This document shows positions 1 through 64,000 of a stretch of 64,000 nt of DNA, piece after piece. This DNA is from Rothia nasimurium (GTDB lineage Bacteria; Actinomycetota; Actinomycetes; Actinomycetales; Micrococcaceae). The stretch's first letter is position 1. Each line of letters starts with the position of its first letter. The notes below the pieces were generated by a model that saw only the letters and a program-made list of their open reading frames with translations, did not search any database and was not told the origin of the DNA. The DNA is taken from NCBI RefSeq assembly GCF_004569295.1, contig NZ_SPQC01000007.1:1-64000 (forward strand), given 5' to 3'. A program made the translations under genes and the position numbers.

Positions 1-263
1 GGCTCAACCGGGGCGCTGGGTGGGTCAATCGGGACAACCTCAATCGGGGCGATAGGTTCATCCTCTACAGGTGCCTCAGTGGGTACAGTCTCTACAGGAA
101 TTTCACCTGCAAGGGTAGTTTCCTCAGCGGCGGGGGATGCTGAGCTGGCGGCTGCGGTAGGTTCTGCGGTGGTTTCTTCTGCCATTGCTGCGGTGGAAGA
201 TAGGCCAGTAACAGCGATTCCTGCTGCTAGTAGTGCGGTGGCGGTCTTTGTGTGAGCTGACAT
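1..263 (-). CDS. Secreted Pro/Glu/Thr-rich protein, C-terminus cut by window edge
   Basis: This is an open frame from an ATG at 263 running off the window start, with 87 codons visible. The start has a strong Shine-Dalgarno sequence (AGGAAGGAG at about 274-282). The first 28 residues are a signal peptide: a basic N-terminus (MSAHTKT), an Ala/Leu/Gly-rich core and an AMA cleavage site before EETT. What follows is low complexity, rich in Pro, Glu, Val and Thr (IPVETVPTEAPVEDEP), like the spacer of a wall-associated or surface-exposed protein. No domain is visible before the edge, so the function is unknown. Two palindromes lie just upstream and may control it. It could be element cargo or the first host gene left of the element. 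Confidence 0.75.
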   Translation of the reverse strand, partial: MSAHTKTATALLAAGIAVTGLSSTAAMAEETTAEPTAAASSASPAAEETTLAGEIPVETVPTEAPVEDEPIAPIEVVPIDPPSAPVE

Positions 264-282
264 AGGTGCCAGACTCCTTCCT

Positions 283-322
283 ATCACATGATGTGATGTG
301 AAATGATTTAATGTCATGACAT
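283..322. promoter_or_regulatory. Two palindromes upstream of the secreted-protein gene
   Basis: ATCACAT-G-ATGTGAT (283-297) is a 7-bp inverted repeat with one central base. ATGTCATGACAT (311-322) is a perfect 12-bp palindrome. Their centres are about 26 bp apart. They lie directly upstream of the ribosome binding site of the minus-strand gene at 1-263, where a promoter and operator would be expected. The two half-sites resemble each other (ATGTGAT, ATGTCAT), which suggests one regulator binding twice. The regulator is not identified. The rest of 323-466 is AT-rich and holds no gene that I can support, only a short inverted repeat GCAAGC-T-GCTTGC at 414-426. Confidence 0.4.
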
Positions 323-466
323 GGTAAGGAGCCTGCCCAGCGCTGCAAGCTCTTGCAAAATCCCCTTGAACAGACACTCGCAGAAACTGAACAGGTCCCT
401 TACTTAGATATATGCAAGCTGCTTGCTAAAACGGCGGGCTATTTACTCAGAAATTTCCTTAAAACA

Positions 467-501
467 GAACTGCTCTCCGGCATGGTGCCGGAGAGCAGTT
501 C
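467..501 (-). terminator. Terminator of the integrase gene
   Basis: This is a perfect 15-bp inverted repeat (GAACTGCTCTCCGGC and its complement) with a 5-base loop. It lies 35 bases beyond the integrase stop codon. On the minus strand it is followed by TGTTTT, as in a factor-independent terminator. Confidence 0.75.
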
Positions 502-535
502 TACCTAGCATTTATGCTAGGGCCTAGAACGGTTC

Positions 536-1381
536 TTATCGTTGGTTCTTGCTGGTCACCTGGGGTGCTACCGGCAAGTCGGTAAGGGCCTGAATCGCCT
601 GAGTTAGAGCTGTATCATCTAGACCGATATAGCTTTGCGTCGTTGAAATATCCGCATGCCCTAACAGCTCCTGTACTGCGCGAATGTCCCGGCATCGTGC
701 ATATGTTGTGGTGGCGAACCAATGCCTGAGTTGATGGGTGGTGTAACCATCACCCAAAAGCCGGGCAACTCGCTTACCGATGTAATCAGGGTGCCGGTGT
801 CCTGAAAAACGCCCAGGGAAGTAATAGCCCTGGGCTTTCATCTCTAGATAGGGCAGCAGCACCGTGTGAGCTGGAATCGATCGAGTAACCAACCCCTTAC
901 CTTGTACCGTAATCCAGCCATCACAGTAATCCTGGGTATGGAGCTTGGCAATTTCAAATCGCCTCAGTCCTGCATAGGCCGCTAGTAGAAGCATGAAGAT
1001 ATCCTCTGAGGTGTCGGTGTTGTCTAGCCCCTTTTGCAGAGCAGTTGCTGGGATAGGCCTTGCTTTGCCTCGCGGGACTTTCACTGATAGCAGCAGCTTC
1101 GTGGGGTTATCTGGTCGATGGTTGGTAATTTCCAGGTAGTGGAAGAACCTTCGAATGGTGCCTAAAGCGTTCTTCTTGGTTGCTGGCTTCCAATGGGGAT
1201 TTGAGAGCCAGTCTTGTAGCTCTCCTGTAGTGATAGTCGCGGGCGTGGCCTGGGGGTAAGCTTTTGACAAAAGATTCAACCATCGCGTTCGGGTGTAGAC
1301 AGTCGAAGGCTGTCGCCCTGCTGCTAGTAGCCATTGGTTGAAAGCGGTGATTGATAGGGCCCAGGTAGTTGCGTTATCCAT
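536..1381 (-). CDS. Tyrosine recombinase / phage-type integrase
   Basis: A 281-residue site-specific recombinase that should cut and rejoin DNA through a covalent phosphotyrosine. Residues about 8-92 form the core-binding SAM-like domain and about 105-270 the catalytic domain. All expected active-site residues are present: R140 (AGLRRFEI), K162 (QGKG), H216-x-x-R219 (HQLRHWF), H242 (LLGHADIS) and the nucleophile Y251 (TTQSYI). It looks intact. It has no separate arm-binding domain of the lambda type, so it resembles the short integrases of actinophages and integrative elements. It is the last gene of a minus-strand series starting at 2246 and is followed by a strong terminator. The tRNA fragment at 2330-2379 is the likely attachment site it uses (inference). 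Confidence 0.93.
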   Translation of the reverse strand: MDNATTWALSITAFNQWLLAAGRQPSTVYTRTRWLNLLSKAYPQATPATITTGELQDWLSNPHWKPATKKNALGTIRRFFHYLEITNHRPDNPTKLLLSVKVPRGKARPIPATALQKGLDNTDTSEDIFMLLLAAYAGLRRFEIAKLHTQDYCDGWITVQGKGLVTRSIPAHTVLLPYLEMKAQGYYFPGRFSGHRHPDYIGKRVARLLGDGYTTHQLRHWFATTTYARCRDIRAVQELLGHADISTTQSYIGLDDTALTQAIQALTDLPVAPQVTSKNQR

Positions 1382-1440
1382 AGCTTCTCCTAGTAGCTGT
1401 ACTAAGGTTTGACGGTGGATACGCGTGTCTCCGAGGCGGG

Positions 1441-1671
1441 TTACTTATTCTTTTTTGAGAGTGAGGCTGTAGGTTCTCTTAATCCAGGCCAGAGTATTAG
1501 ACGCCCAACGTCCCTCAGACGGAGTCGACGAGAATCTGATAGCTGGTTTTCAGGGTAGTCGGGGTGGGTGGCTTTATAATGGCCTCTGCTACCTAGGTGT
1601 ACGGTGAATCCGTTGGCTTTGAGGAGACGAGCCATCTCGCGCCCGTTATTGGGCATAGGTATTTTGTGCAT
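1441..1671 (-). pseudogene. HicA-like toxin gene, frameshifted in its C-terminal half
   Basis: The first 40 or so residues match the HicA mRNA-interferase fold: NNGREMARLLKANGFTV, then SRGHYKATHPDYP, which holds the His of the active region. After HPDYPE the annotated frame becomes Arg-rich and unlike HicA. In the -1 frame the reading continues as KPAIRFSSTPSEGRWASN followed by TLAWIKRTYSLTL and ends at 1445, which looks like the normal second half of such proteins. One extra A in the A4 run (T4 on the plus strand, 1547-1550) would join the halves. It is therefore a mutated toxin gene, a sequencing error, or a rare -1 frameshift site. No HicB antitoxin gene is next to it; orphan HicA-like genes occur in actinophages. 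Another start is the second Met (MPNNG). Confidence 0.6.
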
Positions 1672-1704
1672 GTGTCCATTATCTCAAATGGTCTTGCGTA
1701 TCTC

Positions 1705-1971
1705 CTATGGGGTCGGTTGCCCGTGGTGTGCTTGCCTGGCTGCGAGCTGGTCAATGAGGTCAGGTCTGTAGCCGTTCCATATCTGGGTTTCTTCACCGGG
1801 TACTTCGACGATGGGGGCTTGTAGTAGGCCTCGGGCTTTAAGGCGTGCGGCTATGGCTGGTTCGTTCTCTAATTTGATGAGCCTGTAGGGAAGGGCACGG
1901 TCATTGAGCTTGCGCTGGGTGAGTCTGCATTGATGGCAGTTTGGGGTGGTGTAGAGGTTGATGGTGGTCAT
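1705..1971 (-). CDS. Glutaredoxin-like protein of the NrdH type
   Basis: An 88-residue thioredoxin-fold redoxin. The dithiol motif CHQC is at residues 12-15 after a short beta strand (TINLYTT). The cis-Pro region is QAPIVEV, and WNGYRPD near the C-terminus matches the WSGFRPD signature of NrdH redoxins, which donate electrons to ribonucleotide reductase. No nrdI, nrdE or nrdF is nearby. It sits 8 bases downstream of an unknown 88-residue gene and upstream of the HicA-like gene, all on the minus strand. Small NrdH-like genes are frequent in actinobacteriophages, which fits the element context. The partner in the cell is unknown. Confidence 0.8.
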   Translation of the reverse strand: MTTINLYTTPNCHQCRLTQRKLNDRALPYRLIKLENEPAIAARLKARGLLQAPIVEVPGEETQIWNGYRPDLIDQLAARQAHHGQPTP

Positions 1972-1979
1972 GGTGGTTT

Positions 1980-2246
1980 TTATTTCTGGTGGAGTTTGTA
2001 GGTAGGAGCTAGAGGCTTGGGGAGTAGCTCTTCGGGTATTGAGTAGCCTAGCTGTTCTAGTTTCGCTTGGAGGGCGGTGGTTTCTCCGGGGAGGGCTAGG
2101 TAGTAGAAAGTGCAGAGAGTTTCGCCGGTGGGGTTGGTGATGTGTGCTTGGTAGAGGTCTTCGAATTCGGGGGCGCTGCCGGCTGCTGAGTAGTGGTGGC
2201 GGGGCCGTTTGGTGATAGTGAGGGTGTGGGGTGTGTTATTAGGCAT
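1980..2246 (-). CDS. Hypothetical 88-residue protein of the integrative element
   Basis: I do not recognise a family. The protein begins MPNNTPHTLTITKRPRHHY and holds an acidic stretch (APEFEDLYQ), a segment that may form beta strands (ETLCTFYYLALPGE), then a predicted helix (TTALQAKLEQLGY) and a Pro/Leu-rich tail. It has no signal peptide or membrane segment. It is the first gene of the minus-strand series and is followed after 8 bases by the NrdH-like gene, so the two are probably co-transcribed. About 80 bases separate its start from the tRNA fragment that ends the element. Confidence 0.6.
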   Translation of the reverse strand: MPNNTPHTLTITKRPRHHYSAAGSAPEFEDLYQAHITNPTGETLCTFYYLALPGETTALQAKLEQLGYSIPEELLPKPLAPTYKLHQK

Positions 2247-2329
2247 TACTAGGCTCCCTTGTTCTCGAGCGCAGCTGCGGTGTAGAGCTTTTTTAGCAGT
2301 AATGTTGCTTGTAGGACGCGGATGAAGAT

Positions 2330-2379
2330 GGGGGCTTGTAACCCGGAGGCCGCAGGTTCAAATCCTGCCCCCGCAACCA
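2330..2379 (+). other. Attachment site: 3' half of an initiator-type tRNA gene
   Basis: From the anticodon arm to the CCA end this matches tRNA-fMet. The stem-loop GGGCTTGTAACCC has the three G:C pairs typical of initiators. The T arm is GCAGG-TTCAAAT-CCTGC. The acceptor strand CCCCGCA-ACCA has A72, the initiator hallmark. The anticodon loop reads CTTGTAA rather than CTCATAA, and no D arm or 5' acceptor strand can be found upstream. It is therefore a fragment, not a working gene. This is what an element leaves at its far end after integrating into a tRNA gene. Host sequence begins to its right. Confidence 0.7.
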
Positions 2380-2384
2380 AGATG

Positions 2385-2412
2385 AGAAACCCACTCGAAA
2401 GAGTGGGTTTCT
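2385..2412 (+). terminator. Terminator of the interrupted tRNA gene
   Basis: A 12-bp perfect stem (AGAAACCCACTC with its complement) around a GAAA loop, starting 5 bases after the CCA of the tRNA fragment. It is the normal tRNA terminator and shows that the chromosome side of the junction lies here. Confidence 0.8.
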
Positions 2413-2553
2413 TCGTTTAAACTACTCAGCAAGAGAATCTTTCCCGTAGATGCTTATAAGCGGTAAGCAGGGCGTCAGTGCTCATCCGATTTATGCCTTA
2501 CACTAGTGAAGTGCTCTTCGCACAAACTTGCTTTTTTACCTATAGGGAAACTC

Positions 2554-3933
2554 ATGGCTAAATACACGCCGCGCCACGCCGCGCCCAAAAACATCGGCAA
2601 GCGCCGGGCAACTGCCCTCTCACTCACCGCCCTGCTGGCCCTCAGCATGGCCCCGGCCAACGCAGCCGAAACCGCGCCCCTGACTGAAAACAGCCAGGCC
2701 GTGCAAGAAGCAGAAGCGCTCATCCACGAAGCCCTCACCAGCGAGGGAAGTAGCCCCTCAGCTATCTACAACGATGCTCCCGAAACGCTAGTTAGCGAAA
2801 ATTTCTATGACGCCCCGGCCCAGCTGCCCACCGCTAACGGTGCCCTCATCAAGAAGGAAAACTTCACCTTCAAGGTCGATGCCAACAACGTCATCGCCCA
2901 CCCGGTAGCCCAGGCCCAGCGGATTATGTATAAGTCCACCGACCACCTGGGGAACCCCGTGGCGGTCACCGGCACCGCACTCACCACCACCAAGCGCTGG
3001 ACCGGCCCTGGTGAGCGTCCTATCATCGCCATGGCCCCCGGTACCCAGGGCATCGGGGATTCTTGTGCCCCCTCTAACCAGTTCGCAGCAGGAACCGAAT
3101 ACGAGAGCCTCGTTATCACCTCCCTGCTCAATGCCGGTTATAACGTCGTCATTACCGACTACATCGGCCTGGGCACCGTGGGCACCCACAGCTACCTCAA
3201 CCGAGTAGACCAGGGCAATGCTGTGCTAGACGCCGCCCGCGCAGCTACAGCCGCTGACCTCGGCCTGGGTAGCGCTACCTCACCCATCGGCCTCTGGGGC
3301 TATTCCCAGGGCGGCGGTGCGGTGGCGTCCGCCGGTGAACTCCAGGCCAGCTACGCCCCCGAACTTAACCTCAAGGGCATCTACGCTGGCGCCGTCCCCG
3401 CTAACCTGCAGGCCGTCACCAGCTTCATCGACGGCGGTCTTTACACCGGTTTCTCCCTGATGGGCGTAGTAGGCCTGGCTGATAGCTACGGCATCGACCT
3501 GAGCCACAAGCTCTCAGCCGAAGGCCAGGCAGCCCTCGACACTATTCGGGACCAGTGCACCCTTGACGCCGTGGGTACTTTCGGTTTTAAGAACACTCGC
3601 ACCCTGACTGCCAGCGGCCAGACCCTGGCCCGTGAAATGACCACCGACCCCCAGATCTCACAAATCATGGCCCAGAATAACCTGGGCCAGCAGGGCCGCC
3701 ACCCCCAGGTGCCCATTCTGATTGCTTCATCCTGGGGCGATGACGTGATTCCCTACCAGACCAACCGCCAGCTGGCTGCCGACTACTGCCAGCAGGGCTC
3801 CCGCGTCACCTTCTACACCCTGGCCGGCGTCACCCACGTGGCGGGTATCTTTGAGGGTATTCCCCGCGGCCTGATCTTCCTAGATCGTCAGTTTAAGGGT
3901 CTTCCCAGCATCAACTCCTGTTGGCGGTTCTAG
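2554..3933 (+). CDS. Secreted lipase/esterase of the LIP family
   Basis: An exported alpha/beta hydrolase of 459 residues. The start chosen is ATG 2554 (MAKYTPRH), after AGGGAAA; an upstream GTG at 2506 has no ribosome binding site. Residues 1 to about 38 form a signal peptide with a long basic N-region and an ANA cleavage site before AETAP. The nucleophile elbow is GYSQG, followed by GGAVASAGELQ as in the secretory lipase (LIP) family. The acid is probably in SSWGDDVIPY and the His in GVTHVAG. Family members cleave acylglycerols and fatty esters outside the cell. Two Cys pairs could form disulfides. It is monocistronic: the integrative element lies to its left and a strong terminator to its right. 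Confidence 0.88.
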   Translation: MAKYTPRHAAPKNIGKRRATALSLTALLALSMAPANAAETAPLTENSQAVQEAEALIHEALTSEGSSPSAIYNDAPETLVSENFYDAPAQLPTANGALIKKENFTFKVDANNVIAHPVAQAQRIMYKSTDHLGNPVAVTGTALTTTKRWTGPGERPIIAMAPGTQGIGDSCAPSNQFAAGTEYESLVITSLLNAGYNVVITDYIGLGTVGTHSYLNRVDQGNAVLDAARAATAADLGLGSATSPIGLWGYSQGGGAVASAGELQASYAPELNLKGIYAGAVPANLQAVTSFIDGGLYTGFSLMGVVGLADSYGIDLSHKLSAEGQAALDTIRDQCTLDAVGTFGFKNTRTLTASGQTLAREMTTDPQISQIMAQNNLGQQGRHPQVPILIASSWGDDVIPYQTNRQLAADYCQQGSRVTFYTLAGVTHVAGIFEGIPRGLIFLDRQFKGLPSINSCWRF

Positions 3934-3960
3934 GGTTTAACCGAGACCGTGTATCTATAC

Positions 3961-4000
3961 CAGTAGGCCCGGGTCATCTTACGGTGGCCCGGGCCTACTG
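3961..4000 (+). terminator. Terminator of the lipase gene
   Basis: A perfect 13-bp stem (CAGTAGGCCCGGG and its complement), 14-base loop, then CACGTCTTTTT. It lies 27 bases after the lipase stop and also separates it from the convergent gene that ends at 4093. Confidence 0.85.
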
Positions 4001-4092
4001 CACGTCTTTTTCGGGTGCCTCTCACGGGGAGAGGCTGACTCACGGTATAGGCAACTCCTTTACTCTGTGCTGACTGATGAGATGGAAAAGAT

Positions 4093-5005
4093 TTAGATAC
4101 CTGCTGACAGGTAGCTAACCACACCCCAGGGTGAAGTAACGGTAACGCGGTACTGGGTCTTGATGACCGAAGCGCTGGTGGTGGCAGCATCGCCGTAGGT
4201 TGCTGCGGGCATGCGGGTCATAAAGGAGACTACGCTGGCACCGGCCCGGCCGTTAGCAATATTGCTCATGACCTCGATGTCCCAGCTCCAGCCGTCGCGG
4301 CCGTCTGCGGTGGTGTAGTGGTTGCCGTAGCCCCAGGTGTGCATGGTGTTCTTGGTAACCATGGGCGCATCTGCAAAGCGTAGGTAGTTATAGAGCTTGG
4401 AGTAGGTGGTATCGGCGCCCTTGAAGTCGTCGTTGAGTCGAATCATGGGGACGTTGGCGCCGGCTCCGCGGGTGCCGTTAGAGCTGTAGGCGGCCCCGCC
4501 GTTAGCGAAGATGAAGCGGTAGCTGCCGGTAGGGGTGGGCTGGTAGACCACATCGCCTGCGATGTTCTCGATGGTTACCGAAATGATGGCTCCTTGGCCT
4601 ACGCCGTTGATACCGTTTACAGAGTTGATATCGGCCATCTGATTGCCCCCCTGCGGGGTAGGTGGGTGGCCAGGTGTTAGCTGTTGCGCTTGAAGAGGCT
4701 AGGGGGTTTCCTGCCTGAGCGGTGGGCAGCGAATTGTCGAAAGAGAAAGCCTGTAGCCCGGTAAGACAGCTGCTGGCGGGGTAGACAGCCCACTCAAGTT
4801 CCTTGGCAACGGCACCGGTGAAGTTGCCCTGGGAGGGCCAGACATTGGACCAAGGGGCAGAAACGATTTTGTCGTAGGTGCAGTCGTCTTCTACCTGGGG
4901 TGCGGACGCGGCAAAAGCAGGTACAGCTGTGCTGGCAAGAATGACGGGGGTGGCCCAGGCTGCGCCACGTGCCAGGGTACGACGCTGGATTTGGGGTGTA
5001 GCCAC
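4093..5005 (-). pseudogene. Secreted protein of unknown function, split by a frameshift in a G6 run
   Basis: Translation from ATG 5005 gives a signal sequence with a basic RR region and Ala-rich core (MATPQIQRRTLARGAAW, cleavage near AFA-AS), then a Cys-containing domain. At GCAGGGGGGCAATC (C6 on plus, 4646-4651) this frame runs into Arg/His-rich nonsense. Dropping one G continues as GGNQMADINSVNGINGVGQG and on to 4093, giving a sensible 303-residue exported protein with mature sequence rich in Ser, Thr, Asn and Tyr. The second half alone also starts with an ATG (MADINSV, 4638) but has no signal peptide. I do not recognise the family. The run of six G could be a phase-variation switch, a fixed mutation or a sequencing error. 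Confidence 0.7.
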
Positions 5006-5268
5006 GGCGGTAATTCCTTTGTTTTAGTGCAAGGTTAGGAACGGTTCTGCAACAGCTGTTGAAACAATCGTATCACCAAATCTTTTATTTGGCACGCTTG
5101 TCTTTACTTTTTGTGAAAAGTGCTTTGCTAGATTTGGGGAAAAATCCTGGTAAATAGGGTAATGTCTAGAAATATTGGGTATTTAAGATTTTTGTGGCGC
5201 TCCTACTGGGTCAAAAAGATAGATATATAAAAACACCTGTGCTTTTACCTCTTGTGGTGGCGTAAAGA
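5006..5268. other. AT-rich gene-free stretch upstream of the split secreted gene
   Basis: No credible gene is seen on either strand. The stretch is clearly richer in A and T than its surroundings, with runs such as AAATCTTTTATTTGG and GATATATAAAAAC. It must hold the promoter of the minus-strand gene that starts at 5005. CAACAGCTGTTG at about 5050-5061 is a 12-bp palindrome and a possible operator. The right end runs into the terminator of the next gene. Confidence 0.5.
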
Positions 5269-5304
5269 AAAGACCGGCCGCACCATTAGGTGCGGCCGGT
5301 CTTT
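5269..5304 (-). terminator. Terminator of the PH-like gene
   Basis: A perfect 16-bp stem (AAAGACCGGCCGCACC and its complement) with an ATTA loop, just beyond the stop of the minus-strand gene at 5325. On the minus strand it is followed by TCTTTACG. Confidence 0.85.
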
Positions 5305-5324
5305 AGTTTATTGGGGTGAGGGTC

Positions 5325-5747
5325 TTAGGCTGCCTGGGCCCAGTGGCCTGCAAGGTCTGCTGCCAGCAGGGTTCGCAGGGTGCCGGTGTAGTCGGCAGGA
5401 ATTTGGCTAAAGCGGTAGCCGTCGATGGTAAGAGTATTGCCCAGGAAGGGGAGGTGGGTCAGCTTGGCCTGGTCGAGTGCGTGCAGGTCAAGTGAAATGC
5501 TGTTGCCAGCCTGGAAGGAGTTCTTGAGAATCAGGACGCGCTCGTTAGTGATGACCAACAGAGAGTCGCCAAAGCTGCCAAACTTGCCGGTGGCTACATC
5601 AACAACGGTCTCCCCGCGCACCATGGAATCTGCCATGTGCAGAGCCTTGTGAAACTTCTTGAGCCCACCGTGGGAAGATTGGCGCTTGACGGCAGAGCCC
5701 AGCGAAACGCTGGTGTAGGTGTCGGTTGCCCAGTTTGCAAAAATCAT
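5325..5747 (-). CDS. Bacterial PH-domain-like protein
   Basis: A 140-residue cytoplasmic protein. The start is ATG 5747 (MIFANWATDTYTSV), behind GAGGAAG; a longer frame to 5804 lacks a ribosome binding site. The first 45 residues are polar and predicted helical (GLKKFHKALHMADSM). Residues about 50-130 alternate short beta strands: ETVVDVATG, SLLVITNERVLIL, SISLDLHAL, TLTIDGYRFSQIP. This pattern, with ITNERVLI as the signature, is that of bacterial PH/YokE-like domains. The family is widespread and its molecular role is mostly unknown. It is transcribed alone, divergently from udk across a 330-base gap. Confidence 0.7.
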   Translation of the reverse strand: MIFANWATDTYTSVSLGSAVKRQSSHGGLKKFHKALHMADSMVRGETVVDVATGKFGSFGDSLLVITNERVLILKNSFQAGNSISLDLHALDQAKLTHLPFLGNTLTIDGYRFSQIPADYTGTLRTLLAADLAGHWAQAA

Positions 5748-6077
5748 GGTGCTCTTCCTCAAACGGTCGGTGGGGTGGTGTACGAGCTGTACCCAACTAT
5801 ACACATATTTTGTCCCCCAAAGGGCAGGCTGTAGAGAAAAAATTTGTCCCCCGCTTGTCGTATCTCCTAAAATTGCCCCTGTTTGAGCTGGTAGGCCCTA
5901 TATCTGGGAAAAAGCTGGGTGTTAAAGTTTGGCAAAAATTTACCTGTGAAATATATGGGTGGCGGCTGAGGACAAACTGTGCCAGGATTTTGGGGGACAA
6001 AGCGGGGTGGGTGCCGTCCCCGGGGAGCATGCCACAATAGATAGCAGTAATACTTCGACCTATAGGGCTGCACACAC
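5748..6077. repeat. Divergent promoter region with three TTTGTCCCCC repeats
   Basis: This is a gene-free stretch between the PH-like gene and udk. TTTTGTCCCCCAAA at 5808-5821 and its complement at 5988-6001 form a 14-bp inverted pair about 170 bp apart. TTTGTCCCCCG recurs at 5843-5853. Three copies of a 10-mer within 200 bp of a divergent promoter region suggest an operator, though the binding protein is not recognisable. No gene or RNA can be supported inside. Confidence 0.45.
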
Positions 6078-6698
6078 ATGAAACCCCTCATTATCGGTAT
6101 CGCCGGTGGCACCGGCTCCGGCAAGACCACCCTGACCAACTCCCTGCTTGAAAAGTTTGATGGACAGGTAGGCGTGATTTATCACGACAACTATTACAAG
6201 CGCAATGACCACCTCACTTACGAACAGCGCTGCCTGCTGAACTACGATGCGCCCGAAGCCTTCGACAATGATCTTCTAGCGACCCACCTTAAAGCCCTCA
6301 TCGAGGGGCGGACCATCGAGACCCCTGTCTACGATTTTGCGGATCACAACCGATCAGATGAGACTCTCATCGTTGAACCTCAGCCCATCATCATCCTCGA
6401 GGGCATCCTGATTTTTGCTGAGCCTGAAATTCGCGACCTGTGCGATATCAAGCTCTTTGTAGATACCGATGCCGATGTGCGCATCCTGCGCCGCCTACGC
6501 CGCGACGTCATCGAACGGGGTCGTACTATTGAGTCGGTTGAGGCCCAGTACCTCACCACCGTCAAGCCCATGCATGAGCTGCATGTGGAGCCTTCAAAGC
6601 GCCACGTAGACATGATTATCCCCGAGGGCGTCAATGTGGTTGCTCTCGATATGCTATTCCACCGTATTACCGGCCAGATTGGCACCCAGGCAGGCTAG
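6078..6698 (+). CDS. udk: Uridine kinase
   Basis: A 206-residue pyrimidine salvage enzyme that phosphorylates uridine (and cytidine) to the monophosphate with a nucleoside triphosphate. The Walker A loop GGTGSGKT is at residues 10-17. The nucleoside-binding region DNYYKRNDHLTYEQR follows, then NYDAPEAFD. PVYDFADHNR and the Walker B-like PIIILEGILIF are typical of the Udk family. RILRRLRRDVIERGR is the lid. Length is normal for the family (about 205-215). It stands alone, divergent from the PH-like gene, and ends at a bidirectional terminator. The start is ATG 6078. Confidence 0.95.
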   Translation: MKPLIIGIAGGTGSGKTTLTNSLLEKFDGQVGVIYHDNYYKRNDHLTYEQRCLLNYDAPEAFDNDLLATHLKALIEGRTIETPVYDFADHNRSDETLIVEPQPIIILEGILIFAEPEIRDLCDIKLFVDTDADVRILRRLRRDVIERGRTIESVEAQYLTTVKPMHELHVEPSKRHVDMIIPEGVNVVALDMLFHRITGQIGTQAG

Positions 6699-6754
6699 CC
6701 CTAGCCGTAGGCGGGAGCAAATAGTCGCAAGGGGCGTCCTTGCACTCCTAGATA

Positions 6755-6795
6755 CAGATGTGAGGCCCACCTCCTTGGGAGGTGGGCCCCATCTG
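6755..6795. terminator. Bidirectional terminator between udk and pspA
   Basis: GGCCCACCTCC and its complement form an 11-bp stem with a 3-base loop, extended by CAGATG/CATCTG. It lies between two convergent genes and is followed by TTTAACCC on the plus strand. Confidence 0.75.
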
Positions 6796-6814
6796 TTTAA
6801 CCCTTGTAGCTGTT

Positions 6815-7531
6815 TTACTGCTTGCCGGCCTTGAGGGCTGCTAGGCGGGCATCGAGCTCTGACTGGCGGCCAAGTTCTTCAAGGTCGTTGAACTGGGCAT
6901 CGAGGGAGGACGCCGCGAGCTCCTGCTGGCCGCGTACACGGGCTTCTTCGCGGCGCACCTTGTCTTCGAAGCGGGAGATTTCGCTGGTGGGGTCCATGAC
7001 GTCAAAGGCCTTGAGGGCGTCGTTGACCTGGGACTGGGCCGCAGCTGACTTCTGGCGGGCTACGAGTTCATCGCGCTTCCGCTTGATTTCGTTCAGCTTC
7101 TCCTTCATCTGGGTCAGACCGGTCTTGAGCTGCTCAACCACGGCGGTCTGAGACTCAATCTGGGGCTTGATGGCGGAGGCCTCGTTCTCTGCCTGCATCT
7201 GGCGACCCAGGGCAATCTTGGCCAGGTTATCGAACTTGTCGGCATTAGCGGTGTCGCCTGCCGCCCGGAACTCGTCGGCTTTGTTGGAGGCTGCCAGGGC
7301 CTTAGCACCCCATTCGCCTGCCTCGCGCAGGTCTTCGGCGTGGTCTTCTTCGAGCATGCGCAGGTTGCCGATGGTCTGGGCGACAGCCTGTTCTGCTTCG
7401 GCGATGTTGTTGGTGTAGTCGCGCACCATCTGATCGAGCATCTTCTGGGGGTCTTCAGCGGCGTCAATCAGGGCGTTGATGTTGGCCTTGGTGAGCTGGG
7501 CGATGCGGCTGAAAATGGTCTGCTTAGCCAT
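6815..7531 (-). CDS. pspA: PspA/IM30 family membrane-stress protein
   Basis: A 238-residue protein made almost entirely of amphipathic and coiled-coil helices, like PspA/IM30/Vipp1, which polymerises on the inner face of the cytoplasmic membrane and repairs damage. The start MAKQTIFSRIAQLTKANINALIDAAEDPQKMLDQ holds the membrane-inserting helix and the conserved IDAAEDPQKMLDQM motif. The rest is Glu/Ala/Gln/Arg-rich heptads. It lacks the adjacent ClgR and Rv2743c-type genes seen in mycobacteria. It is transcribed after the TPM-domain gene with 191 bases between. This PspA/TPM pairing occurs in other bacteria and points to envelope stress. Confidence 0.88.
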   Translation of the reverse strand: MAKQTIFSRIAQLTKANINALIDAAEDPQKMLDQMVRDYTNNIAEAEQAVAQTIGNLRMLEEDHAEDLREAGEWGAKALAASNKADEFRAAGDTANADKFDNLAKIALGRQMQAENEASAIKPQIESQTAVVEQLKTGLTQMKEKLNEIKRKRDELVARQKSAAAQSQVNDALKAFDVMDPTSEISRFEDKVRREEARVRGQQELAASSLDAQFNDLEELGRQSELDARLAALKAGKQ

Positions 7532-7722
7532 GAGGGTACCTTTCGGTGGGTGGGGAAAGCATGAGCGGGCTTGCTGTGCCTTCTTTTATTCTGTCAAGGC
7601 TTGGAGCAGATGGTGGTCTGCCACACCTTGTGGTTACTACGTTGTCAGCGAAAACTAAGCCTGTGCACAGGCGCGGGGCCGTGTGTGAACAGGAAGGGGA
7701 GAGCCGGACGGACGCCGGTGGG

Positions 7723-9744
7723 CTAGAAGTTGCCCCCGGCACCTCCGTCGTCGCCCCAGCTGCCTCCGCCGCCGAAGCCTCCGCCAAAAGTGCCACCGCC
7801 CATGCCGCCGCCAAAGCCGCCTGAGCCAAATCCACCTGACCCGAAGCCGCCGCCAGAGCTGTGGTTGCTGCCCCCGAGTAGGGTGCCGAGCAGGATGCCG
7901 CCCAGCATGGCTGAATTGTAGTTGCCACCGCCGGAGTAGCCGTTGCGCTGGTTGAAGCGGTCCACGTCGGAGCGGGCGATGCGCTGGGCTTCCCCGGCGA
8001 GGCGGATAGCGTCATTGGCGTGAGACAGGGCAGCGATAGGGTCGCTGTGCTGGAGCTGCTGGGCTTCGGTGAGGTTGCGTTCTGCCTCGCGGAGGCGAGT
8101 GCGGGCTTCGGCTTTTACGCCGCCTCGTCGTGCCCAGACGTATTCGCTGGCTGATGATACCTGGGCCTGGGCAGACACCAGGGTGTGGCCCAGGGTTTCA
8201 CGGGCGCTGCGCTCTTGTTCGTGGGTTTGGCGCACCGCATCGAGGGCAGTATCGAGGTCTGACCGTACTTCGTGGAGCCGCTGGTTGAGCAGGTAGGGGT
8301 CAATCAGCCCGGCGGAGCGTTCGGTTCGGATTTGGCCGAGTACGGCCTGAACCCCGGCGGCAGCACCTGAGAGCTGGCTGCTGCTGCCTGCCCCTGTGCG
8401 GGCTAGCTCCTGGGCCTGGGCAACGTCGCGGTTAGCCAAAATCAGGGCGTTATCGAGTGAGGCTGCCATCTTGCCCAGGTCGGTTTCGGCGTGGTGGACC
8501 GACTCTAGTAGGCCCCTGGTCTGGCCGAGAGCTTCTTCACCGGCGCGCAGGGCAAGAATGGCCTGGCTTCGCTGGGTGCCCAGCAAGTCTTCTGCCTCCT
8601 TGGCCTCTTGCCGGGCAAAGTCTAGGCGGGCCTGGGCTTCGCTGATATTATCTGCCACCGCCCCGAAAGCGCTGGGGGAGTAGAGGGTACCGAGACGGTC
8701 GAGGGCTGCCTGGGCAGCGGGAAAGAGCGGGACAGCTGAGGCTATGCCCTGGTTAAGGGTAGCGAGAGCCTGGGGTGCGGTTTCTTCGAGCTTGCGCAGG
8801 TTGGTGAAGTTGGCAACCTGCTCGTTGAGAGCCTTCTGGGCGTCCTCGGTGCGGGCAAGAATTTCGTTCAGCCAGGCCCTCTGGTCAGCTTCGGTATCGG
8901 GGATCTCATCGTCCAGCTGTTTTTGCAGCTGGAAGGAACGCTGCATGTGGTTCTTAGCCGCCTCGATGGCAGCCAGGAAGGGTTTGACCTCGTCATCGCC
9001 GTACTGCAGCCGGGCGAACTCAACTTCCTGCTGGGAGTGGGCGATGGCGTCATCGGTGGCGACCAGCTGGGCACCTGCCCGGGTACGCAGCTCTTCGATA
9101 GAGGGCAGGGGCTGGGATGAGCTGGGTTGCCCGCTGCGGCTGCCGCCGGTGTTCTTGCGCGCGGACGCCCGTGAGCGGCTAAAAGCCCAGGCCCCGCCGC
9201 CAGCGACGGCGGCTACACCCAGGAGGGTAGCACCACCCACGAGCGCCCCCGAAGTACCTGATGCTACTGAACCAGAACCGAGTTCAGACTCGATACCGGT
9301 GACCGCAGCCAGAGCAGCGGCCTCGTAGTCGGAGTTCGCTAGCTCAGGGTAGATGTAATTCTGATAAATCTTCTCCTGCTGGCTGGTAGAAAGAACCGAG
9401 GTGGAGCCGGCCATAAAGTAGGCCTGGCGGGCTTCGGTGGCGATGACCAGTACCACGTCGTTGGTACCCATATTGTTGAGGGTGGCAAAATCACTGGTCC
9501 ACTCCGAAGAGGAGCTGGGGCTTTCGAACTGATCAATGGTCACAACAAAGAGATTGACCTGTTCGTCACTGGCAAGCTGGCTGATGGCATCCTCTAGCGA
9601 ACTTGTGTCTCCCAGCGAGGAGGTGGTGTCGCTGACCCGAACCCCGGCGTCCAAATCGTAGGGAGCCGCTGCCAGGGTAGCGGGCGATACTCCCAGCGCC
9701 AAAGCAAGGGCAAGCAGGGCAGTGGTGGCAGGTTTGCGTGACAT
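7723..9744 (-). CDS. Membrane-anchored TPM-domain protein with coiled coil and Gly-rich tail
   Basis: 673 residues. Residues 1-26 are a signal peptide (LLALALALGVSPATLAAA). Residues about 28-155 form a TPM domain outside the membrane: VSDTTSSLGDTSSLEDAIS, then VNLFVVTIDQ and NDVVLVIATEARQAYFMAG. One membrane helix follows at about 166-190 (GATLLGVAAVAGGGAWAF). Residues 210-590 are a long Gln/Ala/Glu-rich coiled coil, presumably cytoplasmic. The end is a Gly/Ser/Phe-rich tail (GGGFGSGGFGSGGFGGG) finishing GGNF, typical of this family. The function of the actinobacterial members is not settled. pspA follows on the same strand and an HtrA protease is divergent, which suggests a role in envelope integrity (inference). 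Confidence 0.85.
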   Translation of the reverse strand: MSRKPATTALLALALALGVSPATLAAAPYDLDAGVRVSDTTSSLGDTSSLEDAISQLASDEQVNLFVVTIDQFESPSSSSEWTSDFATLNNMGTNDVVLVIATEARQAYFMAGSTSVLSTSQQEKIYQNYIYPELANSDYEAAALAAVTGIESELGSGSVASGTSGALVGGATLLGVAAVAGGGAWAFSRSRASARKNTGGSRSGQPSSSQPLPSIEELRTRAGAQLVATDDAIAHSQQEVEFARLQYGDDEVKPFLAAIEAAKNHMQRSFQLQKQLDDEIPDTEADQRAWLNEILARTEDAQKALNEQVANFTNLRKLEETAPQALATLNQGIASAVPLFPAAQAALDRLGTLYSPSAFGAVADNISEAQARLDFARQEAKEAEDLLGTQRSQAILALRAGEEALGQTRGLLESVHHAETDLGKMAASLDNALILANRDVAQAQELARTGAGSSSQLSGAAAGVQAVLGQIRTERSAGLIDPYLLNQRLHEVRSDLDTALDAVRQTHEQERSARETLGHTLVSAQAQVSSASEYVWARRGGVKAEARTRLREAERNLTEAQQLQHSDPIAALSHANDAIRLAGEAQRIARSDVDRFNQRNGYSGGGNYNSAMLGGILLGTLLGGSNHSSGGGFGSGGFGSGGFGGGMGGGTFGGGFGGGGSWGDDGGAGGNF

Positions 9745-10000
9745 GGGGTCTCTCTTCTAGAGGTCAGCGGTACTTGAGCACTATTGTAGCCCCGCTCACC
9801 CCGCTCTCTTTTGAGGTAGCTAACGGCGTTCACCCTCAGCTCAGGGCGATGCATTCCTCAGCTCTATGTACAGCAAACACACAGCTTTGCTTCATTTCTA
9901 ACACAGACCTATAGCGCATAGTGGGAGCTAAGAAAACACCGCAGGTGCACCTCTTGGACAGGTGCCCACATCAAAAGATCTCGAAAGAAAGCTGCTTGAG

Positions 10001-11431
10001 ATGTCACAGAACTCATGGGAACCCACTCCCGATTCGTCGTCCGCTGATCGTACCGTTCCTATGAACCAGCAGCAGGTAGCGGCCTCCGCCGCGGGTGCCT
10101 CCAGCCAGGACGACCCCACCACCGCTTTTGCTGCCCAGCAGGCTCCTGCCGCCGGTGCCGGTGCCGCTTACACCGGCGACTACGCTGCTCCTGCCGACCA
10201 GCCCGAACAGAACAAGGGCAAGCATGCAACCCGCACCGTCCTGGCGGCAGCTGCTATCGCTGCCCTGGTCGGTGGCGGTATCGGCGGTGGGGTAGTAGCT
10301 GCAACCTCAACCGGTGTAGCCTCAAGCATCACAACCACTAGCTCGGGCACCACCATCGTCAATAACACCGACTCCGTCAACGCTGTTACCGCTGCTGCTG
10401 CCAAGGCAGCCCCCTCCACTGTCACCATCGCAGCCACCTCATCGAACGCTTCCGGCTCCGGTTCCGGCGTTATTCTCGACACCGAGGGGCACATCCTCAC
10501 CAACACCCACGTGGTCACTCTCGACGGGGTTACCGCTAACGCAGCCATTGAAGTTCAGCTAGCTGACGGCACCGTCCGCTCCGCCACCGTGGTCGGCACC
10601 GACCCCACCAGCGACCTGGCCGTCATTAAGCTGGATGACACCAGCGGCCTGGCCCTCGCCCCCGCAACCCTAGGCGACTCTGATGCTCTGAATGTTGGCG
10701 ATACCACCGTAGCTATCGGTGCACCCCTGGGACTGTCTAACACCGTGACCACCGGTATCGTCTCGAACCTAGTACGAACCATCGAAGTAGCCTCATCGGC
10801 AGCCGACGAATCCACCACTGACTCCGGTAGCAGCACTACCGACCCCTTTGGCAGTTCACCCTTCCAGTTTGAGATTCCCGGCCAGCAGAGCCAGAGCACC
10901 ACCTCAAGCTCCACCATCGCCATCAACGTCATCCAGACCGATGCTGCGGTGAACCCCGGCAACTCCGGTGGTGCCCTCATCAACTCCAACGGTGAAGTAA
11001 TCGGTATCAACGTGGCCATTGCCTCCACCGACTCATCCAGCACCTCCACCAGCGGCAACATCGGTGTTGGCTTCGCTATCCCCATCAACTACGCCAAGCG
11101 GGTAGCCCAGGAAATTATCGATAACGGCTCAGCCACCCACGGCATGCTGGGAGCTACCGTCTCCACCTCACCCGCCAACAACGACTCATCCGAAGCCTTT
11201 GGCGACGGTGCCCTGATTCAGGAGGTCACCAGCGGCGGCGCAGCCGAAGCTGCCGGCCTAAAGTCAGGCGACGTGGTCACCGCTGTTGACGGGCGTAGCA
11301 TCAGCGAGGCAACCGAGCTGACCGCCGCCGTCCGCCAGGCAGCAGCAGGTGACACCGTCACCCTTACCGTTGAGCGCAACGGCTCAACCCAGCAGGTCAC
11401 CGTGACCCTGGGGGACGCCGCTAACAGCTAG
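10001..11431 (+). CDS. Membrane-anchored HtrA-type serine protease with PDZ domain
   Basis: A 476-residue protease (from ATG 10001, MSQNSWEP, after GAAAGAAAG; an upstream GTG at 9962 is an alternative). Residues 1-75 are a disordered cytoplasmic Ala/Gln/Pro-rich region and residues 77-101 a membrane helix. The trypsin-like domain outside the membrane has H170 (LTNTHVV), D205 (TSDLAVIKLD) and S322 (NPGNSGGALI). A Ser/Thr-rich loop (residues 265-305) interrupts it. A PDZ domain follows at about 375-465 (GALIQEVTSGGAAEAAGLKSG). The layout equals mycobacterial PepD/HtrA, which degrades misfolded envelope proteins. It is divergent from the TPM-domain gene, so the 256-base gap at 9745-10000 holds both promoters. 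Confidence 0.93.
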   Translation: MSQNSWEPTPDSSSADRTVPMNQQQVAASAAGASSQDDPTTAFAAQQAPAAGAGAAYTGDYAAPADQPEQNKGKHATRTVLAAAAIAALVGGGIGGGVVAATSTGVASSITTTSSGTTIVNNTDSVNAVTAAAAKAAPSTVTIAATSSNASGSGSGVILDTEGHILTNTHVVTLDGVTANAAIEVQLADGTVRSATVVGTDPTSDLAVIKLDDTSGLALAPATLGDSDALNVGDTTVAIGAPLGLSNTVTTGIVSNLVRTIEVASSAADESTTDSGSSTTDPFGSSPFQFEIPGQQSQSTTSSSTIAINVIQTDAAVNPGNSGGALINSNGEVIGINVAIASTDSSSTSTSGNIGVGFAIPINYAKRVAQEIIDNGSATHGMLGATVSTSPANNDSSEAFGDGALIQEVTSGGAAEAAGLKSGDVVTAVDGRSISEATELTAAVRQAAAGDTVTLTVERNGSTQQVTVTLGDAANS

Positions 11432-11438
11432 AGACATC

Positions 11439-11483
11439 AAAGGCTCTGCCGGCTCACGCTCGCCGTGAACCTGCAGAGCCTTT
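11439..11483. terminator. Bidirectional terminator carrying a dispersed hairpin repeat
   Basis: AAAGGCTCTGC and its complement enclose an inner sequence GGCTCACGCTCGCCGTGAACC that is related to repeats at 14601-14694 and 29296-29320. It lies between the convergent protease and trmL genes. Confidence 0.75.
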
Positions 11484-11489
11484 GTGTGA

Positions 11490-11957
11490 CTAAATTGCTC
11501 CACCTACAAAGCCGTGCTGACGCCAGGCCTCAAACACCGCAATCGAGGCGCTGTTGGCCAGGTTGAGGGAGCGACGGCCCGGAACCATCGGGATCTTGAC
11601 CCGCTGGGTAACGTGCGGGTTATTCTGTACGTGCTCGGGCAGCCCGACCGATTCGGGGCCAAACATGAGCACGTCCCCCTCCTGGTAGGTAATATCAGCG
11701 AAGTTAGTGGTGGCCGTGGTGGTAAAAGCAAAGACGCGGGCCGGGGCTAGGGCCTCCCAAGCGTCCTCGAGGGTCTCGTGCACGGTCATGATCGCCAAGT
11801 CATGGTAGTCGAGACCAGCCCGGCGCAGGTTGGCGTCCTCAAAGTTAAAGCCCAGGGGCTTGACCAGGTGCAGCTCTGCACCGGTGATAGCGGCAAGACG
11901 AATCGCGTTACCGGTATTACCGGGAATCTCAGGGGTATAAAAAAGAATCTTGAACAC
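11490..11957 (-). CDS. trmL: tRNA (cytidine/uridine-34 2'-O) methyltransferase
   Basis: A 155-residue SPOUT-fold enzyme that uses S-adenosylmethionine to methylate the wobble ribose of tRNA-Leu. Family motifs are present: YTPEIPGNTGNAIRL at the N-terminus, LVKPLGF, DVLMFGPESVGLPE (motif 2) and RSLNLANSASIAVFEAWRQ (motif 3, the knot and SAM site). The length is that of the minimal TrmL family, without an RNA-binding extension. The start is ATG 11957. It is monocistronic, convergent with the protease gene, and divergent from iscS. Confidence 0.92.
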   Translation of the reverse strand: MFKILFYTPEIPGNTGNAIRLAAITGAELHLVKPLGFNFEDANLRRAGLDYHDLAIMTVHETLEDAWEALAPARVFAFTTTATTNFADITYQEGDVLMFGPESVGLPEHVQNNPHVTQRVKIPMVPGRRSLNLANSASIAVFEAWRQHGFVGGAI

Positions 11958-12103
11958 CCCAACAGTTTACGCGCCCGCCGCGAAATAAAAGCGCGCTGGG
12001 AGCTGTTGAGAGGGTGAAGCAGTCCATAGCCTGCCACGGGAGCGGGGGAGTATGATGGAAGGCTAAATTGTTTTGACCAATCGCCACGGAAAGGCCAGCG
12101 CCC

Positions 12104-13336
12104 ATGCCCCGGGTCTACCTGGATCACGCCGCCACCACCCCCATGCTCCCTCAGGCTATCGACGCCGTGGTGGAGCAGATGAAAATTGGCGGCAACCCCT
12201 CGTCCCTGCATTCAGCGGGCCGCTCTGCTCGCGCTACCGTCGAGTACGCCCGCGAACGTATCGCGCGGGTTGCTGGCTGCGATGCTGCCGAGATTATCTT
12301 TACCTCCGGTGGTACCGAGGCAGATAACCTGGCCATCAAGGGGCTCTACTGGAAACGCCGCGAAGCAAACCCGGCTGCGACCCGCATTGTTGTCTCGGGC
12401 ATCGAGCACCACGCCGTGGGCGATACCGTTGAATGGCTGCAGGCCCACGAGGGGGCCGAGGTGAGCTGGGTAGCTCCGGACGCCAGCGGTGTAGTCAGTG
12501 CCGAAGCGGTTCGGCAGGCGGTGGGCGAGAGCCCAGAGACGGTTGCCCTGGTCACCGTCATGTGGGCTAACAACGAGGTGGGCACCGTCCAGCCCGTCGC
12601 AGAAATCGCTGCGGTAGCTGCAGAATTTGGAATTCCCTTTCACACGGATGCCGTCCAGGCCTTTGGCACCCTGCTGGTGAACTTCAAGGAATCCGGCGCC
12701 ACCACCATGGCGATCTCAGCCCACAAAATTGGCGGACCCATGGGAATCGGTGCCCTCATCGCCACCCGCAGCGCCCAGCTCATGCCCGTACTCCACGGCG
12801 GCGGGCAAGAACGCTCCGTGCGCTCAGGAACCATTGATGCCGCCTCTATCGCGGGCTTTGGCGCAGCAGCTGCCGAAGCAGGGCAAAACCTTCTGACCGA
12901 AGCCAACCGCCAGGCCGAACTGCGGGACCGCCTCATTGAGGGTGTCCTCGCGGCTGTTCCCGAAGCCCAGCTGCGCGGGGCCGCTCCCGAAAGCACCCAG
13001 GACCGAGCAGCCGGCACCTTCAGCCGCCTGCCCGGCAACGCCCACTTCACCTTCCCAGGTTGCGAGGGCGACTCCCTGCTCTTCCTGCTCGATATGGCAG
13101 GGGTGGAGTCGTCCACCGGCTCAGCCTGTAACGCCGGGGTGCCCCGCCCCTCCCACGTCCTGCTGGCTATGGGACTGAGCGAGGACGAGGCCCGCGGCGC
13201 CCAGCGCTTCACCCTGGGCCACACTAGCGCCGAGGACGACGTCACCGCCCTCCTTACCGCCCTCCCCGGCGCCTGGGCCCAAGCCAAAAAGGCAGGTATG
13301 GCGGGCCACGCCCCGGACGCCGCTCGATGGAACTAA
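12104..13336 (+). CDS. iscS: Cysteine desulfurase (NifS/IscS type)
   Basis: A 410-residue PLP enzyme that takes sulfur from cysteine as an enzyme persulfide and releases alanine. The N-terminus MPRVYLDHAATTPM and TSGGTEADNLA are family signatures. The PLP lysine is K208 (ISAHKIGG) and the persulfide-forming Cys is C342 (SSTGSACNAGVP). mnmA follows after 48 bases, so the main task here is probably sulfur supply for the 2-thiouridine of tRNA. In actinobacteria iron-sulfur clusters are mostly built by the Suf system. The start has GGAAAGG upstream. Confidence 0.93.
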   Translation: MPRVYLDHAATTPMLPQAIDAVVEQMKIGGNPSSLHSAGRSARATVEYARERIARVAGCDAAEIIFTSGGTEADNLAIKGLYWKRREANPAATRIVVSGIEHHAVGDTVEWLQAHEGAEVSWVAPDASGVVSAEAVRQAVGESPETVALVTVMWANNEVGTVQPVAEIAAVAAEFGIPFHTDAVQAFGTLLVNFKESGATTMAISAHKIGGPMGIGALIATRSAQLMPVLHGGGQERSVRSGTIDAASIAGFGAAAAEAGQNLLTEANRQAELRDRLIEGVLAAVPEAQLRGAAPESTQDRAAGTFSRLPGNAHFTFPGCEGDSLLFLLDMAGVESSTGSACNAGVPRPSHVLLAMGLSEDEARGAQRFTLGHTSAEDDVTALLTALPGAWAQAKKAGMAGHAPDAARWN

Positions 13337-13384
13337 AACTGCCGAGCCCACAACCAAACTTTTATCGATATTGAGGACAGACTA

Positions 13385-14578
13385 ATGAAAATTCTTGCTG
13401 CTATGAGCGGTGGCGTGGACTCGGCCGTTGCCGCTGCCCGCGCCGTTGAGGCCGGTCACGAGGTGGTCGGCGTGCACCTGGCGCTCTCCCGCATGCCCGG
13501 CACCCTGCGCACCGGCTCCCGCGGCTGCTGCACCATCGAGGACTCCATGGACGCCCGCCGGGTCTGCGACCAGCTGGGGATTCCCTTCTACGTCTGGGAC
13601 TTCTCCGAGCGCTTCAAGGAGGACGTGGTCGATGACTTTATCTCTGAGTACGAGCACGGCCGCACCCCCAACCCCTGCATGCGCTGCAACGAGAAAATCA
13701 AGTTCGCGGCCCTGCTAGAGAAGGCCGTGGCGCTGGGCTTTGATGCGGTAGTGACCGGCCACTACGCCAAGGTCATTACGGACGAGAACGGCAACCGGGA
13801 GCTGCACCGCGCTGCCACCTGGGCTAAGGACCAGTCCTATGTTCTGGGTGTGCTGACCCACGAGCAGCTCAAGCACGCATGGTTCCCCCTGGCTGATACC
13901 CCCTCCAAGGACGAGGTACGCGCCGAGGCCGACGAACGCGGCTTCTCGGTAGCTAAGAAGCCTGACTCCTACGACATCTGCTTCATCCCCGAGGGCGATA
14001 CCCGCGAGTGGCTCGAAGAGCACATCGACATGACCGAGGGTGATATCAAGGACACGGACGGACGCGTGCTTGGCAAGCACCGCGGTTCCCAGGCCTTTAC
14101 CGTGGGGCAGCGCAAGGGTCTGGCCATTGGGCACCCTGCCCCCGACGGTAAGCCCCGCTTCGTGCTAGAAATCCGCCCCAAGACCAACGAGGTCATCGTG
14201 GGCGGTAAGGATCTACTCGAGATTGACGAGATTCGCGGTATCCGCGAAACCTGGGCCGGTCTGCCTGTAGAAGAAGCTGCCGCTTTCCTGGCCGAAGAGC
14301 CTGTAGAAGGTGCCCGCTCGGCGTCCTTTGATGTCACCGCCCAGGTGCGAGCCCATGCCGACCCCGTCCCCTCAACCGCCCACCTGGAATGGGTAACTAA
14401 CGACGAAGCCACTGAGCCCGGTGCCCTGCGCCTGGAAACTGTGGTGCGCCTGCACGAGAAACTGCGCGGTGTTGCTCCGGGGCAGACCATGGTGATTTAT
14501 CAGGGCACCCGTGTGTTGGGCCAGTCCACCATCGCCCGCGCCTACAGCCTCGACCGGGCTGACATCACCGCTAAGTAA
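13385..14578 (+). CDS. mnmA: tRNA-specific 2-thiouridylase MnmA
   Basis: A 397-residue enzyme that thiolates U34 of tRNA-Lys, -Glu and -Gln. The ATP pyrophosphatase loop SGGVDS is at residues 8-13. The catalytic Cys pair is in [13 protein letters not shown] (C98 or C101) and in [19 protein letters not shown] and DQSYVLGVL are further family motifs. The C-terminal beta barrel is complete ([18 protein letters not shown]). It forms an operon with iscS. About 213 bases of repeat DNA separate it from the next gene. Confidence 0.95.
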
Positions 14579-14593
14579 CAGATTCCATGAATA

Positions 14594-14704
14594 GGTGAAG
14601 CAGGCTCGCAGCGAAGCTGCTGGCTCGGCGGCTGGCGTGAATCGCTTGTGAGCGAAGCGAACCAGCGAGAGGGGCGGCAGCGAGCGCGAGCCTGCTGAAC
14701 CTTT
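14594..14704. repeat. Intergenic palindromic repeat, about 110 bp
   Basis: The ends CAGGCTCGC (14601-14609) and GCGAGCCTG (14686-14694) are inverted, with partly matching flanks (AGGTGAAG and CTGAACCT). The inside holds several AGCGA subrepeats in both directions, so a branched hairpin is likely. The end sequence GCAGGCTCGCGCTCGCTG recurs with one change at 29295-29312 and, more distantly, at 11450-11473. It resembles a REP-like element and lies after mnmA, where it may also terminate transcription. Confidence 0.6.
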
Positions 14705-14791
14705 TGAAGCTTCTACACCCGGACAAGTCCACAGGGTGAAATCTGCGGGCTTGCCCCTGCAAACAGCACCTGAGGTTTTTAGACTAAACAC

Positions 14792-15172
14792 ATGAACACA
14801 ACTCCGAAGGCCCACGACGTGCAGGCCCATGCTGACTTCGATACCCGCGCCACCTCGATGGCTGGGGTCGATCCGGCCGTCCTGGAAGAACTTTTCACCA
14901 TGCGCCAGACCATCGACAACATGGACGCAGCTCTGGTGCATATTCTCGCTGAGCGTTTCCGCGCAACCCAGCGCGTCGGCCACCTCAAGGCCGAGCACTC
15001 CCTACCAGCGGGGGACCCGGGGCGGGAGGAAGCCCAGATTAAGCGCCTGCGCTCGCTGGCTGAAGCTGCCCACCTTGACCCGGAGTTCGCCGAGAAATTC
15101 CTGAACTTCATTATTTCTGAGGTTATAAGGCACCACGAGAAGATTGCGGCTGAGGCCGAACAGAAGTCCTAG
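14792..15172 (+). CDS. Chorismate mutase, AroQ type
   Basis: A 126-residue all-helical protein of the AroQ fold, which converts chorismate to prephenate for Phe and Tyr synthesis. The core starts at about residue 33: LFTMRQTIDNMDAALVHILA, then ERFRATQRVGHLKAEHSLPA with the active-site Arg and Lys. REEAQIKRLRSLAEAAHLD and FLNFIISEVIRHHEKIA complete the second and third helices. The length and the GDPGREEAQ loop match the actinobacterial monofunctional type. It follows the repeat after mnmA and precedes the MetE-like gene. The first 30 residues are poorly conserved in character. Confidence 0.85.
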   Translation: MNTTPKAHDVQAHADFDTRATSMAGVDPAVLEELFTMRQTIDNMDAALVHILAERFRATQRVGHLKAEHSLPAGDPGREEAQIKRLRSLAEAAHLDPEFAEKFLNFIISEVIRHHEKIAAEAEQKS

Positions 15173-15233
15173 CCGCTCAACCCTTAGCCCGCAATGCTAC
15201 AGCCACCGGTAGGTGGCAGAAAGAGTTACCTCT

Positions 15234-16328
15234 ATGCCCACTCGCCCTGCCCTTTACCTGCCGACCGACGCCGAAATGCTGGCTGCCCGTAAGGACTTAG
15301 AGAACCCGCTGACCTTTGAGGAGCACCTGACGGTTGGGGCTACCGGCCTTGGCCCCTGGGCGGGGGACGATGTGTTCGATGCTGTGATCCGTATCCGCGG
15401 TGAGCTGGGGGAGCCCCATATCAGTTACCTGCCGGAGCAGGCCGACCGGGGCTACCGGGCAACCCTGTTGGCACGGTCTATCGCGGCCCTAGAAGGGCTG
15501 AGTGCGGACGGCACCGCCGCAGGCTGGCGGCTCACGGGCGGCTACGCTGCTGAGGGGGATGCCGCCAGGTCGCTCCTGGAATCTGATATCAATATCCTGG
15601 CGGACGTCGTGGGGAAGGAAAGCGGGGCTGCCCCCGGAACCATCAAGCTACGTCTGCTGGGGCCGTTGAGCCTAGCTGCCAGTACCTACTTAACCAGTGG
15701 CGAGCGTGTCCTCTCAGATCATGGTGCTCGGTGCGATCTTGCCGAGGCCCAGCGGGCTGGTTTTCACGGTGTGCTGAAGCTGCTGCGTCAGGCTGTGCCC
15801 GGTGCGCAGGTGCTGGTGCAGGTAGAAGAGCCCCTGCTGATTGAGGTGGCGGCAGGTCAGCTGCCGACCTCTAGCGGCTACCGTACCCTGCGGGCTGTGC
15901 CCCGGCACGAGTTGGTGGCCCTGCTGGGGGCTCTGCACGAGGAACTAGAGGGCTTGGGCGCTCAGGTTGTCACTCGGACTGATTATGTGAAGCTACACCC
16001 TGAGGTCAGGCAGACTCTTGCTATCCCCCTGCTGTCGATGGAGGGCCAACCCACCTCGGCATGGGAGGCGCTAGCTCCCCGCCTAGAAGCTGAGCGGGGG
16101 CTTTATCTAGAGGTTGTTGATCCGTTGGTCCGGGTGCCTGCTGGCGACCTGGCCCGGGGGCTGTGGCGTACCTGGTCGGATCTTGGTCTGGGGAAGAAGC
16201 TTCTCAACCAGCTGGTGCTGACCGAAACCGGTAGCCTGGCCACCACTGACCCCCAGCGGGCTACTACCGTGCTGGGGCACCTGACCGAAACAGCCCGTGC
16301 CCTGTCTGAAATCGCCCAAGACGCCTAA
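15234..16328 (+). CDS. MetE-like (cobalamin-independent methionine synthase C-terminal domain) protein
   Basis: A 364-residue protein (start ATG 15234 after AGAAAGAG; a GTG at 15213 overlaps that site). It has the fold of the MetE C-terminal barrel: VGATGLGPWAGDDV, KLRLLGPLSLAAS, VLVQVEEPLLIEV and YLEVVDPLVRVPAGD. The zinc-binding His-x-Cys and distal Cys of real MetE are not evident, and there is no N-terminal barrel. Homologues sit next to mnmA in many actinobacteria and their reaction is unproved. Whether it makes methionine is therefore open. Confidence 0.75.
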   Translation: MPTRPALYLPTDAEMLAARKDLENPLTFEEHLTVGATGLGPWAGDDVFDAVIRIRGELGEPHISYLPEQADRGYRATLLARSIAALEGLSADGTAAGWRLTGGYAAEGDAARSLLESDINILADVVGKESGAAPGTIKLRLLGPLSLAASTYLTSGERVLSDHGARCDLAEAQRAGFHGVLKLLRQAVPGAQVLVQVEEPLLIEVAAGQLPTSSGYRTLRAVPRHELVALLGALHEELEGLGAQVVTRTDYVKLHPEVRQTLAIPLLSMEGQPTSAWEALAPRLEAERGLYLEVVDPLVRVPAGDLARGLWRTWSDLGLGKKLLNQLVLTETGSLATTDPQRATTVLGHLTETARALSEIAQDA

Positions 16329-16396
16329 ACCGGCTCACCGCCTAACCCCGGTACACTAGGGGGAGGCCCATTGTGAACCTCACCAGGAGACCCACC

Positions 16397-17080
16397 GTGA
16401 AAGAAACCATTCTTGTAGTTGACGACGACGACGCCCTGTCAGAGATGGTCGGTATCGTGCTGGCACAAGAGGGCTACGAGACGGTCTTCTGCGACGCCGG
16501 TGACCGGGCCTTTGAGGCTTTTGCTACCCACCACCCCGACCTGATTCTGCTGGACTTTATGCTGCCGGGCATGGACGGCATTGAGGTCTGCACCCAGATT
16601 CGCGGGGAGTCGGACGTACCCATCATCATGCTGACCGCCAAGGGCGATACCGAGGACGTGGTCAAGGGGCTAGAGGCTGGTGCCGATGACTACATGACCA
16701 AGCCCTTCAAGCCCGCTGAGCTGCTGGCCCGCGTCCGCGCCCGCCTGCGCCCGCGCGAAGACTGCCATAACGAACCTTTGCGTATCGGTAACCTCACCAT
16801 TGACCTGGCAGGGCATACGGTGAGCCGCGAGGGTGAAACGATTCAGCTCACCCCCCTCGAATTTGAACTTCTGGCGAACCTGGCCCGGCAGCCCGGTCAG
16901 GTCATGACCCGCGAGGCCCTGTTGGGCAACGTATGGGGCTACGAAAAGACCGTCGATTCCCGCCTGGTCAACGTGCATATTCAGCGTCTGCGCGCCAAGA
17001 TTGAGCGCGACCCCGAGAACCCCGAGATCGTGCTGACCGTGCGCGGTGTGGGCTACAAGGCTGCGGCAGGCCACCGTTAA
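16397..17080 (+). CDS. mtrA: Response regulator MtrA
   Basis: A 227-residue OmpR-type regulator. GTG 16397 is preferred because CAGGAGA lies 6 bases before it; an upstream GTG at 16373 would include that site. The receiver domain has the acidic cluster VVDDDDAL, phosphoacceptor D53 (LILLDFMLPGMDG), MLTAKGD and the K of MTKPFKPAEL. The winged-helix domain covers about 130-222 (LTPLEFELLANLA, VNVHIQRLRAKIE, VRGVGYKA). With MtrB and LpqB it controls cell-wall and division genes in actinobacteria. mtrB starts 3 bases after its stop. Confidence 0.95.
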   Translation: MKETILVVDDDDALSEMVGIVLAQEGYETVFCDAGDRAFEAFATHHPDLILLDFMLPGMDGIEVCTQIRGESDVPIIMLTAKGDTEDVVKGLEAGADDYMTKPFKPAELLARVRARLRPREDCHNEPLRIGNLTIDLAGHTVSREGETIQLTPLEFELLANLARQPGQVMTREALLGNVWGYEKTVDSRLVNVHIQRLRAKIERDPENPEIVLTVRGVGYKAAAGHR

Positions 17081-17083
17081 CCC

Positions 17084-18787
17084 GTGGCTGGTACTTTACC
17101 TCGCGCGTTCGCTCGAACTACCGCCCCCGCAGGCCCCTCCCGGGCCTACGGACCCCTGGCTAGTGCCCGCAGACTCTGGCAGCAGTCCCTACAGTTTCGA
17201 GCTGTAGTAGCCGCGGCCTGCCTGCTGCTGGTGGCCTTCATCTTTGTGGGCTCTTTTATCTCCCACCAGATTGCTAACTCCCTCTTCCGCGGCAACCTGC
17301 GGCAGGCCCTCGAAGAATCATCATCTGGTTTTAGTAACGTGCAGACTCTCATCAACGGCTCTGATGCCACCGGACGCACCGAGATTCAGCGCGATGTTTC
17401 GCGTTTCTTAACCGTGCTTGAGAGCAGTAGCGCCGATAGCAACCGCAACTGGGTGCTTCTTAAGGACGTGAACGCTACCACCGATGGCTTTATCGTGGAG
17501 CAGACCCAGAGTAGCGAGGTCACGGTCAGCGACGTGCCCCAGGCACTCGCCCAGAGCATGAGTGAGGGCACGGGGATTTACTGGCAGTCCTCGAGTATTA
17601 CCTCAGCGGACGGACGCCGCACCCCGGTTCTGGTGGTCGGCACCAGTATCTCGATACCCCAGAACCCCGACTACTCCCTCTACCTGATTTATGACCTGTC
17701 GACCTCACAGGCGACCGTGCAGTACATCAACCTGGTGGTCTGGGTGGGCTTCGGCGTGCTCCTGGTGGTGGTGCTAACCATCGTGTGGATGATCGCCCGT
17801 TTCGTGATCCGCCCGATTAGTTCTACCGCTATCACCGCTGAGAAACTGGCAGCCGGTGACTTGGACCAGCGTGTGCTGGTGCGCGGCCAGAACGAGACGG
17901 CGCGCTTGGGTATGTCTTTTAACCGTATGGCTGACTCCCTGCAAGATCAGATTTCTCGTCTTGAGAAGCTGTCGACCATGCAGCAGCGCTTTGTTTCTGA
18001 CGTGTCGCACGAGCTGCGTACCCCGCTCACAACGGTGCGCATGGCAGCCGATATGCTGCACGATAACCGCGATAACATGGAGCCCCTCTACAAGCGCTCT
18101 ACCGAGCTGCTCTATAACCAGGTGGACCGCTTCGACTCCCTGCTGGCTGACCTGCTCGAAATCTCCCGCTTCGATGCCGGCTCCCAGACCCTCGATACGG
18201 TGTCGGTTGATTTCATGGCCGTGCTCGATGAGGTACTCAAGGCTGTAGAGCCCCACCTGATGCGCACCAACACCAGTTTGACCGTGCACACCGATCACAC
18301 CGAGATTATGGTCGATATGGACCACCGCCGCATTGAACGGGTGCTGCGCAACCTGCTGTTCAACGCCGTAGAGCACTCCGAGGGTCAGCCCATCGACGTG
18401 TACGTGGACGCCACCGAAAGCACCCTGGGCGTTGCCGTACGTGACCACGGTATCGGCCTGAGCCCCGAAGAAACCGAGCAAGTCTTCAACCGCTTCTGGC
18501 GGGCTGACACCTCCCGCAAACGCACCCTGGGCGGTACCGGCCTGGGGCTCTCGATCGCCGCCGAGGACGTCCGCCTGCACCAGGGAGCCCTCGAAGCCTG
18601 GGGTATTAAGGGGCAGGGGGCCAGCTTCCGCATGACCATCCCCATTGACCAGGACGTGCCCATGGGCCCCTCCCCGGTCCTGCTGAGCGGCGAGCCGCTG
18701 CCCGCACCATCCGCTCCGGCTACCGGTGCCACCCCGACCGTGAACCCCGACGCCCCAAACCCCTCGGAGCCCACCGTTGAACCCTAA
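17084..18787 (+). CDS. mtrB: Sensor histidine kinase MtrB
   Basis: A 567-residue membrane kinase. Transmembrane helices are at about residues 38-60 and 214-237, with an extracytoplasmic sensor of about 150 residues between. HAMP follows (VIRPISSTAITAEKLAAGD). The phosphoacceptor is H309 in DVSHELRTPLTT. The ATPase domain has the N box (LRNLLFNAVEHSE), DHGIGL, and GGTGLGLSIA. The Pro/Ala/Thr-rich C-terminal tail is probably disordered. GTG start, 3 bases after mtrA. Its 3' end overlaps the TTG start of lpqB by 11 bases, so the three genes are translationally coupled. Confidence 0.95.
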   Translation: MAGTLPRAFARTTAPAGPSRAYGPLASARRLWQQSLQFRAVVAAACLLLVAFIFVGSFISHQIANSLFRGNLRQALEESSSGFSNVQTLINGSDATGRTEIQRDVSRFLTVLESSSADSNRNWVLLKDVNATTDGFIVEQTQSSEVTVSDVPQALAQSMSEGTGIYWQSSSITSADGRRTPVLVVGTSISIPQNPDYSLYLIYDLSTSQATVQYINLVVWVGFGVLLVVVLTIVWMIARFVIRPISSTAITAEKLAAGDLDQRVLVRGQNETARLGMSFNRMADSLQDQISRLEKLSTMQQRFVSDVSHELRTPLTTVRMAADMLHDNRDNMEPLYKRSTELLYNQVDRFDSLLADLLEISRFDAGSQTLDTVSVDFMAVLDEVLKAVEPHLMRTNTSLTVHTDHTEIMVDMDHRRIERVLRNLLFNAVEHSEGQPIDVYVDATESTLGVAVRDHGIGLSPEETEQVFNRFWRADTSRKRTLGGTGLGLSIAAEDVRLHQGALEAWGIKGQGASFRMTIPIDQDVPMGPSPVLLSGEPLPAPSAPATGATPTVNPDAPNPSEPTVEP

Positions 18788-20471
18788 CCTTTCCCGCCGG
18801 TCAGCCCTCGGCCTGGCCCTGAGCTCTCTCGTGACCCTCACCGCCTGCGCCGCTATTCCCACCGACGGCGAAGTCAACCACTACGCCGACCCCCAGGCTA
18901 CGGGCAGCACCTCCGCCAGCGGCAACTCGCCCGAAGGGCCCACCCCCGGGGCCCGGCCTACCGAGATCATCGAGGGCTTCTTGCACGCCGGGGTAGGGGT
19001 GAAGGATGACTACAGCGTAGCCAGGCTCTACCTAACCGAAGACCTGGCCCAGTCCTGGAAGCCGGACGGGCGCACCCTGGTCTACAACTCATCCTTCACC
19101 ACGGCCTCCGTCAGCGACTCAAGCTACCTGGTCACCGTGCCCACGAGCACCCTGGTTGACGATAAGGGCCTGGCTACCTCCTACACCACAGTGGCTGATA
19201 CCGAGGTAGAGTTCACCCTGCGCCAGGTCGACGGGGAGTGGCGTATCTCCTCCGCTCCCGACGGAACGGTGCTGAGCAGAAACGAATTCGCGGACGTTTT
19301 CAACCCCTTCACCCTCTACTTCTACGACCCCACCTACACCTACGCTGTGCCCGATGTGCGCTGGTTCGCCGAACGCACCACGGTAGCTACCTCCCTGGTG
19401 AGGGTGCTCCTTGAAGGGCCGGCCCCCTACCTCACCGGGGCTGTTGTGACCGCTGTACCGGCCGATACCAGCCTGACCCGCAACTCCGTCCCCATCGAAA
19501 ACGGGGCGGCTGACATCCAGCTCTCCGGGGGCACTTCCCTCACCGCAGCCAGCGCCCTCGAAACCGAGCGCCTACGCACCCAGCTCACCCAGACCCTCAC
19601 CAACCTCGCCTCGGTCACCACGGTGCAGCTCACCATCAACGATCAAATCGTTGCGGCCCCCACTCTCGAGAACTACCGGGAACCGGCAGTTAACCCCGAA
19701 GCCGCCAGCAACATCGTGGGTATCGAAGATAACCGCCTGATCGCCCGGGCAGCCCTGGACGATACCGCCAGCCAGCAGACCATCGTAGAGACCTCAGCCC
19801 AGGCCCTCATTACCCTGCCCGCCATGAACTACACCCGTAACTACTACGCCTACACCAACACCGGGCAGAACGAGATTTGGCTGGCTAACTCCAACGGTGC
19901 CCGCTCGGTCTACCGGGGCACCCACGTGCTAGCGCCCTGCTTTGACCACCAGAACTGGCTCTGGGTGGGGGAGCAAGACGGCTCTGTGCGGGTTATCGCC
20001 GCAGGTCAGGAAGACAGCGCCGCCCGCGAGGTCACCAGCTGGATCGAGGGGGAGCTCCTGCAGAGCATCTCTATCGCCCGCGACGGTAGCCGGGCCGTAC
20101 TGGTCACCTCGGCAGCCGACGGAAGCAACTACGGGGCCTGGGTCTCAGCTATCCGCCGGTCGGCAGACGGTACCCCCACCCAGCTCCTTGACCCGGTGCG
20201 CCTGGGCGCAGAGATTAACCCGCGCGGGGCTGAATGGGTCAGCGACGTGGAGGTCTTCCTCTGGAACACCGACACCACCCAGACCGAACTGGTCTCACTG
20301 ACCGGCGAGAACACCCAGTACGATTCCCTGCAAGGCATTACCCGCATTGTCACCGGCAACGGCATCGACCAGGCGGTTGCAATGACCCGGGACGGTGGGC
20401 TGTATATCGTAGCCGGGCTGAGCTGGACCCGCATTGAAAGCAGCCTCAGCGAAATCAACTACGCCGGCTAA
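18777..20471 (+). CDS. lpqB: Lipoprotein LpqB, partner of MtrAB
   Basis: A 564-residue lipoprotein. The signal SALGLALSSLVTLTAC ends in a lipobox with the acylated Cys at about residue 24. A GerMN domain follows (about 200-300: TSLVRVLLEGPAPYLTGAV and AVPADTSLTRNSVP), then a beta-propeller-like LpqB domain to the end (ARSVYRGTHVLAPCF, LLQSISIARDGSRAVLVTS). LpqB binds the outer part of MtrB and tunes its signalling in mycobacteria. It starts with TTG inside the end of mtrB. A strong hairpin lies between its stop and comF. Confidence 0.92.
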   Translation: MNPNLSRRSALGLALSSLVTLTACAAIPTDGEVNHYADPQATGSTSASGNSPEGPTPGARPTEIIEGFLHAGVGVKDDYSVARLYLTEDLAQSWKPDGRTLVYNSSFTTASVSDSSYLVTVPTSTLVDDKGLATSYTTVADTEVEFTLRQVDGEWRISSAPDGTVLSRNEFADVFNPFTLYFYDPTYTYAVPDVRWFAERTTVATSLVRVLLEGPAPYLTGAVVTAVPADTSLTRNSVPIENGAADIQLSGGTSLTAASALETERLRTQLTQTLTNLASVTTVQLTINDQIVAAPTLENYREPAVNPEAASNIVGIEDNRLIARAALDDTASQQTIVETSAQALITLPAMNYTRNYYAYTNTGQNEIWLANSNGARSVYRGTHVLAPCFDHQNWLWVGEQDGSVRVIAAGQEDSAAREVTSWIEGELLQSISIARDGSRAVLVTSAADGSNYGAWVSAIRRSADGTPTQLLDPVRLGAEINPRGAEWVSDVEVFLWNTDTTQTELVSLTGENTQYDSLQGITRIVTGNGIDQAVAMTRDGGLYIVAGLSWTRIESSLSEINYAG

Positions 20472-20494
20472 GAGAAATGGTCTGGACCACTTAT

Positions 20495-20537
20495 CCCCAG
20501 CCCTGGCAGGTAGCCACCTGACCCTGCCAGGCTGGGG
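20495..20537 (+). promoter_or_regulatory. Hairpin covering the comF ribosome binding site
   Basis: CCCCAGCCCTGGCAGG and CCTGCCAGGCTGGGG form a 15-bp stem with a single bulged C and a loop of about 12. The right arm CTGGGG overlaps the only purine-rich site before the comF ATG (GGGGGT ATG). In the folded RNA the site would be closed. It may also end part of the mtrA-mtrB-lpqB transcript, though there is no T tract. Confidence 0.5.
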
Positions 20538-20539
20538 GT

Positions 20540-21346
20540 ATGACGTCCGCCCACCCTCTTCCGCCCGATATGCTGACCAGCTGGCGGCAGACCACAGAAC
20601 TCTTCTTCCCCAGGGTCTGCGCCAGCTGCCAGACCTACGGGCCCAGCATGCTGGCGTCCGCTGCCCTCTGCCCCCTCTGCGACCAGCTGGTGCGCCTGGC
20701 CACCCTCAACCTACAGGCCATTACCCTGCCCGGCACGCAGCTGCCGGTGGTGTCTGCTGGCCGCTATGAGCACGAGCTGGGGCGCTGCGTCCTGGCCTAT
20801 AAGGACGCCGGACGCATCGACCTGAGCCCCTACCTTGCCTCGGCCCTGGCCCGGGCCGTGACCTGCCTTCTAGGGCTGAGCGAGAGCGAACTGGCGCCCG
20901 CCGAGCCCATCTACCTGGTGCCCCTACCCTCCAGCCGGGCCTCGGTGCGCAGGCGGGGCTATGCCCCAGCCCCGCTCCTAGCCCGCGCGGTGCTACCCCT
21001 CCTGCGCCACCCCGCACCAGTCAAGGTGGCGGACGCGCTCGCCCAGGTTCCTGTCTGGAAGCGGGGAATGCGCGGTGCCAAAGGTGCCCAAGCCCAGAAA
21101 ACCCTGGGCCTCGAAGAGCGCCACCGGCAGATGCAGGGAAAACTTACCCTGGGCAAGCCTGCCCTGCACCAGCTGGGGCGCTACTACCGTCTAGAGGGGG
21201 CCCGCTGTCTGTTGGTTGACGATGTGTTCACCACCGGAGCCTCCCTGCAGGAGGGCTACCGGGTGCTTACCAGCCAGGGCGCCACCGTGCTGGGAGGGGC
21301 AACGATTGCCTATGTTCCCAAGCGGCAGCCATATAGCACAGGGTGA
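20540..21346 (+). CDS. comF: ComF family phosphoribosyltransferase-like protein
   Basis: 268 residues. The N-terminal zinc-ribbon-like part has paired Cys: PRVCASCQTYGP and AALCPLCDQLV. The PRT domain ends with CLLVDDVFTTGASLQEG, the PRPP-binding loop, and has PLPSSRASVRRRGYAPAPLLAR as in ComF/GntX. ComF proteins act in DNA uptake in naturally competent bacteria, but the enzyme activity is unknown. It lies behind lpqB with a hairpin over its ribosome binding site, so it may be read at a low or conditional rate. Confidence 0.88.
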   Translation: MTSAHPLPPDMLTSWRQTTELFFPRVCASCQTYGPSMLASAALCPLCDQLVRLATLNLQAITLPGTQLPVVSAGRYEHELGRCVLAYKDAGRIDLSPYLASALARAVTCLLGLSESELAPAEPIYLVPLPSSRASVRRRGYAPAPLLARAVLPLLRHPAPVKVADALAQVPVWKRGMRGAKGAQAQKTLGLEERHRQMQGKLTLGKPALHQLGRYYRLEGARCLLVDDVFTTGASLQEGYRVLTSQGATVLGGATIAYVPKRQPYSTG

Positions 21347-21464
21347 GGTAGGCCACCAAAATATTGAGTCCTTCCTGCGAAAAGAACCGTAAAAGGCTTA
21401 AAAAATGACTTAGACCACAAAAGGGCGTAGAGTTGCGTTAAGGAATCCACAAGATAGATTCCCC

Positions 21465-21493
21465 AATACCCGGCAGTCACAGGGCCGGGTATT
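21465..21493 (+). promoter_or_regulatory. Hairpin in the leader of hpf
   Basis: AATACCCGGC and its complement form a perfect 10-bp stem with a 9-base loop, ending 25 bases before the hpf GTG. A smaller inverted pair GGAATC/GATTCC lies upstream (21442-21462). Together they could shape mRNA stability or initiation. No known riboswitch is recognised. Confidence 0.4.
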
Positions 21494-21517
21494 CACCCCC
21501 TGAGAATGGAGGGAATT

Positions 21518-22162
21518 GTGGAACTCAACATCACCGGCCGCAACGTCAAAGTAAGTGAACGTCTGCAGGAACACGTTGAAAGTAAAATCACCAAGTTCGA
21601 AGCCCTCGGCGACAACGTAACCGACATCGAAGTCAAGTTCACCAAGGAAGGCCAGAACGGCCCTGCCGCGATTCGAGTGGAAATCACCGTCATTGGCCGC
21701 GGCCCCGTGCTCCGAGCAGAAGCAACCGGTCAAGATAAGTTCGCAGTTTTCGACGAAACCTATGGCAAGCTCCTAGAACGCCTCCGCCGCGCCCGCGACC
21801 GTCGCAAGACCCGCCGCGCAGGGGGTAAGCACCCCATCTCGGTCTCAGAAGCCACTGGCTCACTGCCCGTCATCACCGACCAGGTTGCCCTCACCGAAAT
21901 TCAGACCGAGGACCTGCCAGTTGAAGAAGCAGCTTTTGCTGGCGAATACGACCTGCACGAAGAGGCAGATTCGCCCATCGAAATTCGTCAAAAGAGCTTC
22001 CCCGCCGACCACCTGACCCCTGAAGAAGCGGTTGACCGCATGGAGCTGGTTGGCCACGACTTCTTCCTCTACGTCGATAAGGCAACCGGATCCCCCGCAG
22101 CGGTCTACCGCCGCAAGGGCTGGTCCTACGGTGTCATTACCCTCGAAGAAGGTACTGACTAA
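21518..22162 (+). CDS. hpf: Ribosome hibernation promoting factor, long form
   Basis: A 214-residue protein. GTG 21518 (VELNITGRNVKVSERLQ) is preferred because GGAGG lies 5-9 bases before it; the ATG at 21506 overlaps that site. The N-terminal RaiA-like domain (1-100) sits in the mRNA channel of the 30S subunit. A variable linker follows. The C-terminal domain (about 155-212) contains FPADHLTPEEAVDRMELVGHDFFLY and AAVYRRKGWSYGVI, which pairs with the same domain of a second ribosome to make 100S dimers. Its expression usually rises in stationary phase. secA follows after 238 bases. Confidence 0.94.
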   Translation: MELNITGRNVKVSERLQEHVESKITKFEALGDNVTDIEVKFTKEGQNGPAAIRVEITVIGRGPVLRAEATGQDKFAVFDETYGKLLERLRRARDRRKTRRAGGKHPISVSEATGSLPVITDQVALTEIQTEDLPVEEAAFAGEYDLHEEADSPIEIRQKSFPADHLTPEEAVDRMELVGHDFFLYVDKATGSPAAVYRRKGWSYGVITLEEGTD

Positions 22163-22182
22163 GGTCGATACCCGCCCGGCCT

Positions 22183-22240
22183 AGGGCCCTCTGCCATACC
22201 CCTACCGCAGGTAGGGGAGCGCAGGAGCGCAGGGGGCCCT
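22183..22240 (+). terminator. Hairpin after hpf
   Basis: CCCCTACC-GCA-GGTAGGGG (22199-22217) forms the inner stem, and AGGGCCCTCTG pairs roughly with CAGGGGGCCCT outside it. There is no T tract, so it may be a weak or Rho-type terminator or an RNA-stability element. Confidence 0.5.
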
Positions 22241-22400
22241 GCCCTGTTCCCGGCCCTACCCCTGTGAATCTAAAAGGTAGGCCCGTCAAGCCCACAGGTG
22301 AACGGCCCCAGCCCGTTTGCGGACTAAACTAGAATAGAGTGAGCACGGTGGGCTCACCCTGCCAACCTCCCATACCAAACCAATCAAGGAGCAAACTTCA

Positions 22401-25052
22401 GTGGCATCTCTCTTGGAAAAGCTACTCCGCAGCGGAGACCAAAAAGTCCTCAAGCAGCTGCGTGCTTACACCGATGCAGTGAACTCACTCGAAGATAGCT
22501 TTGTTGCGATGAGCGATGCAGAGCTACGCGCTGAGACCGACGCCTTCCGCAAGCGCGTTGAGGACGGCGAGTCACTGGACCTTCTGCTCCCCGAAGCTTT
22601 TGCTGTGGTCCGCGAGGCGTCTAAGCGCACTCTGGGCAAGCGCCACTACGATGTTCAGCTCATGGGTGGCGCCGCCCTGCACCTGGGCAATATCGCCGAA
22701 ATGAAAACCGGTGAGGGTAAGACCCTGGTTGCCACCGCCCCTGCCTACCTCAACGCCCTCTCCGGCAAGGGCGTGCACGTGGTCACCGTCAACGACTACC
22801 TGGCTGAGTACCAGGCTAACCTGATGGGGCGTGTCTTCCGTTTCCTGGGTATGGAGTCGGGCGTTATTCTGGCGAACCAGACCCCCGATGTGCGCCGTAA
22901 GCAGTACGAAGCCGATATTACCTACGGCACCAACAACGAGTTCGGTTTCGACTACCTGCGTGACAACATGGCCTGGACCAAAGAGGAACAGGTGCAGCGC
23001 GGCCATAACTTTGCCATCGTCGATGAGGTTGACTCTATTCTGATCGACGAAGCCCGTACCCCGCTGATTATCTCTGGTCCCGCCATGGGCGAAGCCAACC
23101 GCTGGTACGGCGAATTTGCCCGTATCGCCCGCACTCTGGTGGCCGGCGAAGACTACGAGGTCGATGAAAAGAAGCGCACCGTGGGTGTGCTCGAATCGGG
23201 TATCGATAAGGTTGAAGACCACCTGGGCATCGATAACCTCTACGAGTCACAGAACACCCCCCTGATTGGCTTCCTCAACAACGCTATTAAGGCCAAGGAA
23301 CTTTTCAAGGGCAACAAGGACTACGTCGTAATGAACGGCGAAGTCATGATTGTCGATGAGCACACCGGCCGTATCCTGGCAGGCCGCCGCTACAACGACG
23401 GCATCCACCAGGCCATTGAGGCCAAGGAAGAGGTCGAGGTCAAGCCTGAAAACCAGACTATGGCGACCGTGACCCTGCAGAACTACTTCCGCATGTACGA
23501 CAAGCTCTCGGGTATGACCGGTACCGCTGAGACCGAGGCTGCCGAGTTCATGAACACCTACGAGCTGGGTGTCGTGCCAATCCCGACCAACAAGGAAAAG
23601 CAGCGCGTCGACCAGCCCGATAAGGTCTACAAGAATGAGATTGCCAAGTTCAACGCGGTGGTCAAAGATATCGAAGAGCGCCACGCTACCGGCCAGCCCG
23701 TGCTGGTAGGTACCACCAGCGTTGAGAAGTCCGAGTATCTGTCTAAGCTCCTGGTTAAGGCCGGTATTCGACACGAGGTGCTCAACGCGAAGAACAATGC
23801 CCGTGAGGCTGCCATCGTGGCCCAGGCTGGCCGTAAGGGTGCCGTCACCGTGGCAACCAACATGGCAGGCCGCGGTACCGATATTATGCTCGGTGGCAAC
23901 CCCGAGTTCGAGGCTGTTGAGACCATGAAGACTCTGGGCCTTGACCCCAAGGAGAAGACAGAAGAATACGAGGCTAAGTGGCCCGAGGTGCTTGCCGCAG
24001 CGGAGCAGGCCTCTGCTACCGAGCACGAAGAGGTTAAAGACCTGGGCGGTCTCTACGTACTGGGTACCGAGCGTCACGAGTCTCGCCGCATCGATAACCA
24101 GCTGCGCGGACGTTCGGGCCGCCAGGGCGACCCCGGCGAGTCCCGCTTCTACCTGTCACTGTCTGACGACCTGATGCGCCTCTTCAATGGCCAGGCAGCT
24201 GCCCGCCTGATGGCCGGTGCCCCCGACGATACCGCCCTGGAAGCTAAGATTGTTTCCCGCGTCATCGCCAACGCCCAGGGCCAGGTTGAGGCCCGCAACG
24301 CTGAGCAGCGCAAGAACGTGCTCAAGTATGACGATGTGCTCAACCGCCAGCGCGAGGCCATGTACAAGGACCGCGCCCAGATTCTGGCAGGGGATGACCT
24401 CAAGGAACAGATTGCCAAGTTCCGCACCGAGGTTATCACCTCAGCAATCGATGCCCAGGCGGGCGAAGGCCATGCCGAGGACTGGGACTTTGAGAAGCTC
24501 TGGGAGAACCTGCGCACCATCTTCCCGGTTACCATTACCCCCGAAGACCTGGCTGAAGAAGCTGGTGACAAGACCAAGGTCACCCGCGACCAGATCGTCA
24601 AAGAAGTACTGGCTGACGCTGAGATACAGTACGGCGAGCGCGAAGAGTCCGTGGGTGAGGACGCCATGCGCGAGATTGAGCGCCGCGTGGTGCTCTCGGT
24701 CATCGGTAAGCGCTGGCCTGAGCACCTCTACGAGATGGACTACCTCAAGGAAGGCATTGGCCTGCGCGCCATGGCCCAGCGTGACCCCCTGGTGGAATAC
24801 CAGCGTGAGGGTTACGCTCTCTACCAGAGCATGATGGGCGGTATTCGTGAGGAGACCGTGTCGATGCTCTACAGCGTGGACCTGTCGAAGCAGCGTACCC
24901 AGCAGTCGAAGATTCAGCTGAAGATTCCTGCCCAGCCTAAGTTCTTGCAGTACTCAGCTCCCTCTGAGTCTGGTAAGACCGAGGTGCATACTGAGGCCGT
25001 GAACGACCGCAGCAACGAGCAGATTTCGATTCTGAACCAGCGCAAGAAGTAG
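22401..25052 (+). CDS. secA: Preprotein translocase ATPase SecA
   Basis: An 883-residue motor ATPase that drives unfolded preproteins through SecYEG. Walker A is MKTGEGKT (residues 101-108) and the DEAD-like Walker B is [15 protein letters not shown]. The preprotein-binding region follows ([19 protein letters not shown]). NBD2 has [14 protein letters not shown] and [21 protein letters not shown]. The helical scaffold and wing are complete. The C-terminal zinc-binding tail (CxCxSGxxxxxCH) is missing and the protein ends [14 protein letters not shown] start. It is followed by a strong terminator and was probably transcribed alone. Confidence 0.96.
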
Positions 25053-25072
25053 TTCAGCACAAGAAACCGCTC

Positions 25073-25120
25073 AGACCAAAGGCCCCGAATCCTTGATGTA
25101 GGATTCGGGGCCTTTGGTCT
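25073..25120. terminator. Terminator between secA and hisN
   Basis: A perfect 20-bp stem (AGACCAAAGGCCCCGAATCC and its complement) with an 8-base loop. It lies between convergent genes and can serve both. Confidence 0.9.
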
Positions 25121-25160
25121 AGGTTGAAGCGTTTTCCCGGTCTCGTGAGAGAGCCCGGCT

Positions 25161-25955
25161 TTAGAGGGGCTTGTCGGTCCCCAGGTGGGAAAGGACGGCC
25201 TCGTGCAGGTGGCCGTTGGTGGCTAGGGCGTTGCCGCCGTGGGGGCCGTCCGCCCCAGCCAGGGAGGTGAAACGTCCGCCTGCTTCGGTCACGATGGGGA
25301 CTAGGGCGGCCATGTCATAGAGGCCGAGTTCGGGTTCGGCGGCGGCGTCGACAACGCCCTCTGCCACCATCATGTAGGACCAGAAGTCGCCGTAGGCTCG
25401 GGTGCGCCAGACGGTGTCGGTCAGGTCGATGAAGTTATCGCGCAGGCCCAAATTGCGCCAGCCGGTGAGGGAGGAGTAGGAGAGGGAGGCGTCCTCGAGC
25501 TGGGCGACAGAGGAGACCGAGATGCGGGTAGCCTTGGCGAGGGAGCGGCCGGTGTAGGCGCCGGTGCCTTCGGCTGCCCACCAGCGGCGCTGGAGGGCCG
25601 GGGCAGAGACGACGCCGACGACGGGCTTGCCGTGGTCGAGCAGAGCGATAAGGGTGGCCCAGACAGGGACGCCGCGCACGAAGTTCTTGGTGCCGTCGAT
25701 GGGGTCGATGACCCACTGGCGGGGGGAAGACCCGGTTTCCCCAAATTCTTCACCCAGCACTGAGTCACGGGTGCGGACGCGGGACAGCTGGGAGCGGATG
25801 AGCTGTTCGGCTTCGCGGTCGGCGTCGGTGACGGGGGTGAGGTCGGGTTTGGTGTCGACGGCGAAATCGTGGGAGGTGAACTTGGCCAGGGTGAGGCGGT
25901 CTACCGCATCAGCCATGATGTGGGCCAGGCGCAGGTCGTCGGTGTAGTTAGTCAT
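25161..25955 (-). CDS. hisN: Histidinol-phosphatase of the inositol monophosphatase family
   Basis: A 264-residue magnesium-dependent phosphatase. Metal sites are [15 protein letters not shown] and, near the end, a shifted [18 protein letters not shown]. These last residues are typical of HisN, which removes phosphate from histidinol phosphate in actinobacterial histidine synthesis. Other inositol-phosphatase homologues cannot be excluded. It is the third gene of the aroA-rsgA-hisN operon and starts 22 bases after the rsgA stop. Confidence 0.87.
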
Positions 25956-25977
25956 GGTCTCGTGTGCCTTGGTGTGT

Positions 25978-27066
25978 TTAGAGGTCTACGACGCCGAGTT
26001 CTTTCTCGGTGTCGCCGGTTTCTTCGTCGACGCGCAGGAGCTTGCGCAGGGATTCGAGGCGTTCTGGGCCTGCGGGGCCGGCCTTGCCCGTTTCGACGTA
26101 GGCGGTAAGACCGCAGTCGGGGGCGGACGCCGAGTGGGTACAGCCCTTGGGGCAGTTGGCTGAGCCCGAGGCAAGGTCGGTGAAGGAGGCGACCAGGGTG
26201 TCAGGCTCGACATGGGCGAGTCCGAAGGAGCGGATGCCGGGGGTGTCGATAATCCAGGTGCCGGGGGCTGACTTCTGGGGCTGGAGGGCCAGGGCTGAGG
26301 ACGAGGTGTGGCGGCCGCGCCCGGTCACGGCATTCACGTGGCCAGTGGCGCGTTCTGCCCCGGTCAGGGCGTTGACCAGGGTTGATTTGCCTACACCGGA
26401 GTGGCCCAGGAGCACAGAGACCGAGCCGTCGAGATACTCAGAAAGCTGCTCAACTAGAGTGGTGTCGAGCCCTTCGGAGCCTTCCTCGCTGGGGGCCCGG
26501 CCGTCCTTGGACTTAGACAGCAAGATGGTGAGCTCAAGGTCTCGGTAGTAGTCCAGCAGCCATTTAGGGTGTTTGAGGTCGGTCTTGGTGATGCAGAGAA
26601 TGGGGGTGAGCTCAGCGTCGAACGCGGCTGCCAGGGACCGGTCGATAAAGCCGGTGCGGGGTTCGGGGTTTTCTGCGGCGACCACGATAACCAGGTTGTC
26701 GGCGTTGGCAACGACGACGCGCTCGACGGGGTCGGTATCGTCGGCGCTACGGCGTAGCAGGTTGGTGCGCTCCTCGATGCGGACGAGGCGGGCTAGAGTA
26801 TCGGGCTTACCGCTGGTATCACCCACGAGGGCAACCTTGTCACCCACCACGATGGGGGAGCGGCGTAGCTCTCGGGCGCGCACGGCGGTGACGACCCGTT
26901 CGCTGCCCTTGCCCTCATCGAGGATAGCGGTGTAGCGCCCCCGGTCTACGGTGATGATACGGCCGATTTCGGCGTCCTTGTGGGCTGGGCGGTCCTTGGT
27001 GCGGGGGCGGGAGCCCTTCTTATTGGGGCGGACGCGCACATCGCTTTCATCCCAGGAACGGCGCAT
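25978..27066 (-). CDS. rsgA: Ribosome small-subunit-dependent GTPase RsgA
   Basis: A 362-residue circularly permuted GTPase that helps finish the 30S subunit. The ATG at 27066 shares one base with the aroA stop (TAATG), so the genes are coupled. The N-terminal OB fold ([19 protein letters not shown]) is followed by the permuted G motifs: TKTDLKH (G4), [16 protein letters not shown] (G1) and [10 protein letters not shown] (G3). The C-terminal zinc site has [16 protein letters not shown]. The basic N-terminal tail ([16 protein letters not shown]) could bind rRNA. Confidence 0.94.
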
Positions 27067-28433
27067 TAGGCGGCACCTGCCTGCCACTGACCCAGCATGT
27101 TCTGCCACAGCCCGGTGAAGTTGGGCAGGGTCTTGGAGGTGGTCTCGACGTTCTCAACCACGATGCCCGGCACCACCAGACCCATCACGGCAGCGGCGGT
27201 TGCCATGCGATGGTCGGCGTAGGTACGCATGAGGGCCCCGTGAGCTACAGGGGCGGTGACGCGAATACCGTCCGCAGTTTCTTCGGCTGAACCGCCCAGG
27301 CGGTTAATCTCGTCGGTCAGGGCGGCAAGCCGGTCAGTTTCATGGCCACGCAGGTGGGCAATACCGGACAGGACGCTGGTCGCCGGCGAGAGAGCGATGA
27401 GGGCAGCAACGGTGGGGGCCAGTTCACCGGCCTCGGCCAGATCTAGCTCAACACCCGGCAGGCCGGACGCCGCGCCGCCGGCAGGGCCGGTGACGGTCAG
27501 GTTTCCGTCGGCTAGCTCCGCCCGAGCCCCGAAGAGCGGCAGAATCTTTCGCCAGTGGTCCCCACCCTGGGTAGTGGACTCGGGCCAGCACGGAACCGTC
27601 ACCGATGCCCCGGTGGCTACCGCAGCAACCAGGAAAGGCCCAGCATTAGAAAGATCGGGCTCAACGGTGACCTCAAAGCCGGGGAAGCCACCGGGGGCAA
27701 CAGTCCAGGTATCGATGCCGTTGAAGTCGACGCTAATACCGAGCTCACGCATGGTCTCAACGGTCATCTCAATGTGGGGCATCGAGGGCACCGGGCCACC
27801 CTCGTGCCGCAGCACCAGACCCCGCTCAAAACGGCAGGCAGCCAGCAGCAGGGCAGAGACAAACTGGGAAGAACCCGAAGCATCAATGGTCAGCTCGGGC
27901 ACCTGCACCGAACCGGCAGAAACGACGGTAAAGGGCAGGGAGCCGCGACCGGCGTCCTCAACCTCAACCCCCAGGCCCCGCAGGGCCTCAATCACCGGCA
28001 GCATGGGGCGTACCCTGGCATGCTCATCGCCATCGAAATGGAAAGTACCGGGCAGCAGGGCAGCAACCGGGGGTACAAAACGCATGACGGTACCCGCCAG
28101 CCCCACATCAATGGATGCCGCACGGGCAGCGGTCGCAGAAAAATCTAGGGGGGTCACCCGCAGGTCAGGGCCAAAGGCATTACCGGTTTCAATCTCTTCA
28201 AAACGGGCACCCAGGGCAGTCAGCGCGGCCACCATCAGCTGCGAATCGCGCGAATGCAGGGGAGCATGAATCACCGAGGGGCTGTCCGCCAGAGCCGCCA
28301 GCAGCAGGTAACGATTGGTGAGCGACTTAGACCCGGGAATCTCCACCCGGGCATGGGCACCGCCGGGCACCGTAACGGTGGGCGCTAGCCAGTCTCCATC
28401 GGCCACTAGGGGCCGCTTGGTCGCATCAACCAC
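27066..28433 (-). CDS. aroA: 3-Phosphoshikimate 1-carboxyvinyltransferase (EPSP synthase)
   Basis: A 455-residue enzyme of the shikimate pathway that joins phosphoenolpyruvate to shikimate 3-phosphate. Family motifs: IPGSKSLTNRYLLLAALAD at the phosphate site, GLAGTVMRFVPPVAALLPG, SGSSQFVSALLLAA and LRGHETDRLAALTDEINRLG. YADHRMATAAAVMGLVVPG marks the end. It is the first gene of a minus-strand operon with rsgA and hisN. In actinobacteria aroA is often beside rsgA and near sigH, as here. Confidence 0.95.
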   Translation of the reverse strand: MVDATKRPLVADGDWLAPTVTVPGGAHARVEIPGSKSLTNRYLLLAALADSPSVIHAPLHSRDSQLMVAALTALGARFEEIETGNAFGPDLRVTPLDFSATAARAASIDVGLAGTVMRFVPPVAALLPGTFHFDGDEHARVRPMLPVIEALRGLGVEVEDAGRGSLPFTVVSAGSVQVPELTIDASGSSQFVSALLLAACRFERGLVLRHEGGPVPSMPHIEMTVETMRELGISVDFNGIDTWTVAPGGFPGFEVTVEPDLSNAGPFLVAAVATGASVTVPCWPESTTQGGDHWRKILPLFGARAELADGNLTVTGPAGGAASGLPGVELDLAEAGELAPTVAALIALSPATSVLSGIAHLRGHETDRLAALTDEINRLGGSAEETADGIRVTAPVAHGALMRTYADHRMATAAAVMGLVVPGIVVENVETTSKTLPNFTGLWQNMLGQWQAGAA

Positions 28434-28509
28434 AAATAAAACCTACTTCGGAATCAGTTACTACGGTGTACTCCCTCCCTATTTTAGGTGGGCGGGGCAG
28501 CAAACAAGA

Positions 28510-28538
28510 AAACCCCGCACCGATATGATGCGGGGTTT
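28510..28538 (-). terminator. Terminator of the DoxX-like gene
   Basis: AAACCCCGCA and its complement form a 10-bp stem with a 9-base loop. On the minus strand it is followed by TTCTTGTTTG, 41 bases beyond the stop at 28579. Confidence 0.8.
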
Positions 28539-28578
28539 ATCGAAAGTTCACGGGGTCTTACACCCGGTAGGAGCCAGC

Positions 28579-29109
28579 TTAGGCGAAGAGGTCCTCAACC
28601 TTTTTCTGGGCGTCAGAAGCGGCGTCCTGAACATCGGATGCCAGCTGATGGGACTTCTTAGCTACCTGATCACCCAGCTTGGAAGCTCGCCAGGCTAGTG
28701 AGGGGTTACCGTCGGTATCAACAGCTGAGATAGCAATAGCGCCCAGCAGGGAGCCATTGAGCACAGCAGCATTACGGCGGGCAGTCTTCTCTTCCTTAGT
28801 CACAGCCTCGGTAGCGCGGTACTCAACGTAGGAGTTAATAGCACCGGTAGCCAGCAGGACGCTCGCAGAAAGACGGGGCAGCTTGCCCAGGGCAAAGAGG
28901 GCACCGGCAGCTACCTGAGAGCCAGCCAGAGCCTGACCCACCAGCTTCTCCTGGCCACGCAGCACAGAAAGCTGAGGGGCAGAAGTCGCAGCCAGGTTAA
29001 CCACCTTAGCCAGGTGCTTGGACGATTCGGGGTCACGTAGACGGTCAACACCCGAGATAATAAAGCTTGAAGCCAGCAGAGGGCGAGCAAAACGGCGAAC
29101 CAAAGACAT
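28579..29109 (-). CDS. DoxX-like membrane protein
   Basis: A 176-residue protein from ATG 29109 (MSLVRRFARPLLASSFIISG), right after AAGGAGGAACTC. Three to four hydrophobic helices are visible: about 8-25 (LLASSFIISGVDRL), 68-82 (GSQVAAGALFALGKL), 87-103 and 119-135. RPLLASSFIISGVDRLRDP is the DoxX signature. The C-terminal 45 residues are amphipathic and charged (SDVQDAASDAQKKVEDLF). Some actinobacterial DoxX proteins form a membrane complex with superoxide dismutase, and sigH, the thiol-stress sigma factor, is divergent here. A redox link is plausible but not shown. Confidence 0.8.
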   Translation of the reverse strand: MSLVRRFARPLLASSFIISGVDRLRDPESSKHLAKVVNLAATSAPQLSVLRGQEKLVGQALAGSQVAAGALFALGKLPRLSASVLLATGAINSYVEYRATEAVTKEEKTARRNAAVLNGSLLGAIAISAVDTDGNPSLAWRASKLGDQVAKKSHQLASDVQDAASDAQKKVEDLFA

Positions 29110-29241
29110 GAGTTCCTCCTTCACGGGGTGCGAGGCCCCTTTGCGGTGTATCACAGATACCTAACACTACTAAGTATACATATAGACCGGCGGGTTCAGC
29201 CACTTTACAGCACCACCAGTGCAAAATTACTCTGGTGCTGG

Positions 29242-29266
29242 GGAATAAACTCGTCTCTCTGTCGTT
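29242..29266 (+). promoter_or_regulatory. SigH/SigR-type promoter of sigH
   Basis: GGAAT, 17 bases, GTT: exactly the -35 and -10 pattern of the thiol-stress sigma factors SigH (mycobacteria) and SigR (Streptomyces). It lies about 147 bases before the sigH ATG on the same strand, consistent with autoregulation. A stem CAGCACCA/TGGTGCTG (29208-29240) ends just before the -35. The gap from 29110 to 29412 holds no other gene. Confidence 0.75.
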
Positions 29267-29295
29267 ACGCATGACGAGATTTGTTCAAGGTTTCG

Positions 29296-29320
29296 CAGGC
29301 TCACGCTCGCTGTGAGCCTG
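29296..29320. repeat. Copy of the dispersed hairpin repeat, in the sigH leader
   Basis: CAGGCTCAC-GCTCGCT-GTGAGCCTG is a perfect 9-bp stem with a 7-base loop. The sequence is almost the same as the end of the 110-bp repeat after mnmA and is related to the core of the terminator at 11439. It lies between the SigH promoter and the sigH start, so it would be in the mRNA leader. Confidence 0.6.
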
Positions 29321-29412
29321 TTCAACCAGTACAGGTCTCGTTGTACTCGGCGCGTAGCCGCGCCCACTGGCAGGTACAGTAAGACAAAAGACCACAGCAC
29401 ACCTGGAGGGAA

Positions 29413-30111
29413 ATGACAGCCACGCCCCCGGCCCCCAGCACTGAACCTGCGCCGACCACCGACGTCCTCGCCCCCGAAGGCAACGAACCCGATGTGCGCT
29501 CCCGCGAAACCGATGCCGAGCGCAAAGCCCGTTTCGAACGAGAAGCCCTGCTGTACGTAGACCAGCTTTACGCAGCCGCCCTGCGCATGGCCCGCAACCC
29601 GCAGGACGCCGAAGACCTCGTCCAAGAGGCCTACACGAAAGCCTTCTCCGCCTTCCACCAGTACAAGCCCGGAACCAACCTCAAAGCCTGGCTCTACCGC
29701 ATTCTCACCAACACCTACATCAACGTCTACCGCAAACGCCAACGCGAGCCCTACCAGGCCAATACCGACACCGTCGAAGACTGGCAGCTAGCCCAGGCTG
29801 GAGCCCACGACTCCAAGGGCCTACCCTCTGCGGAAAACGAAGCTCTCGCTCACCTGCCCGACAGCGATATCAAAGAGGCCCTGCAGTCCATCCCCGAAGA
29901 CTTCCGTATGGCCGTCTACTACTCCGATGTCGAAGGGTTCTCCTACAAGGAAATTTCCGAGATTATGGACACCCCCATCGGCACCGTCATGTCCCGCCTG
30001 CACCGGGGCCGCAAACTGCTCAGAGACAAACTCACCGACTATGCCGCCGAACGCGGCATCAAAACCACGACCACCGGCAAGGCCGGCGCCCGCCAAACCG
30101 CTAGGGCCTAA
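29413..30111 (+). CDS. sigH: RNA polymerase sigma factor SigH (group 4, thiol/oxidative stress)
   Basis: 232 residues. Region 2 is [32 protein letters not shown] with [18 protein letters not shown]; region 4 is [20 protein letters not shown] with [27 protein letters not shown]. The long N-terminal tail before residue 40 is Pro/Thr/Glu-rich. The gene is followed after 14 bases by its anti-sigma factor. In the SigH family, oxidation of the anti-sigma releases SigH, which then switches on thioredoxin, mycothiol and heat-shock genes. A matching promoter lies upstream. The ATG has GGAGGG before it. Confidence 0.94.
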
Positions 30112-30125
30112 GAAAGGAGCCACCA

Positions 30126-30404
30126 ATGACCACCGTACACAACCCGAGCCCTTCTACCCCCTGCGAAGAGCGCCTGGCCAAAATCTACACCTACATTGAC
30201 GACCCACTCAGCTGCCAGGACCTCGAAGAACTCCAGGCCCACCTGGCCGAATGTGAAACCTGCGCCAAGGAATACGACCTAGAGTGCATTATCCGCCAAG
30301 CAGTGCGCCGCACCTGCAAGGAGACCGCTCCTGTCGACCTCAAAAGCCGTATCCGTGCCTGCATCGACGATATCCATACCGGAGGGTACCCGGCAGCTAG
30401 CTAG
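30126..30404 (+). CDS. rsrA: Redox-sensing zinc anti-sigma factor (RsrA/RshA family)
   Basis: A 92-residue ZAS-type anti-sigma factor. The zinc motif H-x3-C-x2-C is HLAECETC (H39, C43, C46), with further Cys at 13, 30, 54 and 65. The helices that wrap the sigma factor are EERLAKIYTYIDDPL and CIIRQAVRRTC. Under disulfide stress the Cys pair oxidises, zinc is lost and SigH is freed. It is co-transcribed with sigH. The start has AAGAAAGGAG upstream. Confidence 0.93.
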   Translation: MTTVHNPSPSTPCEERLAKIYTYIDDPLSCQDLEELQAHLAECETCAKEYDLECIIRQAVRRTCKETAPVDLKSRIRACIDDIHTGGYPAAS

Positions 30405-30409
30405 CCAAT

Positions 30410-30452
30410 AACAAAGGGCCCCTGCTCGCTTCTGCGAGTAGGGGCCCTTGTT
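30410..30452. terminator. Bidirectional terminator after rsrA
   Basis: A 19-20 bp stem around GGGCCCCT/AGGGGCCC with a TTCT loop and TTG end. It separates sigH-rsrA from the convergent small ribosomal protein gene. Confidence 0.85.
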
Positions 30453-30459
30453 GATTGCC

Positions 30460-30534
30460 TTATGAGTTGGGGCGCTTACCGTGGTTAGCGCCACCCTTAC
30501 GGCGATCCTTACGCTTGCGACCGCGCTTGCTCAT
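30460..30534 (-). CDS. Small basic ribosomal protein, bL37-like (24 residues)
   Basis: A 24-codon gene: ATG 30534, stop 30460-30462, with AAGGAGG 9 bases before the start. The product is very basic: SKRGRKRKDRRK then NHGKRPNS. This matches, from memory, the tiny actinobacterial large-subunit protein bL37, which begins with KRGRKKRDR and ends NHGKRPN. It lies next to the sigH-rsrA pair. The sequence is too basic and the ribosome binding site too good for chance. Actinobacterial annotations often miss it or call it a hypothetical protein. A short AURKAIP1-type protein (bS22) is less likely because that pattern differs. Confidence 0.82.
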   Translation of the reverse strand: MSKRGRKRKDRRKGGANHGKRPNS

Positions 30535-30692
30535 GAGAGCCTCCTTGATCAAGGTGGAGTGCCCGTCAGGATAACGGAACACAAATGGTCGATAGCACCT
30601 TGGAACAGGCACTTCTCACTATTTTCGCATACCTTGGCTAGCTTTGCACACCCCGGGTTAGTCACAGGGGTAGGCACCGGTCAGGGGCTTCC

Positions 30693-31292
30693 TTAAACGG
30701 GCTCTGAAATCTGAAGCCAGTTGTACCAGCCGCGGTGCAGAACCAGCCAGGCGATCAGGCCGTAGCCGGACTGGCCGGGGCGACCGTCGTTCGCTGCCAG
30801 GTCATTGCGCCACTGCTCGTGGTGCAGCAGGGGGTTGAAGGTATCGACGTAGACGTGGTTACGGCGGGTCACCACATCGGCGTAGGCTGCTGACAGGTCG
30901 GCAATCTTGCGGTTGCGCTCGGCATCAAGAGTGGGCGGGGGGCCAACAACCAGAACCTTCACATTGTTCTGGGAGGCCATATCGACCATGTTCGCCAGGT
31001 TCAGGCGGGAGCGGGCGCTGGTGAGGCCCAGGTCGATGTCGAAGGTTGAGGGGGCAATGACCAGGCGGTTTTCGTGGCCCTGGGCAAAGCGGCGGCTGGC
31101 TTCTTCAAACCAGCGAGCGTTGAGCTGTTCACTGCCCTCGCCGGGAGCTGCCAGATTATAGGCAGAGATAGAGGCAGAGGTCTGAGGGGTACGCGCCATA
31201 ACGCGCCCGAACCACCCGAGGGTGCGGGGATCCCCGACGCCTGCGAGCAGATCATCGCCAACGGCTACAAGTCGAATTTTTCGCTGATCCAC
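30693..31292 (-). CDS. SGNH/GDSL-fold hydrolase-like protein
   Basis: A 199-residue protein starting at GTG 31292 (VDQRKIRLVAVGDDLLAG) after AGAAAG; longer frames lack a site. Block I reads GDDLLAGVGDPRTLGW, where the canonical GDS Ser nucleophile is Asp. Block II Gly and block III Asn are weak (LAAPGEGSEQL), but WFGRVMAR, APSTFDIDLG and VLVVGPPPTLDAERN follow the actinobacterial SGNH group. The usual C-terminal D-x-x-H is not evident (QSGYGLIAWLVL). A hydrolase with altered chemistry or a non-enzymatic protein are both possible. It is downstream of kgd on the same strand, 174 bases away. Confidence 0.75.
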   Translation of the reverse strand: MDQRKIRLVAVGDDLLAGVGDPRTLGWFGRVMARTPQTSASISAYNLAAPGEGSEQLNARWFEEASRRFAQGHENRLVIAPSTFDIDLGLTSARSRLNLANMVDMASQNNVKVLVVGPPPTLDAERNRKIADLSAAYADVVTRRNHVYVDTFNPLLHHEQWRNDLAANDGRPGQSGYGLIAWLVLHRGWYNWLQISEPV

Positions 31293-31411
31293 GTGTTTCT
31301 TTCTACAAGGTTGAGGGCTAGGTCGCCCCGCAACGATGGTCTCGTTCGTTCTGTACCAGTCTAAACCCTGGAACCTGCCAGCGCACGGTGGGCGCACCGC
31401 AAACAGGCAGC

Positions 31412-31440
31412 GCCCGAATCCTGACGGGCAAGATTCGGGC
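31412..31440 (-). terminator. Hairpin after kgd
   Basis: GCCCGAATC and its complement form a 9-bp stem with an 11-base loop, 27 bases past the kgd stop. The T tract on the minus strand is weak. Confidence 0.55.
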
Positions 31441-31466
31441 ACTGAGAGCTGAGCAATCGCCCTGCT

Positions 31467-34400
31467 TTAGCGGTCGAATACCTCGGAGATGAGGTTATCG
31501 AGCTCGCGCTGGTGACGCTTACCGGTACCGGCTGCGGGGGAAGCAGCTGCCGGGCGGGAAATCAGCTTCATACGGTAGTCAATCTGGGGGAGCAGGTTGA
31601 CCGCCATGAAGGGCCACTGGCCCTGGTTGGCAGGTTCATCCTGAGCCCAGACCAGTTCTGCATTGGGGTAGGCAGCAATCTGCTCCTTAATCTCTGCGGA
31701 CGGCAGGGGGTAGAGCTGCTCGACTCGCACAATTGCGGTGCTCTTATCGCCGCGCTTAGCGCGCTCTGCTTCCAGGTCGTAGTAGAGACGACCCGAGACG
31801 AAGACCAGGCGGGTCACGTCAGCGGGGTTCAGGTTACCCTGGTCCTCGATGATGGGCTTGAAGCTACCGCTGGTGAAATCTTCAACCGATGAGGCAGCAG
31901 CTTTGAGGCGCAGCAGCTGCTTGGGGGTGATAACAATCAGCGGCTTGTGCGGGCGGGAGTGGGCCTGGCGGCGCAGCAGGTGGAAGTGGTTAGCCGGGGT
32001 CGAGGGAACAGCAACAGTCATGTTGTTCTCGGCGCACAGCTGCAGGTAGCGCTCCATGCGGGCCGATGAGTGGTCAGGGCCCTGGCCCTCAAAACCGTGG
32101 GGGAGCAGCAGAACCAGTGAGGAGCGCTGGGCCCACTTCTGCTCTGCTGACGAGATGAACTCGTCAACGATGGTCTGGGCGCCGTTAGCGAAGTCGCCGA
32201 ACTGGGCCTCCCAGAGTACCAGGGAGTCGGGGCGCTCGACAGAGTAGCCGTACTCGAAGCCTATGACGCCGTACTCGGAGAGCAGGGAGTTGTAGATGGA
32301 GTACTTGCCCTGGGTTTCTGAGAGGTTGGCCAGGGGGTTCCACTCTTCGTCGGTCAGAGAGTCGTGCAGCACGGAGTGGCGCTGGACGAAGGTGCCGCGC
32401 TGGACGTCCTGACCGGTCAGGCGCACATCGCGACCTTCCAGCAGCAGGGAGGCGAAGGCAGCAAGCTCGCCGAAGCCCCAGTTGATGTCGCCCTCGGTCG
32501 ACATCTTGACGCGCTGTTCAAGCAGCTTCTTGAGCTTCTTGTGCACGGTGAAACCCTCGGGAATCTTGCCGAAGGCCTGGCCGATCTGGGCCAGGGTCTC
32601 AGCGGAGATAGCGGTCTCGCCGGCAACGTGAACGGAGTCCTCATTCTGCTGGGCAGCAGGGCGCTCGATGTTAGAAACAGCGGCGGCGTCTGCGGTGACC
32701 AGGGGAGCGGAGGACGACTGAGCCTCGTGGGTCTCGGTGAAAATCTGCTCCAGGCGGGACTGGTAGTCCTTCAGAGCGCGCTCGGCCTCGTCCTGGGAGA
32801 TATCGCCGCGGCCGACCAGGGCCTCGGTGTAAATCTTGCGGGTTGAGGGCAGCTCCTCAATTTGCTGGTACATCTTGGGCTGGGTCATCGAGGGGTCGTC
32901 TGCTTCGTTGTGACCGCGGCGGCGGTAGCAGACCAGGTCGATGACGACGTCCTTGTTGAAGGCCTGGCGGTAGGCGAAGGCGATGGAGCCTGCGCGGACG
33001 ACGGCCTCGGGATCATCGGCATTCACGTGCAGCACGGGAGCCTGGATCATGCGGGCGATGTCGGTGGAGTAGGTTGCGGTACGGCCATCGCGCGGGGTGG
33101 TGGTGAAACCCACCTGGTTGTTGACCACGATGTGTACGGTACCGCCGGTGGTGTAGCCCTCAAGCTTGGACATCTGCAGGGTTTCCAGCACGATGCCCTG
33201 GCCAGCGAAGGCCGCGTCACCGTGAACCAGGATCGGCAGTACGGGGTAGTTGCCGATGCCCTGTTCAGCCAGGGTGTCCTGCTTCGCGCGGACGATACCT
33301 TCAAGCACGGTGTTGACGGCTTCAAGGTGGGAGGGGTTGGCAGCAAGGTAGACCTGGATCTGGTTGCCGTTGTGGGAGGTGAAGATACCCTCGGTGCCCA
33401 GGTGGTACTTGACGTCACCGGAGCCGCCGGTCAGGCGGGGGTCCATCTGGCCCTCAAATTCACGGAAAATCTGGGCGTAGGACTTACCGGCAATGTTGGT
33501 CAGTACGTTGAGGCGGCCGCGGTGGGCCATGCCAATGCCGACGCCCGAGAGGCTGGCGTCCGCTGCCTCAGAGATAACGGAGTCCAGCAGGGGAATTAGG
33601 GATTCGCCGCCTTCTAGGGAGAAGCGCTTCTGGCCCAGGTACTTAGTCTGCAGGAAGGTTTCGAAGGCCTCGGCCGCATTCAGGGTGCCCAGCACGCGGA
33701 ACTGCTCGTCGCGGGAGGGCTTGGTGTAGCCGTGCTCCAGACGATCCTGGAACCACTGGCGCTCTTCGGGGTTCTCGATGTGCATGTACTCCACACCCAG
33801 GGTGCGGGTGTAGGCCTCGCGCAGCAGCTCAAGGATGGTGCGCAGGGGCAGGGATTCCTTTTCGCCAAAGCCACCGGTGGGCCAGTAGCGGTCAAGATCC
33901 CAGAGGGTCAGGCCGTAGTTCTCCAGACGCAGGTCGGGGTGGGAGAGCATCTGGTAGCCGATGGGGTTGGTCTGGGCAATCAGGTGGCCGCGCACGCGGA
34001 AGGCGTGAATGAGCTGCTGGATGCGGGCAACCTTAGAAATCTCTGATTCGGGGTTGACCTGGTTATCGCGGGCCCAACGGACGGGCTCAAAGGGGATGCG
34101 TAGGTCCTCAAAAATCTGGTCGTAGAAGCCGTCGCCACCGAGCAGGTAGTGCTCCACAATCTTGAGGAACTCGCCGGAACCTGCACCCTGAATGACACGG
34201 TGGTCGTAGGTGGAGGTGAGGGTCAGAATCTTGGAGACACCGTTGCGGGCGATGACCTTTTCTGACGTACCGCGGTACTCTGCGGGGTAGTCGAGGGCAC
34301 CTGCGCCGATGATGGCTGCCTGGCCCTTAGAGAGACGGGGGACGGAGTGGACGGTGCCGATACCGCCGGGGTTGGTGAGCGATACGGTGGTGCCGGCGAA

Positions 34401-35213
34401 GTCCTCAACGCCGAGCTTGCCCTCACGGCCACGCTTGACGATATCGTTGTAGGCTTCCCAGAACTCTGAGAAGGAAAGCTTCTCAGCACCCTTGATGTTG
34501 GGTACAACCAGGTTGCGGGATCCATCGGGGCGGGGAAGGTCGATGGCCAGGCCGAAGTTAACGTGGGCGTGCTGGATAGCGGCGGGCTTACCCTTGGCGT
34601 CCTCACCGTAGCTGACGTTCATGGAGGGGAAGGCCGCAAGAGCGCGGATAATGGCGTAGCCGATGATATGGGTGAAGGAGACCTTGCCGCCGCGGGTGCG
34701 GGCCAGGTAGCTGTTGATTTCGGTACGGTTATCGATCAGCAGCTTGGCGGGGATAGCGCGGACTGTGGTTGCGGTGGGTACGCTCAGTGACTCGTCCATG
34801 TTGGCCGCTACTGCCTTGGCGGGGCCGCGCAGGGTAACAATCTGGTCTTCTTGGGGAGCGTCGCTCACGGGTTCTTCCTTCGGGGTGGCGGGCTTGGTCG
34901 CTGAGGGGTTGCTTGCCTTGGGGGCTGCCTGCGGGGCTGACTTGGGGTCAGCTTCAGGGGCAGGAGTCTTGGGAGTGGAGGGGACGGGGGCCTTGACGGG
35001 CTCTTCCTTGGCCGGTGCGGACGCTGCAGCGGGCGCCGGTGCCTGCTGCGAGCTGGGTGCGCTGCCGGTTGTGCCTGCCCACTGATCAAACAGGGGCCAC
35101 CACGTCTCGTCGACTGAGTTGCGGTCTTGCTCGTACTTTTCAAAGAGCTCTTCGACGAGCCACTCGTTACCCGCGAACTCTTCGGGAACAATATGTTCTG
35201 GCTGGTTTGGCAC
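31467..35213 (-). CDS. kgd: Multifunctional 2-oxoglutarate metabolism enzyme Kgd
   Basis: 1248 residues, the fused E2o-E1o (OdhA/Kgd) arrangement of actinobacteria. Residues 1-45 are the conserved N-terminal segment (EFAGNEWLVEELFEKYEQDR), followed by a Pro/Ala-rich linker to about 115. Residues about 120-360 form the acyltransferase domain with TYDHRVIQGAGSGEFL. The thiamine-dependent E1 domain runs from about 390: IGMAHRGRLNVLTNIAGKSY, HGDAAFAGQGIVLETLQ, HGFEGQGPDHSSARMERYLQ. It decarboxylates 2-oxoglutarate and, with AceE/Lpd partners, makes succinyl-CoA in the TCA cycle; it can also form succinic semialdehyde. GTG start. Confidence 0.96.
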   Translation of the reverse strand: MPNQPEHIVPEEFAGNEWLVEELFEKYEQDRNSVDETWWPLFDQWAGTTGSAPSSQQAPAPAAASAPAKEEPVKAPVPSTPKTPAPEADPKSAPQAAPKASNPSATKPATPKEEPVSDAPQEDQIVTLRGPAKAVAANMDESLSVPTATTVRAIPAKLLIDNRTEINSYLARTRGGKVSFTHIIGYAIIRALAAFPSMNVSYGEDAKGKPAAIQHAHVNFGLAIDLPRPDGSRNLVVPNIKGAEKLSFSEFWEAYNDIVKRGREGKLGVEDFAGTTVSLTNPGGIGTVHSVPRLSKGQAAIIGAGALDYPAEYRGTSEKVIARNGVSKILTLTSTYDHRVIQGAGSGEFLKIVEHYLLGGDGFYDQIFEDLRIPFEPVRWARDNQVNPESEISKVARIQQLIHAFRVRGHLIAQTNPIGYQMLSHPDLRLENYGLTLWDLDRYWPTGGFGEKESLPLRTILELLREAYTRTLGVEYMHIENPEERQWFQDRLEHGYTKPSRDEQFRVLGTLNAAEAFETFLQTKYLGQKRFSLEGGESLIPLLDSVISEAADASLSGVGIGMAHRGRLNVLTNIAGKSYAQIFREFEGQMDPRLTGGSGDVKYHLGTEGIFTSHNGNQIQVYLAANPSHLEAVNTVLEGIVRAKQDTLAEQGIGNYPVLPILVHGDAAFAGQGIVLETLQMSKLEGYTTGGTVHIVVNNQVGFTTTPRDGRTATYSTDIARMIQAPVLHVNADDPEAVVRAGSIAFAYRQAFNKDVVIDLVCYRRRGHNEADDPSMTQPKMYQQIEELPSTRKIYTEALVGRGDISQDEAERALKDYQSRLEQIFTETHEAQSSSAPLVTADAAAVSNIERPAAQQNEDSVHVAGETAISAETLAQIGQAFGKIPEGFTVHKKLKKLLEQRVKMSTEGDINWGFGELAAFASLLLEGRDVRLTGQDVQRGTFVQRHSVLHDSLTDEEWNPLANLSETQGKYSIYNSLLSEYGVIGFEYGYSVERPDSLVLWEAQFGDFANGAQTIVDEFISSAEQKWAQRSSLVLLLPHGFEGQGPDHSSARMERYLQLCAENNMTVAVPSTPANHFHLLRRQAHSRPHKPLIVITPKQLLRLKAAASSVEDFTSGSFKPIIEDQGNLNPADVTRLVFVSGRLYYDLEAERAKRGDKSTAIVRVEQLYPLPSAEIKEQIAAYPNAELVWAQDEPANQGQWPFMAVNLLPQIDYRMKLISRPAAASPAAGTGKRHQRELDNLISEVFDR

Positions 35214-35465
35214 TTCTCTTACGCCTCTTCCATCTCTTGTGATTGCTGGGTGCCAAAACCGCTTTTGGCACGAGGTGGGCGGGCATCGTACACTACATTG
35301 GGCGCGTGATGTACCGCATATCTTTGTCTAGTTTAGAAGTGTTTTGGGGGTTCGTCCAACGCACTACTTTCTATGACATCTCGCCGTGAGACTGTCTGGC
35401 AGAAACAGGCTGGCATTTCGCAGGTGGTGAAAGGGAGCCCACTGAGTAAACCGCTCGATATTCGC

Positions 35466-35471
35466 TAGAAT
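35466..35471 (+). promoter_or_regulatory. Candidate -10 element for a leaderless transcript
   Basis: TAGAAT lies 8 bases before an ATG at 35480. Transcription would start at or next to that ATG, giving a leaderless message that begins with the small ORF. The -35 region (about CTGAGT) is weak. The rest of 35214-35465 holds no gene that I can support; it must contain the kgd promoter. Confidence 0.4.
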
Positions 35472-35479
35472 TGACCACT

Positions 35480-35614
35480 ATGGAAGACCCTTCTAGTTGC
35501 TGCGCATCTTCGCAGCCCTCACGAGCGCTTTGGCGCACATTATTCTTTAACCCAACCGCGGGCGTCCGCATCTCTGGCAACCCGCGCCCAGCCCAGCAGG
35601 CGGTGAGAGCCTAA
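35480..35614 (+). CDS. Possible leaderless 44-residue upstream ORF with a Cys-Cys pair
   Basis: ATG 35480 to TAA 35612-35614. The product begins MEDPSSCCASSQPSR and ends QQAVRA. There is no Shine-Dalgarno site, but a TAGAAT box 8 bases upstream would give a leaderless mRNA, a common form in actinobacteria. The ORF ends 3 bases before the next gene, in the same frame, so ribosomes finishing it could restart there. Short upstream ORFs with neighbouring Cys codons are known in mycobacteria as cysteine-responsive leaders. Whether this is translated is unknown. It may be chance. Confidence 0.35.
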   Translation: MEDPSSCCASSQPSRALWRTLFFNPTAGVRISGNPRPAQQAVRA

Positions 35615-35617
35615 ACC

Positions 35618-36961
35618 ATGGAATGGCTCCTGCTTCTCATTGGCTTTGCCCTGATTCTGGGCACCGGCTTCTTTGTGGCCGTAGAATTTTCGCTGGTAGC
35701 TCTTGATCAGTCCAAGGTCCAGCAAGAAATTGATAGGGGAGACGCCGCAGGTGAACGAGTGCTTGCCTGCCTCAAATCCCTCTCAACCCAGCTATCGAGC
35801 TGCCAGCTGGGTATCACCATGACCACCCTGCTTACCGGTTACACCCTTGACAGCGGTATCAACGCCCTAGCCGGCGACACCATCGCGTCCTGGGGGCTTG
35901 CCCCTTCTGTGGCCTCGGCGCTCACCCTGATTTTCTCTATGGGTATCGCCACCTCGCTCTCCATGATTATCGGCGAGCTGGTACCCAAGAACCTGGCGAT
36001 TGCCGAGCCCTACCGCGTGGCCCGAACCCTGGCCTCGGCCCAGCTGCTTTTCACTAAGGTGATGGGCCCCATCGTCCGCACCGCTAACGGGTCAGCAAAC
36101 TGGGTGCTCCACCGCTTTGGCATGGAAGCTAAGGAAGAGCTCTCAGCAGCCCGTTCACCCGAAGAGCTTTCCTCGATGGTGCGCCGCTCAGCCGACCTGG
36201 GCACCCTGGACTCCGACACCGCCCGCTTCGTCGATAAGACCCTCTCCTTCGCCGAGCTCACCGCAGCTGACGTCATGACCCCCCGCCGCAAGGTCATCAT
36301 GCTCGAAGACACCGCTCCGGTCAGCGACGTCATCGAGCTGGCCCGCACCACCGGCCACTCCCGCTTCCCCCTCTACCGGGAAGACCAGGACAACATCGTG
36401 GGTGTCGTGCACGTGAAGAAGGCTGTGGGCCTTCCCCTCGATAAGCGCGACACGCTGGAAGCCGGAACGCTCATGGAGGATGTGCTGCAGGTACCCGAAA
36501 CCGTGCACCTGGACTCTCTGCTCATGCAGCTGCGAGAGGGCGCCCTACAGCTTGCCGTGGTGCTCGACGAATACGGTGGCACCGCAGGCATCACCACCCT
36601 TGAAGACCTGGTTGAAGAAATCGTCGGTGAAGTCTCCGACGAACACGACACCAACTCCTTCGACGAACGCCCCCTGCGCGTGGGCAGCGGCGACTACATC
36701 TTCTCGGGCCTACTCCGCCCCGACGAGGTCAAGGACTACATCGGCACCCTCGATGTGGACGATGACCCCGCCTACGAAACCATGGGCGGCTTCATGATGG
36801 ACCACCTGGGCCGAGTCCCCGAAACCGGCGACGTGGTGCCCGTTGAGGGCGGGCGCCTGCGCGTAGAAAAGATGGAACAGCGCCGGGTTGACCGCATCCG
36901 CTTTATTCCCGAAGCCCTCACCATAGATGACCTCGCCGCTCGAAAGGAGGGGGCCCAATGA
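35618..36961 (+). CDS. CNNM/CorC-family (HlyC-type) membrane protein with CBS domains
   Basis: 447 residues. The DUF21/CNNM domain covers about 1-190 with three to four helices (LLLLIGFALILGTGFFVAVEF, LGITMTTLLTGYTL, LTLIFSMGIATSLSMIIGE and ELVPKNLAIAEPYRVART). Two CBS repeats follow (VMTPRRKVIMLEDTAPVSDV, LREGALQLAVVLDEYGGTAG), then a CorC/HlyC C-terminal domain (SGLLRPDEVKDYIGTLD). Relatives act in magnesium and cobalt efflux or stress tolerance. The next gene encodes a paralogue and overlaps by 4 bases. The pair is probably a heteromer. Confidence 0.9.
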   Translation: MEWLLLLIGFALILGTGFFVAVEFSLVALDQSKVQQEIDRGDAAGERVLACLKSLSTQLSSCQLGITMTTLLTGYTLDSGINALAGDTIASWGLAPSVASALTLIFSMGIATSLSMIIGELVPKNLAIAEPYRVARTLASAQLLFTKVMGPIVRTANGSANWVLHRFGMEAKEELSAARSPEELSSMVRRSADLGTLDSDTARFVDKTLSFAELTAADVMTPRRKVIMLEDTAPVSDVIELARTTGHSRFPLYREDQDNIVGVVHVKKAVGLPLDKRDTLEAGTLMEDVLQVPETVHLDSLLMQLREGALQLAVVLDEYGGTAGITTLEDLVEEIVGEVSDEHDTNSFDERPLRVGSGDYIFSGLLRPDEVKDYIGTLDVDDDPAYETMGGFMMDHLGRVPETGDVVPVEGGRLRVEKMEQRRVDRIRFIPEALTIDDLAARKEGAQ

Positions 36962-38043
36962 ACGACTGGGTAGCTATCTCCCTGCTCTTTGTGCTCCTTG
37001 CCGGTAACGCCTTCTTCGTGGCCGGTGAGTTCGCCATTATGTCGACCCGCCGCTCCCAGATTGAGCCGCTGGCTGAGACCGGTAATAAGCGCGCGGTCAC
37101 CGTACTTTATGCGCTGGAGAACGTCTCGCTCATGCTGGCTACCTGCCAGCTGGGTATTACCGTCTGTTCCCTGCTGATTCTGAATGTTTCAGAGCCCGCC
37201 CTGCACCACCTGGTGTCTGCACCCCTAGAAAGCTGGGGCATCCCTTACGAGGTGGCTAGCGCTGTAGGCTTTGCCTTCGCGCTAATCCTGGTGACCTACC
37301 TGCACGTTATCTTCGGCGAGATGGTCCCCAAGAATATGGCGGTATCGCTGGCTGCCCAAGGCGTTGCTCTGTGGATTGCCCCGCCCCTGGTCACGGTCTC
37401 GCGGGTGCTCAAGCCCCTGGTGGGCTTCCTCAACTGGATTGCCAACCACACCCTGCGCCTGATGAAGGTAGAACCTAAGGCGGAGGTTGCCTCAACCTTC
37501 ACCCTTGACGAGCTGCAGAATATCGTGGCCCAGTCAACGGCAGAGGGCACGGTTGAGGACGGCTCGGGCGTGCTGTCTGGCGCTCTGGAATTCAGCTCGA
37601 AGACCGTTGCTGAGATTATGGTGCCCGGCGACAAGCTGGTGACCATGAACTTCCCCTGCACCCCGGCCGAGCTGGAACGGGCCGTTGCTCACACCGGCTA
37701 CTCCCGCTTCGTCATGAAGGACGAGCAGGACGGCACCTACATGGGCTACCTGCACATCAAGGACGCCCTGGTCTACGAGGCTGATCGCATGGACCAGCCT
37801 ATTGCCTGGAGCAAGCTGCGCCAGATGTCAATCGTCAAGCCCGACACCGACATCGATGACGCCCTGGCCACCATGCAGCGCAACAGGGCCCATGTCTCTC
37901 ACGTGGTTGACGCCCAGGGCCAGAGTGTTGGTGTGCTCTTCTTAGAAGACATCCTGGAAGAGCTGGTGGGTGAAATTAAGGACACCACCCAGGAGCACGT
38001 GCGCCGCCGCGAGGAGGCCGCTTCAAAGCACAGCGCCGACTAG
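36958..38043 (+). CDS. Second CNNM-family membrane protein with CBS domains
   Basis: 361 residues, a paralogue of the preceding gene and coupled to it by an ATGA overlap. DUF21 region: ISLLFVLLAGNAFFVAGEFAI, CQLGITVCSLLILNVSEPA, LILVTYLHVIFGEMVPKNMA. CBS repeats: GEIMVPGD-like AEIMVPGDKLVTMN and DIDDALATMQRNRAHVSHVV with LFLEDILEELVGEI. The CorC/HlyC transporter-associated C-terminal domain of the partner is missing, which suggests that the two proteins are not equal subunits. Confidence 0.9.
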   Translation: MNDWVAISLLFVLLAGNAFFVAGEFAIMSTRRSQIEPLAETGNKRAVTVLYALENVSLMLATCQLGITVCSLLILNVSEPALHHLVSAPLESWGIPYEVASAVGFAFALILVTYLHVIFGEMVPKNMAVSLAAQGVALWIAPPLVTVSRVLKPLVGFLNWIANHTLRLMKVEPKAEVASTFTLDELQNIVAQSTAEGTVEDGSGVLSGALEFSSKTVAEIMVPGDKLVTMNFPCTPAELERAVAHTGYSRFVMKDEQDGTYMGYLHIKDALVYEADRMDQPIAWSKLRQMSIVKPDTDIDDALATMQRNRAHVSHVVDAQGQSVGVLFLEDILEELVGEIKDTTQEHVRRREEAASKHSAD

Positions 38044-38077
38044 CTTCCTCTAGCTAGCTACCGGTTTCTGCCGGTGC

Positions 38078-38138
38078 GCGGACGTCCGCCCCACCTTTCC
38101 TGCCCCGTGGCAGGGAGGGGGCGGGCGCCCTTTTATTT
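38078..38138 (+). terminator. Terminator after the CNNM gene pair
   Basis: GTCCGCCCC and GGGGCGGGC bracket an inner stem CCTGCC-CCGT-GGCAGG, followed by GCCCTTTTATTT. A perfect 12-bp palindrome GCGGACGTCCGC (38078-38089) lies at its left edge. Confidence 0.7.
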
Positions 38139-38180
38139 CTAGCGGGGAGCGGGTGTGATGCGGTGTACCTGCTTTTTATT

Positions 38181-38195
38181 TGCGAACCGTTCGCA
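38181..38195 (+). promoter_or_regulatory. Palindrome upstream of znuA, candidate Zur operator
   Basis: TGCGAAC-C-GTTCGCA, a perfect 7-bp inverted repeat with one central base, 57 bases before the znuA ATG. The size and position fit a Fur-family operator, and zur lies at the other end of the cluster. The sequence is more GC-rich than known Zur boxes, so the assignment is tentative. Confidence 0.4.
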
Positions 38196-38251
38196 GAAAG
38201 GAGTAGGCTGGTAGAAGCCCTAAACCTAATCCCAGACCAAAGGACAGCGCC

Positions 38252-39211
38252 ATGCGAAAGATTTTCCCCACCGTCTCACTGCTTGCTGTATCGGCGCTGG
38301 CCCTCTCTGCTTGCGGGTCAAGCGGGACGAGCGCGTCCTTGTCCTCAAACGACGGAACCCTGCAGGTCGTCACCACCACCGACGTCTACGCCGATGTAGT
38401 AGCGGCAGTCGGCGGCGATAAGGTAGAGGTCACCCCGCTCATTGCCTCAACCGCCGTGGACCCCCACTCCTATGAAGCCACTAGTCAGGACCGCCTGACC
38501 GTGAAAGACGCTGACCTGGTTGTCGTCAACGGCGGCGGCTACGATACCTTCCTCACCGAAATGGCCGGCACCGATAACCCCGACCAGATTGTGGTGAACG
38601 CGGTAGAGCTCTCGGGCCTCTTTAGCGCCGACGACCTGGCCCACATGACAGAAGAGCACAGCACCACCGGTGAAGACCACTCTGACCACGTGCACTCCTA
38701 CAACGAGCACGTCTGGTACGATCTGGACACCATGAAGAAGGTAGCTGACCAAGTAGCAGCCGACCTGGCTGGGCTCGACTCCGCCAACGCGGACGCCTAC
38801 ACCAGCGCAGCTGCAGCCTTCTCCACCGATGCTGACCAGCTACTTGACCGTCTCAAGGCTATTGACACCGAAGAGCGTACTTACCTGGCGACCGAGCCGG
38901 TCTCGGGCTACATGCTGGAGGACGCCGGCTTCACCGACTCCACCCCGGCAGATTTGACCGCAGCGGTCGATAGCGAAAGCGATATCGCCCCCCTGACCCT
39001 GCAGGAAGCCAAGGACGCCCTCACCGGCGGTAGCATCGACCTGCTGGCCTTCAACGAGCAAACCCAGACCACCCAGACCACCGAAATCTATACCTTCGCC
39101 CAGGAAGCCGGAGTTGCCAGTGTCTCCTTCACTGAGACCCTGCCCGAGAACACCGGCTACATGGACTGGATGACCCAGAACATCGACAACCTAGAAAAGG
39201 CAGTAGCATAA
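38252..39211 (+). CDS. znuA: Zinc ABC transporter substrate-binding lipoprotein
   Basis: A 319-residue cluster A-I binding protein. The signal SLLAVSALALSAC ends in a lipobox. Metal ligands: H at VDPHSYEAT, H in the His/Asp/Glu-rich loop HMTEEHSTTGEDHSDHVHSYNEH broken here for length (residues about 131-153), and the acidic LAFNEQTQT region near the C-terminus. The His-rich loop is typical of zinc rather than manganese proteins. ATPase and permease genes follow directly and a Zur-type regulator closes the cluster. Confidence 0.9.
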   Translation: MRKIFPTVSLLAVSALALSACGSSGTSASLSSNDGTLQVVTTTDVYADVVAAVGGDKVEVTPLIASTAVDPHSYEATSQDRLTVKDADLVVVNGGGYDTFLTEMAGTDNPDQIVVNAVELSGLFSADDLAHMTEEHSTTGEDHSDHVHSYNEHVWYDLDTMKKVADQVAADLAGLDSANADAYTSAAAAFSTDADQLLDRLKAIDTEERTYLATEPVSGYMLEDAGFTDSTPADLTAAVDSESDIAPLTLQEAKDALTGGSIDLLAFNEQTQTTQTTEIYTFAQEAGVASVSFTETLPENTGYMDWMTQNIDNLEKAVA

Positions 39212-39216
39212 AGCCT

Positions 39217-40074
39217 ATGGCTCACCCTTCTACCCAGCTCGCCCCCGCCCTTACGGTGACCGGGGGCGGGCTTTCCTTTGGCCACCGCACCCTGTGGCAG
39301 GACCTCAATCTCACCGTCGAACAGGGCGAATATTTTGCCGTCCTGGGCCCTAACGGTTCGGGCAAATCGACCTTTATCAAGGTCATCTTGGGTCTGACCC
39401 AGCTGAGCGCCGGCAAAATTTCGGTTCTGGGTGCCCCTGCGCGCCTGGGGAACCCCGGCGTCGGCTACATTCCCCAGCAGAAGGCGATTGGCACCGAGAT
39501 GCCCCTGCGGGCCCGCGATTTTGTGGGGCTGGGGGTGGATGGCCACCGCTGGGGCTTCCGCGTGAAGAACCGGGCCTACCGGGAGAAGGTTGACTCCCTG
39601 CTCGATGCGGTCGGCGCCAGCGACTACGCCAACGTGCCGGTGGGGCTTCTATCGGGCGGCGAGCAGCAGCGCCTGCGTATCGCCCAGGCCCTTGCCAACG
39701 ACCCCAAGATTATCCTGGCAGACGAGGCCCTGCTCTCCCTGGACCTCAACCACCAGTACGCCGTCTCAGACCTGATTCACCGCTACAACCGGGATCACGG
39801 AGCCACGGTCGTTTTCGTGACCCACGAGATCAACCCAATTATCGACCATGTAGACCGCCTGCTCTACCTCGCGGGCGGACGCTTCACCGTGGGGTCGGTG
39901 GAGCAGGTCATGCGCAGCGAGGTGCTCACAGACCTCTACCAGACCCCGGTATCGGTGATACAAACCAACGGCCGCTACGTTGTGGTGGGCGGCGAGTACG
40001 GGGAACACCACTGTGCCCTAGAAACCAACCACCCCCAGCTACTTGCACCTGCGAAAGGGGCAGATAACCGATGA
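39217..40074 (+). CDS. znuC: Zinc ABC transporter ATP-binding protein
   Basis: 285 residues. Walker A is LGPNGSGKSTFIK, the ABC signature LLSGGEQQRLRIAQALA, Walker B KIILADEALLSLDLN, and the switch His is in VVFVTHEINPI. The C-terminal 60 residues extend past the core as in other cluster 9 importers. The stop overlaps the permease start (ATGA). It starts 5 bases after znuA. Confidence 0.92.
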   Translation: MAHPSTQLAPALTVTGGGLSFGHRTLWQDLNLTVEQGEYFAVLGPNGSGKSTFIKVILGLTQLSAGKISVLGAPARLGNPGVGYIPQQKAIGTEMPLRARDFVGLGVDGHRWGFRVKNRAYREKVDSLLDAVGASDYANVPVGLLSGGEQQRLRIAQALANDPKIILADEALLSLDLNHQYAVSDLIHRYNRDHGATVVFVTHEINPIIDHVDRLLYLAGGRFTVGSVEQVMRSEVLTDLYQTPVSVIQTNGRYVVVGGEYGEHHCALETNHPQLLAPAKGADNR

Positions 40075-40988
40075 CTTTTGCGGACTTTATGGGCAAGGTC
40101 TTTGTCTTTGACCGCTACGGTGAGCTGGTGGCCCTGCTGAGTCAGTCCATTATCGCCGGGGCTATTTTGGGTGTGATTGGTGGCTTTGTAGGGCTCTTTG
40201 TGATGCTCCGCCGTCACGCTTTTGCGGTGCACGCCATCGCCGAAATGTCCTTTGCCGGGGCTGCCCTCTTCTTGCTCTTGGGCTATAACGTGGTCACCGG
40301 TTCCTTGGTGGGCTCCATTATCTCTGCCCTGCTGATTGCCCTGATGGGCGCCCGGGCTCACGAAAACGATTCGATCATCGGTGCCCTGATGCCCTTTGGT
40401 CTGGGGCTGGGAATCCTCTTCCTCTCCCTCTACTCGGGCAGGGCAGCTAATAAGTTCTCGTTGCTGACCGGTCAAATCGTTTCGGTTGACTCTGCCCAGC
40501 TGACCTCTATGGTCATCGGCGGGGTGGTGATTATTGCGGCTCTGGCTATCATGTGGCGGCCGCTCATGTTCGCCTCTCTTGATCCGGTGGTTGCCTCAGC
40601 CAAGGGGGTGCCGCTGAAGGCCCTTTCGATTGCTTTTATGATTGTGCTGGGTATCGCCACCGCCCTGTCGGTGCAGGTGGTGGGCTCCCTGCTGGTTCTT
40701 GCCCTGCTGATTACCCCGGCAGCGGCAGCCCTGCAAATCACAGCCTCACCCCTGCGCGCCCTGATTCTTTCAGTGCTCTTTGCAGAAACAGCCATGGTGG
40801 GCGGTATTCTTCTGGCCCTGGCAGGTTCCCTGCCCATCAGCCCCTACGTGACCACCCTGTCCTTCCTCATCTTCGTGGTCTGCCGCCTGGTGCGAGCCGT
40901 CCGCCAGCGCTACTCAGCCTCGGGGCGCGTCCGCTCCTCATCTGAAGCCGCAGCAGTACCTAGCCCTGCTGGTGGGCAGAGCAGCTAG
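40071..40988 (+). CDS. znuB: Zinc ABC transporter permease
   Basis: A 305-residue ABC-3 family permease with about eight membrane helices (LSQSIIAGAILGVIGGFVGLF, SLVGSIISALLIALMG, MVIGGVVIIAALAIM, LLVLALLITPAAAALQI). HAIAEMSFAGAALFLLLGY holds the coupling region. The start overlaps znuC by 4 bases. The last 29 bases overlap the 3' end of zur on the other strand, so the two mRNAs are complementary at their ends. Confidence 0.92.
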   Translation: MTFADFMGKVFVFDRYGELVALLSQSIIAGAILGVIGGFVGLFVMLRRHAFAVHAIAEMSFAGAALFLLLGYNVVTGSLVGSIISALLIALMGARAHENDSIIGALMPFGLGLGILFLSLYSGRAANKFSLLTGQIVSVDSAQLTSMVIGGVVIIAALAIMWRPLMFASLDPVVASAKGVPLKALSIAFMIVLGIATALSVQVVGSLLVLALLITPAAAALQITASPLRALILSVLFAETAMVGGILLALAGSLPISPYVTTLSFLIFVVCRLVRAVRQRYSASGRVRSSSEAAAVPSPAGGQSS

Positions 40989-41394
40989 AGCAGACCCCGG
41001 TAATCTCAATGACGTGCTTGACCTCGGTGTAGCCGTTCTTTGCCGCAATCGCCAGGGCTAGCTCTTCAAGCTCAGGAATCTCAAATTCCCGGGCAGCCCC
41101 GCAGATACGGCAGAGCAGGTGATGGTGGTGATGCTCTGAGTCGCAGCGGCGGTAGATAGCTTCGCCGTCCTCGGTCTTGAGGGCCTCTACCTCACCGGTG
41201 CCCACCATGGACTGCAAAAGACGGTAGGTGGTTGCCAGCGACACCTTATCGCCGCGCGAGAGCATGAGCTGGTGCAGGTCTTGAGCAGAAATAAAGTCTT
41301 CGAGGGTTTCGAGGGTTGTGGTGACTGCCCGGCGCTGTTTAGTGTTGCGAATTTCGGTGGGCTTGCTGGCTGACGACGCTGAGTTGGTGTTCAC
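40960..41394 (-). CDS. zur: Fur-family regulator, probably Zur
   Basis: 144 residues. The winged helix is in the first 80 residues (RNTKQRRAVTTTLE, ISAQDLHQLMLSRGDKVSLA, TTYRLLQSMVGTG). The regulatory metal site region is CDSEHHHHHLLCRICG, and the structural zinc site has CRIC plus CSSC at the C-terminus. Its place beside znuACB makes zinc the likely effector. It is on the same strand as the siderophore permeases, 97 bases downstream, and convergent with znuB. Confidence 0.87.
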   Translation of the reverse strand: MNTNSASSASKPTEIRNTKQRRAVTTTLETLEDFISAQDLHQLMLSRGDKVSLATTYRLLQSMVGTGEVEALKTEDGEAIYRRCDSEHHHHHLLCRICGAAREFEIPELEELALAIAAKNGYTEVKHVIEITGVCSSCSAHQQG

Positions 41395-41491
41395 GGGTCA
41401 TTCCCTCGTCTAAAATCGGTCTCTCTCTGTGCCTACTGTACACCAGGTTTCCCGGGGCAGATACGGCCCTCACGCGGGGCGAAAAGCAGCG

Positions 41492-42502
41492 CTAGCGGTG
41501 AGGTCTAGCCAGCAGCCAGAGCAGGTAGGCGCCGCCCAGGGCACCGGTCACTAGCCCCACCGGCAGTTGCACCGGGGCAAAGAGATGCCCCGCCCAATAA
41601 TCGGACCAGGCAAGGAGGACCGCGCCCAGCAGGGGCGACTGCCACAGGGCAGCTCCCGGGGTGGCCCAGAGCCGTCGAGCAATCTGCGGTGCCACCAGGG
41701 CTATGAAGCCGATGGGCCCGCCCAGGGCAATAGCACCGGCTGTCAGCAGTACAGCCAGGGCAAGCAGCAGATAGCTGGTGCGGGTGACAGGAAGACCCAG
41801 GGCGGCGGCGACGTCATCGCCGAGCTCTAGGATGCGGACGCTGCGGGCAGCTAAGAGGGCAGGGGCCAGCAGGAGGAGCAGGGTAAGCGCTATCGGCCCG
41901 GTCTGCGACCAGGTCAGAGCACTGAGGGAACCGTACTGCCAGGTGCGGGCTACCTCGGCGGCTTCAAGGTCTGCCCGAGTCAGCAGATAGTCGTTGACCG
42001 AGCCCAGCATCGCTCCCAGGGCTATACCCACTAAAACGAGTTGATGGGCTAGGCTCCGGTTGCCACAACGGGCAAGACCCAGGGCTACCGCTGCGGTGAG
42101 AAAGCCGCCAATGAGGGCTCCAGAAGCAACCCCGATGCCGGGCGACCCCGATTCAGCAGCTGGTACCACCAGCATGATAGTGAGAGCACCCGTAGCAGAA
42201 CCCGTTGTAAAGCCGATAATATCGGGGCTCCCTAAAGGGTTGCGAGAGACCGACTGGAAGACCATACCTGCCAAACCCAGGGCCGCACCGATTGTAAGTG
42301 CCGCCACCAGCCGGGGCAGGCGCTGGTTGAGCAGGATATGGGTATCGAGTTCGCTGCCCTGCCCCGCTAGCGTAGCTGCAATCTGGGGCAGCGACAGGGA
42401 ATAGGTGCCCGTGGTCAGCGCCAGCCAGGCTACACCGCACAGCAGAAGCAAAATACCAACAGTCACCAGACCGGTCCTTGATTTTAACGCGTGCTGTTTC
42501 AT
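41492..42502 (-). CDS. Iron-siderophore ABC permease, FecCD family (second)
   Basis: 336 residues with about nine to ten hydrophobic helices. Family motifs: RLPRLVAALTIGAALGLAGM, FQSVSRNPLGSPDIIGF, and near the end GPIGFIALVAPQIARRLWA. The start overlaps the end of the first permease by 4 bases, so the two are made together as a heterodimer. The specific siderophore is unknown. zur follows. Confidence 0.9.
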   Translation of the reverse strand: MKQHALKSRTGLVTVGILLLLCGVAWLALTTGTYSLSLPQIAATLAGQGSELDTHILLNQRLPRLVAALTIGAALGLAGMVFQSVSRNPLGSPDIIGFTTGSATGALTIMLVVPAAESGSPGIGVASGALIGGFLTAAVALGLARCGNRSLAHQLVLVGIALGAMLGSVNDYLLTRADLEAAEVARTWQYGSLSALTWSQTGPIALTLLLLLAPALLAARSVRILELGDDVAAALGLPVTRTSYLLLALAVLLTAGAIALGGPIGFIALVAPQIARRLWATPGAALWQSPLLGAVLLAWSDYWAGHLFAPVQLPVGLVTGALGGAYLLWLLARPHR

Positions 42503-43671
42503 GCTCGGTCCCCTTCCTGCCTGCTGCCCAGCACCCCAACCTGCTGCGAATACCGACTTAAACGGCGGGCAGCGGGGCAGGAGCGGGGGCGCTCGCGGCG
42601 TAGCACCAGTATCAGAAGCACGGGAGCACCAATCAGGGCGGTGACGATCCCGACCTCAAGCTCGGCAGGGGCCAGCACGAGCCGACCGATCACATCGGCT
42701 ATGAGTACGAGCAGCGCCCCAAAGAGTAGAGAGAGCGGTAGCACCCGCTTGATGCTGCTGCCCACCAGCAGGCGAAGGGCATGGGGAACCACCAGGCCCA
42801 CAAAACCAATGGGGCCCGCAAGGGCGGTAGCCCCACCGCAGAGCAGGGTGATGGCTAGCAGGGTCAGAAGTCGCACCTGCCCAACGGGCACCCCCAGGGC
42901 AGCCGCGGCGTCCTCACCCATGAGCAGGGCATCGAGGGGCTTGATGACGAGCATGCCTAGCACGAGGCCCAGGACGATAAGCGGCGCTACCGCTCCCACC
43001 TGCTCGTAGGTGCGTTCGGTCAGCGACCCCACGACCCAAAACCGGTGGGAGTCGAAGGCAGAAGAATTGAACATGGTGATACTGCCGGTGACGGCTCCGG
43101 CGCAGGCGCTCAGAGCTAACCCGGTCAGTAGAAGGTGGGCCAGCGGGTCGGTGGAGGGAGAATGCCTTCCCAGACCAATCCAGCCAACCAGCAGGGCAGC
43201 TCCTGCGGCCCCTAGACAGGCCAGCCAGAGTCTACCGCTGAGAGAGCCTATGCCGAGGACGGCAGCTCCAACCACCACCGCCAGGGCGGCCCCGGCGTTG
43301 ACCCCGAGCAGACCCGGCTCCGCCAGGGGGTTGCGGGTGAGGGACTGCATAAGCACCCCGGCAACCGCCAGACCCGACCCCACCAATAGCGCTGCCAGAG
43401 CCCGCGGAAGGCGCAGCTCCCAGACAATTACCGAGGCTACTGAATCGTCAGGGGAAACCAGAGCCCTGATGACATCGGGCAGGGGCAGCGCACGGGACCC
43501 CAGCGCCAGGCTGATCGCCAGCAGAAGACCTACCAGGGCTAGCCCAAGAACGATGAGAAGAAAGAGCGTAAGGACGCCTGCGCCCGACCGAAAGTGCTGG
43601 GTTCGGGCTGGTACTGAGGTAGGGGAGGCGCCTGCCAGCGGACGCCGGTGGGCTGGGAAAAGTGGGGGCAC
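42499..43671 (-). CDS. Iron-siderophore ABC permease, FecCD family (first)
   Basis: 390 residues. A basic N-terminal tail of about 30 residues (AHRRPLAGASPTSVPAR) precedes the first helix (AGVLTLFLLIVLGLALVGLL). Motifs: ELRLPRALAALLVGSGLAVAG, MQSLTRNPLAEPGLLGVNAG and GPIGFVGLVVPHALRLLVG. GTG start; its ribosome binding site is poor, so a start further in cannot be excluded. It is divergent from the binding-protein gene across a DtxR-type box. No cognate ATPase gene is in the window. Confidence 0.9.
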   Translation of the reverse strand: MPPLFPAHRRPLAGASPTSVPARTQHFRSGAGVLTLFLLIVLGLALVGLLLAISLALGSRALPLPDVIRALVSPDDSVASVIVWELRLPRALAALLVGSGLAVAGVLMQSLTRNPLAEPGLLGVNAGAALAVVVGAAVLGIGSLSGRLWLACLGAAGAALLVGWIGLGRHSPSTDPLAHLLLTGLALSACAGAVTGSITMFNSSAFDSHRFWVVGSLTERTYEQVGAVAPLIVLGLVLGMLVIKPLDALLMGEDAAAALGVPVGQVRLLTLLAITLLCGGATALAGPIGFVGLVVPHALRLLVGSSIKRVLPLSLLFGALLVLIADVIGRLVLAPAELEVGIVTALIGAPVLLILVLRRERPRSCPAARRLSRYSQQVGVLGSRQEGDRA

Positions 43672-43700
43672 GGTAGCGTTTCTCTAGGTGAGACGGGAAT

Positions 43701-43730
43701 TTGAAATTTACTTAGGCTAGCCTATCTTAA
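43701..43730 (+). promoter_or_regulatory. Promoter with DtxR/IdeR iron box
   Basis: TTAGGCTAGCCTATCTTAA (43712-43730) matches the 19-bp DtxR/IdeR consensus TTAGGTTAGSCTAACCTAA closely. TTGAAA (43701-43706) and TATCTT (43723-43728), 16 bases apart, make a promoter inside the box. Transcription would begin at about the ATG at 43735, so the binding-protein mRNA should be leaderless. With iron present, the repressor would block this promoter, and probably the divergent permease promoter as well. Confidence 0.8.
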
Positions 43731-43734
43731 ACCT

Positions 43735-44793
43735 ATGGCTACTCTGACTTCAAAAACAGCACGCACTATCTCACTATGCGCAACCCTCACCGCCCTGGCT
43801 CTCACCTCAGCCTGCGGTAGCAGCTCAACCACCTCCGAAACCAGCTCGTCCTCAAGTTCGAGCGCCGCGGCGTCCGCAAGCTCCACCACAGAAGCCGCCT
43901 CGGCCCCCACCGCCCTGCCCGACGGCATGGGCGCAAGTGAAGCCGACGGCGTCTTCCCCCGTACCGTCACCCACTTCGGCGGCCAAACCACCATCGAAAC
44001 CCAACCCCAGAAGGTCGTGGTGCTCTCCACCGGCCAGCTCGATGACGTTCTCACCCTTGGGGTTGCCCCCATCGCCTCTACCACCGCGACCGATGCTGAG
44101 CTCGTCCCCTCCTACCTGAGCGAAGAATACGGCGATGACTTCTCCAGCCTGAACGACCTGCAGACCGTCGGTACCCGCAAGGCCCCCGACACTGAGGCAA
44201 TCGCCAACCTTGCCCCCGACCTGATTCTCATTAACTCCACCAATAAGGACGAAGCCCTGATGGAATCACTACAGGCTATCGCGCCGGTAGTGGTGACCGA
44301 AGGAACCGGCGTGAACTGGAAACAGGACTACTTGCTCATCGCCGCAGCTCTGGGCAAGACCGAGCAGGCCCAGGCTGACCTCGATGAATACACCGCCCGC
44401 GCAGCAGCCCTGGGTGAAAAAGTCGATGACTCCACCACCTTCTCCTTCCTGCGCTACACCTCCGATCGAACCCGCATCTGGGGCGTCTCAAGCTTCGTGG
44501 GTTCTATCGCAGCGGACGCAGGGCTAGCCCGCCCCGAGTCCCAGACCTTTGCTGATACCTCCCAGGACATCTCTGCCGAACAGCTTGATCTGGCCGACGG
44601 CGACTACCTCTTCTACGGTGCCCAGGGCGGAGACGGGGCGGGGCTAACCGATGCCGCCCTCTGGTCCAGCCTGGGCGCGGTTGCAGCTGGCAAGGCCTAC
44701 CAGGTGGACGATGAAATGTTCTTCCTGAATGCCGGCATGACCGCGGCTAACGAAGTGCTCGACACTCTCGAAGAAACCGTCAGCTCCAACTAG
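43735..44793 (+). CDS. Iron-siderophore substrate-binding lipoprotein
   Basis: 352 residues. The signal SLCATLTALALTSAC ends in a lipobox, then a Ser/Ala/Thr-rich linker of about 35 residues. The Fe-siderophore (class III) fold follows: VVVLSTGQLDDVLTLGVAPIA, VGTRKAPDTEAIANLAPDLIL, FSFLRYTSDRTRIWG and QVDDEMFFLNAGMTAANEVL. It starts within 5 bases of a DtxR/IdeR box and probably lacks a leader. Permeases are divergent. It delivers ferric siderophore to them (inference from the family). Confidence 0.92.
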   Translation: MATLTSKTARTISLCATLTALALTSACGSSSTTSETSSSSSSSAAASASSTTEAASAPTALPDGMGASEADGVFPRTVTHFGGQTTIETQPQKVVVLSTGQLDDVLTLGVAPIASTTATDAELVPSYLSEEYGDDFSSLNDLQTVGTRKAPDTEAIANLAPDLILINSTNKDEALMESLQAIAPVVVTEGTGVNWKQDYLLIAAALGKTEQAQADLDEYTARAAALGEKVDDSTTFSFLRYTSDRTRIWGVSSFVGSIAADAGLARPESQTFADTSQDISAEQLDLADGDYLFYGAQGGDGAGLTDAALWSSLGAVAAGKAYQVDDEMFFLNAGMTAANEVLDTLEETVSSN

Positions 44794-44827
44794 TCTGACT
44801 GTGGTGGGAGCTACTAGGGTGGTAGGT

Positions 44828-45478
44828 ATGAAACTTACCAAATACACCCACTCCTGCGTCAGGCTCGAAAAGGACAGCGCCGTGCTGGTGCTCGACCCCG
44901 GAAACTTCTCCGAGGTCGAGCAGGCACTGGACGGGGCCCACCATATTCTGGTCACCCACGTGCACCCTGATCACTTCGATGAGGGCAAGATAGTTGCTTT
45001 TCTGAGGGAGAACCCGCAGGTAACCATTCACGCCCCTGCCGCTGTCATTGATAGCGTTCTTGCGGCCCTACCCGAGGCCCACGCGCAGTCTGTAGAAGCT
45101 GATGGGGAGCTGACCCTCTCGTCCTTCTCTATCAAAACCTTCGGTGGCAACCACGCTGTCATCCACCCCCTGCTGCCGGTGATCGATAACGTGGGCTACC
45201 TGATTGACGATAACCTCTTCCACCCAGGGGATTCTTTTGTGGTGCCCCACGGCATTGAGGTGGGCACTCTGCTGGTGCCGATTCATGCCCCATGGAACAA
45301 GATTCAGGAGGTCATTGACTTCATTATCGCTGTGCGTGCCCCGCGGGCCTTCCAGATTCATGATTCACTGCTTGCCGAAAACGGTCGAAACATGATCATT
45401 GGCCATGCAACCAACTTTGGTCAGAAATACGGCACTACCTTTGAGTACCTGGCTCCTGGCCAGTCTGTAGAGATTTAG
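44828..45478 (+). CDS. MBL-fold metallo-hydrolase
   Basis: A 216-residue protein (start ATG 44828, MKLTKYTHSC, after GGGTGGTAGG). It has the zinc motif THVHPDHFDEGK (H-x-H-x-D-H), GGNHAVIHPLLPVIDNVGYLI and DNLFHPGDSF. The last part, PIHAPWNKIQEVIDFI and FQIHDSLLAENGR, matches UlaG/RNase Z-like small hydrolases of unknown substrate. It is followed by the HIT gene after 11 bases, so the pair probably forms a short operon. Confidence 0.85.
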   Translation: MKLTKYTHSCVRLEKDSAVLVLDPGNFSEVEQALDGAHHILVTHVHPDHFDEGKIVAFLRENPQVTIHAPAAVIDSVLAALPEAHAQSVEADGELTLSSFSIKTFGGNHAVIHPLLPVIDNVGYLIDDNLFHPGDSFVVPHGIEVGTLLVPIHAPWNKIQEVIDFIIAVRAPRAFQIHDSLLAENGRNMIIGHATNFGQKYGTTFEYLAPGQSVEI

Positions 45479-45489
45479 GAGTAAGCCCC

Positions 45490-45915
45490 ATGAGCACTGT
45501 TTTTACCAAGATTATTAACCGAGAACTGCCCGGCCGTTTTATCTGGGAGGATGAGCAGGCAGTTGCCTTCTTGACCATCGAGCCCTTCCAGTATGGCCAC
45601 ACCCTGGTGGTTCCCAAGGCTGAGATTGACCACTGGGTTGACCTGCCCGAGGAGCTCTCTGTCCACCTCTTTGACGTGGCTCAGAAGGTATCGAAGGGCC
45701 TGATGAAGGCTTTTGAGCCCACCCGCGTGGGCATGATTATTGCCGGTTTTGATGTGCCCCATACCCATATTCATGTGTGGCCCGCTGTTGACCAGAGCGA
45801 GTTCACTTTTGAGCAGGCTAACCGTAACCCCGATGTGGCTGTCATGGACGAGGCTGCTGAAAAGCTGAGGGCAGCCCTGACCGAGCTGGGCTACGGCGAC
45901 TCGGTAGCTTCCTAG
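45490..45915 (+). CDS. HIT-family nucleotide hydrolase/transferase
   Basis: 141 residues. FTKIINRELPGRFIWEDE is the usual start of HIT proteins. The catalytic His triad is VPHTHIHVWP. MIIAGFDVPH lies just before it. Family members split dinucleoside polyphosphates or aminoacyl-AMP-type phosphoramidates. The terminator that follows is part of a long inverted repeat shared with the end of the next gene pair. Confidence 0.92.
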   Translation: MSTVFTKIINRELPGRFIWEDEQAVAFLTIEPFQYGHTLVVPKAEIDHWVDLPEELSVHLFDVAQKVSKGLMKAFEPTRVGMIIAGFDVPHTHIHVWPAVDQSEFTFEQANRNPDVAVMDEAAEKLRAALTELGYGDSVAS

Positions 45916-45926
45916 CCCCCGCCAGG

Positions 45927-45990
45927 TAGGTACCATCTACATCAGAAAAACCCACCAACGAGGTGGGTTTTTCTGATTTTTATGGTCTTT
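45927..45990 (+). repeat. Left inverted repeat with terminator, bounding the XRE cassette
   Basis: The first 30 bases (45927-45956) match the complement of 46844-46873 with one change. The match continues past the hairpin loop with a few mismatches, to about 60 bp in all. It contains the terminator AGAAAAACCCACC-AACGA-GGTGGGTTTTTCT (45944-45974), which serves the HIT gene. Confidence 0.75.
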
Positions 45991-46043
45991 TCTGGCGTAG
46001 TGGCTGAGTGTCTGTGGTGTGCGGGCCGTCGTCCTAAAAATAA

Positions 46044-46117
46044 GTAAAGTGTGCTTGACATAACTTCGTGCCTGTATGTAAAGTTTATTTCACATCAGCT
46101 GTAAAGTAACCTTTACA
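46044..46117 (+). promoter_or_regulatory. Promoter with three tandem GTAAAG palindromes
   Basis: TGTAAAG-TAAC-CTTTACA (46100-46117) is perfect. ATGTAAAG-TTTA-TTTCACAT (46076-46095) and GTAAAG-TGTG-CTTGAC (46044-46059) are weaker versions, all with a 4-base centre. TTGACA (46055-46060) and TAAAGT (46079-46084), 18 bases apart, form the promoter inside them. This is the layout of an autorepressed operon, and the XRE protein encoded downstream is the obvious candidate. Confidence 0.6.
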
Positions 46118-46129
46118 TAAGGAGGTAAT

Positions 46130-46591
46130 ATGAGCATCGATAAGACCCAAAGCACCTGGGGCCGTTCTCGCTTGGGCGGTAGCCAAGCAACCTTGATACT
46201 TGCCAGTATTCTGGGCGCAACTGTACTGGCCCAGCTGCTGGCCTGGGGTATTATCGCCCTTCGGTCTGAGCAGGTCACCTGGTGGTGGGTGCCGGTTGCC
46301 TCGTTAGCTTTTATTCCGGTGTTAGCCGCCACCTTTTGGGCGCTTCTGGTCGACCGAAACACTATCAAAGGAGCCACCCGCAACCCAGAATCCAGCATCG
46401 AAAATCACTGGTACGGAAAGGCAACAGAAACTACCTTTCACCTCATGATTGCAGCGATGGGACTGGGTGCCGGAGCTTTCGCTATCTTCGACTGGCAGGT
46501 ATCGCCATCCATTCTGCTGACGTCCGTCACCCTGCTGGCCATGATGGTCTTCCTTGTGAGCTACCAGGTCTATAAACGTAAGGGTGCATAG
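46130..46591 (+). CDS. Four-helix membrane protein paired with an XRE regulator
   Basis: 153 residues with four predicted membrane helices: about 20-45 (LILASILGATVLAQLLAWGI), 50-72 (WWWVPVASLAFIPVLAATFW), 103-120 (LMIAAMGLGAGAFAIFDW) and 125-145 (ILLTSVTLLAMMVFLVSYQV). Between helices 2 and 3 lies a polar loop (VDRNTIKGATRNPESSIENH). The start has a full GGAGG. I do not recognise a named family; similar small membrane proteins next to short XRE regulators occur in Firmicutes and Actinobacteria. The XRE gene follows after 3 bases. Confidence 0.8.
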   Translation: MSIDKTQSTWGRSRLGGSQATLILASILGATVLAQLLAWGIIALRSEQVTWWWVPVASLAFIPVLAATFWALLVDRNTIKGATRNPESSIENHWYGKATETTFHLMIAAMGLGAGAFAIFDWQVSPSILLTSVTLLAMMVFLVSYQVYKRKGA

Positions 46592-46594
46592 GCT

Positions 46595-46801
46595 GTGCAG
46601 AACCAGCTCAAAGAACTACGCGCTGGGCGGGGCTACTCCCAGCAGCAGCTTGCCGACGTACTCGGTGTGTCGCGTCAGACTGTCATCTCAATTGAAAAAG
46701 GACGCTTTGACCCGTCCTTGCCCCTGGCCTTCCAGCTCGCTGAAGTTTTCGGTTGCCGGATCGAGGATATTTTCTTTCCCATTGCACCCGAGAACAACTA
46801 G
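46595..46801 (+). CDS. Short XRE-family transcriptional regulator
   Basis: 68 residues, essentially one Cro/C1 helix-turn-helix: LKELRAGRGYSQQQLADVLG then VSRQTVISIEKGRFDP, LPLAFQLAEVFGCRIEDIFF. This YozG-like type usually represses its own operon with a membrane-protein partner. GTG start, 3 bases after the membrane gene. The tandem GTAAAG palindromes upstream are the likely operator. A terminator follows as part of the right inverted repeat. Confidence 0.9.
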   Translation: MQNQLKELRAGRGYSQQQLADVLGVSRQTVISIEKGRFDPSLPLAFQLAEVFGCRIEDIFFPIAPENN

Positions 46802-46807
46802 AAGAGA

Positions 46808-46873
46808 GAAATGACCAGGAAAATCGGAAAAACCCACCAATGAGGTGGGTTTTTCTGATTTAGATGGTACCTA
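46808..46873 (-). repeat. Right inverted repeat with terminator, bounding the XRE cassette
   Basis: The complement of the repeat at 45927-45990. It includes the terminator GAAAAACCCACC-AATGA-GGTGGGTTTTTC (46827-46855), which serves both the XRE gene and the convergent hrpA gene, and ends in GGTACCTA. No target-site duplication is evident outside the repeats. Confidence 0.75.
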
Positions 46874-46892
46874 GGGCAAGGACGGGCGGAGC

Positions 46893-49800
46893 CTAGGCGT
46901 TCTTGAAGGCCTCCATGGCCTCACGCAGGGCTTTAGCCACCCGCTTCTCACTGACGGTGTAGGCGGTGCCGAGTTCCTGGGCGAAGAAGCTCACGCGCAG
47001 TTCCTCAATCATCCAGCCGATCTGCTCCAGCTCGGGAGTCGGCACCGTGCCCCCTGGCAGGGACTGCATAGCCTTATCGTAGGCGTCCTCAAGTTCCTGC
47101 ACGGTCAGCATGAGTTGGTTATCCCGGTTGACGTTGGGCCCCAACTTCTCAATGCGCTTGGAGATCGCCTTGAGGTAGCGGGGCAGATGGTGCAGCTGAA
47201 CCGCACCGGTCTCCGTCACAAACCCCGGGTAGACCAGGTTCTCCAGCTGGCTCTTCATGTCGCTCATGGCGTGAATGACCGCAAGCGAGGTGGACTTCTT
47301 AATGAGCTTCTGCACCTTAGCTGTTTCCGACAGAATATCGGCCACCAGCTTGGTCATCACGAAGACCGTGTCGATGAGCTCAGCCCGCACGCTGTTGAAC
47401 AGGGCAGTGTACTCCGCCCTAGTAAAAGGCGGGGTAGCGGGTACCAGCTGGTCAATAGCGGCTACCGTGCAGTCACTAATGAGCGCGTCAATTGACCCGT
47501 GGGGGTTCTGCGTAAAGACCAGCTTTTCGCGGTTGTTCAGGTGCTCAGAGACGTAGCGCTCGGGTGAGGGGGCATTGAGCTTGAGCAGGCGGATGACGCC
47601 GCCGCGCTGGGCCCGGGTAGCTTCAGCCTCGGTGGGGAAGACCCGCACAGCAACGGATGCCCCCTCATCAACCAGGGCCGGGTAGCCTGCCACCGTCTGG
47701 GTGGCAATGACGCGCTCGACCTTACGGGGTAGATCCTGCTCCGGCCAGTTCGTCAGGCCCGAGACCTCCCGCACGGCTTTACTGCCCGGTACCTGCGCCG
47801 GGGCGGACGCTGGTGCCCCCTTGGCCTCTGCACCCCGGCTCCCAGCCCCGCTGGGAGCTGCAGAAGGCACAGAGCCGCCGAGGGCGTCCTGCCCCTTCTT
47901 GCCACCAGCAGCCATGGCTGCCATCTTGCCCATGGCCTCGGGGCTAGCGCCCAGAGAAGCTGCCAGGGCAGAGCGAATCTCGGCGTGCAAAAGACCCTGG
48001 AGTTCGACGAGGTCTTTACCTTCGCCCAGAATCTTATTCTGGTGGTTGCGCACCTGGAAGGTGAAGCGCAGATGCTCGGGTACCGCATCCCAGTTGAACT
48101 CGGCCGGATCGACCACGTGCCCGCGCAGGCGGCGCAGCACCAGGGCCAGGGCCTCAGTGAGGGAATCAGTAGCGGGGGAATAGTCAGCGTTGAGCTTCTC
48201 AACGGACTGACGGGCAACGTCCGGTGCCGGAACAAAGTTCTTGCGAATCTGCTTGGGCAGGGACTTAATCAGGGCCGTCACCAGTTCCTCCCGCAGACCC
48301 GGAATGAGCCACTCAAAAGGAGCTGGTTCAAGCTGCCCTAAGAAGAGCACAGGAACCTGCACCGCGATGCCGTCCGTCTGTGTCTGGGACGAGCGCACCC
48401 CACCAATCTGCACACTGGGGGCGTACTCGTAGCGCAGGTCAAGAGCTAGCTCCCCGCCGGAAGTGCGGGCTGCCCAGGTACGGGGGAAGAGAGACTCATC
48501 ATAATCGGCGGCCTCTTCGTCAATCAGGTTTTCGGGGGTGAAATCCAGCAGGTGTTCGTTGACCCGGCGTTCCTCCTTCCACCAGCGGTCAAAGTGGCGT
48601 TCAGAGACAACGTGCTTGGGTATGCGGGCGTTGTAGAAGTCGAAGAGGACAGAGTCATCGACCCGCAGGTCGCGGCGGCGTAGACGAGCCTCAAGCTCCT
48701 CAACCTCAGCCAGAGCCTTCTGGTTGCGGGCAAAGAAGCGGTGGCGGGTCTGCCAGTCGCCCTCTACCAGGGCAGATTGAATGAAAATCTCGCGGGCAAC
48801 TACCGGGTCAACCCGCCAGTATTGGATACGCCGGTCGGCAATGATGGGCAGCCCAAAGAGGGTGACCTTCTCATGGGCCAGCACCGACCCCTGGCGGGCA
48901 GACCAGTGCGGGTCAGAATAAGAGTGCTTGAGCAGGGGCCCAGCCAACTCTTCCACCCACTCTGGCTCAATCTGCGCGTTCACGCGCGCCCACAGGCGAG
49001 ACGTCTCTACCAGCTCAGCAGATACCAGCCAGACCGGGTTCTTCTTAAAGAGGGCAGATCCCGGGAAAATCGCGAAGCGGGTACCGCGCGCGCCCCGATA
49101 CTCGTGGCGGTTCTGCTCATCCTGTATGCCGATATGGGACAGCAGACCTGAGAGCAGCGACTTGTGCACCTCGGTCTCACTGGCAGCCGGGTCAATATCG
49201 CGCCCGCCCTCAACCGTAATACCGGCCGAGCGGCCAATCTCCCGCAGCTGGGCAAAGAGATCCTGCCACTCACGAATACGCAGGAAGTTCAGGTACTCCC
49301 GGTGGCACATCTTGCGGAACTGGCTCGATGACAGTTCGGCCTGCTTCTCATTGATGTACTGCCACAGCAGCAGATAGGAGGTGAAGTCTGACTTCTCATC
49401 CTTATAGCGGGCGTGCAGGGAGTCTGCCTCACCCCGGTGCTCGGCAGGGCGCTCGCGGGGGTCATGAATGGTCAGGGCTGCCGCCAGCACCATGATTTCC
49501 TTGGCAACGCCCCGCTTGGAGCCCTCCACAATCATGCGGGCTAGACGGGGATCAACGGGCAGAGCTGCCATGGCGCGCCCGGCGGCAGTGAGCGGTGAGG
49601 ACGGATGCCGCCCCCCTCTACCGCGTGCCCCGCGCGTATCGCGGGGGAGGGCGTCCGCCCCTTCACGGCCGTGGGTAGCAAGTGCCCCCAGCTCTCGCAG
49701 CAGGTTGACGCCGTCGTTGATAGCGCGGGTTTCGGGTGGCTGAACGAAGGGAAACTTCTCAATATCGGCGGGGGACTTGACCACGCCGATAGCGGTCATC

Positions 49801-51326
49801 TGTAGAATGACCTCGGCCAGGTTGGTGCGGAGAATCTCGGGGTCGGTGAACTCGGCCCGGGCCTGGAAGTCCTCTTCGGAGTAGAGGCGGATAGCGATAC
49901 CGTCGGAGACACGGCCACAACGGCCCGAGCGCTGATTGGCTGAGGCCTGCGATATACGCTCGATGGGTAGGCGCTGCACCTTGGTCCGCGCGGAGTAACG
50001 CGAGATTCGGGCGGTACCGGTATCGATCACGTACTTGATGCCGGGCACAGTCAGGGAGGTTTCAGCCACGTTGGTTGCCAGGACGATGCGGGGCCGGCCA
50101 CCGGGTCTGAAAACCCGGTGCTGCTCAGCCATCGACAGGCGGGCGTAGAGGGGCAGCACCTCGTAGTCGGCCAGGCGGCGGGTGGATCGCACCATATCCT
50201 CGATAGCGTCGGCCGCGTCGCGGATTTCACGCTCGCCCGAGAAGAAAATCAGAATGTCGCCGGGGGGCTCTTCGGAAAGCTCCCGGATGGCGTCGAGTAC
50301 GCCCTCAATCGGGTCGCGGTCGTCGTCCTCGAGGCCGCCACCGGCGTCCGCTTCATCCTCCCCGCCGTCGCCGGTGCGCGCCTCGCTGAGGGGGCGGTAG
50401 CGGATCTCGACGGGGTAGGTGCGGCCGGAGACCTCAATGATGGGCGGGGCATCATCGGGCAGGGCTGCCTCGGCGATTTCTTTTTCTTCGGGGCTCAGGC
50501 TGTCATCGACAACGCCGACGCCGGGCACAAAGCTGGGGGAGAAGTGGCGGGCGAATCGCTCGGGGTCGATGGTGGCTGAGGTAATGACGATTTTCAGGTC
50601 GGGGCGCTGCGGCATAATGCGCTTGAGATAGCCCAGAATGAAGTCAATGTTGAGGGAACGCTCGTGGGCCTCATCGATAATGATGGCCGAGTACTGGCGC
50701 AGTAGCCGGTCGTTCTGAATTTCGGCCAGCAGAATACCGTCGGTCATGAGCTTGATAGCGGAGCCTTCGCCCACCTCTGCGGTGAAGCGCACTTGGTAGC
50801 CCACCGTTTCGCCGATTGTCTGCCCCAGTTCTTCGGCGATGCGTTCAGCCACCGATCGGGCAGCCAGACGGCGGGGCTGGGTGTGGCCGATCATGCCCTT
50901 TTCCGCCAGACCCAGTTCAAGGAGCATCTTGGGGAGCTGGGTGGTCTTACCCGAGCCGGTTTCACCCGCGACGATGGTGACCTGGTTGTCGCGAATGGCT
51001 GCCATGATGTCGTCTCTGCGGGCAGAGACGGGCAGGGCTTCGGGGTAGGTGATGGTCTCGGGTATCAGCGGGGTGTAGGAACGGCGCTGGTTCGGTTTCT
51101 TCCCGGCCTGCTTGCCTCGGGGGCCTGAGCTGCGGCCGCGACGCTGGGAGCGGGCGGGCACGTCCGCCCCCTCACGCGGGCCGGATGCCTTCTTCCCCCT
51201 ACCGCCGTGCTTTCCGGCGGTCTGGGGTTCGGTGGGCTCGGATGCGCGGACGCCCGCGCCGTGCATAGCAGCGGCGATAGCGGAAAGGGGCTGGGCAGGA
51301 GTGCGGGAAGAATCTGAACTAGACAT
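46893..51326 (-). CDS. hrpA: ATP-dependent RNA helicase HrpA
   Basis: 1477 residues from ATG 51326 (MSSSDSSRTPAQ), after AGAGGG. The first 80 residues are a basic, low-complexity tail. The DEAH helicase core has GETGSGKTTQLPK (Walker A), IIIDEAHERS (Walker B), ITSATIDPERF, FFSGEREIRDA and RSGRCGRVSDG. An Ala/Gly/Arg-rich linker (RDTRGARGRGGRH) lies near residue 585. The helicase-associated, OB and long DUF3418 C-terminal regions complete the HrpA layout. In E. coli, HrpA rescues stalled ribosomes. It is convergent with the XRE cassette. Confidence 0.94.
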   Translation of the reverse strand: MSSSDSSRTPAQPLSAIAAAMHGAGVRASEPTEPQTAGKHGGRGKKASGPREGADVPARSQRRGRSSGPRGKQAGKKPNQRRSYTPLIPETITYPEALPVSARRDDIMAAIRDNQVTIVAGETGSGKTTQLPKMLLELGLAEKGMIGHTQPRRLAARSVAERIAEELGQTIGETVGYQVRFTAEVGEGSAIKLMTDGILLAEIQNDRLLRQYSAIIIDEAHERSLNIDFILGYLKRIMPQRPDLKIVITSATIDPERFARHFSPSFVPGVGVVDDSLSPEEKEIAEAALPDDAPPIIEVSGRTYPVEIRYRPLSEARTGDGGEDEADAGGGLEDDDRDPIEGVLDAIRELSEEPPGDILIFFSGEREIRDAADAIEDMVRSTRRLADYEVLPLYARLSMAEQHRVFRPGGRPRIVLATNVAETSLTVPGIKYVIDTGTARISRYSARTKVQRLPIERISQASANQRSGRCGRVSDGIAIRLYSEEDFQARAEFTDPEILRTNLAEVILQMTAIGVVKSPADIEKFPFVQPPETRAINDGVNLLRELGALATHGREGADALPRDTRGARGRGGRHPSSPLTAAGRAMAALPVDPRLARMIVEGSKRGVAKEIMVLAAALTIHDPRERPAEHRGEADSLHARYKDEKSDFTSYLLLWQYINEKQAELSSSQFRKMCHREYLNFLRIREWQDLFAQLREIGRSAGITVEGGRDIDPAASETEVHKSLLSGLLSHIGIQDEQNRHEYRGARGTRFAIFPGSALFKKNPVWLVSAELVETSRLWARVNAQIEPEWVEELAGPLLKHSYSDPHWSARQGSVLAHEKVTLFGLPIIADRRIQYWRVDPVVAREIFIQSALVEGDWQTRHRFFARNQKALAEVEELEARLRRRDLRVDDSVLFDFYNARIPKHVVSERHFDRWWKEERRVNEHLLDFTPENLIDEEAADYDESLFPRTWAARTSGGELALDLRYEYAPSVQIGGVRSSQTQTDGIAVQVPVLFLGQLEPAPFEWLIPGLREELVTALIKSLPKQIRKNFVPAPDVARQSVEKLNADYSPATDSLTEALALVLRRLRGHVVDPAEFNWDAVPEHLRFTFQVRNHQNKILGEGKDLVELQGLLHAEIRSALAASLGASPEAMGKMAAMAAGGKKGQDALGGSVPSAAPSGAGSRGAEAKGAPASAPAQVPGSKAVREVSGLTNWPEQDLPRKVERVIATQTVAGYPALVDEGASVAVRVFPTEAEATRAQRGGVIRLLKLNAPSPERYVSEHLNNREKLVFTQNPHGSIDALISDCTVAAIDQLVPATPPFTRAEYTALFNSVRAELIDTVFVMTKLVADILSETAKVQKLIKKSTSLAVIHAMSDMKSQLENLVYPGFVTETGAVQLHHLPRYLKAISKRIEKLGPNVNRDNQLMLTVQELEDAYDKAMQSLPGGTVPTPELEQIGWMIEELRVSFFAQELGTAYTVSEKRVAKALREAMEAFKNA

Positions 51327-51391
51327 ACTGCCCTCTATTTTAGGGCAGAGCTGGCACGAACGGTCAGGTTTCACTGGGCGCGTGAAGCCTA

Positions 51392-51405
51392 TCGACTATA
51401 GTCGA
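51392..51405. promoter_or_regulatory. Perfect 14-bp palindrome TCGACTATAGTCGA
   Basis: It is centred between the hrpA start (minus strand) and the higA relic (plus strand). TATAGT inside could be a -10 box in either direction. Palindromes over the -10 are common operators of toxin-antitoxin operons, so this may be left from a higBA locus. Confidence 0.45.
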
Positions 51406-51432
51406 CAAAAACTTCAAACTTTCGCAGATTGA

Positions 51433-51655
51433 AACACGGAGAAGCTAGCCCAGCGCCAGCGGGTTCCCGTTTTTGACACGCGTAATTGTGCATGGTAGGC
51501 GAGCAGTAACAGCTGATACAGCGGCTCGGCTGTCTCGTTATTTTGGCACGAGCGCTGAGTTTTGGCTCAATCTACAGGCCCGGTATGAGCTAGATATGCT
51601 TGAAGAAACAAAAGCTGAGACTTTGGCAGCTATCGTTCCATTGAACGCTGCCTAG
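51433..51655 (+). pseudogene. Relic of a HigA-family antitoxin gene
   Basis: The last 60 codons (from TTG 51473) read TRVIVHGRRAVTADTAARLS, then RYFGTSAEFWLNLQARYEL, the most conserved part of HigA antitoxins (XRE family). Upstream, in another frame, 51439-51471 encodes EKLAQRQRVPV, which is the expected preceding helix. A T5 run (51470-51474) joins the two frames. The N-terminal 25-35 residues and the higB toxin are missing. It is therefore a decayed antitoxin, with only the DNA-binding part still readable. Confidence 0.75.
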
Positions 51656-51666
51656 AGATGGGGACA

Positions 51667-51700
51667 CCCCGCCCTCCTGCCCTGGGGTGGGGGAGCGGGG
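51667..51700 (-). terminator. Imperfect hairpin after deoD
   Basis: CCCCGCCCTCC and GGAGCGGGG pair with small bulges, 23 bases past the deoD stop. There is no clear T tract. Confidence 0.4.
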
Positions 51701-51722
51701 CGCGGGCGTCCTGACAGAAAAT

Positions 51723-52445
51723 TTAGAGGCTGGCAGCAACGGGGAGTACGAGCTCCATCATGTCGGTGAAAGCGGTCTGACGCTGCTCGGCGGTGGTCTC
51801 AACACCCTTGAAAAGGTGGTCTGAGACAGTGAAAACAGAGAGGGCCTGCACACCGGCGGCGGCAGCCACAGCGTAGATACCGGCGGTTTCCATCTCAACA
51901 GCCAGCACACCCATCTCAGCCCACTTAGAGGCGTCGGAGAAGTCAGAGCGGTAGAAAACGTCAGAAGACAGCACATTACCCACGTTGAGGGTCTTGCCCT
52001 GAGCCTCGGCCTCCTTAGCCACAGCCGACAGCAGGGGCCAGGACGCGGTGGGGGCAAAGGTACCGGGGAGCTTGTAGTGGTGCATGAAGTTAGAATCGGT
52101 CGAAGCGGCTGAGGCCACGACCAGGTCGAAAAGGTCAAGGCCCTCAGCTATGCCACCGCAGGTGCCGATGCGGATCAGGTTCTTCACTCCAAAGGTGTGA
52201 ATCAGCTCGTGGGCGTAGAGGCTGGCCGAAGGGATACCCATGCCGGTGCCCATGACCGAAATGCGCTGGCCCTTGTAGTCGCCGGTGAAGCCGAACATGT
52301 TGCGCACGGTGTTGAACTGTACGACGTTCTCAAGGTAGGTATCGGCAAGGAACTTGGCGCGCAGCGGGTCGCCGGGCAGCAGGATGGTTTCGGCAATTTC
52401 AGCGCCGTTCGGAGCAATGTGCGGGGTGTTGACGGCTTCTGCCAT
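51723..52445 (-). CDS. deoD: Purine-nucleoside phosphorylase, DeoD (hexameric) type
   Basis: A 240-residue enzyme from ATG 52445 (MAEAVNTPHIAPNGAEIAE). It splits purine (deoxy)nucleosides with phosphate. Motifs: LLPGDPLRAKFLADTYLENV, VMGTGMGIPSASLYAHELI, IGTCGGI at the phosphate site, VEMETAGIYAVAA in the sugar/base site and the catalytic Asp in VSDHL. Typical family length. It stands alone. Confidence 0.95.
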   Translation of the reverse strand: MAEAVNTPHIAPNGAEIAETILLPGDPLRAKFLADTYLENVVQFNTVRNMFGFTGDYKGQRISVMGTGMGIPSASLYAHELIHTFGVKNLIRIGTCGGIAEGLDLFDLVVASAASTDSNFMHHYKLPGTFAPTASWPLLSAVAKEAEAQGKTLNVGNVLSSDVFYRSDFSDASKWAEMGVLAVEMETAGIYAVAAAAGVQALSVFTVSDHLFKGVETTAEQRQTAFTDMMELVLPVAASL

Positions 52446-52564
52446 GTCACTCTCATTTCTGGTGCGAAAGGGTGGGGTTTTCGCCCCTAGTCTACCCGGC
52501 TTCATATAAGCAACCCTACTTAGTAATTTGGTAGGCTGGGAGGGAACACCGAAAGGAGTATTCA

Positions 52565-52645
52565 ATGACGAAAGCACTCTATCTCACCCTGGTCGCGGCT
52601 TTTGGTGCCTCAATCAGCGGTGTCATCGGCCTGCTCCTGACCTAA
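52565..52645 (+). CDS. Small membrane peptide, 26 residues
   Basis: ATG 52565 with a strong site (GAAAGGAG, 6 bases before). The product MTKALYLTLVAAFG continues with ASISGVIGLLLT; it is one hydrophobic helix with a single Lys near the N-terminus and no charged C-terminus. It lies between divergent deoD and an acetyltransferase pseudogene, whose ATG follows 10 bases after its stop. It looks like a real short membrane protein, or a leader peptide of the dead gene behind it. No family is recognised. Confidence 0.5.
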   Translation: MTKALYLTLVAAFGASISGVIGLLLT

Positions 52646-52654
52646 ACTAGGCAC

Positions 52655-53154
52655 ATGGAGCTACGCTACTGGGCACTCACCGACGCCCCTTACCTTTACT
52701 CGATTCACCGCACATCCATCTGGCCTCGAGCGGCAGATGTCAGCCCTCGCCAGCGAAAGCGATACCGGAGCCTGGGGCAGGGCCTGGGCCTACTACTGGC
52801 TAGCCGACCCCTACCGCGGGCAGGGCTACAACAAAAGCAGCCCTCACGGCGGTGTGCGACTGGGCCCTGGGTGAGACCAACCCCGCACCTACCCTACCTG
52901 CCCTCGATACCGGCCTACTGGCGTCCTTACCCTCGCCCCGGCTCCGCCGCCTGGAGCTGGGCTACCGCGCCAATAACCCCGCTAGCGGAGCCGTCGCCGT
53001 CGCGGCCGGGTTCCAGATTGAAGGGATTGAGCGGGAGAAATTCCTCTACGCCGGGCAGACCTACGACGCGGTGATAGCCGCTAGGCTCCGCAAGGACGGA
53101 CGCACCCCGACCACTGCGCCCTTTACCTTGAAAACAAGCAGGGGTTTGAAGTAG
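52655..53154 (+). pseudogene. GNAT acetyltransferase pseudogene, broken by frameshifts
   Basis: Pieces of one GNAT protein lie in different frames. MELRYWALTDAPYLYSIHRT is the start (52655). AWAYYWLADPYRGQGY, the acetyl-CoA-binding region, is in another frame at about 52784-52831. CDWALGETNPAPTLPALDTG to LGYRANNPASGAVAVAAGF and beyond is in the frame that starts at 52852 and ends at 53154. At least two frameshifts and a deletion near 52720 have destroyed it. Confidence 0.75.
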
Positions 53155-53174
53155 AACTCGTCGCCCCAAACTAA
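53100..53174 (+). pseudogene. C-terminal tail of a second acetyltransferase-like gene
   Basis: In a third frame, overlapping the end of the GNAT pseudogene, the codons read THPDHCALYLENKQGFEVEL and end at TAA 53172-53174. HPDHCALYLEN and GFEVE resemble the end of a GNAT fold (LY-x-GFE). It may be a relic of another gene or the true C-terminus of the same one after another frameshift. Confidence 0.35.
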
Positions 53175-53194
53175 CCCGCACTTAGTCTGAAAAC

Positions 53195-53212
53195 CCCGCA
53201 ACTAGTTGCGGG
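53195..53212. terminator. Perfect 18-bp palindrome, probable relic terminator
   Basis: CCCGCAACTAGTTGCGGG lies 20 bases after the acetyltransferase relics. It folds as a hairpin with essentially no loop, or it could be a protein site. It also lies downstream of the minus-strand tRNA. Confidence 0.45.
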
Positions 53213-53254
53213 TGAAACAGAATAAATGCGGGGAAGAAGGCGGACATCGGGCAT

Positions 53255-53307
53255 AAAAAGAGAAGGTAGGCCAGCGCTTCGCGCATTCTGGCCTGCCTTC
53301 TCTTTTT
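53255..53307 (-). terminator. Terminator of tRNA-Arg
   Basis: A 20-base stem with a single mismatch (AAAAAGAGAAGGTAGGCCAG and complement, loop about 13). On the minus strand it starts 1 base past the tRNA and ends in a T run. Confidence 0.85.
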
Positions 53308-53308
53308 G

Positions 53309-53381
53309 TGCCCTCGAAAGGATTCGAACCTTCGACACCCAGCTCCGGAAACTGGTGCTCTATCCACTGAGCTACGAGGGC
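53309..53381 (-). tRNA. tRNA-Arg (anticodon CCG)
   Basis: 73 bases without an encoded CCA. The acceptor stem GCCCTCG/CGAGGGC with discriminator A is perfect. The D arm is AGCTCAGTGGATAGAGC. The anticodon loop is TTCCGGA with anticodon CCG, which reads CGG. The T arm is GAAGG-TTCGAAT-CCTTT, where the last pair is a G-T wobble. A strong terminator follows. The gene is on the minus strand, alone, between an acetyltransferase relic and an esterase gene. Confidence 0.95.
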
Positions 53382-53503
53382 AAACACTGAACCTTCACTA
53401 TAGATAGTGAAACTCAGACCTGATTACTCTATCAGAAACCCCGCCCCACAATACAAACCGATTACAGTAGGAACAAAGACCAGCGCACCGAAGGGCTGAA
53501 TCA

Positions 53504-54418
53504 ATGACCACACTCACCGGCAACTACGCGGGAACCAACCACACCTCCCACACCTTTGACTTCTACCCGTCCAGCGCACCCACCGGTGAACACCACCCCG
53601 TGCCCCTGCTCATCTACGTCCACGGCGGAGCCTGGCGATTCGGCGACAAATCCTCCTTCTTGCTAGCCGACAATGGTCTACACCGCGTCCGCGAACGCTT
53701 CGCCCACGCCGGCTACGCCACAGCCTCCATTAACTACCGGCTCAGCCACGAGGCCCTCTTCCCCGCCCAAATCAACGACCTCAAAACAGCCATCCGCTAC
53801 TTCAAAACCAGGGCCGAAGATTTCGGAATCGACCCCAACCGTATCGTTCTCGCAGGCGGATCAGCGGGTGGGCACCTGGTCCAGCTGGCCGCCGCCACCG
53901 GCCACCTGAACGAGCCCTACCTCGAAGGACTCTCAGCCAGCGCGCTCGCTGCTCGCACCATCGCCGGTGAGCCGGACTCGTCCGTCCGCTGTGCCGTCTC
54001 AATCTACGGGGTCAGCGACCTGCGCACTATCTTCGACGACCGCGTGGCCTGGGGCTTCCCCTCCGACCACCCCGAGGACGACGGCGCCGAATGGCGGCTA
54101 CTCGGCTCCACCTACCCCGCCCCGGCAGGTAGCCCAGCAGAGGTTAACTGGGCCAAAGCCCACCCCATCGATTACGCACAAGAGGCCCAGAGAACCGGCG
54201 AACGTACCCACGCACCGGTGTACTACATCCACGGCACCGCAGACACCTGTGTGCCGCCTAACCAGTCCGTCGAGGCCCACCGTGCCCTCTCAGCCGCCGG
54301 AATCGCCACCGAACTCACCCTGATTGGTGGAGCAGACCACTCCGACCCGGCAATCTACGCCAGCGAGAGCACCTGGGAACATATCATTCGCTGGGTAGGT
54401 CTACAGCTCACCCTGTAG
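53504..54418 (+). CDS. Alpha/beta hydrolase, esterase (HSL-like)
   Basis: 304 residues, cytoplasmic. The oxyanion motif [13 protein letters not shown] is at about residue 46. The nucleophile elbow is [15 protein letters not shown] (G-x-S-x-G), then a cap region. The acid is probably in [10 protein letters not shown] and the His in [10 protein letters not shown]. It resembles BD-FAE and kynurenine-formamidase-like esterases; the substrate cannot be told. ATG 53504 with CGAAGGG before it. argS starts 10 bases after its stop, so it could share transcripts with the argS operon, though it need not be functionally related. Confidence 0.85.
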
Positions 54419-54428
54419 ACTTGACCCT

Positions 54429-56090
54429 ATGACTCCCGAAGAACTCTCAAGTGCAATTGACGGCGCGCTGACCGCAGCGTTCGAAGCCGGCGAACTGACC
54501 CTGACCGACGGCGAAACCGCCCCCGCTGTGCGCGTAGAGCGCCCCAAGAACCGCGACCACGGCGACTGGGCCACGAACATCGCCCTACAGATTTCTAAGA
54601 AGGTGGGGAAGAATCCCTGCGAGGTAGCCCAGATCCTGGCTGCCCGAATCACCGAGATTGCCGGTGTGGCAAGCGTAGATATCGCCGGCCCTGGCTTCCT
54701 CAACATCACCCTGGACGCCGCCGCGGCGGGTGAGCTGGCTAAGACCATCGTTGAGCAGGGCTCAGCTTTTGGTACCAACGAAAACCTGGCTGGCCAGACC
54801 ATCAACCTGGAGTTCGTCTCCGCTAACCCCACCGGCCCCATCCACCTGGGCGGTACCCGTTGGGCCGCTATGGGCGATTCCCTGGCCCGTATCTTCATCT
54901 CCCAGGGGGCCAAGGTCGTGCGTGAATACTACTTCAACGACCACGGTAACCAGATTGACCGCTTTGCTCGGTCCCTGCTGGCCCGTGCCAAGGGTGAAGA
55001 GGCTCCCGAGGACGGCTACGGTGGCGAGTACATCACCGATATCGCTAACCGGGTGCTTGAGGTCCGCCCCGACGCCCTTGAGGCCGAAGACCCCCAGGAA
55101 GTTTTCCGGGCTACCGGTGTTGAATTCATGTTCGAGGACATCAAGGCTTCCCTGCACGCCTTCCACGTCGATTTTGACGTCTACTTTCACGAGAACTCCC
55201 TGTTTGAAAACGGCAAGGTAGACGAGCTGCTTGAGAAGCTCAAGGAGTCCGAGAACCTCTACTTCAAGGACGGCGCCTGGTGGCTCAAGTCCACCGACTT
55301 CGGCGACGACAAGGACCGCGTGGTCATCAAGTCTGACGGCAATGCCGCCTACATCGCCGGTGACATCGCCTACTTCCAGGACAAGACCAAGCGCGAAGAG
55401 AACCCCGCTGACCTGGCAATCTACATGCTGGGTGCTGACCACCACGGCTATGTAGCCCGCCTCAAGGCCGCTGCCGCTGCCCTGGGCGATGACCCCAACA
55501 TGGTTGAGGTCATGATTGGCCAGATGGTTAACCTGGTCAAGGACGGCAAGCCCGTGCGTATGTCCAAGCGCGCCGGTACCGTCGTGACCCTGGAAGACCT
55601 AGTTGAAATCGTGGGTGTGGATGCAGCCCGTTACTCCCTGACCCGCTACTCGGTTGACTCCAACATCGATATCGACCTGGACCTGCTGACCAAGCAGTCC
55701 AACGAGAACCCGGTCTTCTACGTGCAGTATGCCCACGCCCGCACCTGCGCTCTTGCCCGCAACGCTGAGGTAGCCGGCGTCACCACCGACTCCGTCGATA
55801 CCGCCCTGCTGAACTCAGAGGCAGACTCAGCCCTGCTGGCTGCCCTGGGCCAGTTCGCCGGTGCTGTCAAAGAAGCCGCTGACTTCCGTGAGCCCCACCG
55901 TGTAGCCCGTTACCTGGAAACCCTGGCCGGCGCCTACCATCGCTGGTACGGTGTCTCCCACGTTGCCCCCAAGGGCGATGAAGAAGTCACCGACCTGCAC
56001 CGCACCCGCCTACTGCTGAATAACGCAACCCGCCAGGTACTGGCCAACGGCCTGGGCCTGCTGGGCGTGAGCGCACCGGAGAAGATGTAA
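54429..56090 (+). CDS. argS: Arginine-tRNA ligase
   Basis: 553 residues, a class I synthetase that charges tRNA-Arg. The ArgRS N-terminal domain ([19 protein letters not shown]) is followed by the HIGH-like [18 protein letters not shown]. The KMSKS-like loop is [29 protein letters not shown] and the DALR anticodon-binding domain close the protein ([19 protein letters not shown]). lysA begins at the next base after its TAA. A tRNA-Arg gene lies 1 kb upstream on the other strand. Confidence 0.96.
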
Positions 56091-57575
56091 ATGGGCGCAG
56101 AAGCCGCACTGTTCAAGCCCGACTGGCTGAGCTACCCGTCTGCCCCGGCCGACCTCGACCCCGTGATTTGGATGCCCTCCTTCACCCGCTCCGAGAGCGG
56201 CGAACTTGAGGTGGACGGCACCCCCGTCAGCCACCTGGTCGCCGATTTCGGCACCCCCGAGTACGTCTTTTCTGAGACCACCTTCCGCGCCCGCGCCGCT
56301 GAATTCCGTTCCGCCTTCGAGACGGCTTTTGAGAAGCACGGGGCTGAGGTCTCGGTCTACTACGCCGGTAAGTCCTTCCTGGCGACCGCTGTGGCCAAGT
56401 GGGCTGAGGAAGCAGGCCTGTGCCTCGATACCGCAAGCGGTGGTGAGCTAGCTATCGCCATGCGGGCCGGGGTGCCCGGTGCGAAAATCGCCCTGCACGG
56501 TAACAACAAGTCGGCGGGCGAGATTGCCCGCGCCCTGCGCTACGGGGTAGGACGCCTGGTGGCCGACTCGGTGCCCGAGGTGCAGCTGATTGCGCAGGTA
56601 GCAGCCGAGCTGGGCGTCACCGCCCCGGTCATGCTCCGCGTGACCCCGGGCGTCCACGCCTCGACCCACGACTTCATTGCTACCGCCCACGAGGATCAGA
56701 AGTTTGGTCAGTCTCTGGTAGCCGGTACCGCGCCGCTGGCAGGTCTGTCGCTTGAAGAGCTGACCGAGCTGGGAATCACCGCAGATGATGCCTACGCCAC
56801 CGTGGCTGCCGCTCTGGCCCTGGCCAGCGAGCACATTGACCTGCGAGGTTTGCACTGCCACATCGGCTCCCAGATTTTTGAGGCCGAGGGATTCGGCAAG
56901 GCCGCTGAAAAGGTGCTGACCTACATGCAGCAGCTCAATGAGCGCTTTGGTGTGGTGCTACCCGAGATTGATCTGGGCGGCGGCTACGGTATTGGCTACA
57001 CCGAGCAGGACACCCCGCGCGGTTCAGCCGATATCGCCACCGAGCTGGCTGACATGGTCTCTAAGACCTGCGCCAACGTGGGCATGGACATTCCTCAGCT
57101 CTCCTTTGAGCCGGGCCGCTCCATCTCGGGCCCTTCGGGTATCACCCTCTACACGGTCGGTACCATCAAGGACGTGGCGATTGAGGACGAGAACGGGGAC
57201 ACCCGCGTGCGCCGCTACGTCTCGGTCGACGGCGGTATGAGCGATAACCCCCGCCCGGTGCTCTACGAGTCTGACTACGCCGTAACCCTGGCTAACCGGG
57301 CTCTGGCAGGGGAGCAGATTCTCTCTCGCGTGGTGGGTAAGCACTGCGAATCTGGCGATATTGTGATTCGCTACTGCTACCTGCCGGCCGACCTGGCAGC
57401 GGGAGACATCCTGGCTGTTCCGGCCACCGGCGCCTATAACCACGTTATGGCATCGAACTACAACTACCTGACCCGCCCGCCGGTTATCGCTACGGCGGAG
57501 GGCAAGGAACCGCGCGCTATTATCCGCCGCGAAACTGAAGAGGATATGCTGGCCCGAGATCTGGGTCTAGTTTAG
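56091..57575 (+). CDS. lysA: Diaminopimelate decarboxylase
   Basis: 494 residues, PLP enzyme that makes lysine from meso-diaminopimelate. The PLP lysine is in SVYYAGKSFLATAV. HGNNKSAGEI, LHCHIGSQIFEAEG and EIDLGGGYGIGYTEQD are signatures of fold III decarboxylases; the substrate Cys is in GKHCESGDI. The 45-residue N-terminal extension (LSYPSAPADLDPVIWM) is usual in actinobacteria. It directly follows argS, an arrangement conserved in actinobacteria, and is followed by a terminator before hom. Confidence 0.96.
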   Translation: MGAEAALFKPDWLSYPSAPADLDPVIWMPSFTRSESGELEVDGTPVSHLVADFGTPEYVFSETTFRARAAEFRSAFETAFEKHGAEVSVYYAGKSFLATAVAKWAEEAGLCLDTASGGELAIAMRAGVPGAKIALHGNNKSAGEIARALRYGVGRLVADSVPEVQLIAQVAAELGVTAPVMLRVTPGVHASTHDFIATAHEDQKFGQSLVAGTAPLAGLSLEELTELGITADDAYATVAAALALASEHIDLRGLHCHIGSQIFEAEGFGKAAEKVLTYMQQLNERFGVVLPEIDLGGGYGIGYTEQDTPRGSADIATELADMVSKTCANVGMDIPQLSFEPGRSISGPSGITLYTVGTIKDVAIEDENGDTRVRRYVSVDGGMSDNPRPVLYESDYAVTLANRALAGEQILSRVVGKHCESGDIVIRYCYLPADLAAGDILAVPATGAYNHVMASNYNYLTRPPVIATAEGKEPRAIIRRETEEDMLARDLGLV

Positions 57576-57585
57576 GGTTCTTCAC

Positions 57586-57644
57586 CAGGACGCCGCCTGC
57601 CAGCCTCCCTGCCTGCGGGCAGGGAGCGGTGAGGCGGCGTCCTG
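57586..57644 (+). terminator. Terminator after lysA
   Basis: Outer stem CAGGACGCCGCCT and complement (13 bp), inner stem CTCCCTGCC-TGCG-GGCAGGGAG. It separates argS-lysA from hom-thrB. The 5' end of hom must have its own promoter in 57645-57758. Confidence 0.75.
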
Positions 57645-57758
57645 CTATTAACCACTCCGTGAGAAAATAAAGTTCATACTCTGGGTTACGCTGTCTTACC
57701 CGCTAGCATGGTGAGCGTACCCCCTGAACCTATTTCCCATCTACGTCAGGAGACGCTC

Positions 57759-59045
57759 TTGGGCAACACCACCATCAAAGTAGCGCTACTGGGCGCTGGT
57801 AACGTCGGCTCACAGGTAGCCCGCATGCTCACCGAAGATGCCGAGTCCCTGCAAGACCGCATTGGTGCGCCGGTTGAGCTCATCGGTATTGCCGTGCGCG
57901 ATACCTCAGCCAAGCGCCACTATGAGGCTGCACCCGAGCTCTACACCACCGATGCTGAGGCGCTGATTGACGCTGCCGATGTGGTCATTGAACTCACCGG
58001 CGGTATCGAGCCTGCCCGCACCCGCATCCTGCGTGCCCTGACCGCCGGCAAGTCGGTGGTATCGGGTAACAAGGCTCTGCTGGCTAAACACGGTGTAGAA
58101 CTGGCTGCTGCCGCCGCTAAGAGCGGGGCCCAGCTCTCCTACGAGGCAGCGGTTGCTGGCGCTATCCCCATCCTGCGCCCTCTGCGCGACTCTCTGGCCG
58201 GTGACCAGATTACCCGCGTACTGGGTATCATGAACGGCACCACCAACTACATCCTGGACCAGATGGACACCACCGGCGCCCAGTTCACCGACGCCCTGGC
58301 CGAGGCCCAGCGCCTGGGCTACGCCGAAGCTGACCCCACCGCCGATATCGAGGGCCACGACGCCGCCTCTAAGGCCGCGATTGTTGCCTCCCTGGCCTTC
58401 CACTCTGACTTCACCATCGACGACGTTCACTGCGAGGGCATTACCTCCATCACCGCCGACGACGTGGCAGCAGCTGCTGCCGACGGCTACGTCATCAAGC
58501 TCCTTGCGGTCTGTGAAAAGGACGGCGAGGGCGTCAACATCCGCGTGAACCCCACCCTGGTACCCCGCACCCACCCGCTGGCGTCCGTCCACGGTGCTTT
58601 CAACGCTGTCTTCGTGCAGGCTGAAAACGCCGGTGAACTCATGTTCTACGGCCCCGGCGCAGGCGGAGCTCCTACCGCCTCTGCGGTACTGGGTGATTTC
58701 GTTTCCCTCTCCCGCCGCCTGGTGCTCGGTGGCCCCGGCATCCCGGAGTCCTCCTTTGCCCAGTTGACTGCCACTCCCATGAACGACGTTGTCTCCCGCT
58801 ACTCTGTGGGTATCGTCGTGGAAGACAAGCTGGGTGTTCTGGCCAACATCGCCCGTATCTTTGCCGAGCACGGTGTCTCTATCGAGACCATGCGCCAGGC
58901 TAAGGGTACCGGCGACGGCACCAGCGCCTCCATCCGTATCGTCACCCACCGCGCCACCGACGCTAACCTGCGCAAGACCATGGCCGTGGTGGACGCCCTC
59001 GATACCGTCCGCGACATCACCTCCGTTATCCGCGTAGAAGGCTAA
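57759..59045 (+). CDS. hom: Homoserine dehydrogenase
   Basis: 428 residues from TTG 57759 (GNTTIKVALLGAGNVGSQVA), chosen because CAGGAGA lies 7 bases before; an upstream GTG at 57708 lacks a site. The NAD(P) fold is followed by VIELTGGIEPARTRI, KSVVSGNKALLAKHG, GIMNGTTNYILDQM and AEADPTADIEGHDAASKA. An ACT domain (VEDKLGVLANIARIFAEHGV) at the C-terminus senses threonine. It makes homoserine for Thr and Met. thrB follows 12 bases later. Confidence 0.95.
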   Translation: MGNTTIKVALLGAGNVGSQVARMLTEDAESLQDRIGAPVELIGIAVRDTSAKRHYEAAPELYTTDAEALIDAADVVIELTGGIEPARTRILRALTAGKSVVSGNKALLAKHGVELAAAAAKSGAQLSYEAAVAGAIPILRPLRDSLAGDQITRVLGIMNGTTNYILDQMDTTGAQFTDALAEAQRLGYAEADPTADIEGHDAASKAAIVASLAFHSDFTIDDVHCEGITSITADDVAAAAADGYVIKLLAVCEKDGEGVNIRVNPTLVPRTHPLASVHGAFNAVFVQAENAGELMFYGPGAGGAPTASAVLGDFVSLSRRLVLGGPGIPESSFAQLTATPMNDVVSRYSVGIVVEDKLGVLANIARIFAEHGVSIETMRQAKGTGDGTSASIRIVTHRATDANLRKTMAVVDALDTVRDITSVIRVEG

Positions 59046-59057
59046 ACACCGATTCTT

Positions 59058-60074
59058 ATGTCACTTCCCATGATCGACGGCTCAGACGAGCCCTTCGTCC
59101 AGCCCGATGTAATCCCTCTTGGCGTGCGCGTGACCGTCAAGGTCCCGGCTTCTTCAGCCAATCTCGGTCCCGGCTATGACTCTCTCGGTCTGGCCCTGGC
59201 TCACTATGATGACCTGACGGTTACCCGCGTGCCCGGGGTGGGGGAGTTGACCTTTAATCTCACCGGTGAGGGGGCGGACGAGGTTCCGCAGGATGCCAGC
59301 CACCTGGTTATCAAGGCCATGGTGACTGCCTGGAAAGCCGTGGGGCTTTTTGAGCTACCCTCCCTGCACGTTCAGGCCCATAACCGCATCCCGCATTCCC
59401 GCGGTATGGGGTCCTCCGCTTCAGCCATCGTGGCCGGTGTGACCGCAGCGAACGGCCTGCTCCCCGCCGAACTACAGCTTGATGACGAGGCCGTACTACA
59501 GATTTGTTCGGGCATGGAGGGGCACCCCGATAACGTGGCCCCCTCCCTCTACGGCCACGTCGTCATCTCCTACGGGGACGACTCGGGCTGGCACTCCCTG
59601 CCCGTACCGGCCCACGAGAACGTACTGCCGGTCATCGCAATTCCTGACTACGAGGTGCCGACCAAGGTAGCCCGCGGCCTCATTCCTGAGACCGTTCCCC
59701 ACCGGGAGGCTGCCGTCAACTCCGGCCGTGCAGCCCTGCTGACCCAGGCACTGGCGTCCTACCCCGACTACCTGTTGCCCGCAACCAGCGACCTGCTACA
59801 CCAGTCCTACCGTGCCGTTGCTATGAAGCCCTCAGCGGCCCTGGTTAAGTACCTGCGCGGCAAGGGCTTTGCCGCAGTGATTTCGGGGGCCGGCCCCACC
59901 GTCATGGCCCTGGCCAACGGGGCGGACGAACGCGCCCGAGTTCGTGAAGCCATTGAGGCCTTCGTCACCGAAAGCGAGCCTAATCAGCACGAGAACCGGG
60001 CTGTAAGCTGGCGGGTGCTCGATATCGATATCGACACTAAAGGTGTTATGCTTACTTATGAGGAAACCGCCTAG
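59058..60074 (+). CDS. thrB: Homoserine kinase
   Basis: 338 residues, GHMP kinase. Motif 1 is KVPASSANLGPGYDSLGLAL, the ATP loop HSRGMGSSASAIVAG and motif 3 VISGAGPTVMALA. It phosphorylates homoserine for threonine synthesis. It is in an operon with hom. rho follows, with a leader of 319 bases between. Confidence 0.95.
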   Translation: MSLPMIDGSDEPFVQPDVIPLGVRVTVKVPASSANLGPGYDSLGLALAHYDDLTVTRVPGVGELTFNLTGEGADEVPQDASHLVIKAMVTAWKAVGLFELPSLHVQAHNRIPHSRGMGSSASAIVAGVTAANGLLPAELQLDDEAVLQICSGMEGHPDNVAPSLYGHVVISYGDDSGWHSLPVPAHENVLPVIAIPDYEVPTKVARGLIPETVPHREAAVNSGRAALLTQALASYPDYLLPATSDLLHQSYRAVAMKPSAALVKYLRGKGFAAVISGAGPTVMALANGADERARVREAIEAFVTESEPNQHENRAVSWRVLDIDIDTKGVMLTYEETA

Positions 60075-60393
60075 CGCGCTCCAGCACTATTCGTGCCCGG
60101 GCTCGCCTGTGTTGGCCTCATCCCACGGTTTGGCAGGTCTGTAGAAGCCTCAGCAGGTTTAACCGTTCATTTACGTCTTTCACTGACTAGTGGGGGCGTT
60201 CCCTTGCCGGGTATCCCGTCAGCCACCGTTTGGTGCAGCCGGGCGCCCGAACCCGGGTCACCTGATACTCTCGCTTTTCCAGCGACAGCGTCACCTGACC
60301 CCTGAAACTATCACTCGCCCGCTCTGGGCATGGCGCATCTGTTGCGCCAGAACAACCCGCAAAATCAACGACATTTCGAGAGAAGGAATCTTC
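60075..60393 (+). other. Long leader of rho
   Basis: A gene-free stretch of 319 bases between thrB and the rho GTG. It is rich in C and T (for example CTCTCGCTTTTCCAGCGACAG) and poor in stable structure apart from short GC stems (GGGCATGGCGCATCTGTTGCGCC). C-rich unstructured RNA is what Rho itself binds. In E. coli rho is autoregulated by termination in its leader. I see no ORF here with a ribosome binding site and no riboswitch. Confidence 0.45.
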
Positions 60394-62418
60394 GTGGCAG
60401 AAAACACCGACCTGACCGCAGGTACGGAGGCCGCAGCAGCGGCTGAGCAGAAGTCCCCCAGCCTGAGCACCCTCAAACTTGCTCAGCTCCAGTCCCTGGC
60501 TTCCCAGCTAGGTATTACCGGCGCCCGCCGCATGCGTAAATCAGATCTGGTTGAGGCTATTTCAGCCCACCAGCGTGGCTCAGCTGTAGCCGACCGTCCT
60601 GCTGAAACCGCAGATCAGGCAGAGAAGCCTAAGCGCACTCGTACCCGCAAGACCGCAGCCGAGAAGGCCGCTGAAGCAGAGCAGCCCAAGGGGCAGGACG
60701 CTGCCGAAGCCGCTGATGCACCTGCTGAAGCTACTTCTGAGAAGCCCGCTACTAAGCGTCGCGGTAACCGCCGCGCCACCAGCTCAACCGTAGCCGCTGA
60801 GGCCCAGAAGGAGACCAAGCCCGATACCTCAGCCCTTGAGGCAGTTGAAGCTGCCCTTGACGGGCTGGAGTCCCAGAAGGCTGCCCGCAATGAGCAGAAC
60901 GAGGGCGAAGAGGGCGCCAAGCGCACCCGTACCGACCGTCGCCGCAAGAACGAGGGCGAGAACGTCGATTCCGCCGAGCAGAACGACACCTCCGCTGAGA
61001 ACGGCGAGAAGAACGAGCGTTTTGAGCGCAGGAACCGTCGTGACCGCAACGACCGCGACAACCGTCAGGACCGCGGCGACAAGCAGGATCGCGACAACCG
61101 CGACCGCGGTAGCAAGAACGACCGCGACAACCGCGCTGAGCGCAACGACCGCCAGAACAACAACGGCCCCGACGAAGACCGCCGTAACAACCGCAAGAAC
61201 CGCCGCGACCGTCAGGCAGAGCGCCGCGAACGCCGTAACAACCGCCGCGACGACTACGAGCCCGAGATCAGCGAAGACGACGTACTGATTCCCGTTGCCG
61301 GTGTGCTCGACGTCCTCGATAACTACGCTTTCGTGCGTACCTCCGGCTACCTGCCCGGTACCAACGACGTTTACGTTTCCCTGGCCCAGGTCAAGCGTTA
61401 CGGCCTGCGCAAGGGCGACGCAGTGGTCGGTACCATCCGCGCCCCCCGCGAAGGCGATAACAACAACCGCCAGAAGTTCAACGCCCTGGTGCAGCTGACC
61501 TCCATCAACGGCCTGACCCCCGAAGAGTCCAAGGGGCGCCGCGAGTTCAACAAGCTCACCCCGCTCTACCCCAAGGAGCGCCTGCGCCTGGAGACCGAGC
61601 CTAAGAAGCTCGGTACCCGCGTCATTGACCTGATTGCCCCCATCGGCAAAGGCCAGCGTGGCCTGATTGTGGCACCTCCCAAGGCCGGTAAGACCCTGAT
61701 GCTGCAGTCCATCGCCAACGCGATTACCACCAACAACCCCGAGGTTCACCTCATGATGGTTCTGGTGGACGAACGCCCCGAAGAAGTTACCGACATGCAG
61801 CGCACCGTCAACGGTGAGGTGATCGCCTCCACCTTTGACCGCCCGGCAGATGACCACACCACCGTTGCTGAGCTCGCCATTGAGCGCGCCAAGCGTCTGG
61901 TGGAGCAGGGCCGCGACGTCGTCGTCCTGCTGGACTCTATGACCCGCCTGGGCCGTGCCTACAACCTGGCAGCCCCTGCCTCAGGTCGCATTCTCTCCGG
62001 TGGTGTAGACGCAGCTGCCCTCTACCCGCCCAAGAAGTTCTTCGGTGCTGCCCGCAACATCGAAGAAGGCGGCTCACTGACCATTCTGGCGACCGCCCTG
62101 GTTGAGACCGGCTCCAAGATGGACGAGGTTATCTTCGAAGAATTTAAGGGCACCGGCAACATGGAACTGCGCCTTTCCCGCCAGCTGGCAGACAAGCGTA
62201 TCTTCCCCGCCATCGACCTCAACGCGTCCTCAACCCGCCGCGAAGAGGCCCTGCTCTCACCCGACGAGGTCAAGATTATGTGGCGCCTGCGCCGTGTGCT
62301 GGCAGGCATGGACCAGGAACAGTCCCTGTCTGTTCTGCTCTCCAAGCTGCGCGAGACCCAGTCCAACGTCGAATTCCTGCTCACCGTTGCTAAGAGCGGC
62401 CTGGGCCACGGCGAATAA
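60394..62418 (+). CDS. rho: Transcription termination factor Rho
   Basis: 674 residues from GTG 60394 (VAENTDLTAG) after AGAAGGAATC. The Rho N domain is at about 28-70 (LSTLKLAQLQSLASQLGITG). Residues 75-290 are a long insertion, first Ala/Glu/Lys-rich and then almost only Arg, Asn and Asp (RDRNDRDNRQDRGDKQDRDN), usual for actinobacteria. The cold-shock RNA-binding domain follows (ISEDDVLIPVAGVLDVLDN). Walker A is APPKAGKT (427-434) and Walker B VVVLLDSMTRLGRAYN. It is a hexameric helicase that ends transcription. Confidence 0.96.
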   Translation: MAENTDLTAGTEAAAAAEQKSPSLSTLKLAQLQSLASQLGITGARRMRKSDLVEAISAHQRGSAVADRPAETADQAEKPKRTRTRKTAAEKAAEAEQPKGQDAAEAADAPAEATSEKPATKRRGNRRATSSTVAAEAQKETKPDTSALEAVEAALDGLESQKAARNEQNEGEEGAKRTRTDRRRKNEGENVDSAEQNDTSAENGEKNERFERRNRRDRNDRDNRQDRGDKQDRDNRDRGSKNDRDNRAERNDRQNNNGPDEDRRNNRKNRRDRQAERRERRNNRRDDYEPEISEDDVLIPVAGVLDVLDNYAFVRTSGYLPGTNDVYVSLAQVKRYGLRKGDAVVGTIRAPREGDNNNRQKFNALVQLTSINGLTPEESKGRREFNKLTPLYPKERLRLETEPKKLGTRVIDLIAPIGKGQRGLIVAPPKAGKTLMLQSIANAITTNNPEVHLMMVLVDERPEEVTDMQRTVNGEVIASTFDRPADDHTTVAELAIERAKRLVEQGRDVVVLLDSMTRLGRAYNLAAPASGRILSGGVDAAALYPPKKFFGAARNIEEGGSLTILATALVETGSKMDEVIFEEFKGTGNMELRLSRQLADKRIFPAIDLNASSTRREEALLSPDEVKIMWRLRRVLAGMDQEQSLSVLLSKLRETQSNVEFLLTVAKSGLGHGE

Positions 62419-62433
62419 GGAAAGGACATCACC

Positions 62434-63516
62434 GTGATTGAATCTATCCAGGGTCTGCTCGACGAGCATGCAGACCTCCAGAAGCAGCTGGCTGACCCCG
62501 CCGTCCACGCTGACCAGGGCAAGGCCCGTAAGCTGGGGCGCCGCTACTCAGAGCTCAACGGCATCGTTGAAGCCTACAACCGCGTGAACACCCTGCGCGA
62601 CGATATCGAAGCTGCCCGCGAGATGGCCGCCGAAGACCCCGACTTTGCTGACGAGGTCAAGGAGCTTGAAGCCCAGCTGCCCGAGGCAGAAGAGAAGCTG
62701 CGCCGTCTGCTGATTCCCCGTGATCCGGACGACGGCCGCAACGTTATTCTCGAAGTCAAGGGTGGCGAAGGCGGCGACGAGGCTTCCCTCTTTGCTGCTG
62801 ACCTGCTGCGCATGTACACCCGCTACGCCGAGTCTAAGGGCTGGAAGACCGAAATGATTTCCTCCCAGACCACCGACGTGGGCGGCTACAAGGACGCCCA
62901 GGTAGCTATCAAGGGCACCTCGAATGACCCTGCTGAGGGTGTCTGGGCCCACCTCAAGTACGAGGGTGGCGTGCACCGCGTGCAGCGTGTACCGGCGACC
63001 GAGTCCCAGGGCCGTATCCACACCTCAGCCGCCGGTGTGCTGGTCTTCCCCGAGGTCGATGAGCCCGAGGAAATCGAGATTAACCAGAACGACCTGAAGA
63101 TTGACGTCTACCGGTCTTCTGGCCCCGGTGGCCAGTCGGTGAACACCACTGACTCCGCTGTGCGTATTACCCACCTGCCCACCGGCATCGTGGTTGCTAT
63201 GCAGAACGAGAAGTCACAGATTCAGAACCGTGAAGCTGCTATGCGCGTGCTCCGTGCCCGTCTGCTTGCCTGGCAGCAGGAGCAGATTGACGCCGAGAAC
63301 GCCGAGAAGCGCCACTCCCAGGTGCGCACCATGGACCGTTCAGAGCGCATCCGCACCTACAACTTCCCTGAAAACCGTATTGCCGACCACCGCACCGGCT
63401 ACAAGGCCTACAACCTGGACGCCGTACTCAACGGCGATCTTGAGGCTGTTGTGCAGTCCGCTATCGAAATGGACGAGGCTGCCCGCCTTGAGAAGCTCGG
63501 TCAGGAAGACAAATAA
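62434..63516 (+). CDS. prfA: Peptide chain release factor 1
   Basis: 360 residues. The codon-reading motif is P187-A-T189 ([19 protein letters not shown]), which reads UAA and UAG. The catalytic GGQ is at 232-234 ([17 protein letters not shown]). GTG start, 15 bases after the rho stop and behind AAGGAAAGGA. The prmC gene, whose product methylates this Gln, follows directly. Confidence 0.96.
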
Positions 63517-63518
63517 GC

Positions 63519-64000
63519 GTGGCTGATTTTAGCCTGGAGCCCGGCGAAGAGCTTGATTCAGCCCTTCGCCGGGCTGCGCTCTATCTTGGCGCAGCCGGTA
63601 TCGACTCGGCTGCGGTAGACGCGCAGCTTCTTGCCGCTTACCTGTTGGAGAAGGACGCCGGTGAGCCGGTATCGAGGGGTCGCGTTCAGTCCCTGGCCCT
63701 GCTAGGGAATCCGGTACCTGGGGGCTTTGCCCGTCTGGTGACCCTGCGCGGTGAGCGTCTGCCCCTCCAGCACCTGACCGGCCAGGCCCATTTCCGGGCT
63801 CTGACCCTGTCGGTGGGGCCGGGGGTTTTTGTACCCCGCCCCGAGACCGAGCTACTGGTGGAGCACGCCCTCACCGCCTACCGGGGCATGGCTGAGGCCC
63901 TGCCCGCTCAGCCCCTAGTGGTTGACCTGTGTACCGGGTCAGGTGCTATTGCAGCTGCCCTCGCTACCGAGCTGGCCACCGATGAACAGGTGCCGACCCC
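63519..64000 (+). CDS. prmC: Release factor glutamine methyltransferase, truncated by window end
   Basis: GTG 63519, 2 bases after the prfA stop; 160 codons are visible before the edge. The N-terminal helical domain (ALRRAALYLGAAGIDSAAVD) is followed by LTGQAHFRALTLSVGPGVFVPRPETELLV, the PrmC signature, and VVDLCTGSGAIAAALATEL, the S-adenosylmethionine motif. The NPPY motif lies beyond the window. It methylates the Gln of GGQ in RF1 and RF2. The prfA-prmC order is conserved in most bacteria. Confidence 0.93.
   Translation, partial: MADFSLEPGEELDSALRRAALYLGAAGIDSAAVDAQLLAAYLLEKDAGEPVSRGRVQSLALLGNPVPGGFARLVTLRGERLPLQHLTGQAHFRALTLSVGPGVFVPRPETELLVEHALTAYRGMAEALPAQPLVVDLCTGSGAIAAALATELATDEQVPT

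Follow-up and report, generated by a model that had tools for sequence, protein, structure and literature searches.

We consider it probable that the beginning of the 64,000-nucleotide stretch of Rothia nasimurium DNA analyzed here (hereafter the window) holds the attR site of an integrative conjugative element (ICE) seated in the only tRNA-fMet gene found in the genome, and that this ICE carries a circuit sensing its own integration through the reading frame of its repressor. By inserting, the element appears to switch the repressor from a long to a short form, with the stop codon of the short form being the tRNA anticodon read backwards.

On the plus strand, window positions 2332-2379 align with the 3' portion of tRNA-fMet, with 46 of 48 bases identical (96%, E 7.7e-16), and neither ARAGORN nor Rfam called a tRNA there, as expected for what is only a tRNA fragment. 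The intact gene, with anticodon CAT, lies on another contig of the same genome (G000:C127:24786-24862), and no second copy of the tRNA-fMet 5' half was found among the 127 contigs of this genome with up to three mismatches allowed. Gene and fragment share 41 identical bp (window 2339-2379, C127:24822-24862), and just left of this core lie the two mismatches, both in the anticodon loop, which reads CTCATAA in the intact gene and CTTGTAA in the fragment. Behind the displaced tRNA end stands a terminator-like hairpin (2380-2418, plus strand; -23.5 kcal/mol, z -6.7), the original tRNA terminator that was moved along with the fragment; in the related genome G005 this same terminator directly adjoins the intact tRNA (93% over 92 bp; the further flank differs). 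At element-free loci in two other relatives, G011 and G026, the left flank of the tRNA on C127 and the lipase region of the window's contig (C105) are 0.45 and 0.42 kb apart, respectively, with an unmatched stretch between them. The shared 41-base core, the element-free loci and the G005 terminator together identify 2339-2379 as attR and C127:24822-24862 as attL, and support the view that the fragment is the attR of an integrative element seated in the sole tRNA-fMet gene found in the genome. These results bear out most of what a first-pass annotation had read from the window alone, namely a displaced 3' fragment of tRNA-fMet with its own terminator and an altered anticodon loop, left by an element in the initiator tRNA, for which it had called for an intact gene with the same 3' end and for a comparison with element-free strains. 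The secreted lipase that it had placed beside the element is a gene of the host flank (2506-3933; PF03583, E 8.9e-54). The minus-strand gene series with its tyrosine integrase was confirmed, with one correction: the fragment itself lies on the plus strand. The description of tRNA-fMet as an uncommon target was only partly right: tRNA-Met attachment sites are described in the available text on Arthrobacter phages (PMC5513430, PMC10865867). A literature search on the initiator tRNA returned nothing. The conjugative nature of the element and the meaning of the loop change as a repressor codon had both been missed.

This meaning emerges from attL, where C127:24819-25193 (minus strand) encodes a Cro/CI-type repressor of 124 aa (PHROG 4583 'transcriptional repressor', E 2.4e-13; Pfam HTH_26, E 4.4e-6). 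Its frame passes the element's own tRNA terminator hairpin, which stands behind the intact tRNA and terminates on the opposite strand (-26.9 kcal/mol, z -6.7), and then runs antisense through the tRNA end; read on one strand, this DNA segment gives the tRNA end and the terminator, and read on the other it encodes the C-terminus of the repressor. At attL the frame stops at TGA (C127:24819-24821, host side), the antisense of TCA in CTCATAA. At attR, CAA (2336-2338, minus strand, element side) replaces this codon, and the frame runs on for 29 residues (QAPIFIRVLQATLLLKKLYTAAALENKGA) to a stop at 2249 (2249-2338, minus strand, 29 codons and stop). The attachment core lies inside the repressor frame, and the circular form (attP) present after transfer or excision, the only form besides attR in which the tail follows the core, would encode a protein of 153 aa; upon integration the anticodon bases of the host would supply the TGA at the core edge and end the protein at 124 aa. 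The short form would likely be active in repression and silence the ICE while it is integrated, and the long form would be inactive or unstable, such that excision would derepress the transfer genes and a newly entered ICE would be silenced upon integration. The repressor and the integrase would be transcribed jointly. Next to the repressor lies a divergent Cro-like gene, and two identical 14-bp repeats between the two (AGTTTAAGAATCTT; C127:25246-25259 and 25277-25290) are candidate operators. The anatomy of the locus matches, at the level of sequence, that of integration-dependent immunity, with an attP inside the repressor frame, an attB in a tRNA gene and an integration event that creates a stop and a shorter repressor (TGA at attL and CAA at attR, the same in genomes G013 and G033, with G029 as an exception), but it is found in an ICE and has a longer, conserved tail.

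The tRNA-fMet locus was surveyed in G000 and in 20 of 34 genomes of the same genus. Of these 21 loci, ten contained sequence from an element of this kind, three carried a different insert and eight contained neither. The antisense frame carried the motif APxGFxPNGxxY together with the tRNA-encoded end exactly in seven of the ten (G000, G020, G028, G013, G002, G029, G025) and as a variant in the other three (G027, G017, G007); at the eight element-free loci this frame comprised 13-77 residues and the motif was absent. A start codon and a helix-turn-helix domain (PHROG 4583, E 1.5e-12 or better) were present in the frame in half of the ten (G000, G027, G017, G007, G029), while the repressor was broken in the other half (G020, G028, G013, G002, G025). 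Frames at attR were free of stops in five of six cases (G000, G020, G028, G027, G017); the attR of G029 carries a TGA, so that its tail would not be read, and the G007 insert had no attR within 60 kb. A tandem junction in G017 offers a natural example of a frame that leads from a repressor end of this type into a tail. According to the first-pass annotation, a fragment of this kind without a nearby integrase would speak against an element, and fragments lacking an integrase ORF are indeed present in G027, G017, G028 and G029, but in short, decayed inserts that retain repressor remains. The inserts of G009, G021 and G034 were rejected as examples of this element and left out of its counts, as they showed a transposase-like ORF (by eye) and no frame with a helix-turn-helix domain; their displaced tRNA ends measure 27-32 bases (L058, L052 and L053, respectively). 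Inserts of about 2.5-10 kb occur at tRNA-fMet in loci L040, L042, L043 and L056, with tandem att sites in L043 and transposase-like ORFs (by eye) in the other three. Overall, tRNA-fMet looks like an integration hotspot in Rothia.

The same data could be read more simply as an ordinary ICE in tRNA-fMet, whose repressor frame enters the tRNA solely as a consequence of a compact attP and whose tail has no function. Frames that run antisense through tRNA ends are often open, and at the attR of G009 and G021, whose inserts are unrelated, the frame likewise continues for 43 residues, so that an open frame alone means little. The five broken repressors at tRNA-fMet also fit this reading. Nevertheless, we regard it as unlikely, because the amino acids of the tail are kept across elements at two different tRNAs. 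Homologous tails follow attR fragments in other elements of Rothia, in two cases at a second tRNA with a CAT anticodon, and they align with each other, with the likeness concentrated in a segment inside them (PIF..V...T.LLLKKLYT in the best-conserved tails) rather than at the very end. A profile built from five tails (G000, G020, G013, G027, G017) and searched against 295 genomes of the family at E 0.05 gave eight matches, comprising its five own sources, G029, the new tail of G026 (E 3.3e-10) and a weak match in G117, which lies outside the genus and looks like chance (E 0.03). G028 and G033 were not among the matches and may lie outside the genomes drawn, and a second G017 match (83066-83122) was discarded, as it is not in a repressor frame. 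Among six tails (G000, G020, G013, G026, G033, and G029 with the first codon masked; the shorter G027 and G017 tails left out), pN/pS in the coding frame was 0.32-0.82 and thus below 1 in all 15 pairs, compared to 10 of 15 pairs in frame 1 and 5 of 14 defined pairs in frame 2; since the tails are short and related and the pairs are not independent, these ratios provide support rather than proof. No in-frame ATG, GTG or TTG is common to the tails (by eye), which argues that they are not separate genes and further disfavors a functionless extension. In addition, analogous long and short repressor forms of phage BPs differ in activity by experiment, according to the available text of PMC4557955.

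The TGA is the antisense of a CAU anticodon, and therefore not only tRNA-fMet but also the second, Ile2-like CAU tRNA could serve such a switch. This second tRNA, called Met by ARAGORN, is presumably tRNA-Ile2 by its likeness to E. coli ileX, and was found in 13 places in eight genomes (eight whole tRNAs and five displaced fragments). A PHROG 4583 repressor ends at the same TGA in three of the eight whole tRNAs (G013, G033 and G000:C39; E 2.4e-11 or better), and a homologous tail continues from two of the five fragments (G013 and G033); in both latter genomes a repressor end of this type shares a contig with such a tail. The whole tRNAs of G007, G020, G011, G024 and G026 and the fragments of G000:C41, G007 and G013:C9 lacked both the repressor frame and the tail, although two of these three fragments read on for 11 and 16 residues, which are unlike the tails. 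The attL arm of G013 folded with a z of -2.5, the folded piece having been cut inside the hairpin.

The element itself extends on its right arm from attL to the end of C127 (71039) and on its left arm from attR back to the first base of C105, where the window also begins. A single 9.4-kb insert, present at the same tRNA in G020, has parts that match both contig ends. As a gap lies between the two contigs, the element measures at least 48.6 kb, and the parts on C127 and C105 are inferred to form one single ICE. A crude prediction gave 48 ORFs for the C127 part, missing the repressor and the Cro-like ORF, and 24 of these 48 were compared with at least one of the family libraries. Judged by these matches, the element is an integrative conjugative element: besides a site-specific integrase and att sites located within a host gene, it has genes for a MobF relaxase-helicase (TrwC, E 7e-36; MobF, above its cut-off), a VirD4/TraG coupling protein (TraG-D_C, E 4.8e-23, above its cut-off) and a VirB4/TraC-like ATPase (E 4.2e-13, but far below the curated cut-off). 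It also encodes an SCO6880-family protein, SSB, ParA, an RHH/ParE pair, a replication-initiator-like protein, a sigma-70 region 2 protein, a GmrSD-type protein, a DarB-like antirestriction family protein of 2096 aa (C127:56575-62865; L008:5575-11865) and an antigen I/II-like adhesin of 1233 aa (C127:66447-70148), while several ORFs of the transfer region had no family match. That the element is instead a temperate phage with integration-dependent immunity seems very improbable. The integrase and the repressor resemble phage proteins, and one lysozyme/peptidase (M23) protein matches phage endolysin, tail and internal-virion-protein families, but PHROGs, applied to 17 of the 48 ORFs and to the repressor and Cro-like ORFs, gave no terminase, portal or capsid family, and a relaxase as well as VirB4-like, VirD4-like and SCO6880-family proteins are present; for these reasons the prophage reading was dropped. 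The coupling protein of the G000 ICE had no match at E 1e-10 in G013, G020, G026, G027 and G033, so that the other tail-bearing elements would be remnants, mobilizable elements or elements of another kind. A second antigen I/II-like adhesin (1228 aa, L128:4983-8669) belongs to another such Rothia element at a different tRNA.

Between the contig start and attR, all genes of the element lie on the minus strand. The first (1-264; end at 264 and surface-protein-like character by eye) is the beginning of a surface-protein-like gene, truncated at the contig end; C105:1-536 shows 86% identity to L040:8038-8575 of the G020 element, where it forms the start of a 381-aa ORF that had no match in a Pfam search. 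The tyrosine integrase of 281 aa (536-1381; PF00589, Phage_integrase, E 1e-14) is 84% identical to that of the G020 insert at the same tRNA and contains R140, K162, H216, R219, H242 and Y251, which we take to be its catalytic residues. Three small ORFs separate it from the repressor tail, namely one at 1441-1671 without a Pfam match, which resembles ORFs next to the integrases of C60 and G020 (by eye), a glutaredoxin-like one at 1705-1971 (PF00462, E 2.2e-7) and one of 88 aa at 1980-2246 that belongs to no family in Pfam.

The closest known counterparts of this arrangement are found in phages. In the available text on phage BPs and its relatives (clusters G, I, N, P), attP lies inside the repressor frame and attB in a tRNA gene; in BPs itself a bacterial base makes a TGA at attL, and the prophage form of the repressor is 33 residues shorter (PMC4557955, PMC9262239). 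The Rothia system shares this layout, with an integrase downstream on the same strand, but differs in sitting in a conjugative element, in a tail and an integrase without an ssrA-like tag, in the three small ORFs between them and in a stop made from the antisense of CAT-anticodon bases. For Mycobacterium abscessus, the accessible text of PMC8092301 likewise describes an integrase directly downstream of the repressor or 3-5 genes apart and a stop codon near attL, but in prophages whose long repressor typically carries an ssrA-like tag. The nearest integrases in the phage collection (38-40%) are those of the Gordonia cluster CW phages McGonagall, Jeanie, GRU3 and GMA5, which are presented as integration-dependent in the available part of PMC5559632. 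The repressor frames of McGonagall, GRU3 and GMA5 cross an antisense tRNA end, as in Rothia; however, these are 17-kb phages at tRNA-Lys, with repressors ending in -VAA, -TAA and -AAA and integrases in -AVA and -IVA, unlike the Rothia tails and integrase. Arthrobacter phage Galaxy resembles the Rothia element in an attP with a tRNA-Met 3' end and a terminator hairpin, but its attP lies outside the repressor gene, as far as the accessible text of PMC5513430 on this tRNA-Met site shows. The Galaxy and Orcanus attP sites were rejected as instances of the same switch, as no repressor frame runs across them; in Galaxy, a strong terminator-like hairpin stands right behind the tRNA end (L060:2501-2585). 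No relative of the repressor was found in the viral contigs searched, and none of nine viral contigs with the tRNA pattern (eight with a tRNA-Met by ARAGORN; L081 ends inside it) had a Cro/CI-type frame across it (by eye). Several of the 19 actinobacterial integrase loci (of 37) that come from named genomes, scored for the frame alone, were open across an antisense end resembling a tRNA. In Tn916-type ICEs, transfer genes are expressed after excision and circularization by read-through transcription across the joined ends; the Rothia element would also turn on transfer upon excision, but by a changed protein C-terminus. A literature search found no such switch in an ICE in the texts available to it. 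Given the ICE context and the ends without ssrA-like residues, we do not count the Rothia switch among the phage systems, although it would work like one.

The integrase ends in -KNQR and the tails in -KGA, -EGH, -EAQ, -EVN and -YYA, with a host ssrA tag of AESKRTDFALAA; without ssrA-like ends, the published route of long-form inactivation has no direct counterpart here. We slightly favor a model in which the conjugative element senses integration by a repressor C-terminus changed by recombination, CAU tRNAs serve as its sites and the hydrophobic tail replaces the ssrA-like tag. Conceivably, though we doubt it, the long form has another role, such as that of an activator or an integration aid, and the switch changes function rather than stability. 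The position of the conserved segment inside the tails instead of at their very end would suit such a role, as would a stabilized BPs long form that appeared to raise its own promoter modestly in the available text of PMC4557955, but a hydrophobic tail could also be a degradation signal of another kind. If the favored model is true, a switch proven in phages would operate in conjugation as well: the act of excision would be enough to activate transfer, and integration would both silence the element and exclude a second copy, no separate signal being required. The same logic would recur at two CAU tRNAs, and the conserved tail would represent a possible second way of disabling a long-form repressor.

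Several further loci were observed at the second CAU tRNA and elsewhere. At the second CAU tRNA, the genome of the window carries another element end, whose repressor is of the same kind (G000:C39:118008-118084, L130). In G026 an integrase has a tail next to it (L109, G026:C2:508073-511156), and the stretch before this tail has only some 10 bases in common with the core of the second tRNA, as if an element had inserted there at a secondary site. The flank of the G013:C9 fragment (L133) resembles that of the whole second tRNA in G026 (L122, G026:C4; by eye), and G013 may therefore hold elements in tandem there. Finally, G000:C60:7003-9496 (L092) contains an integrase 61% identical to that of the window together with similar small ORFs, and this integrase adjoins a whole 75-nt tRNA-Leu-like gene (TAA).
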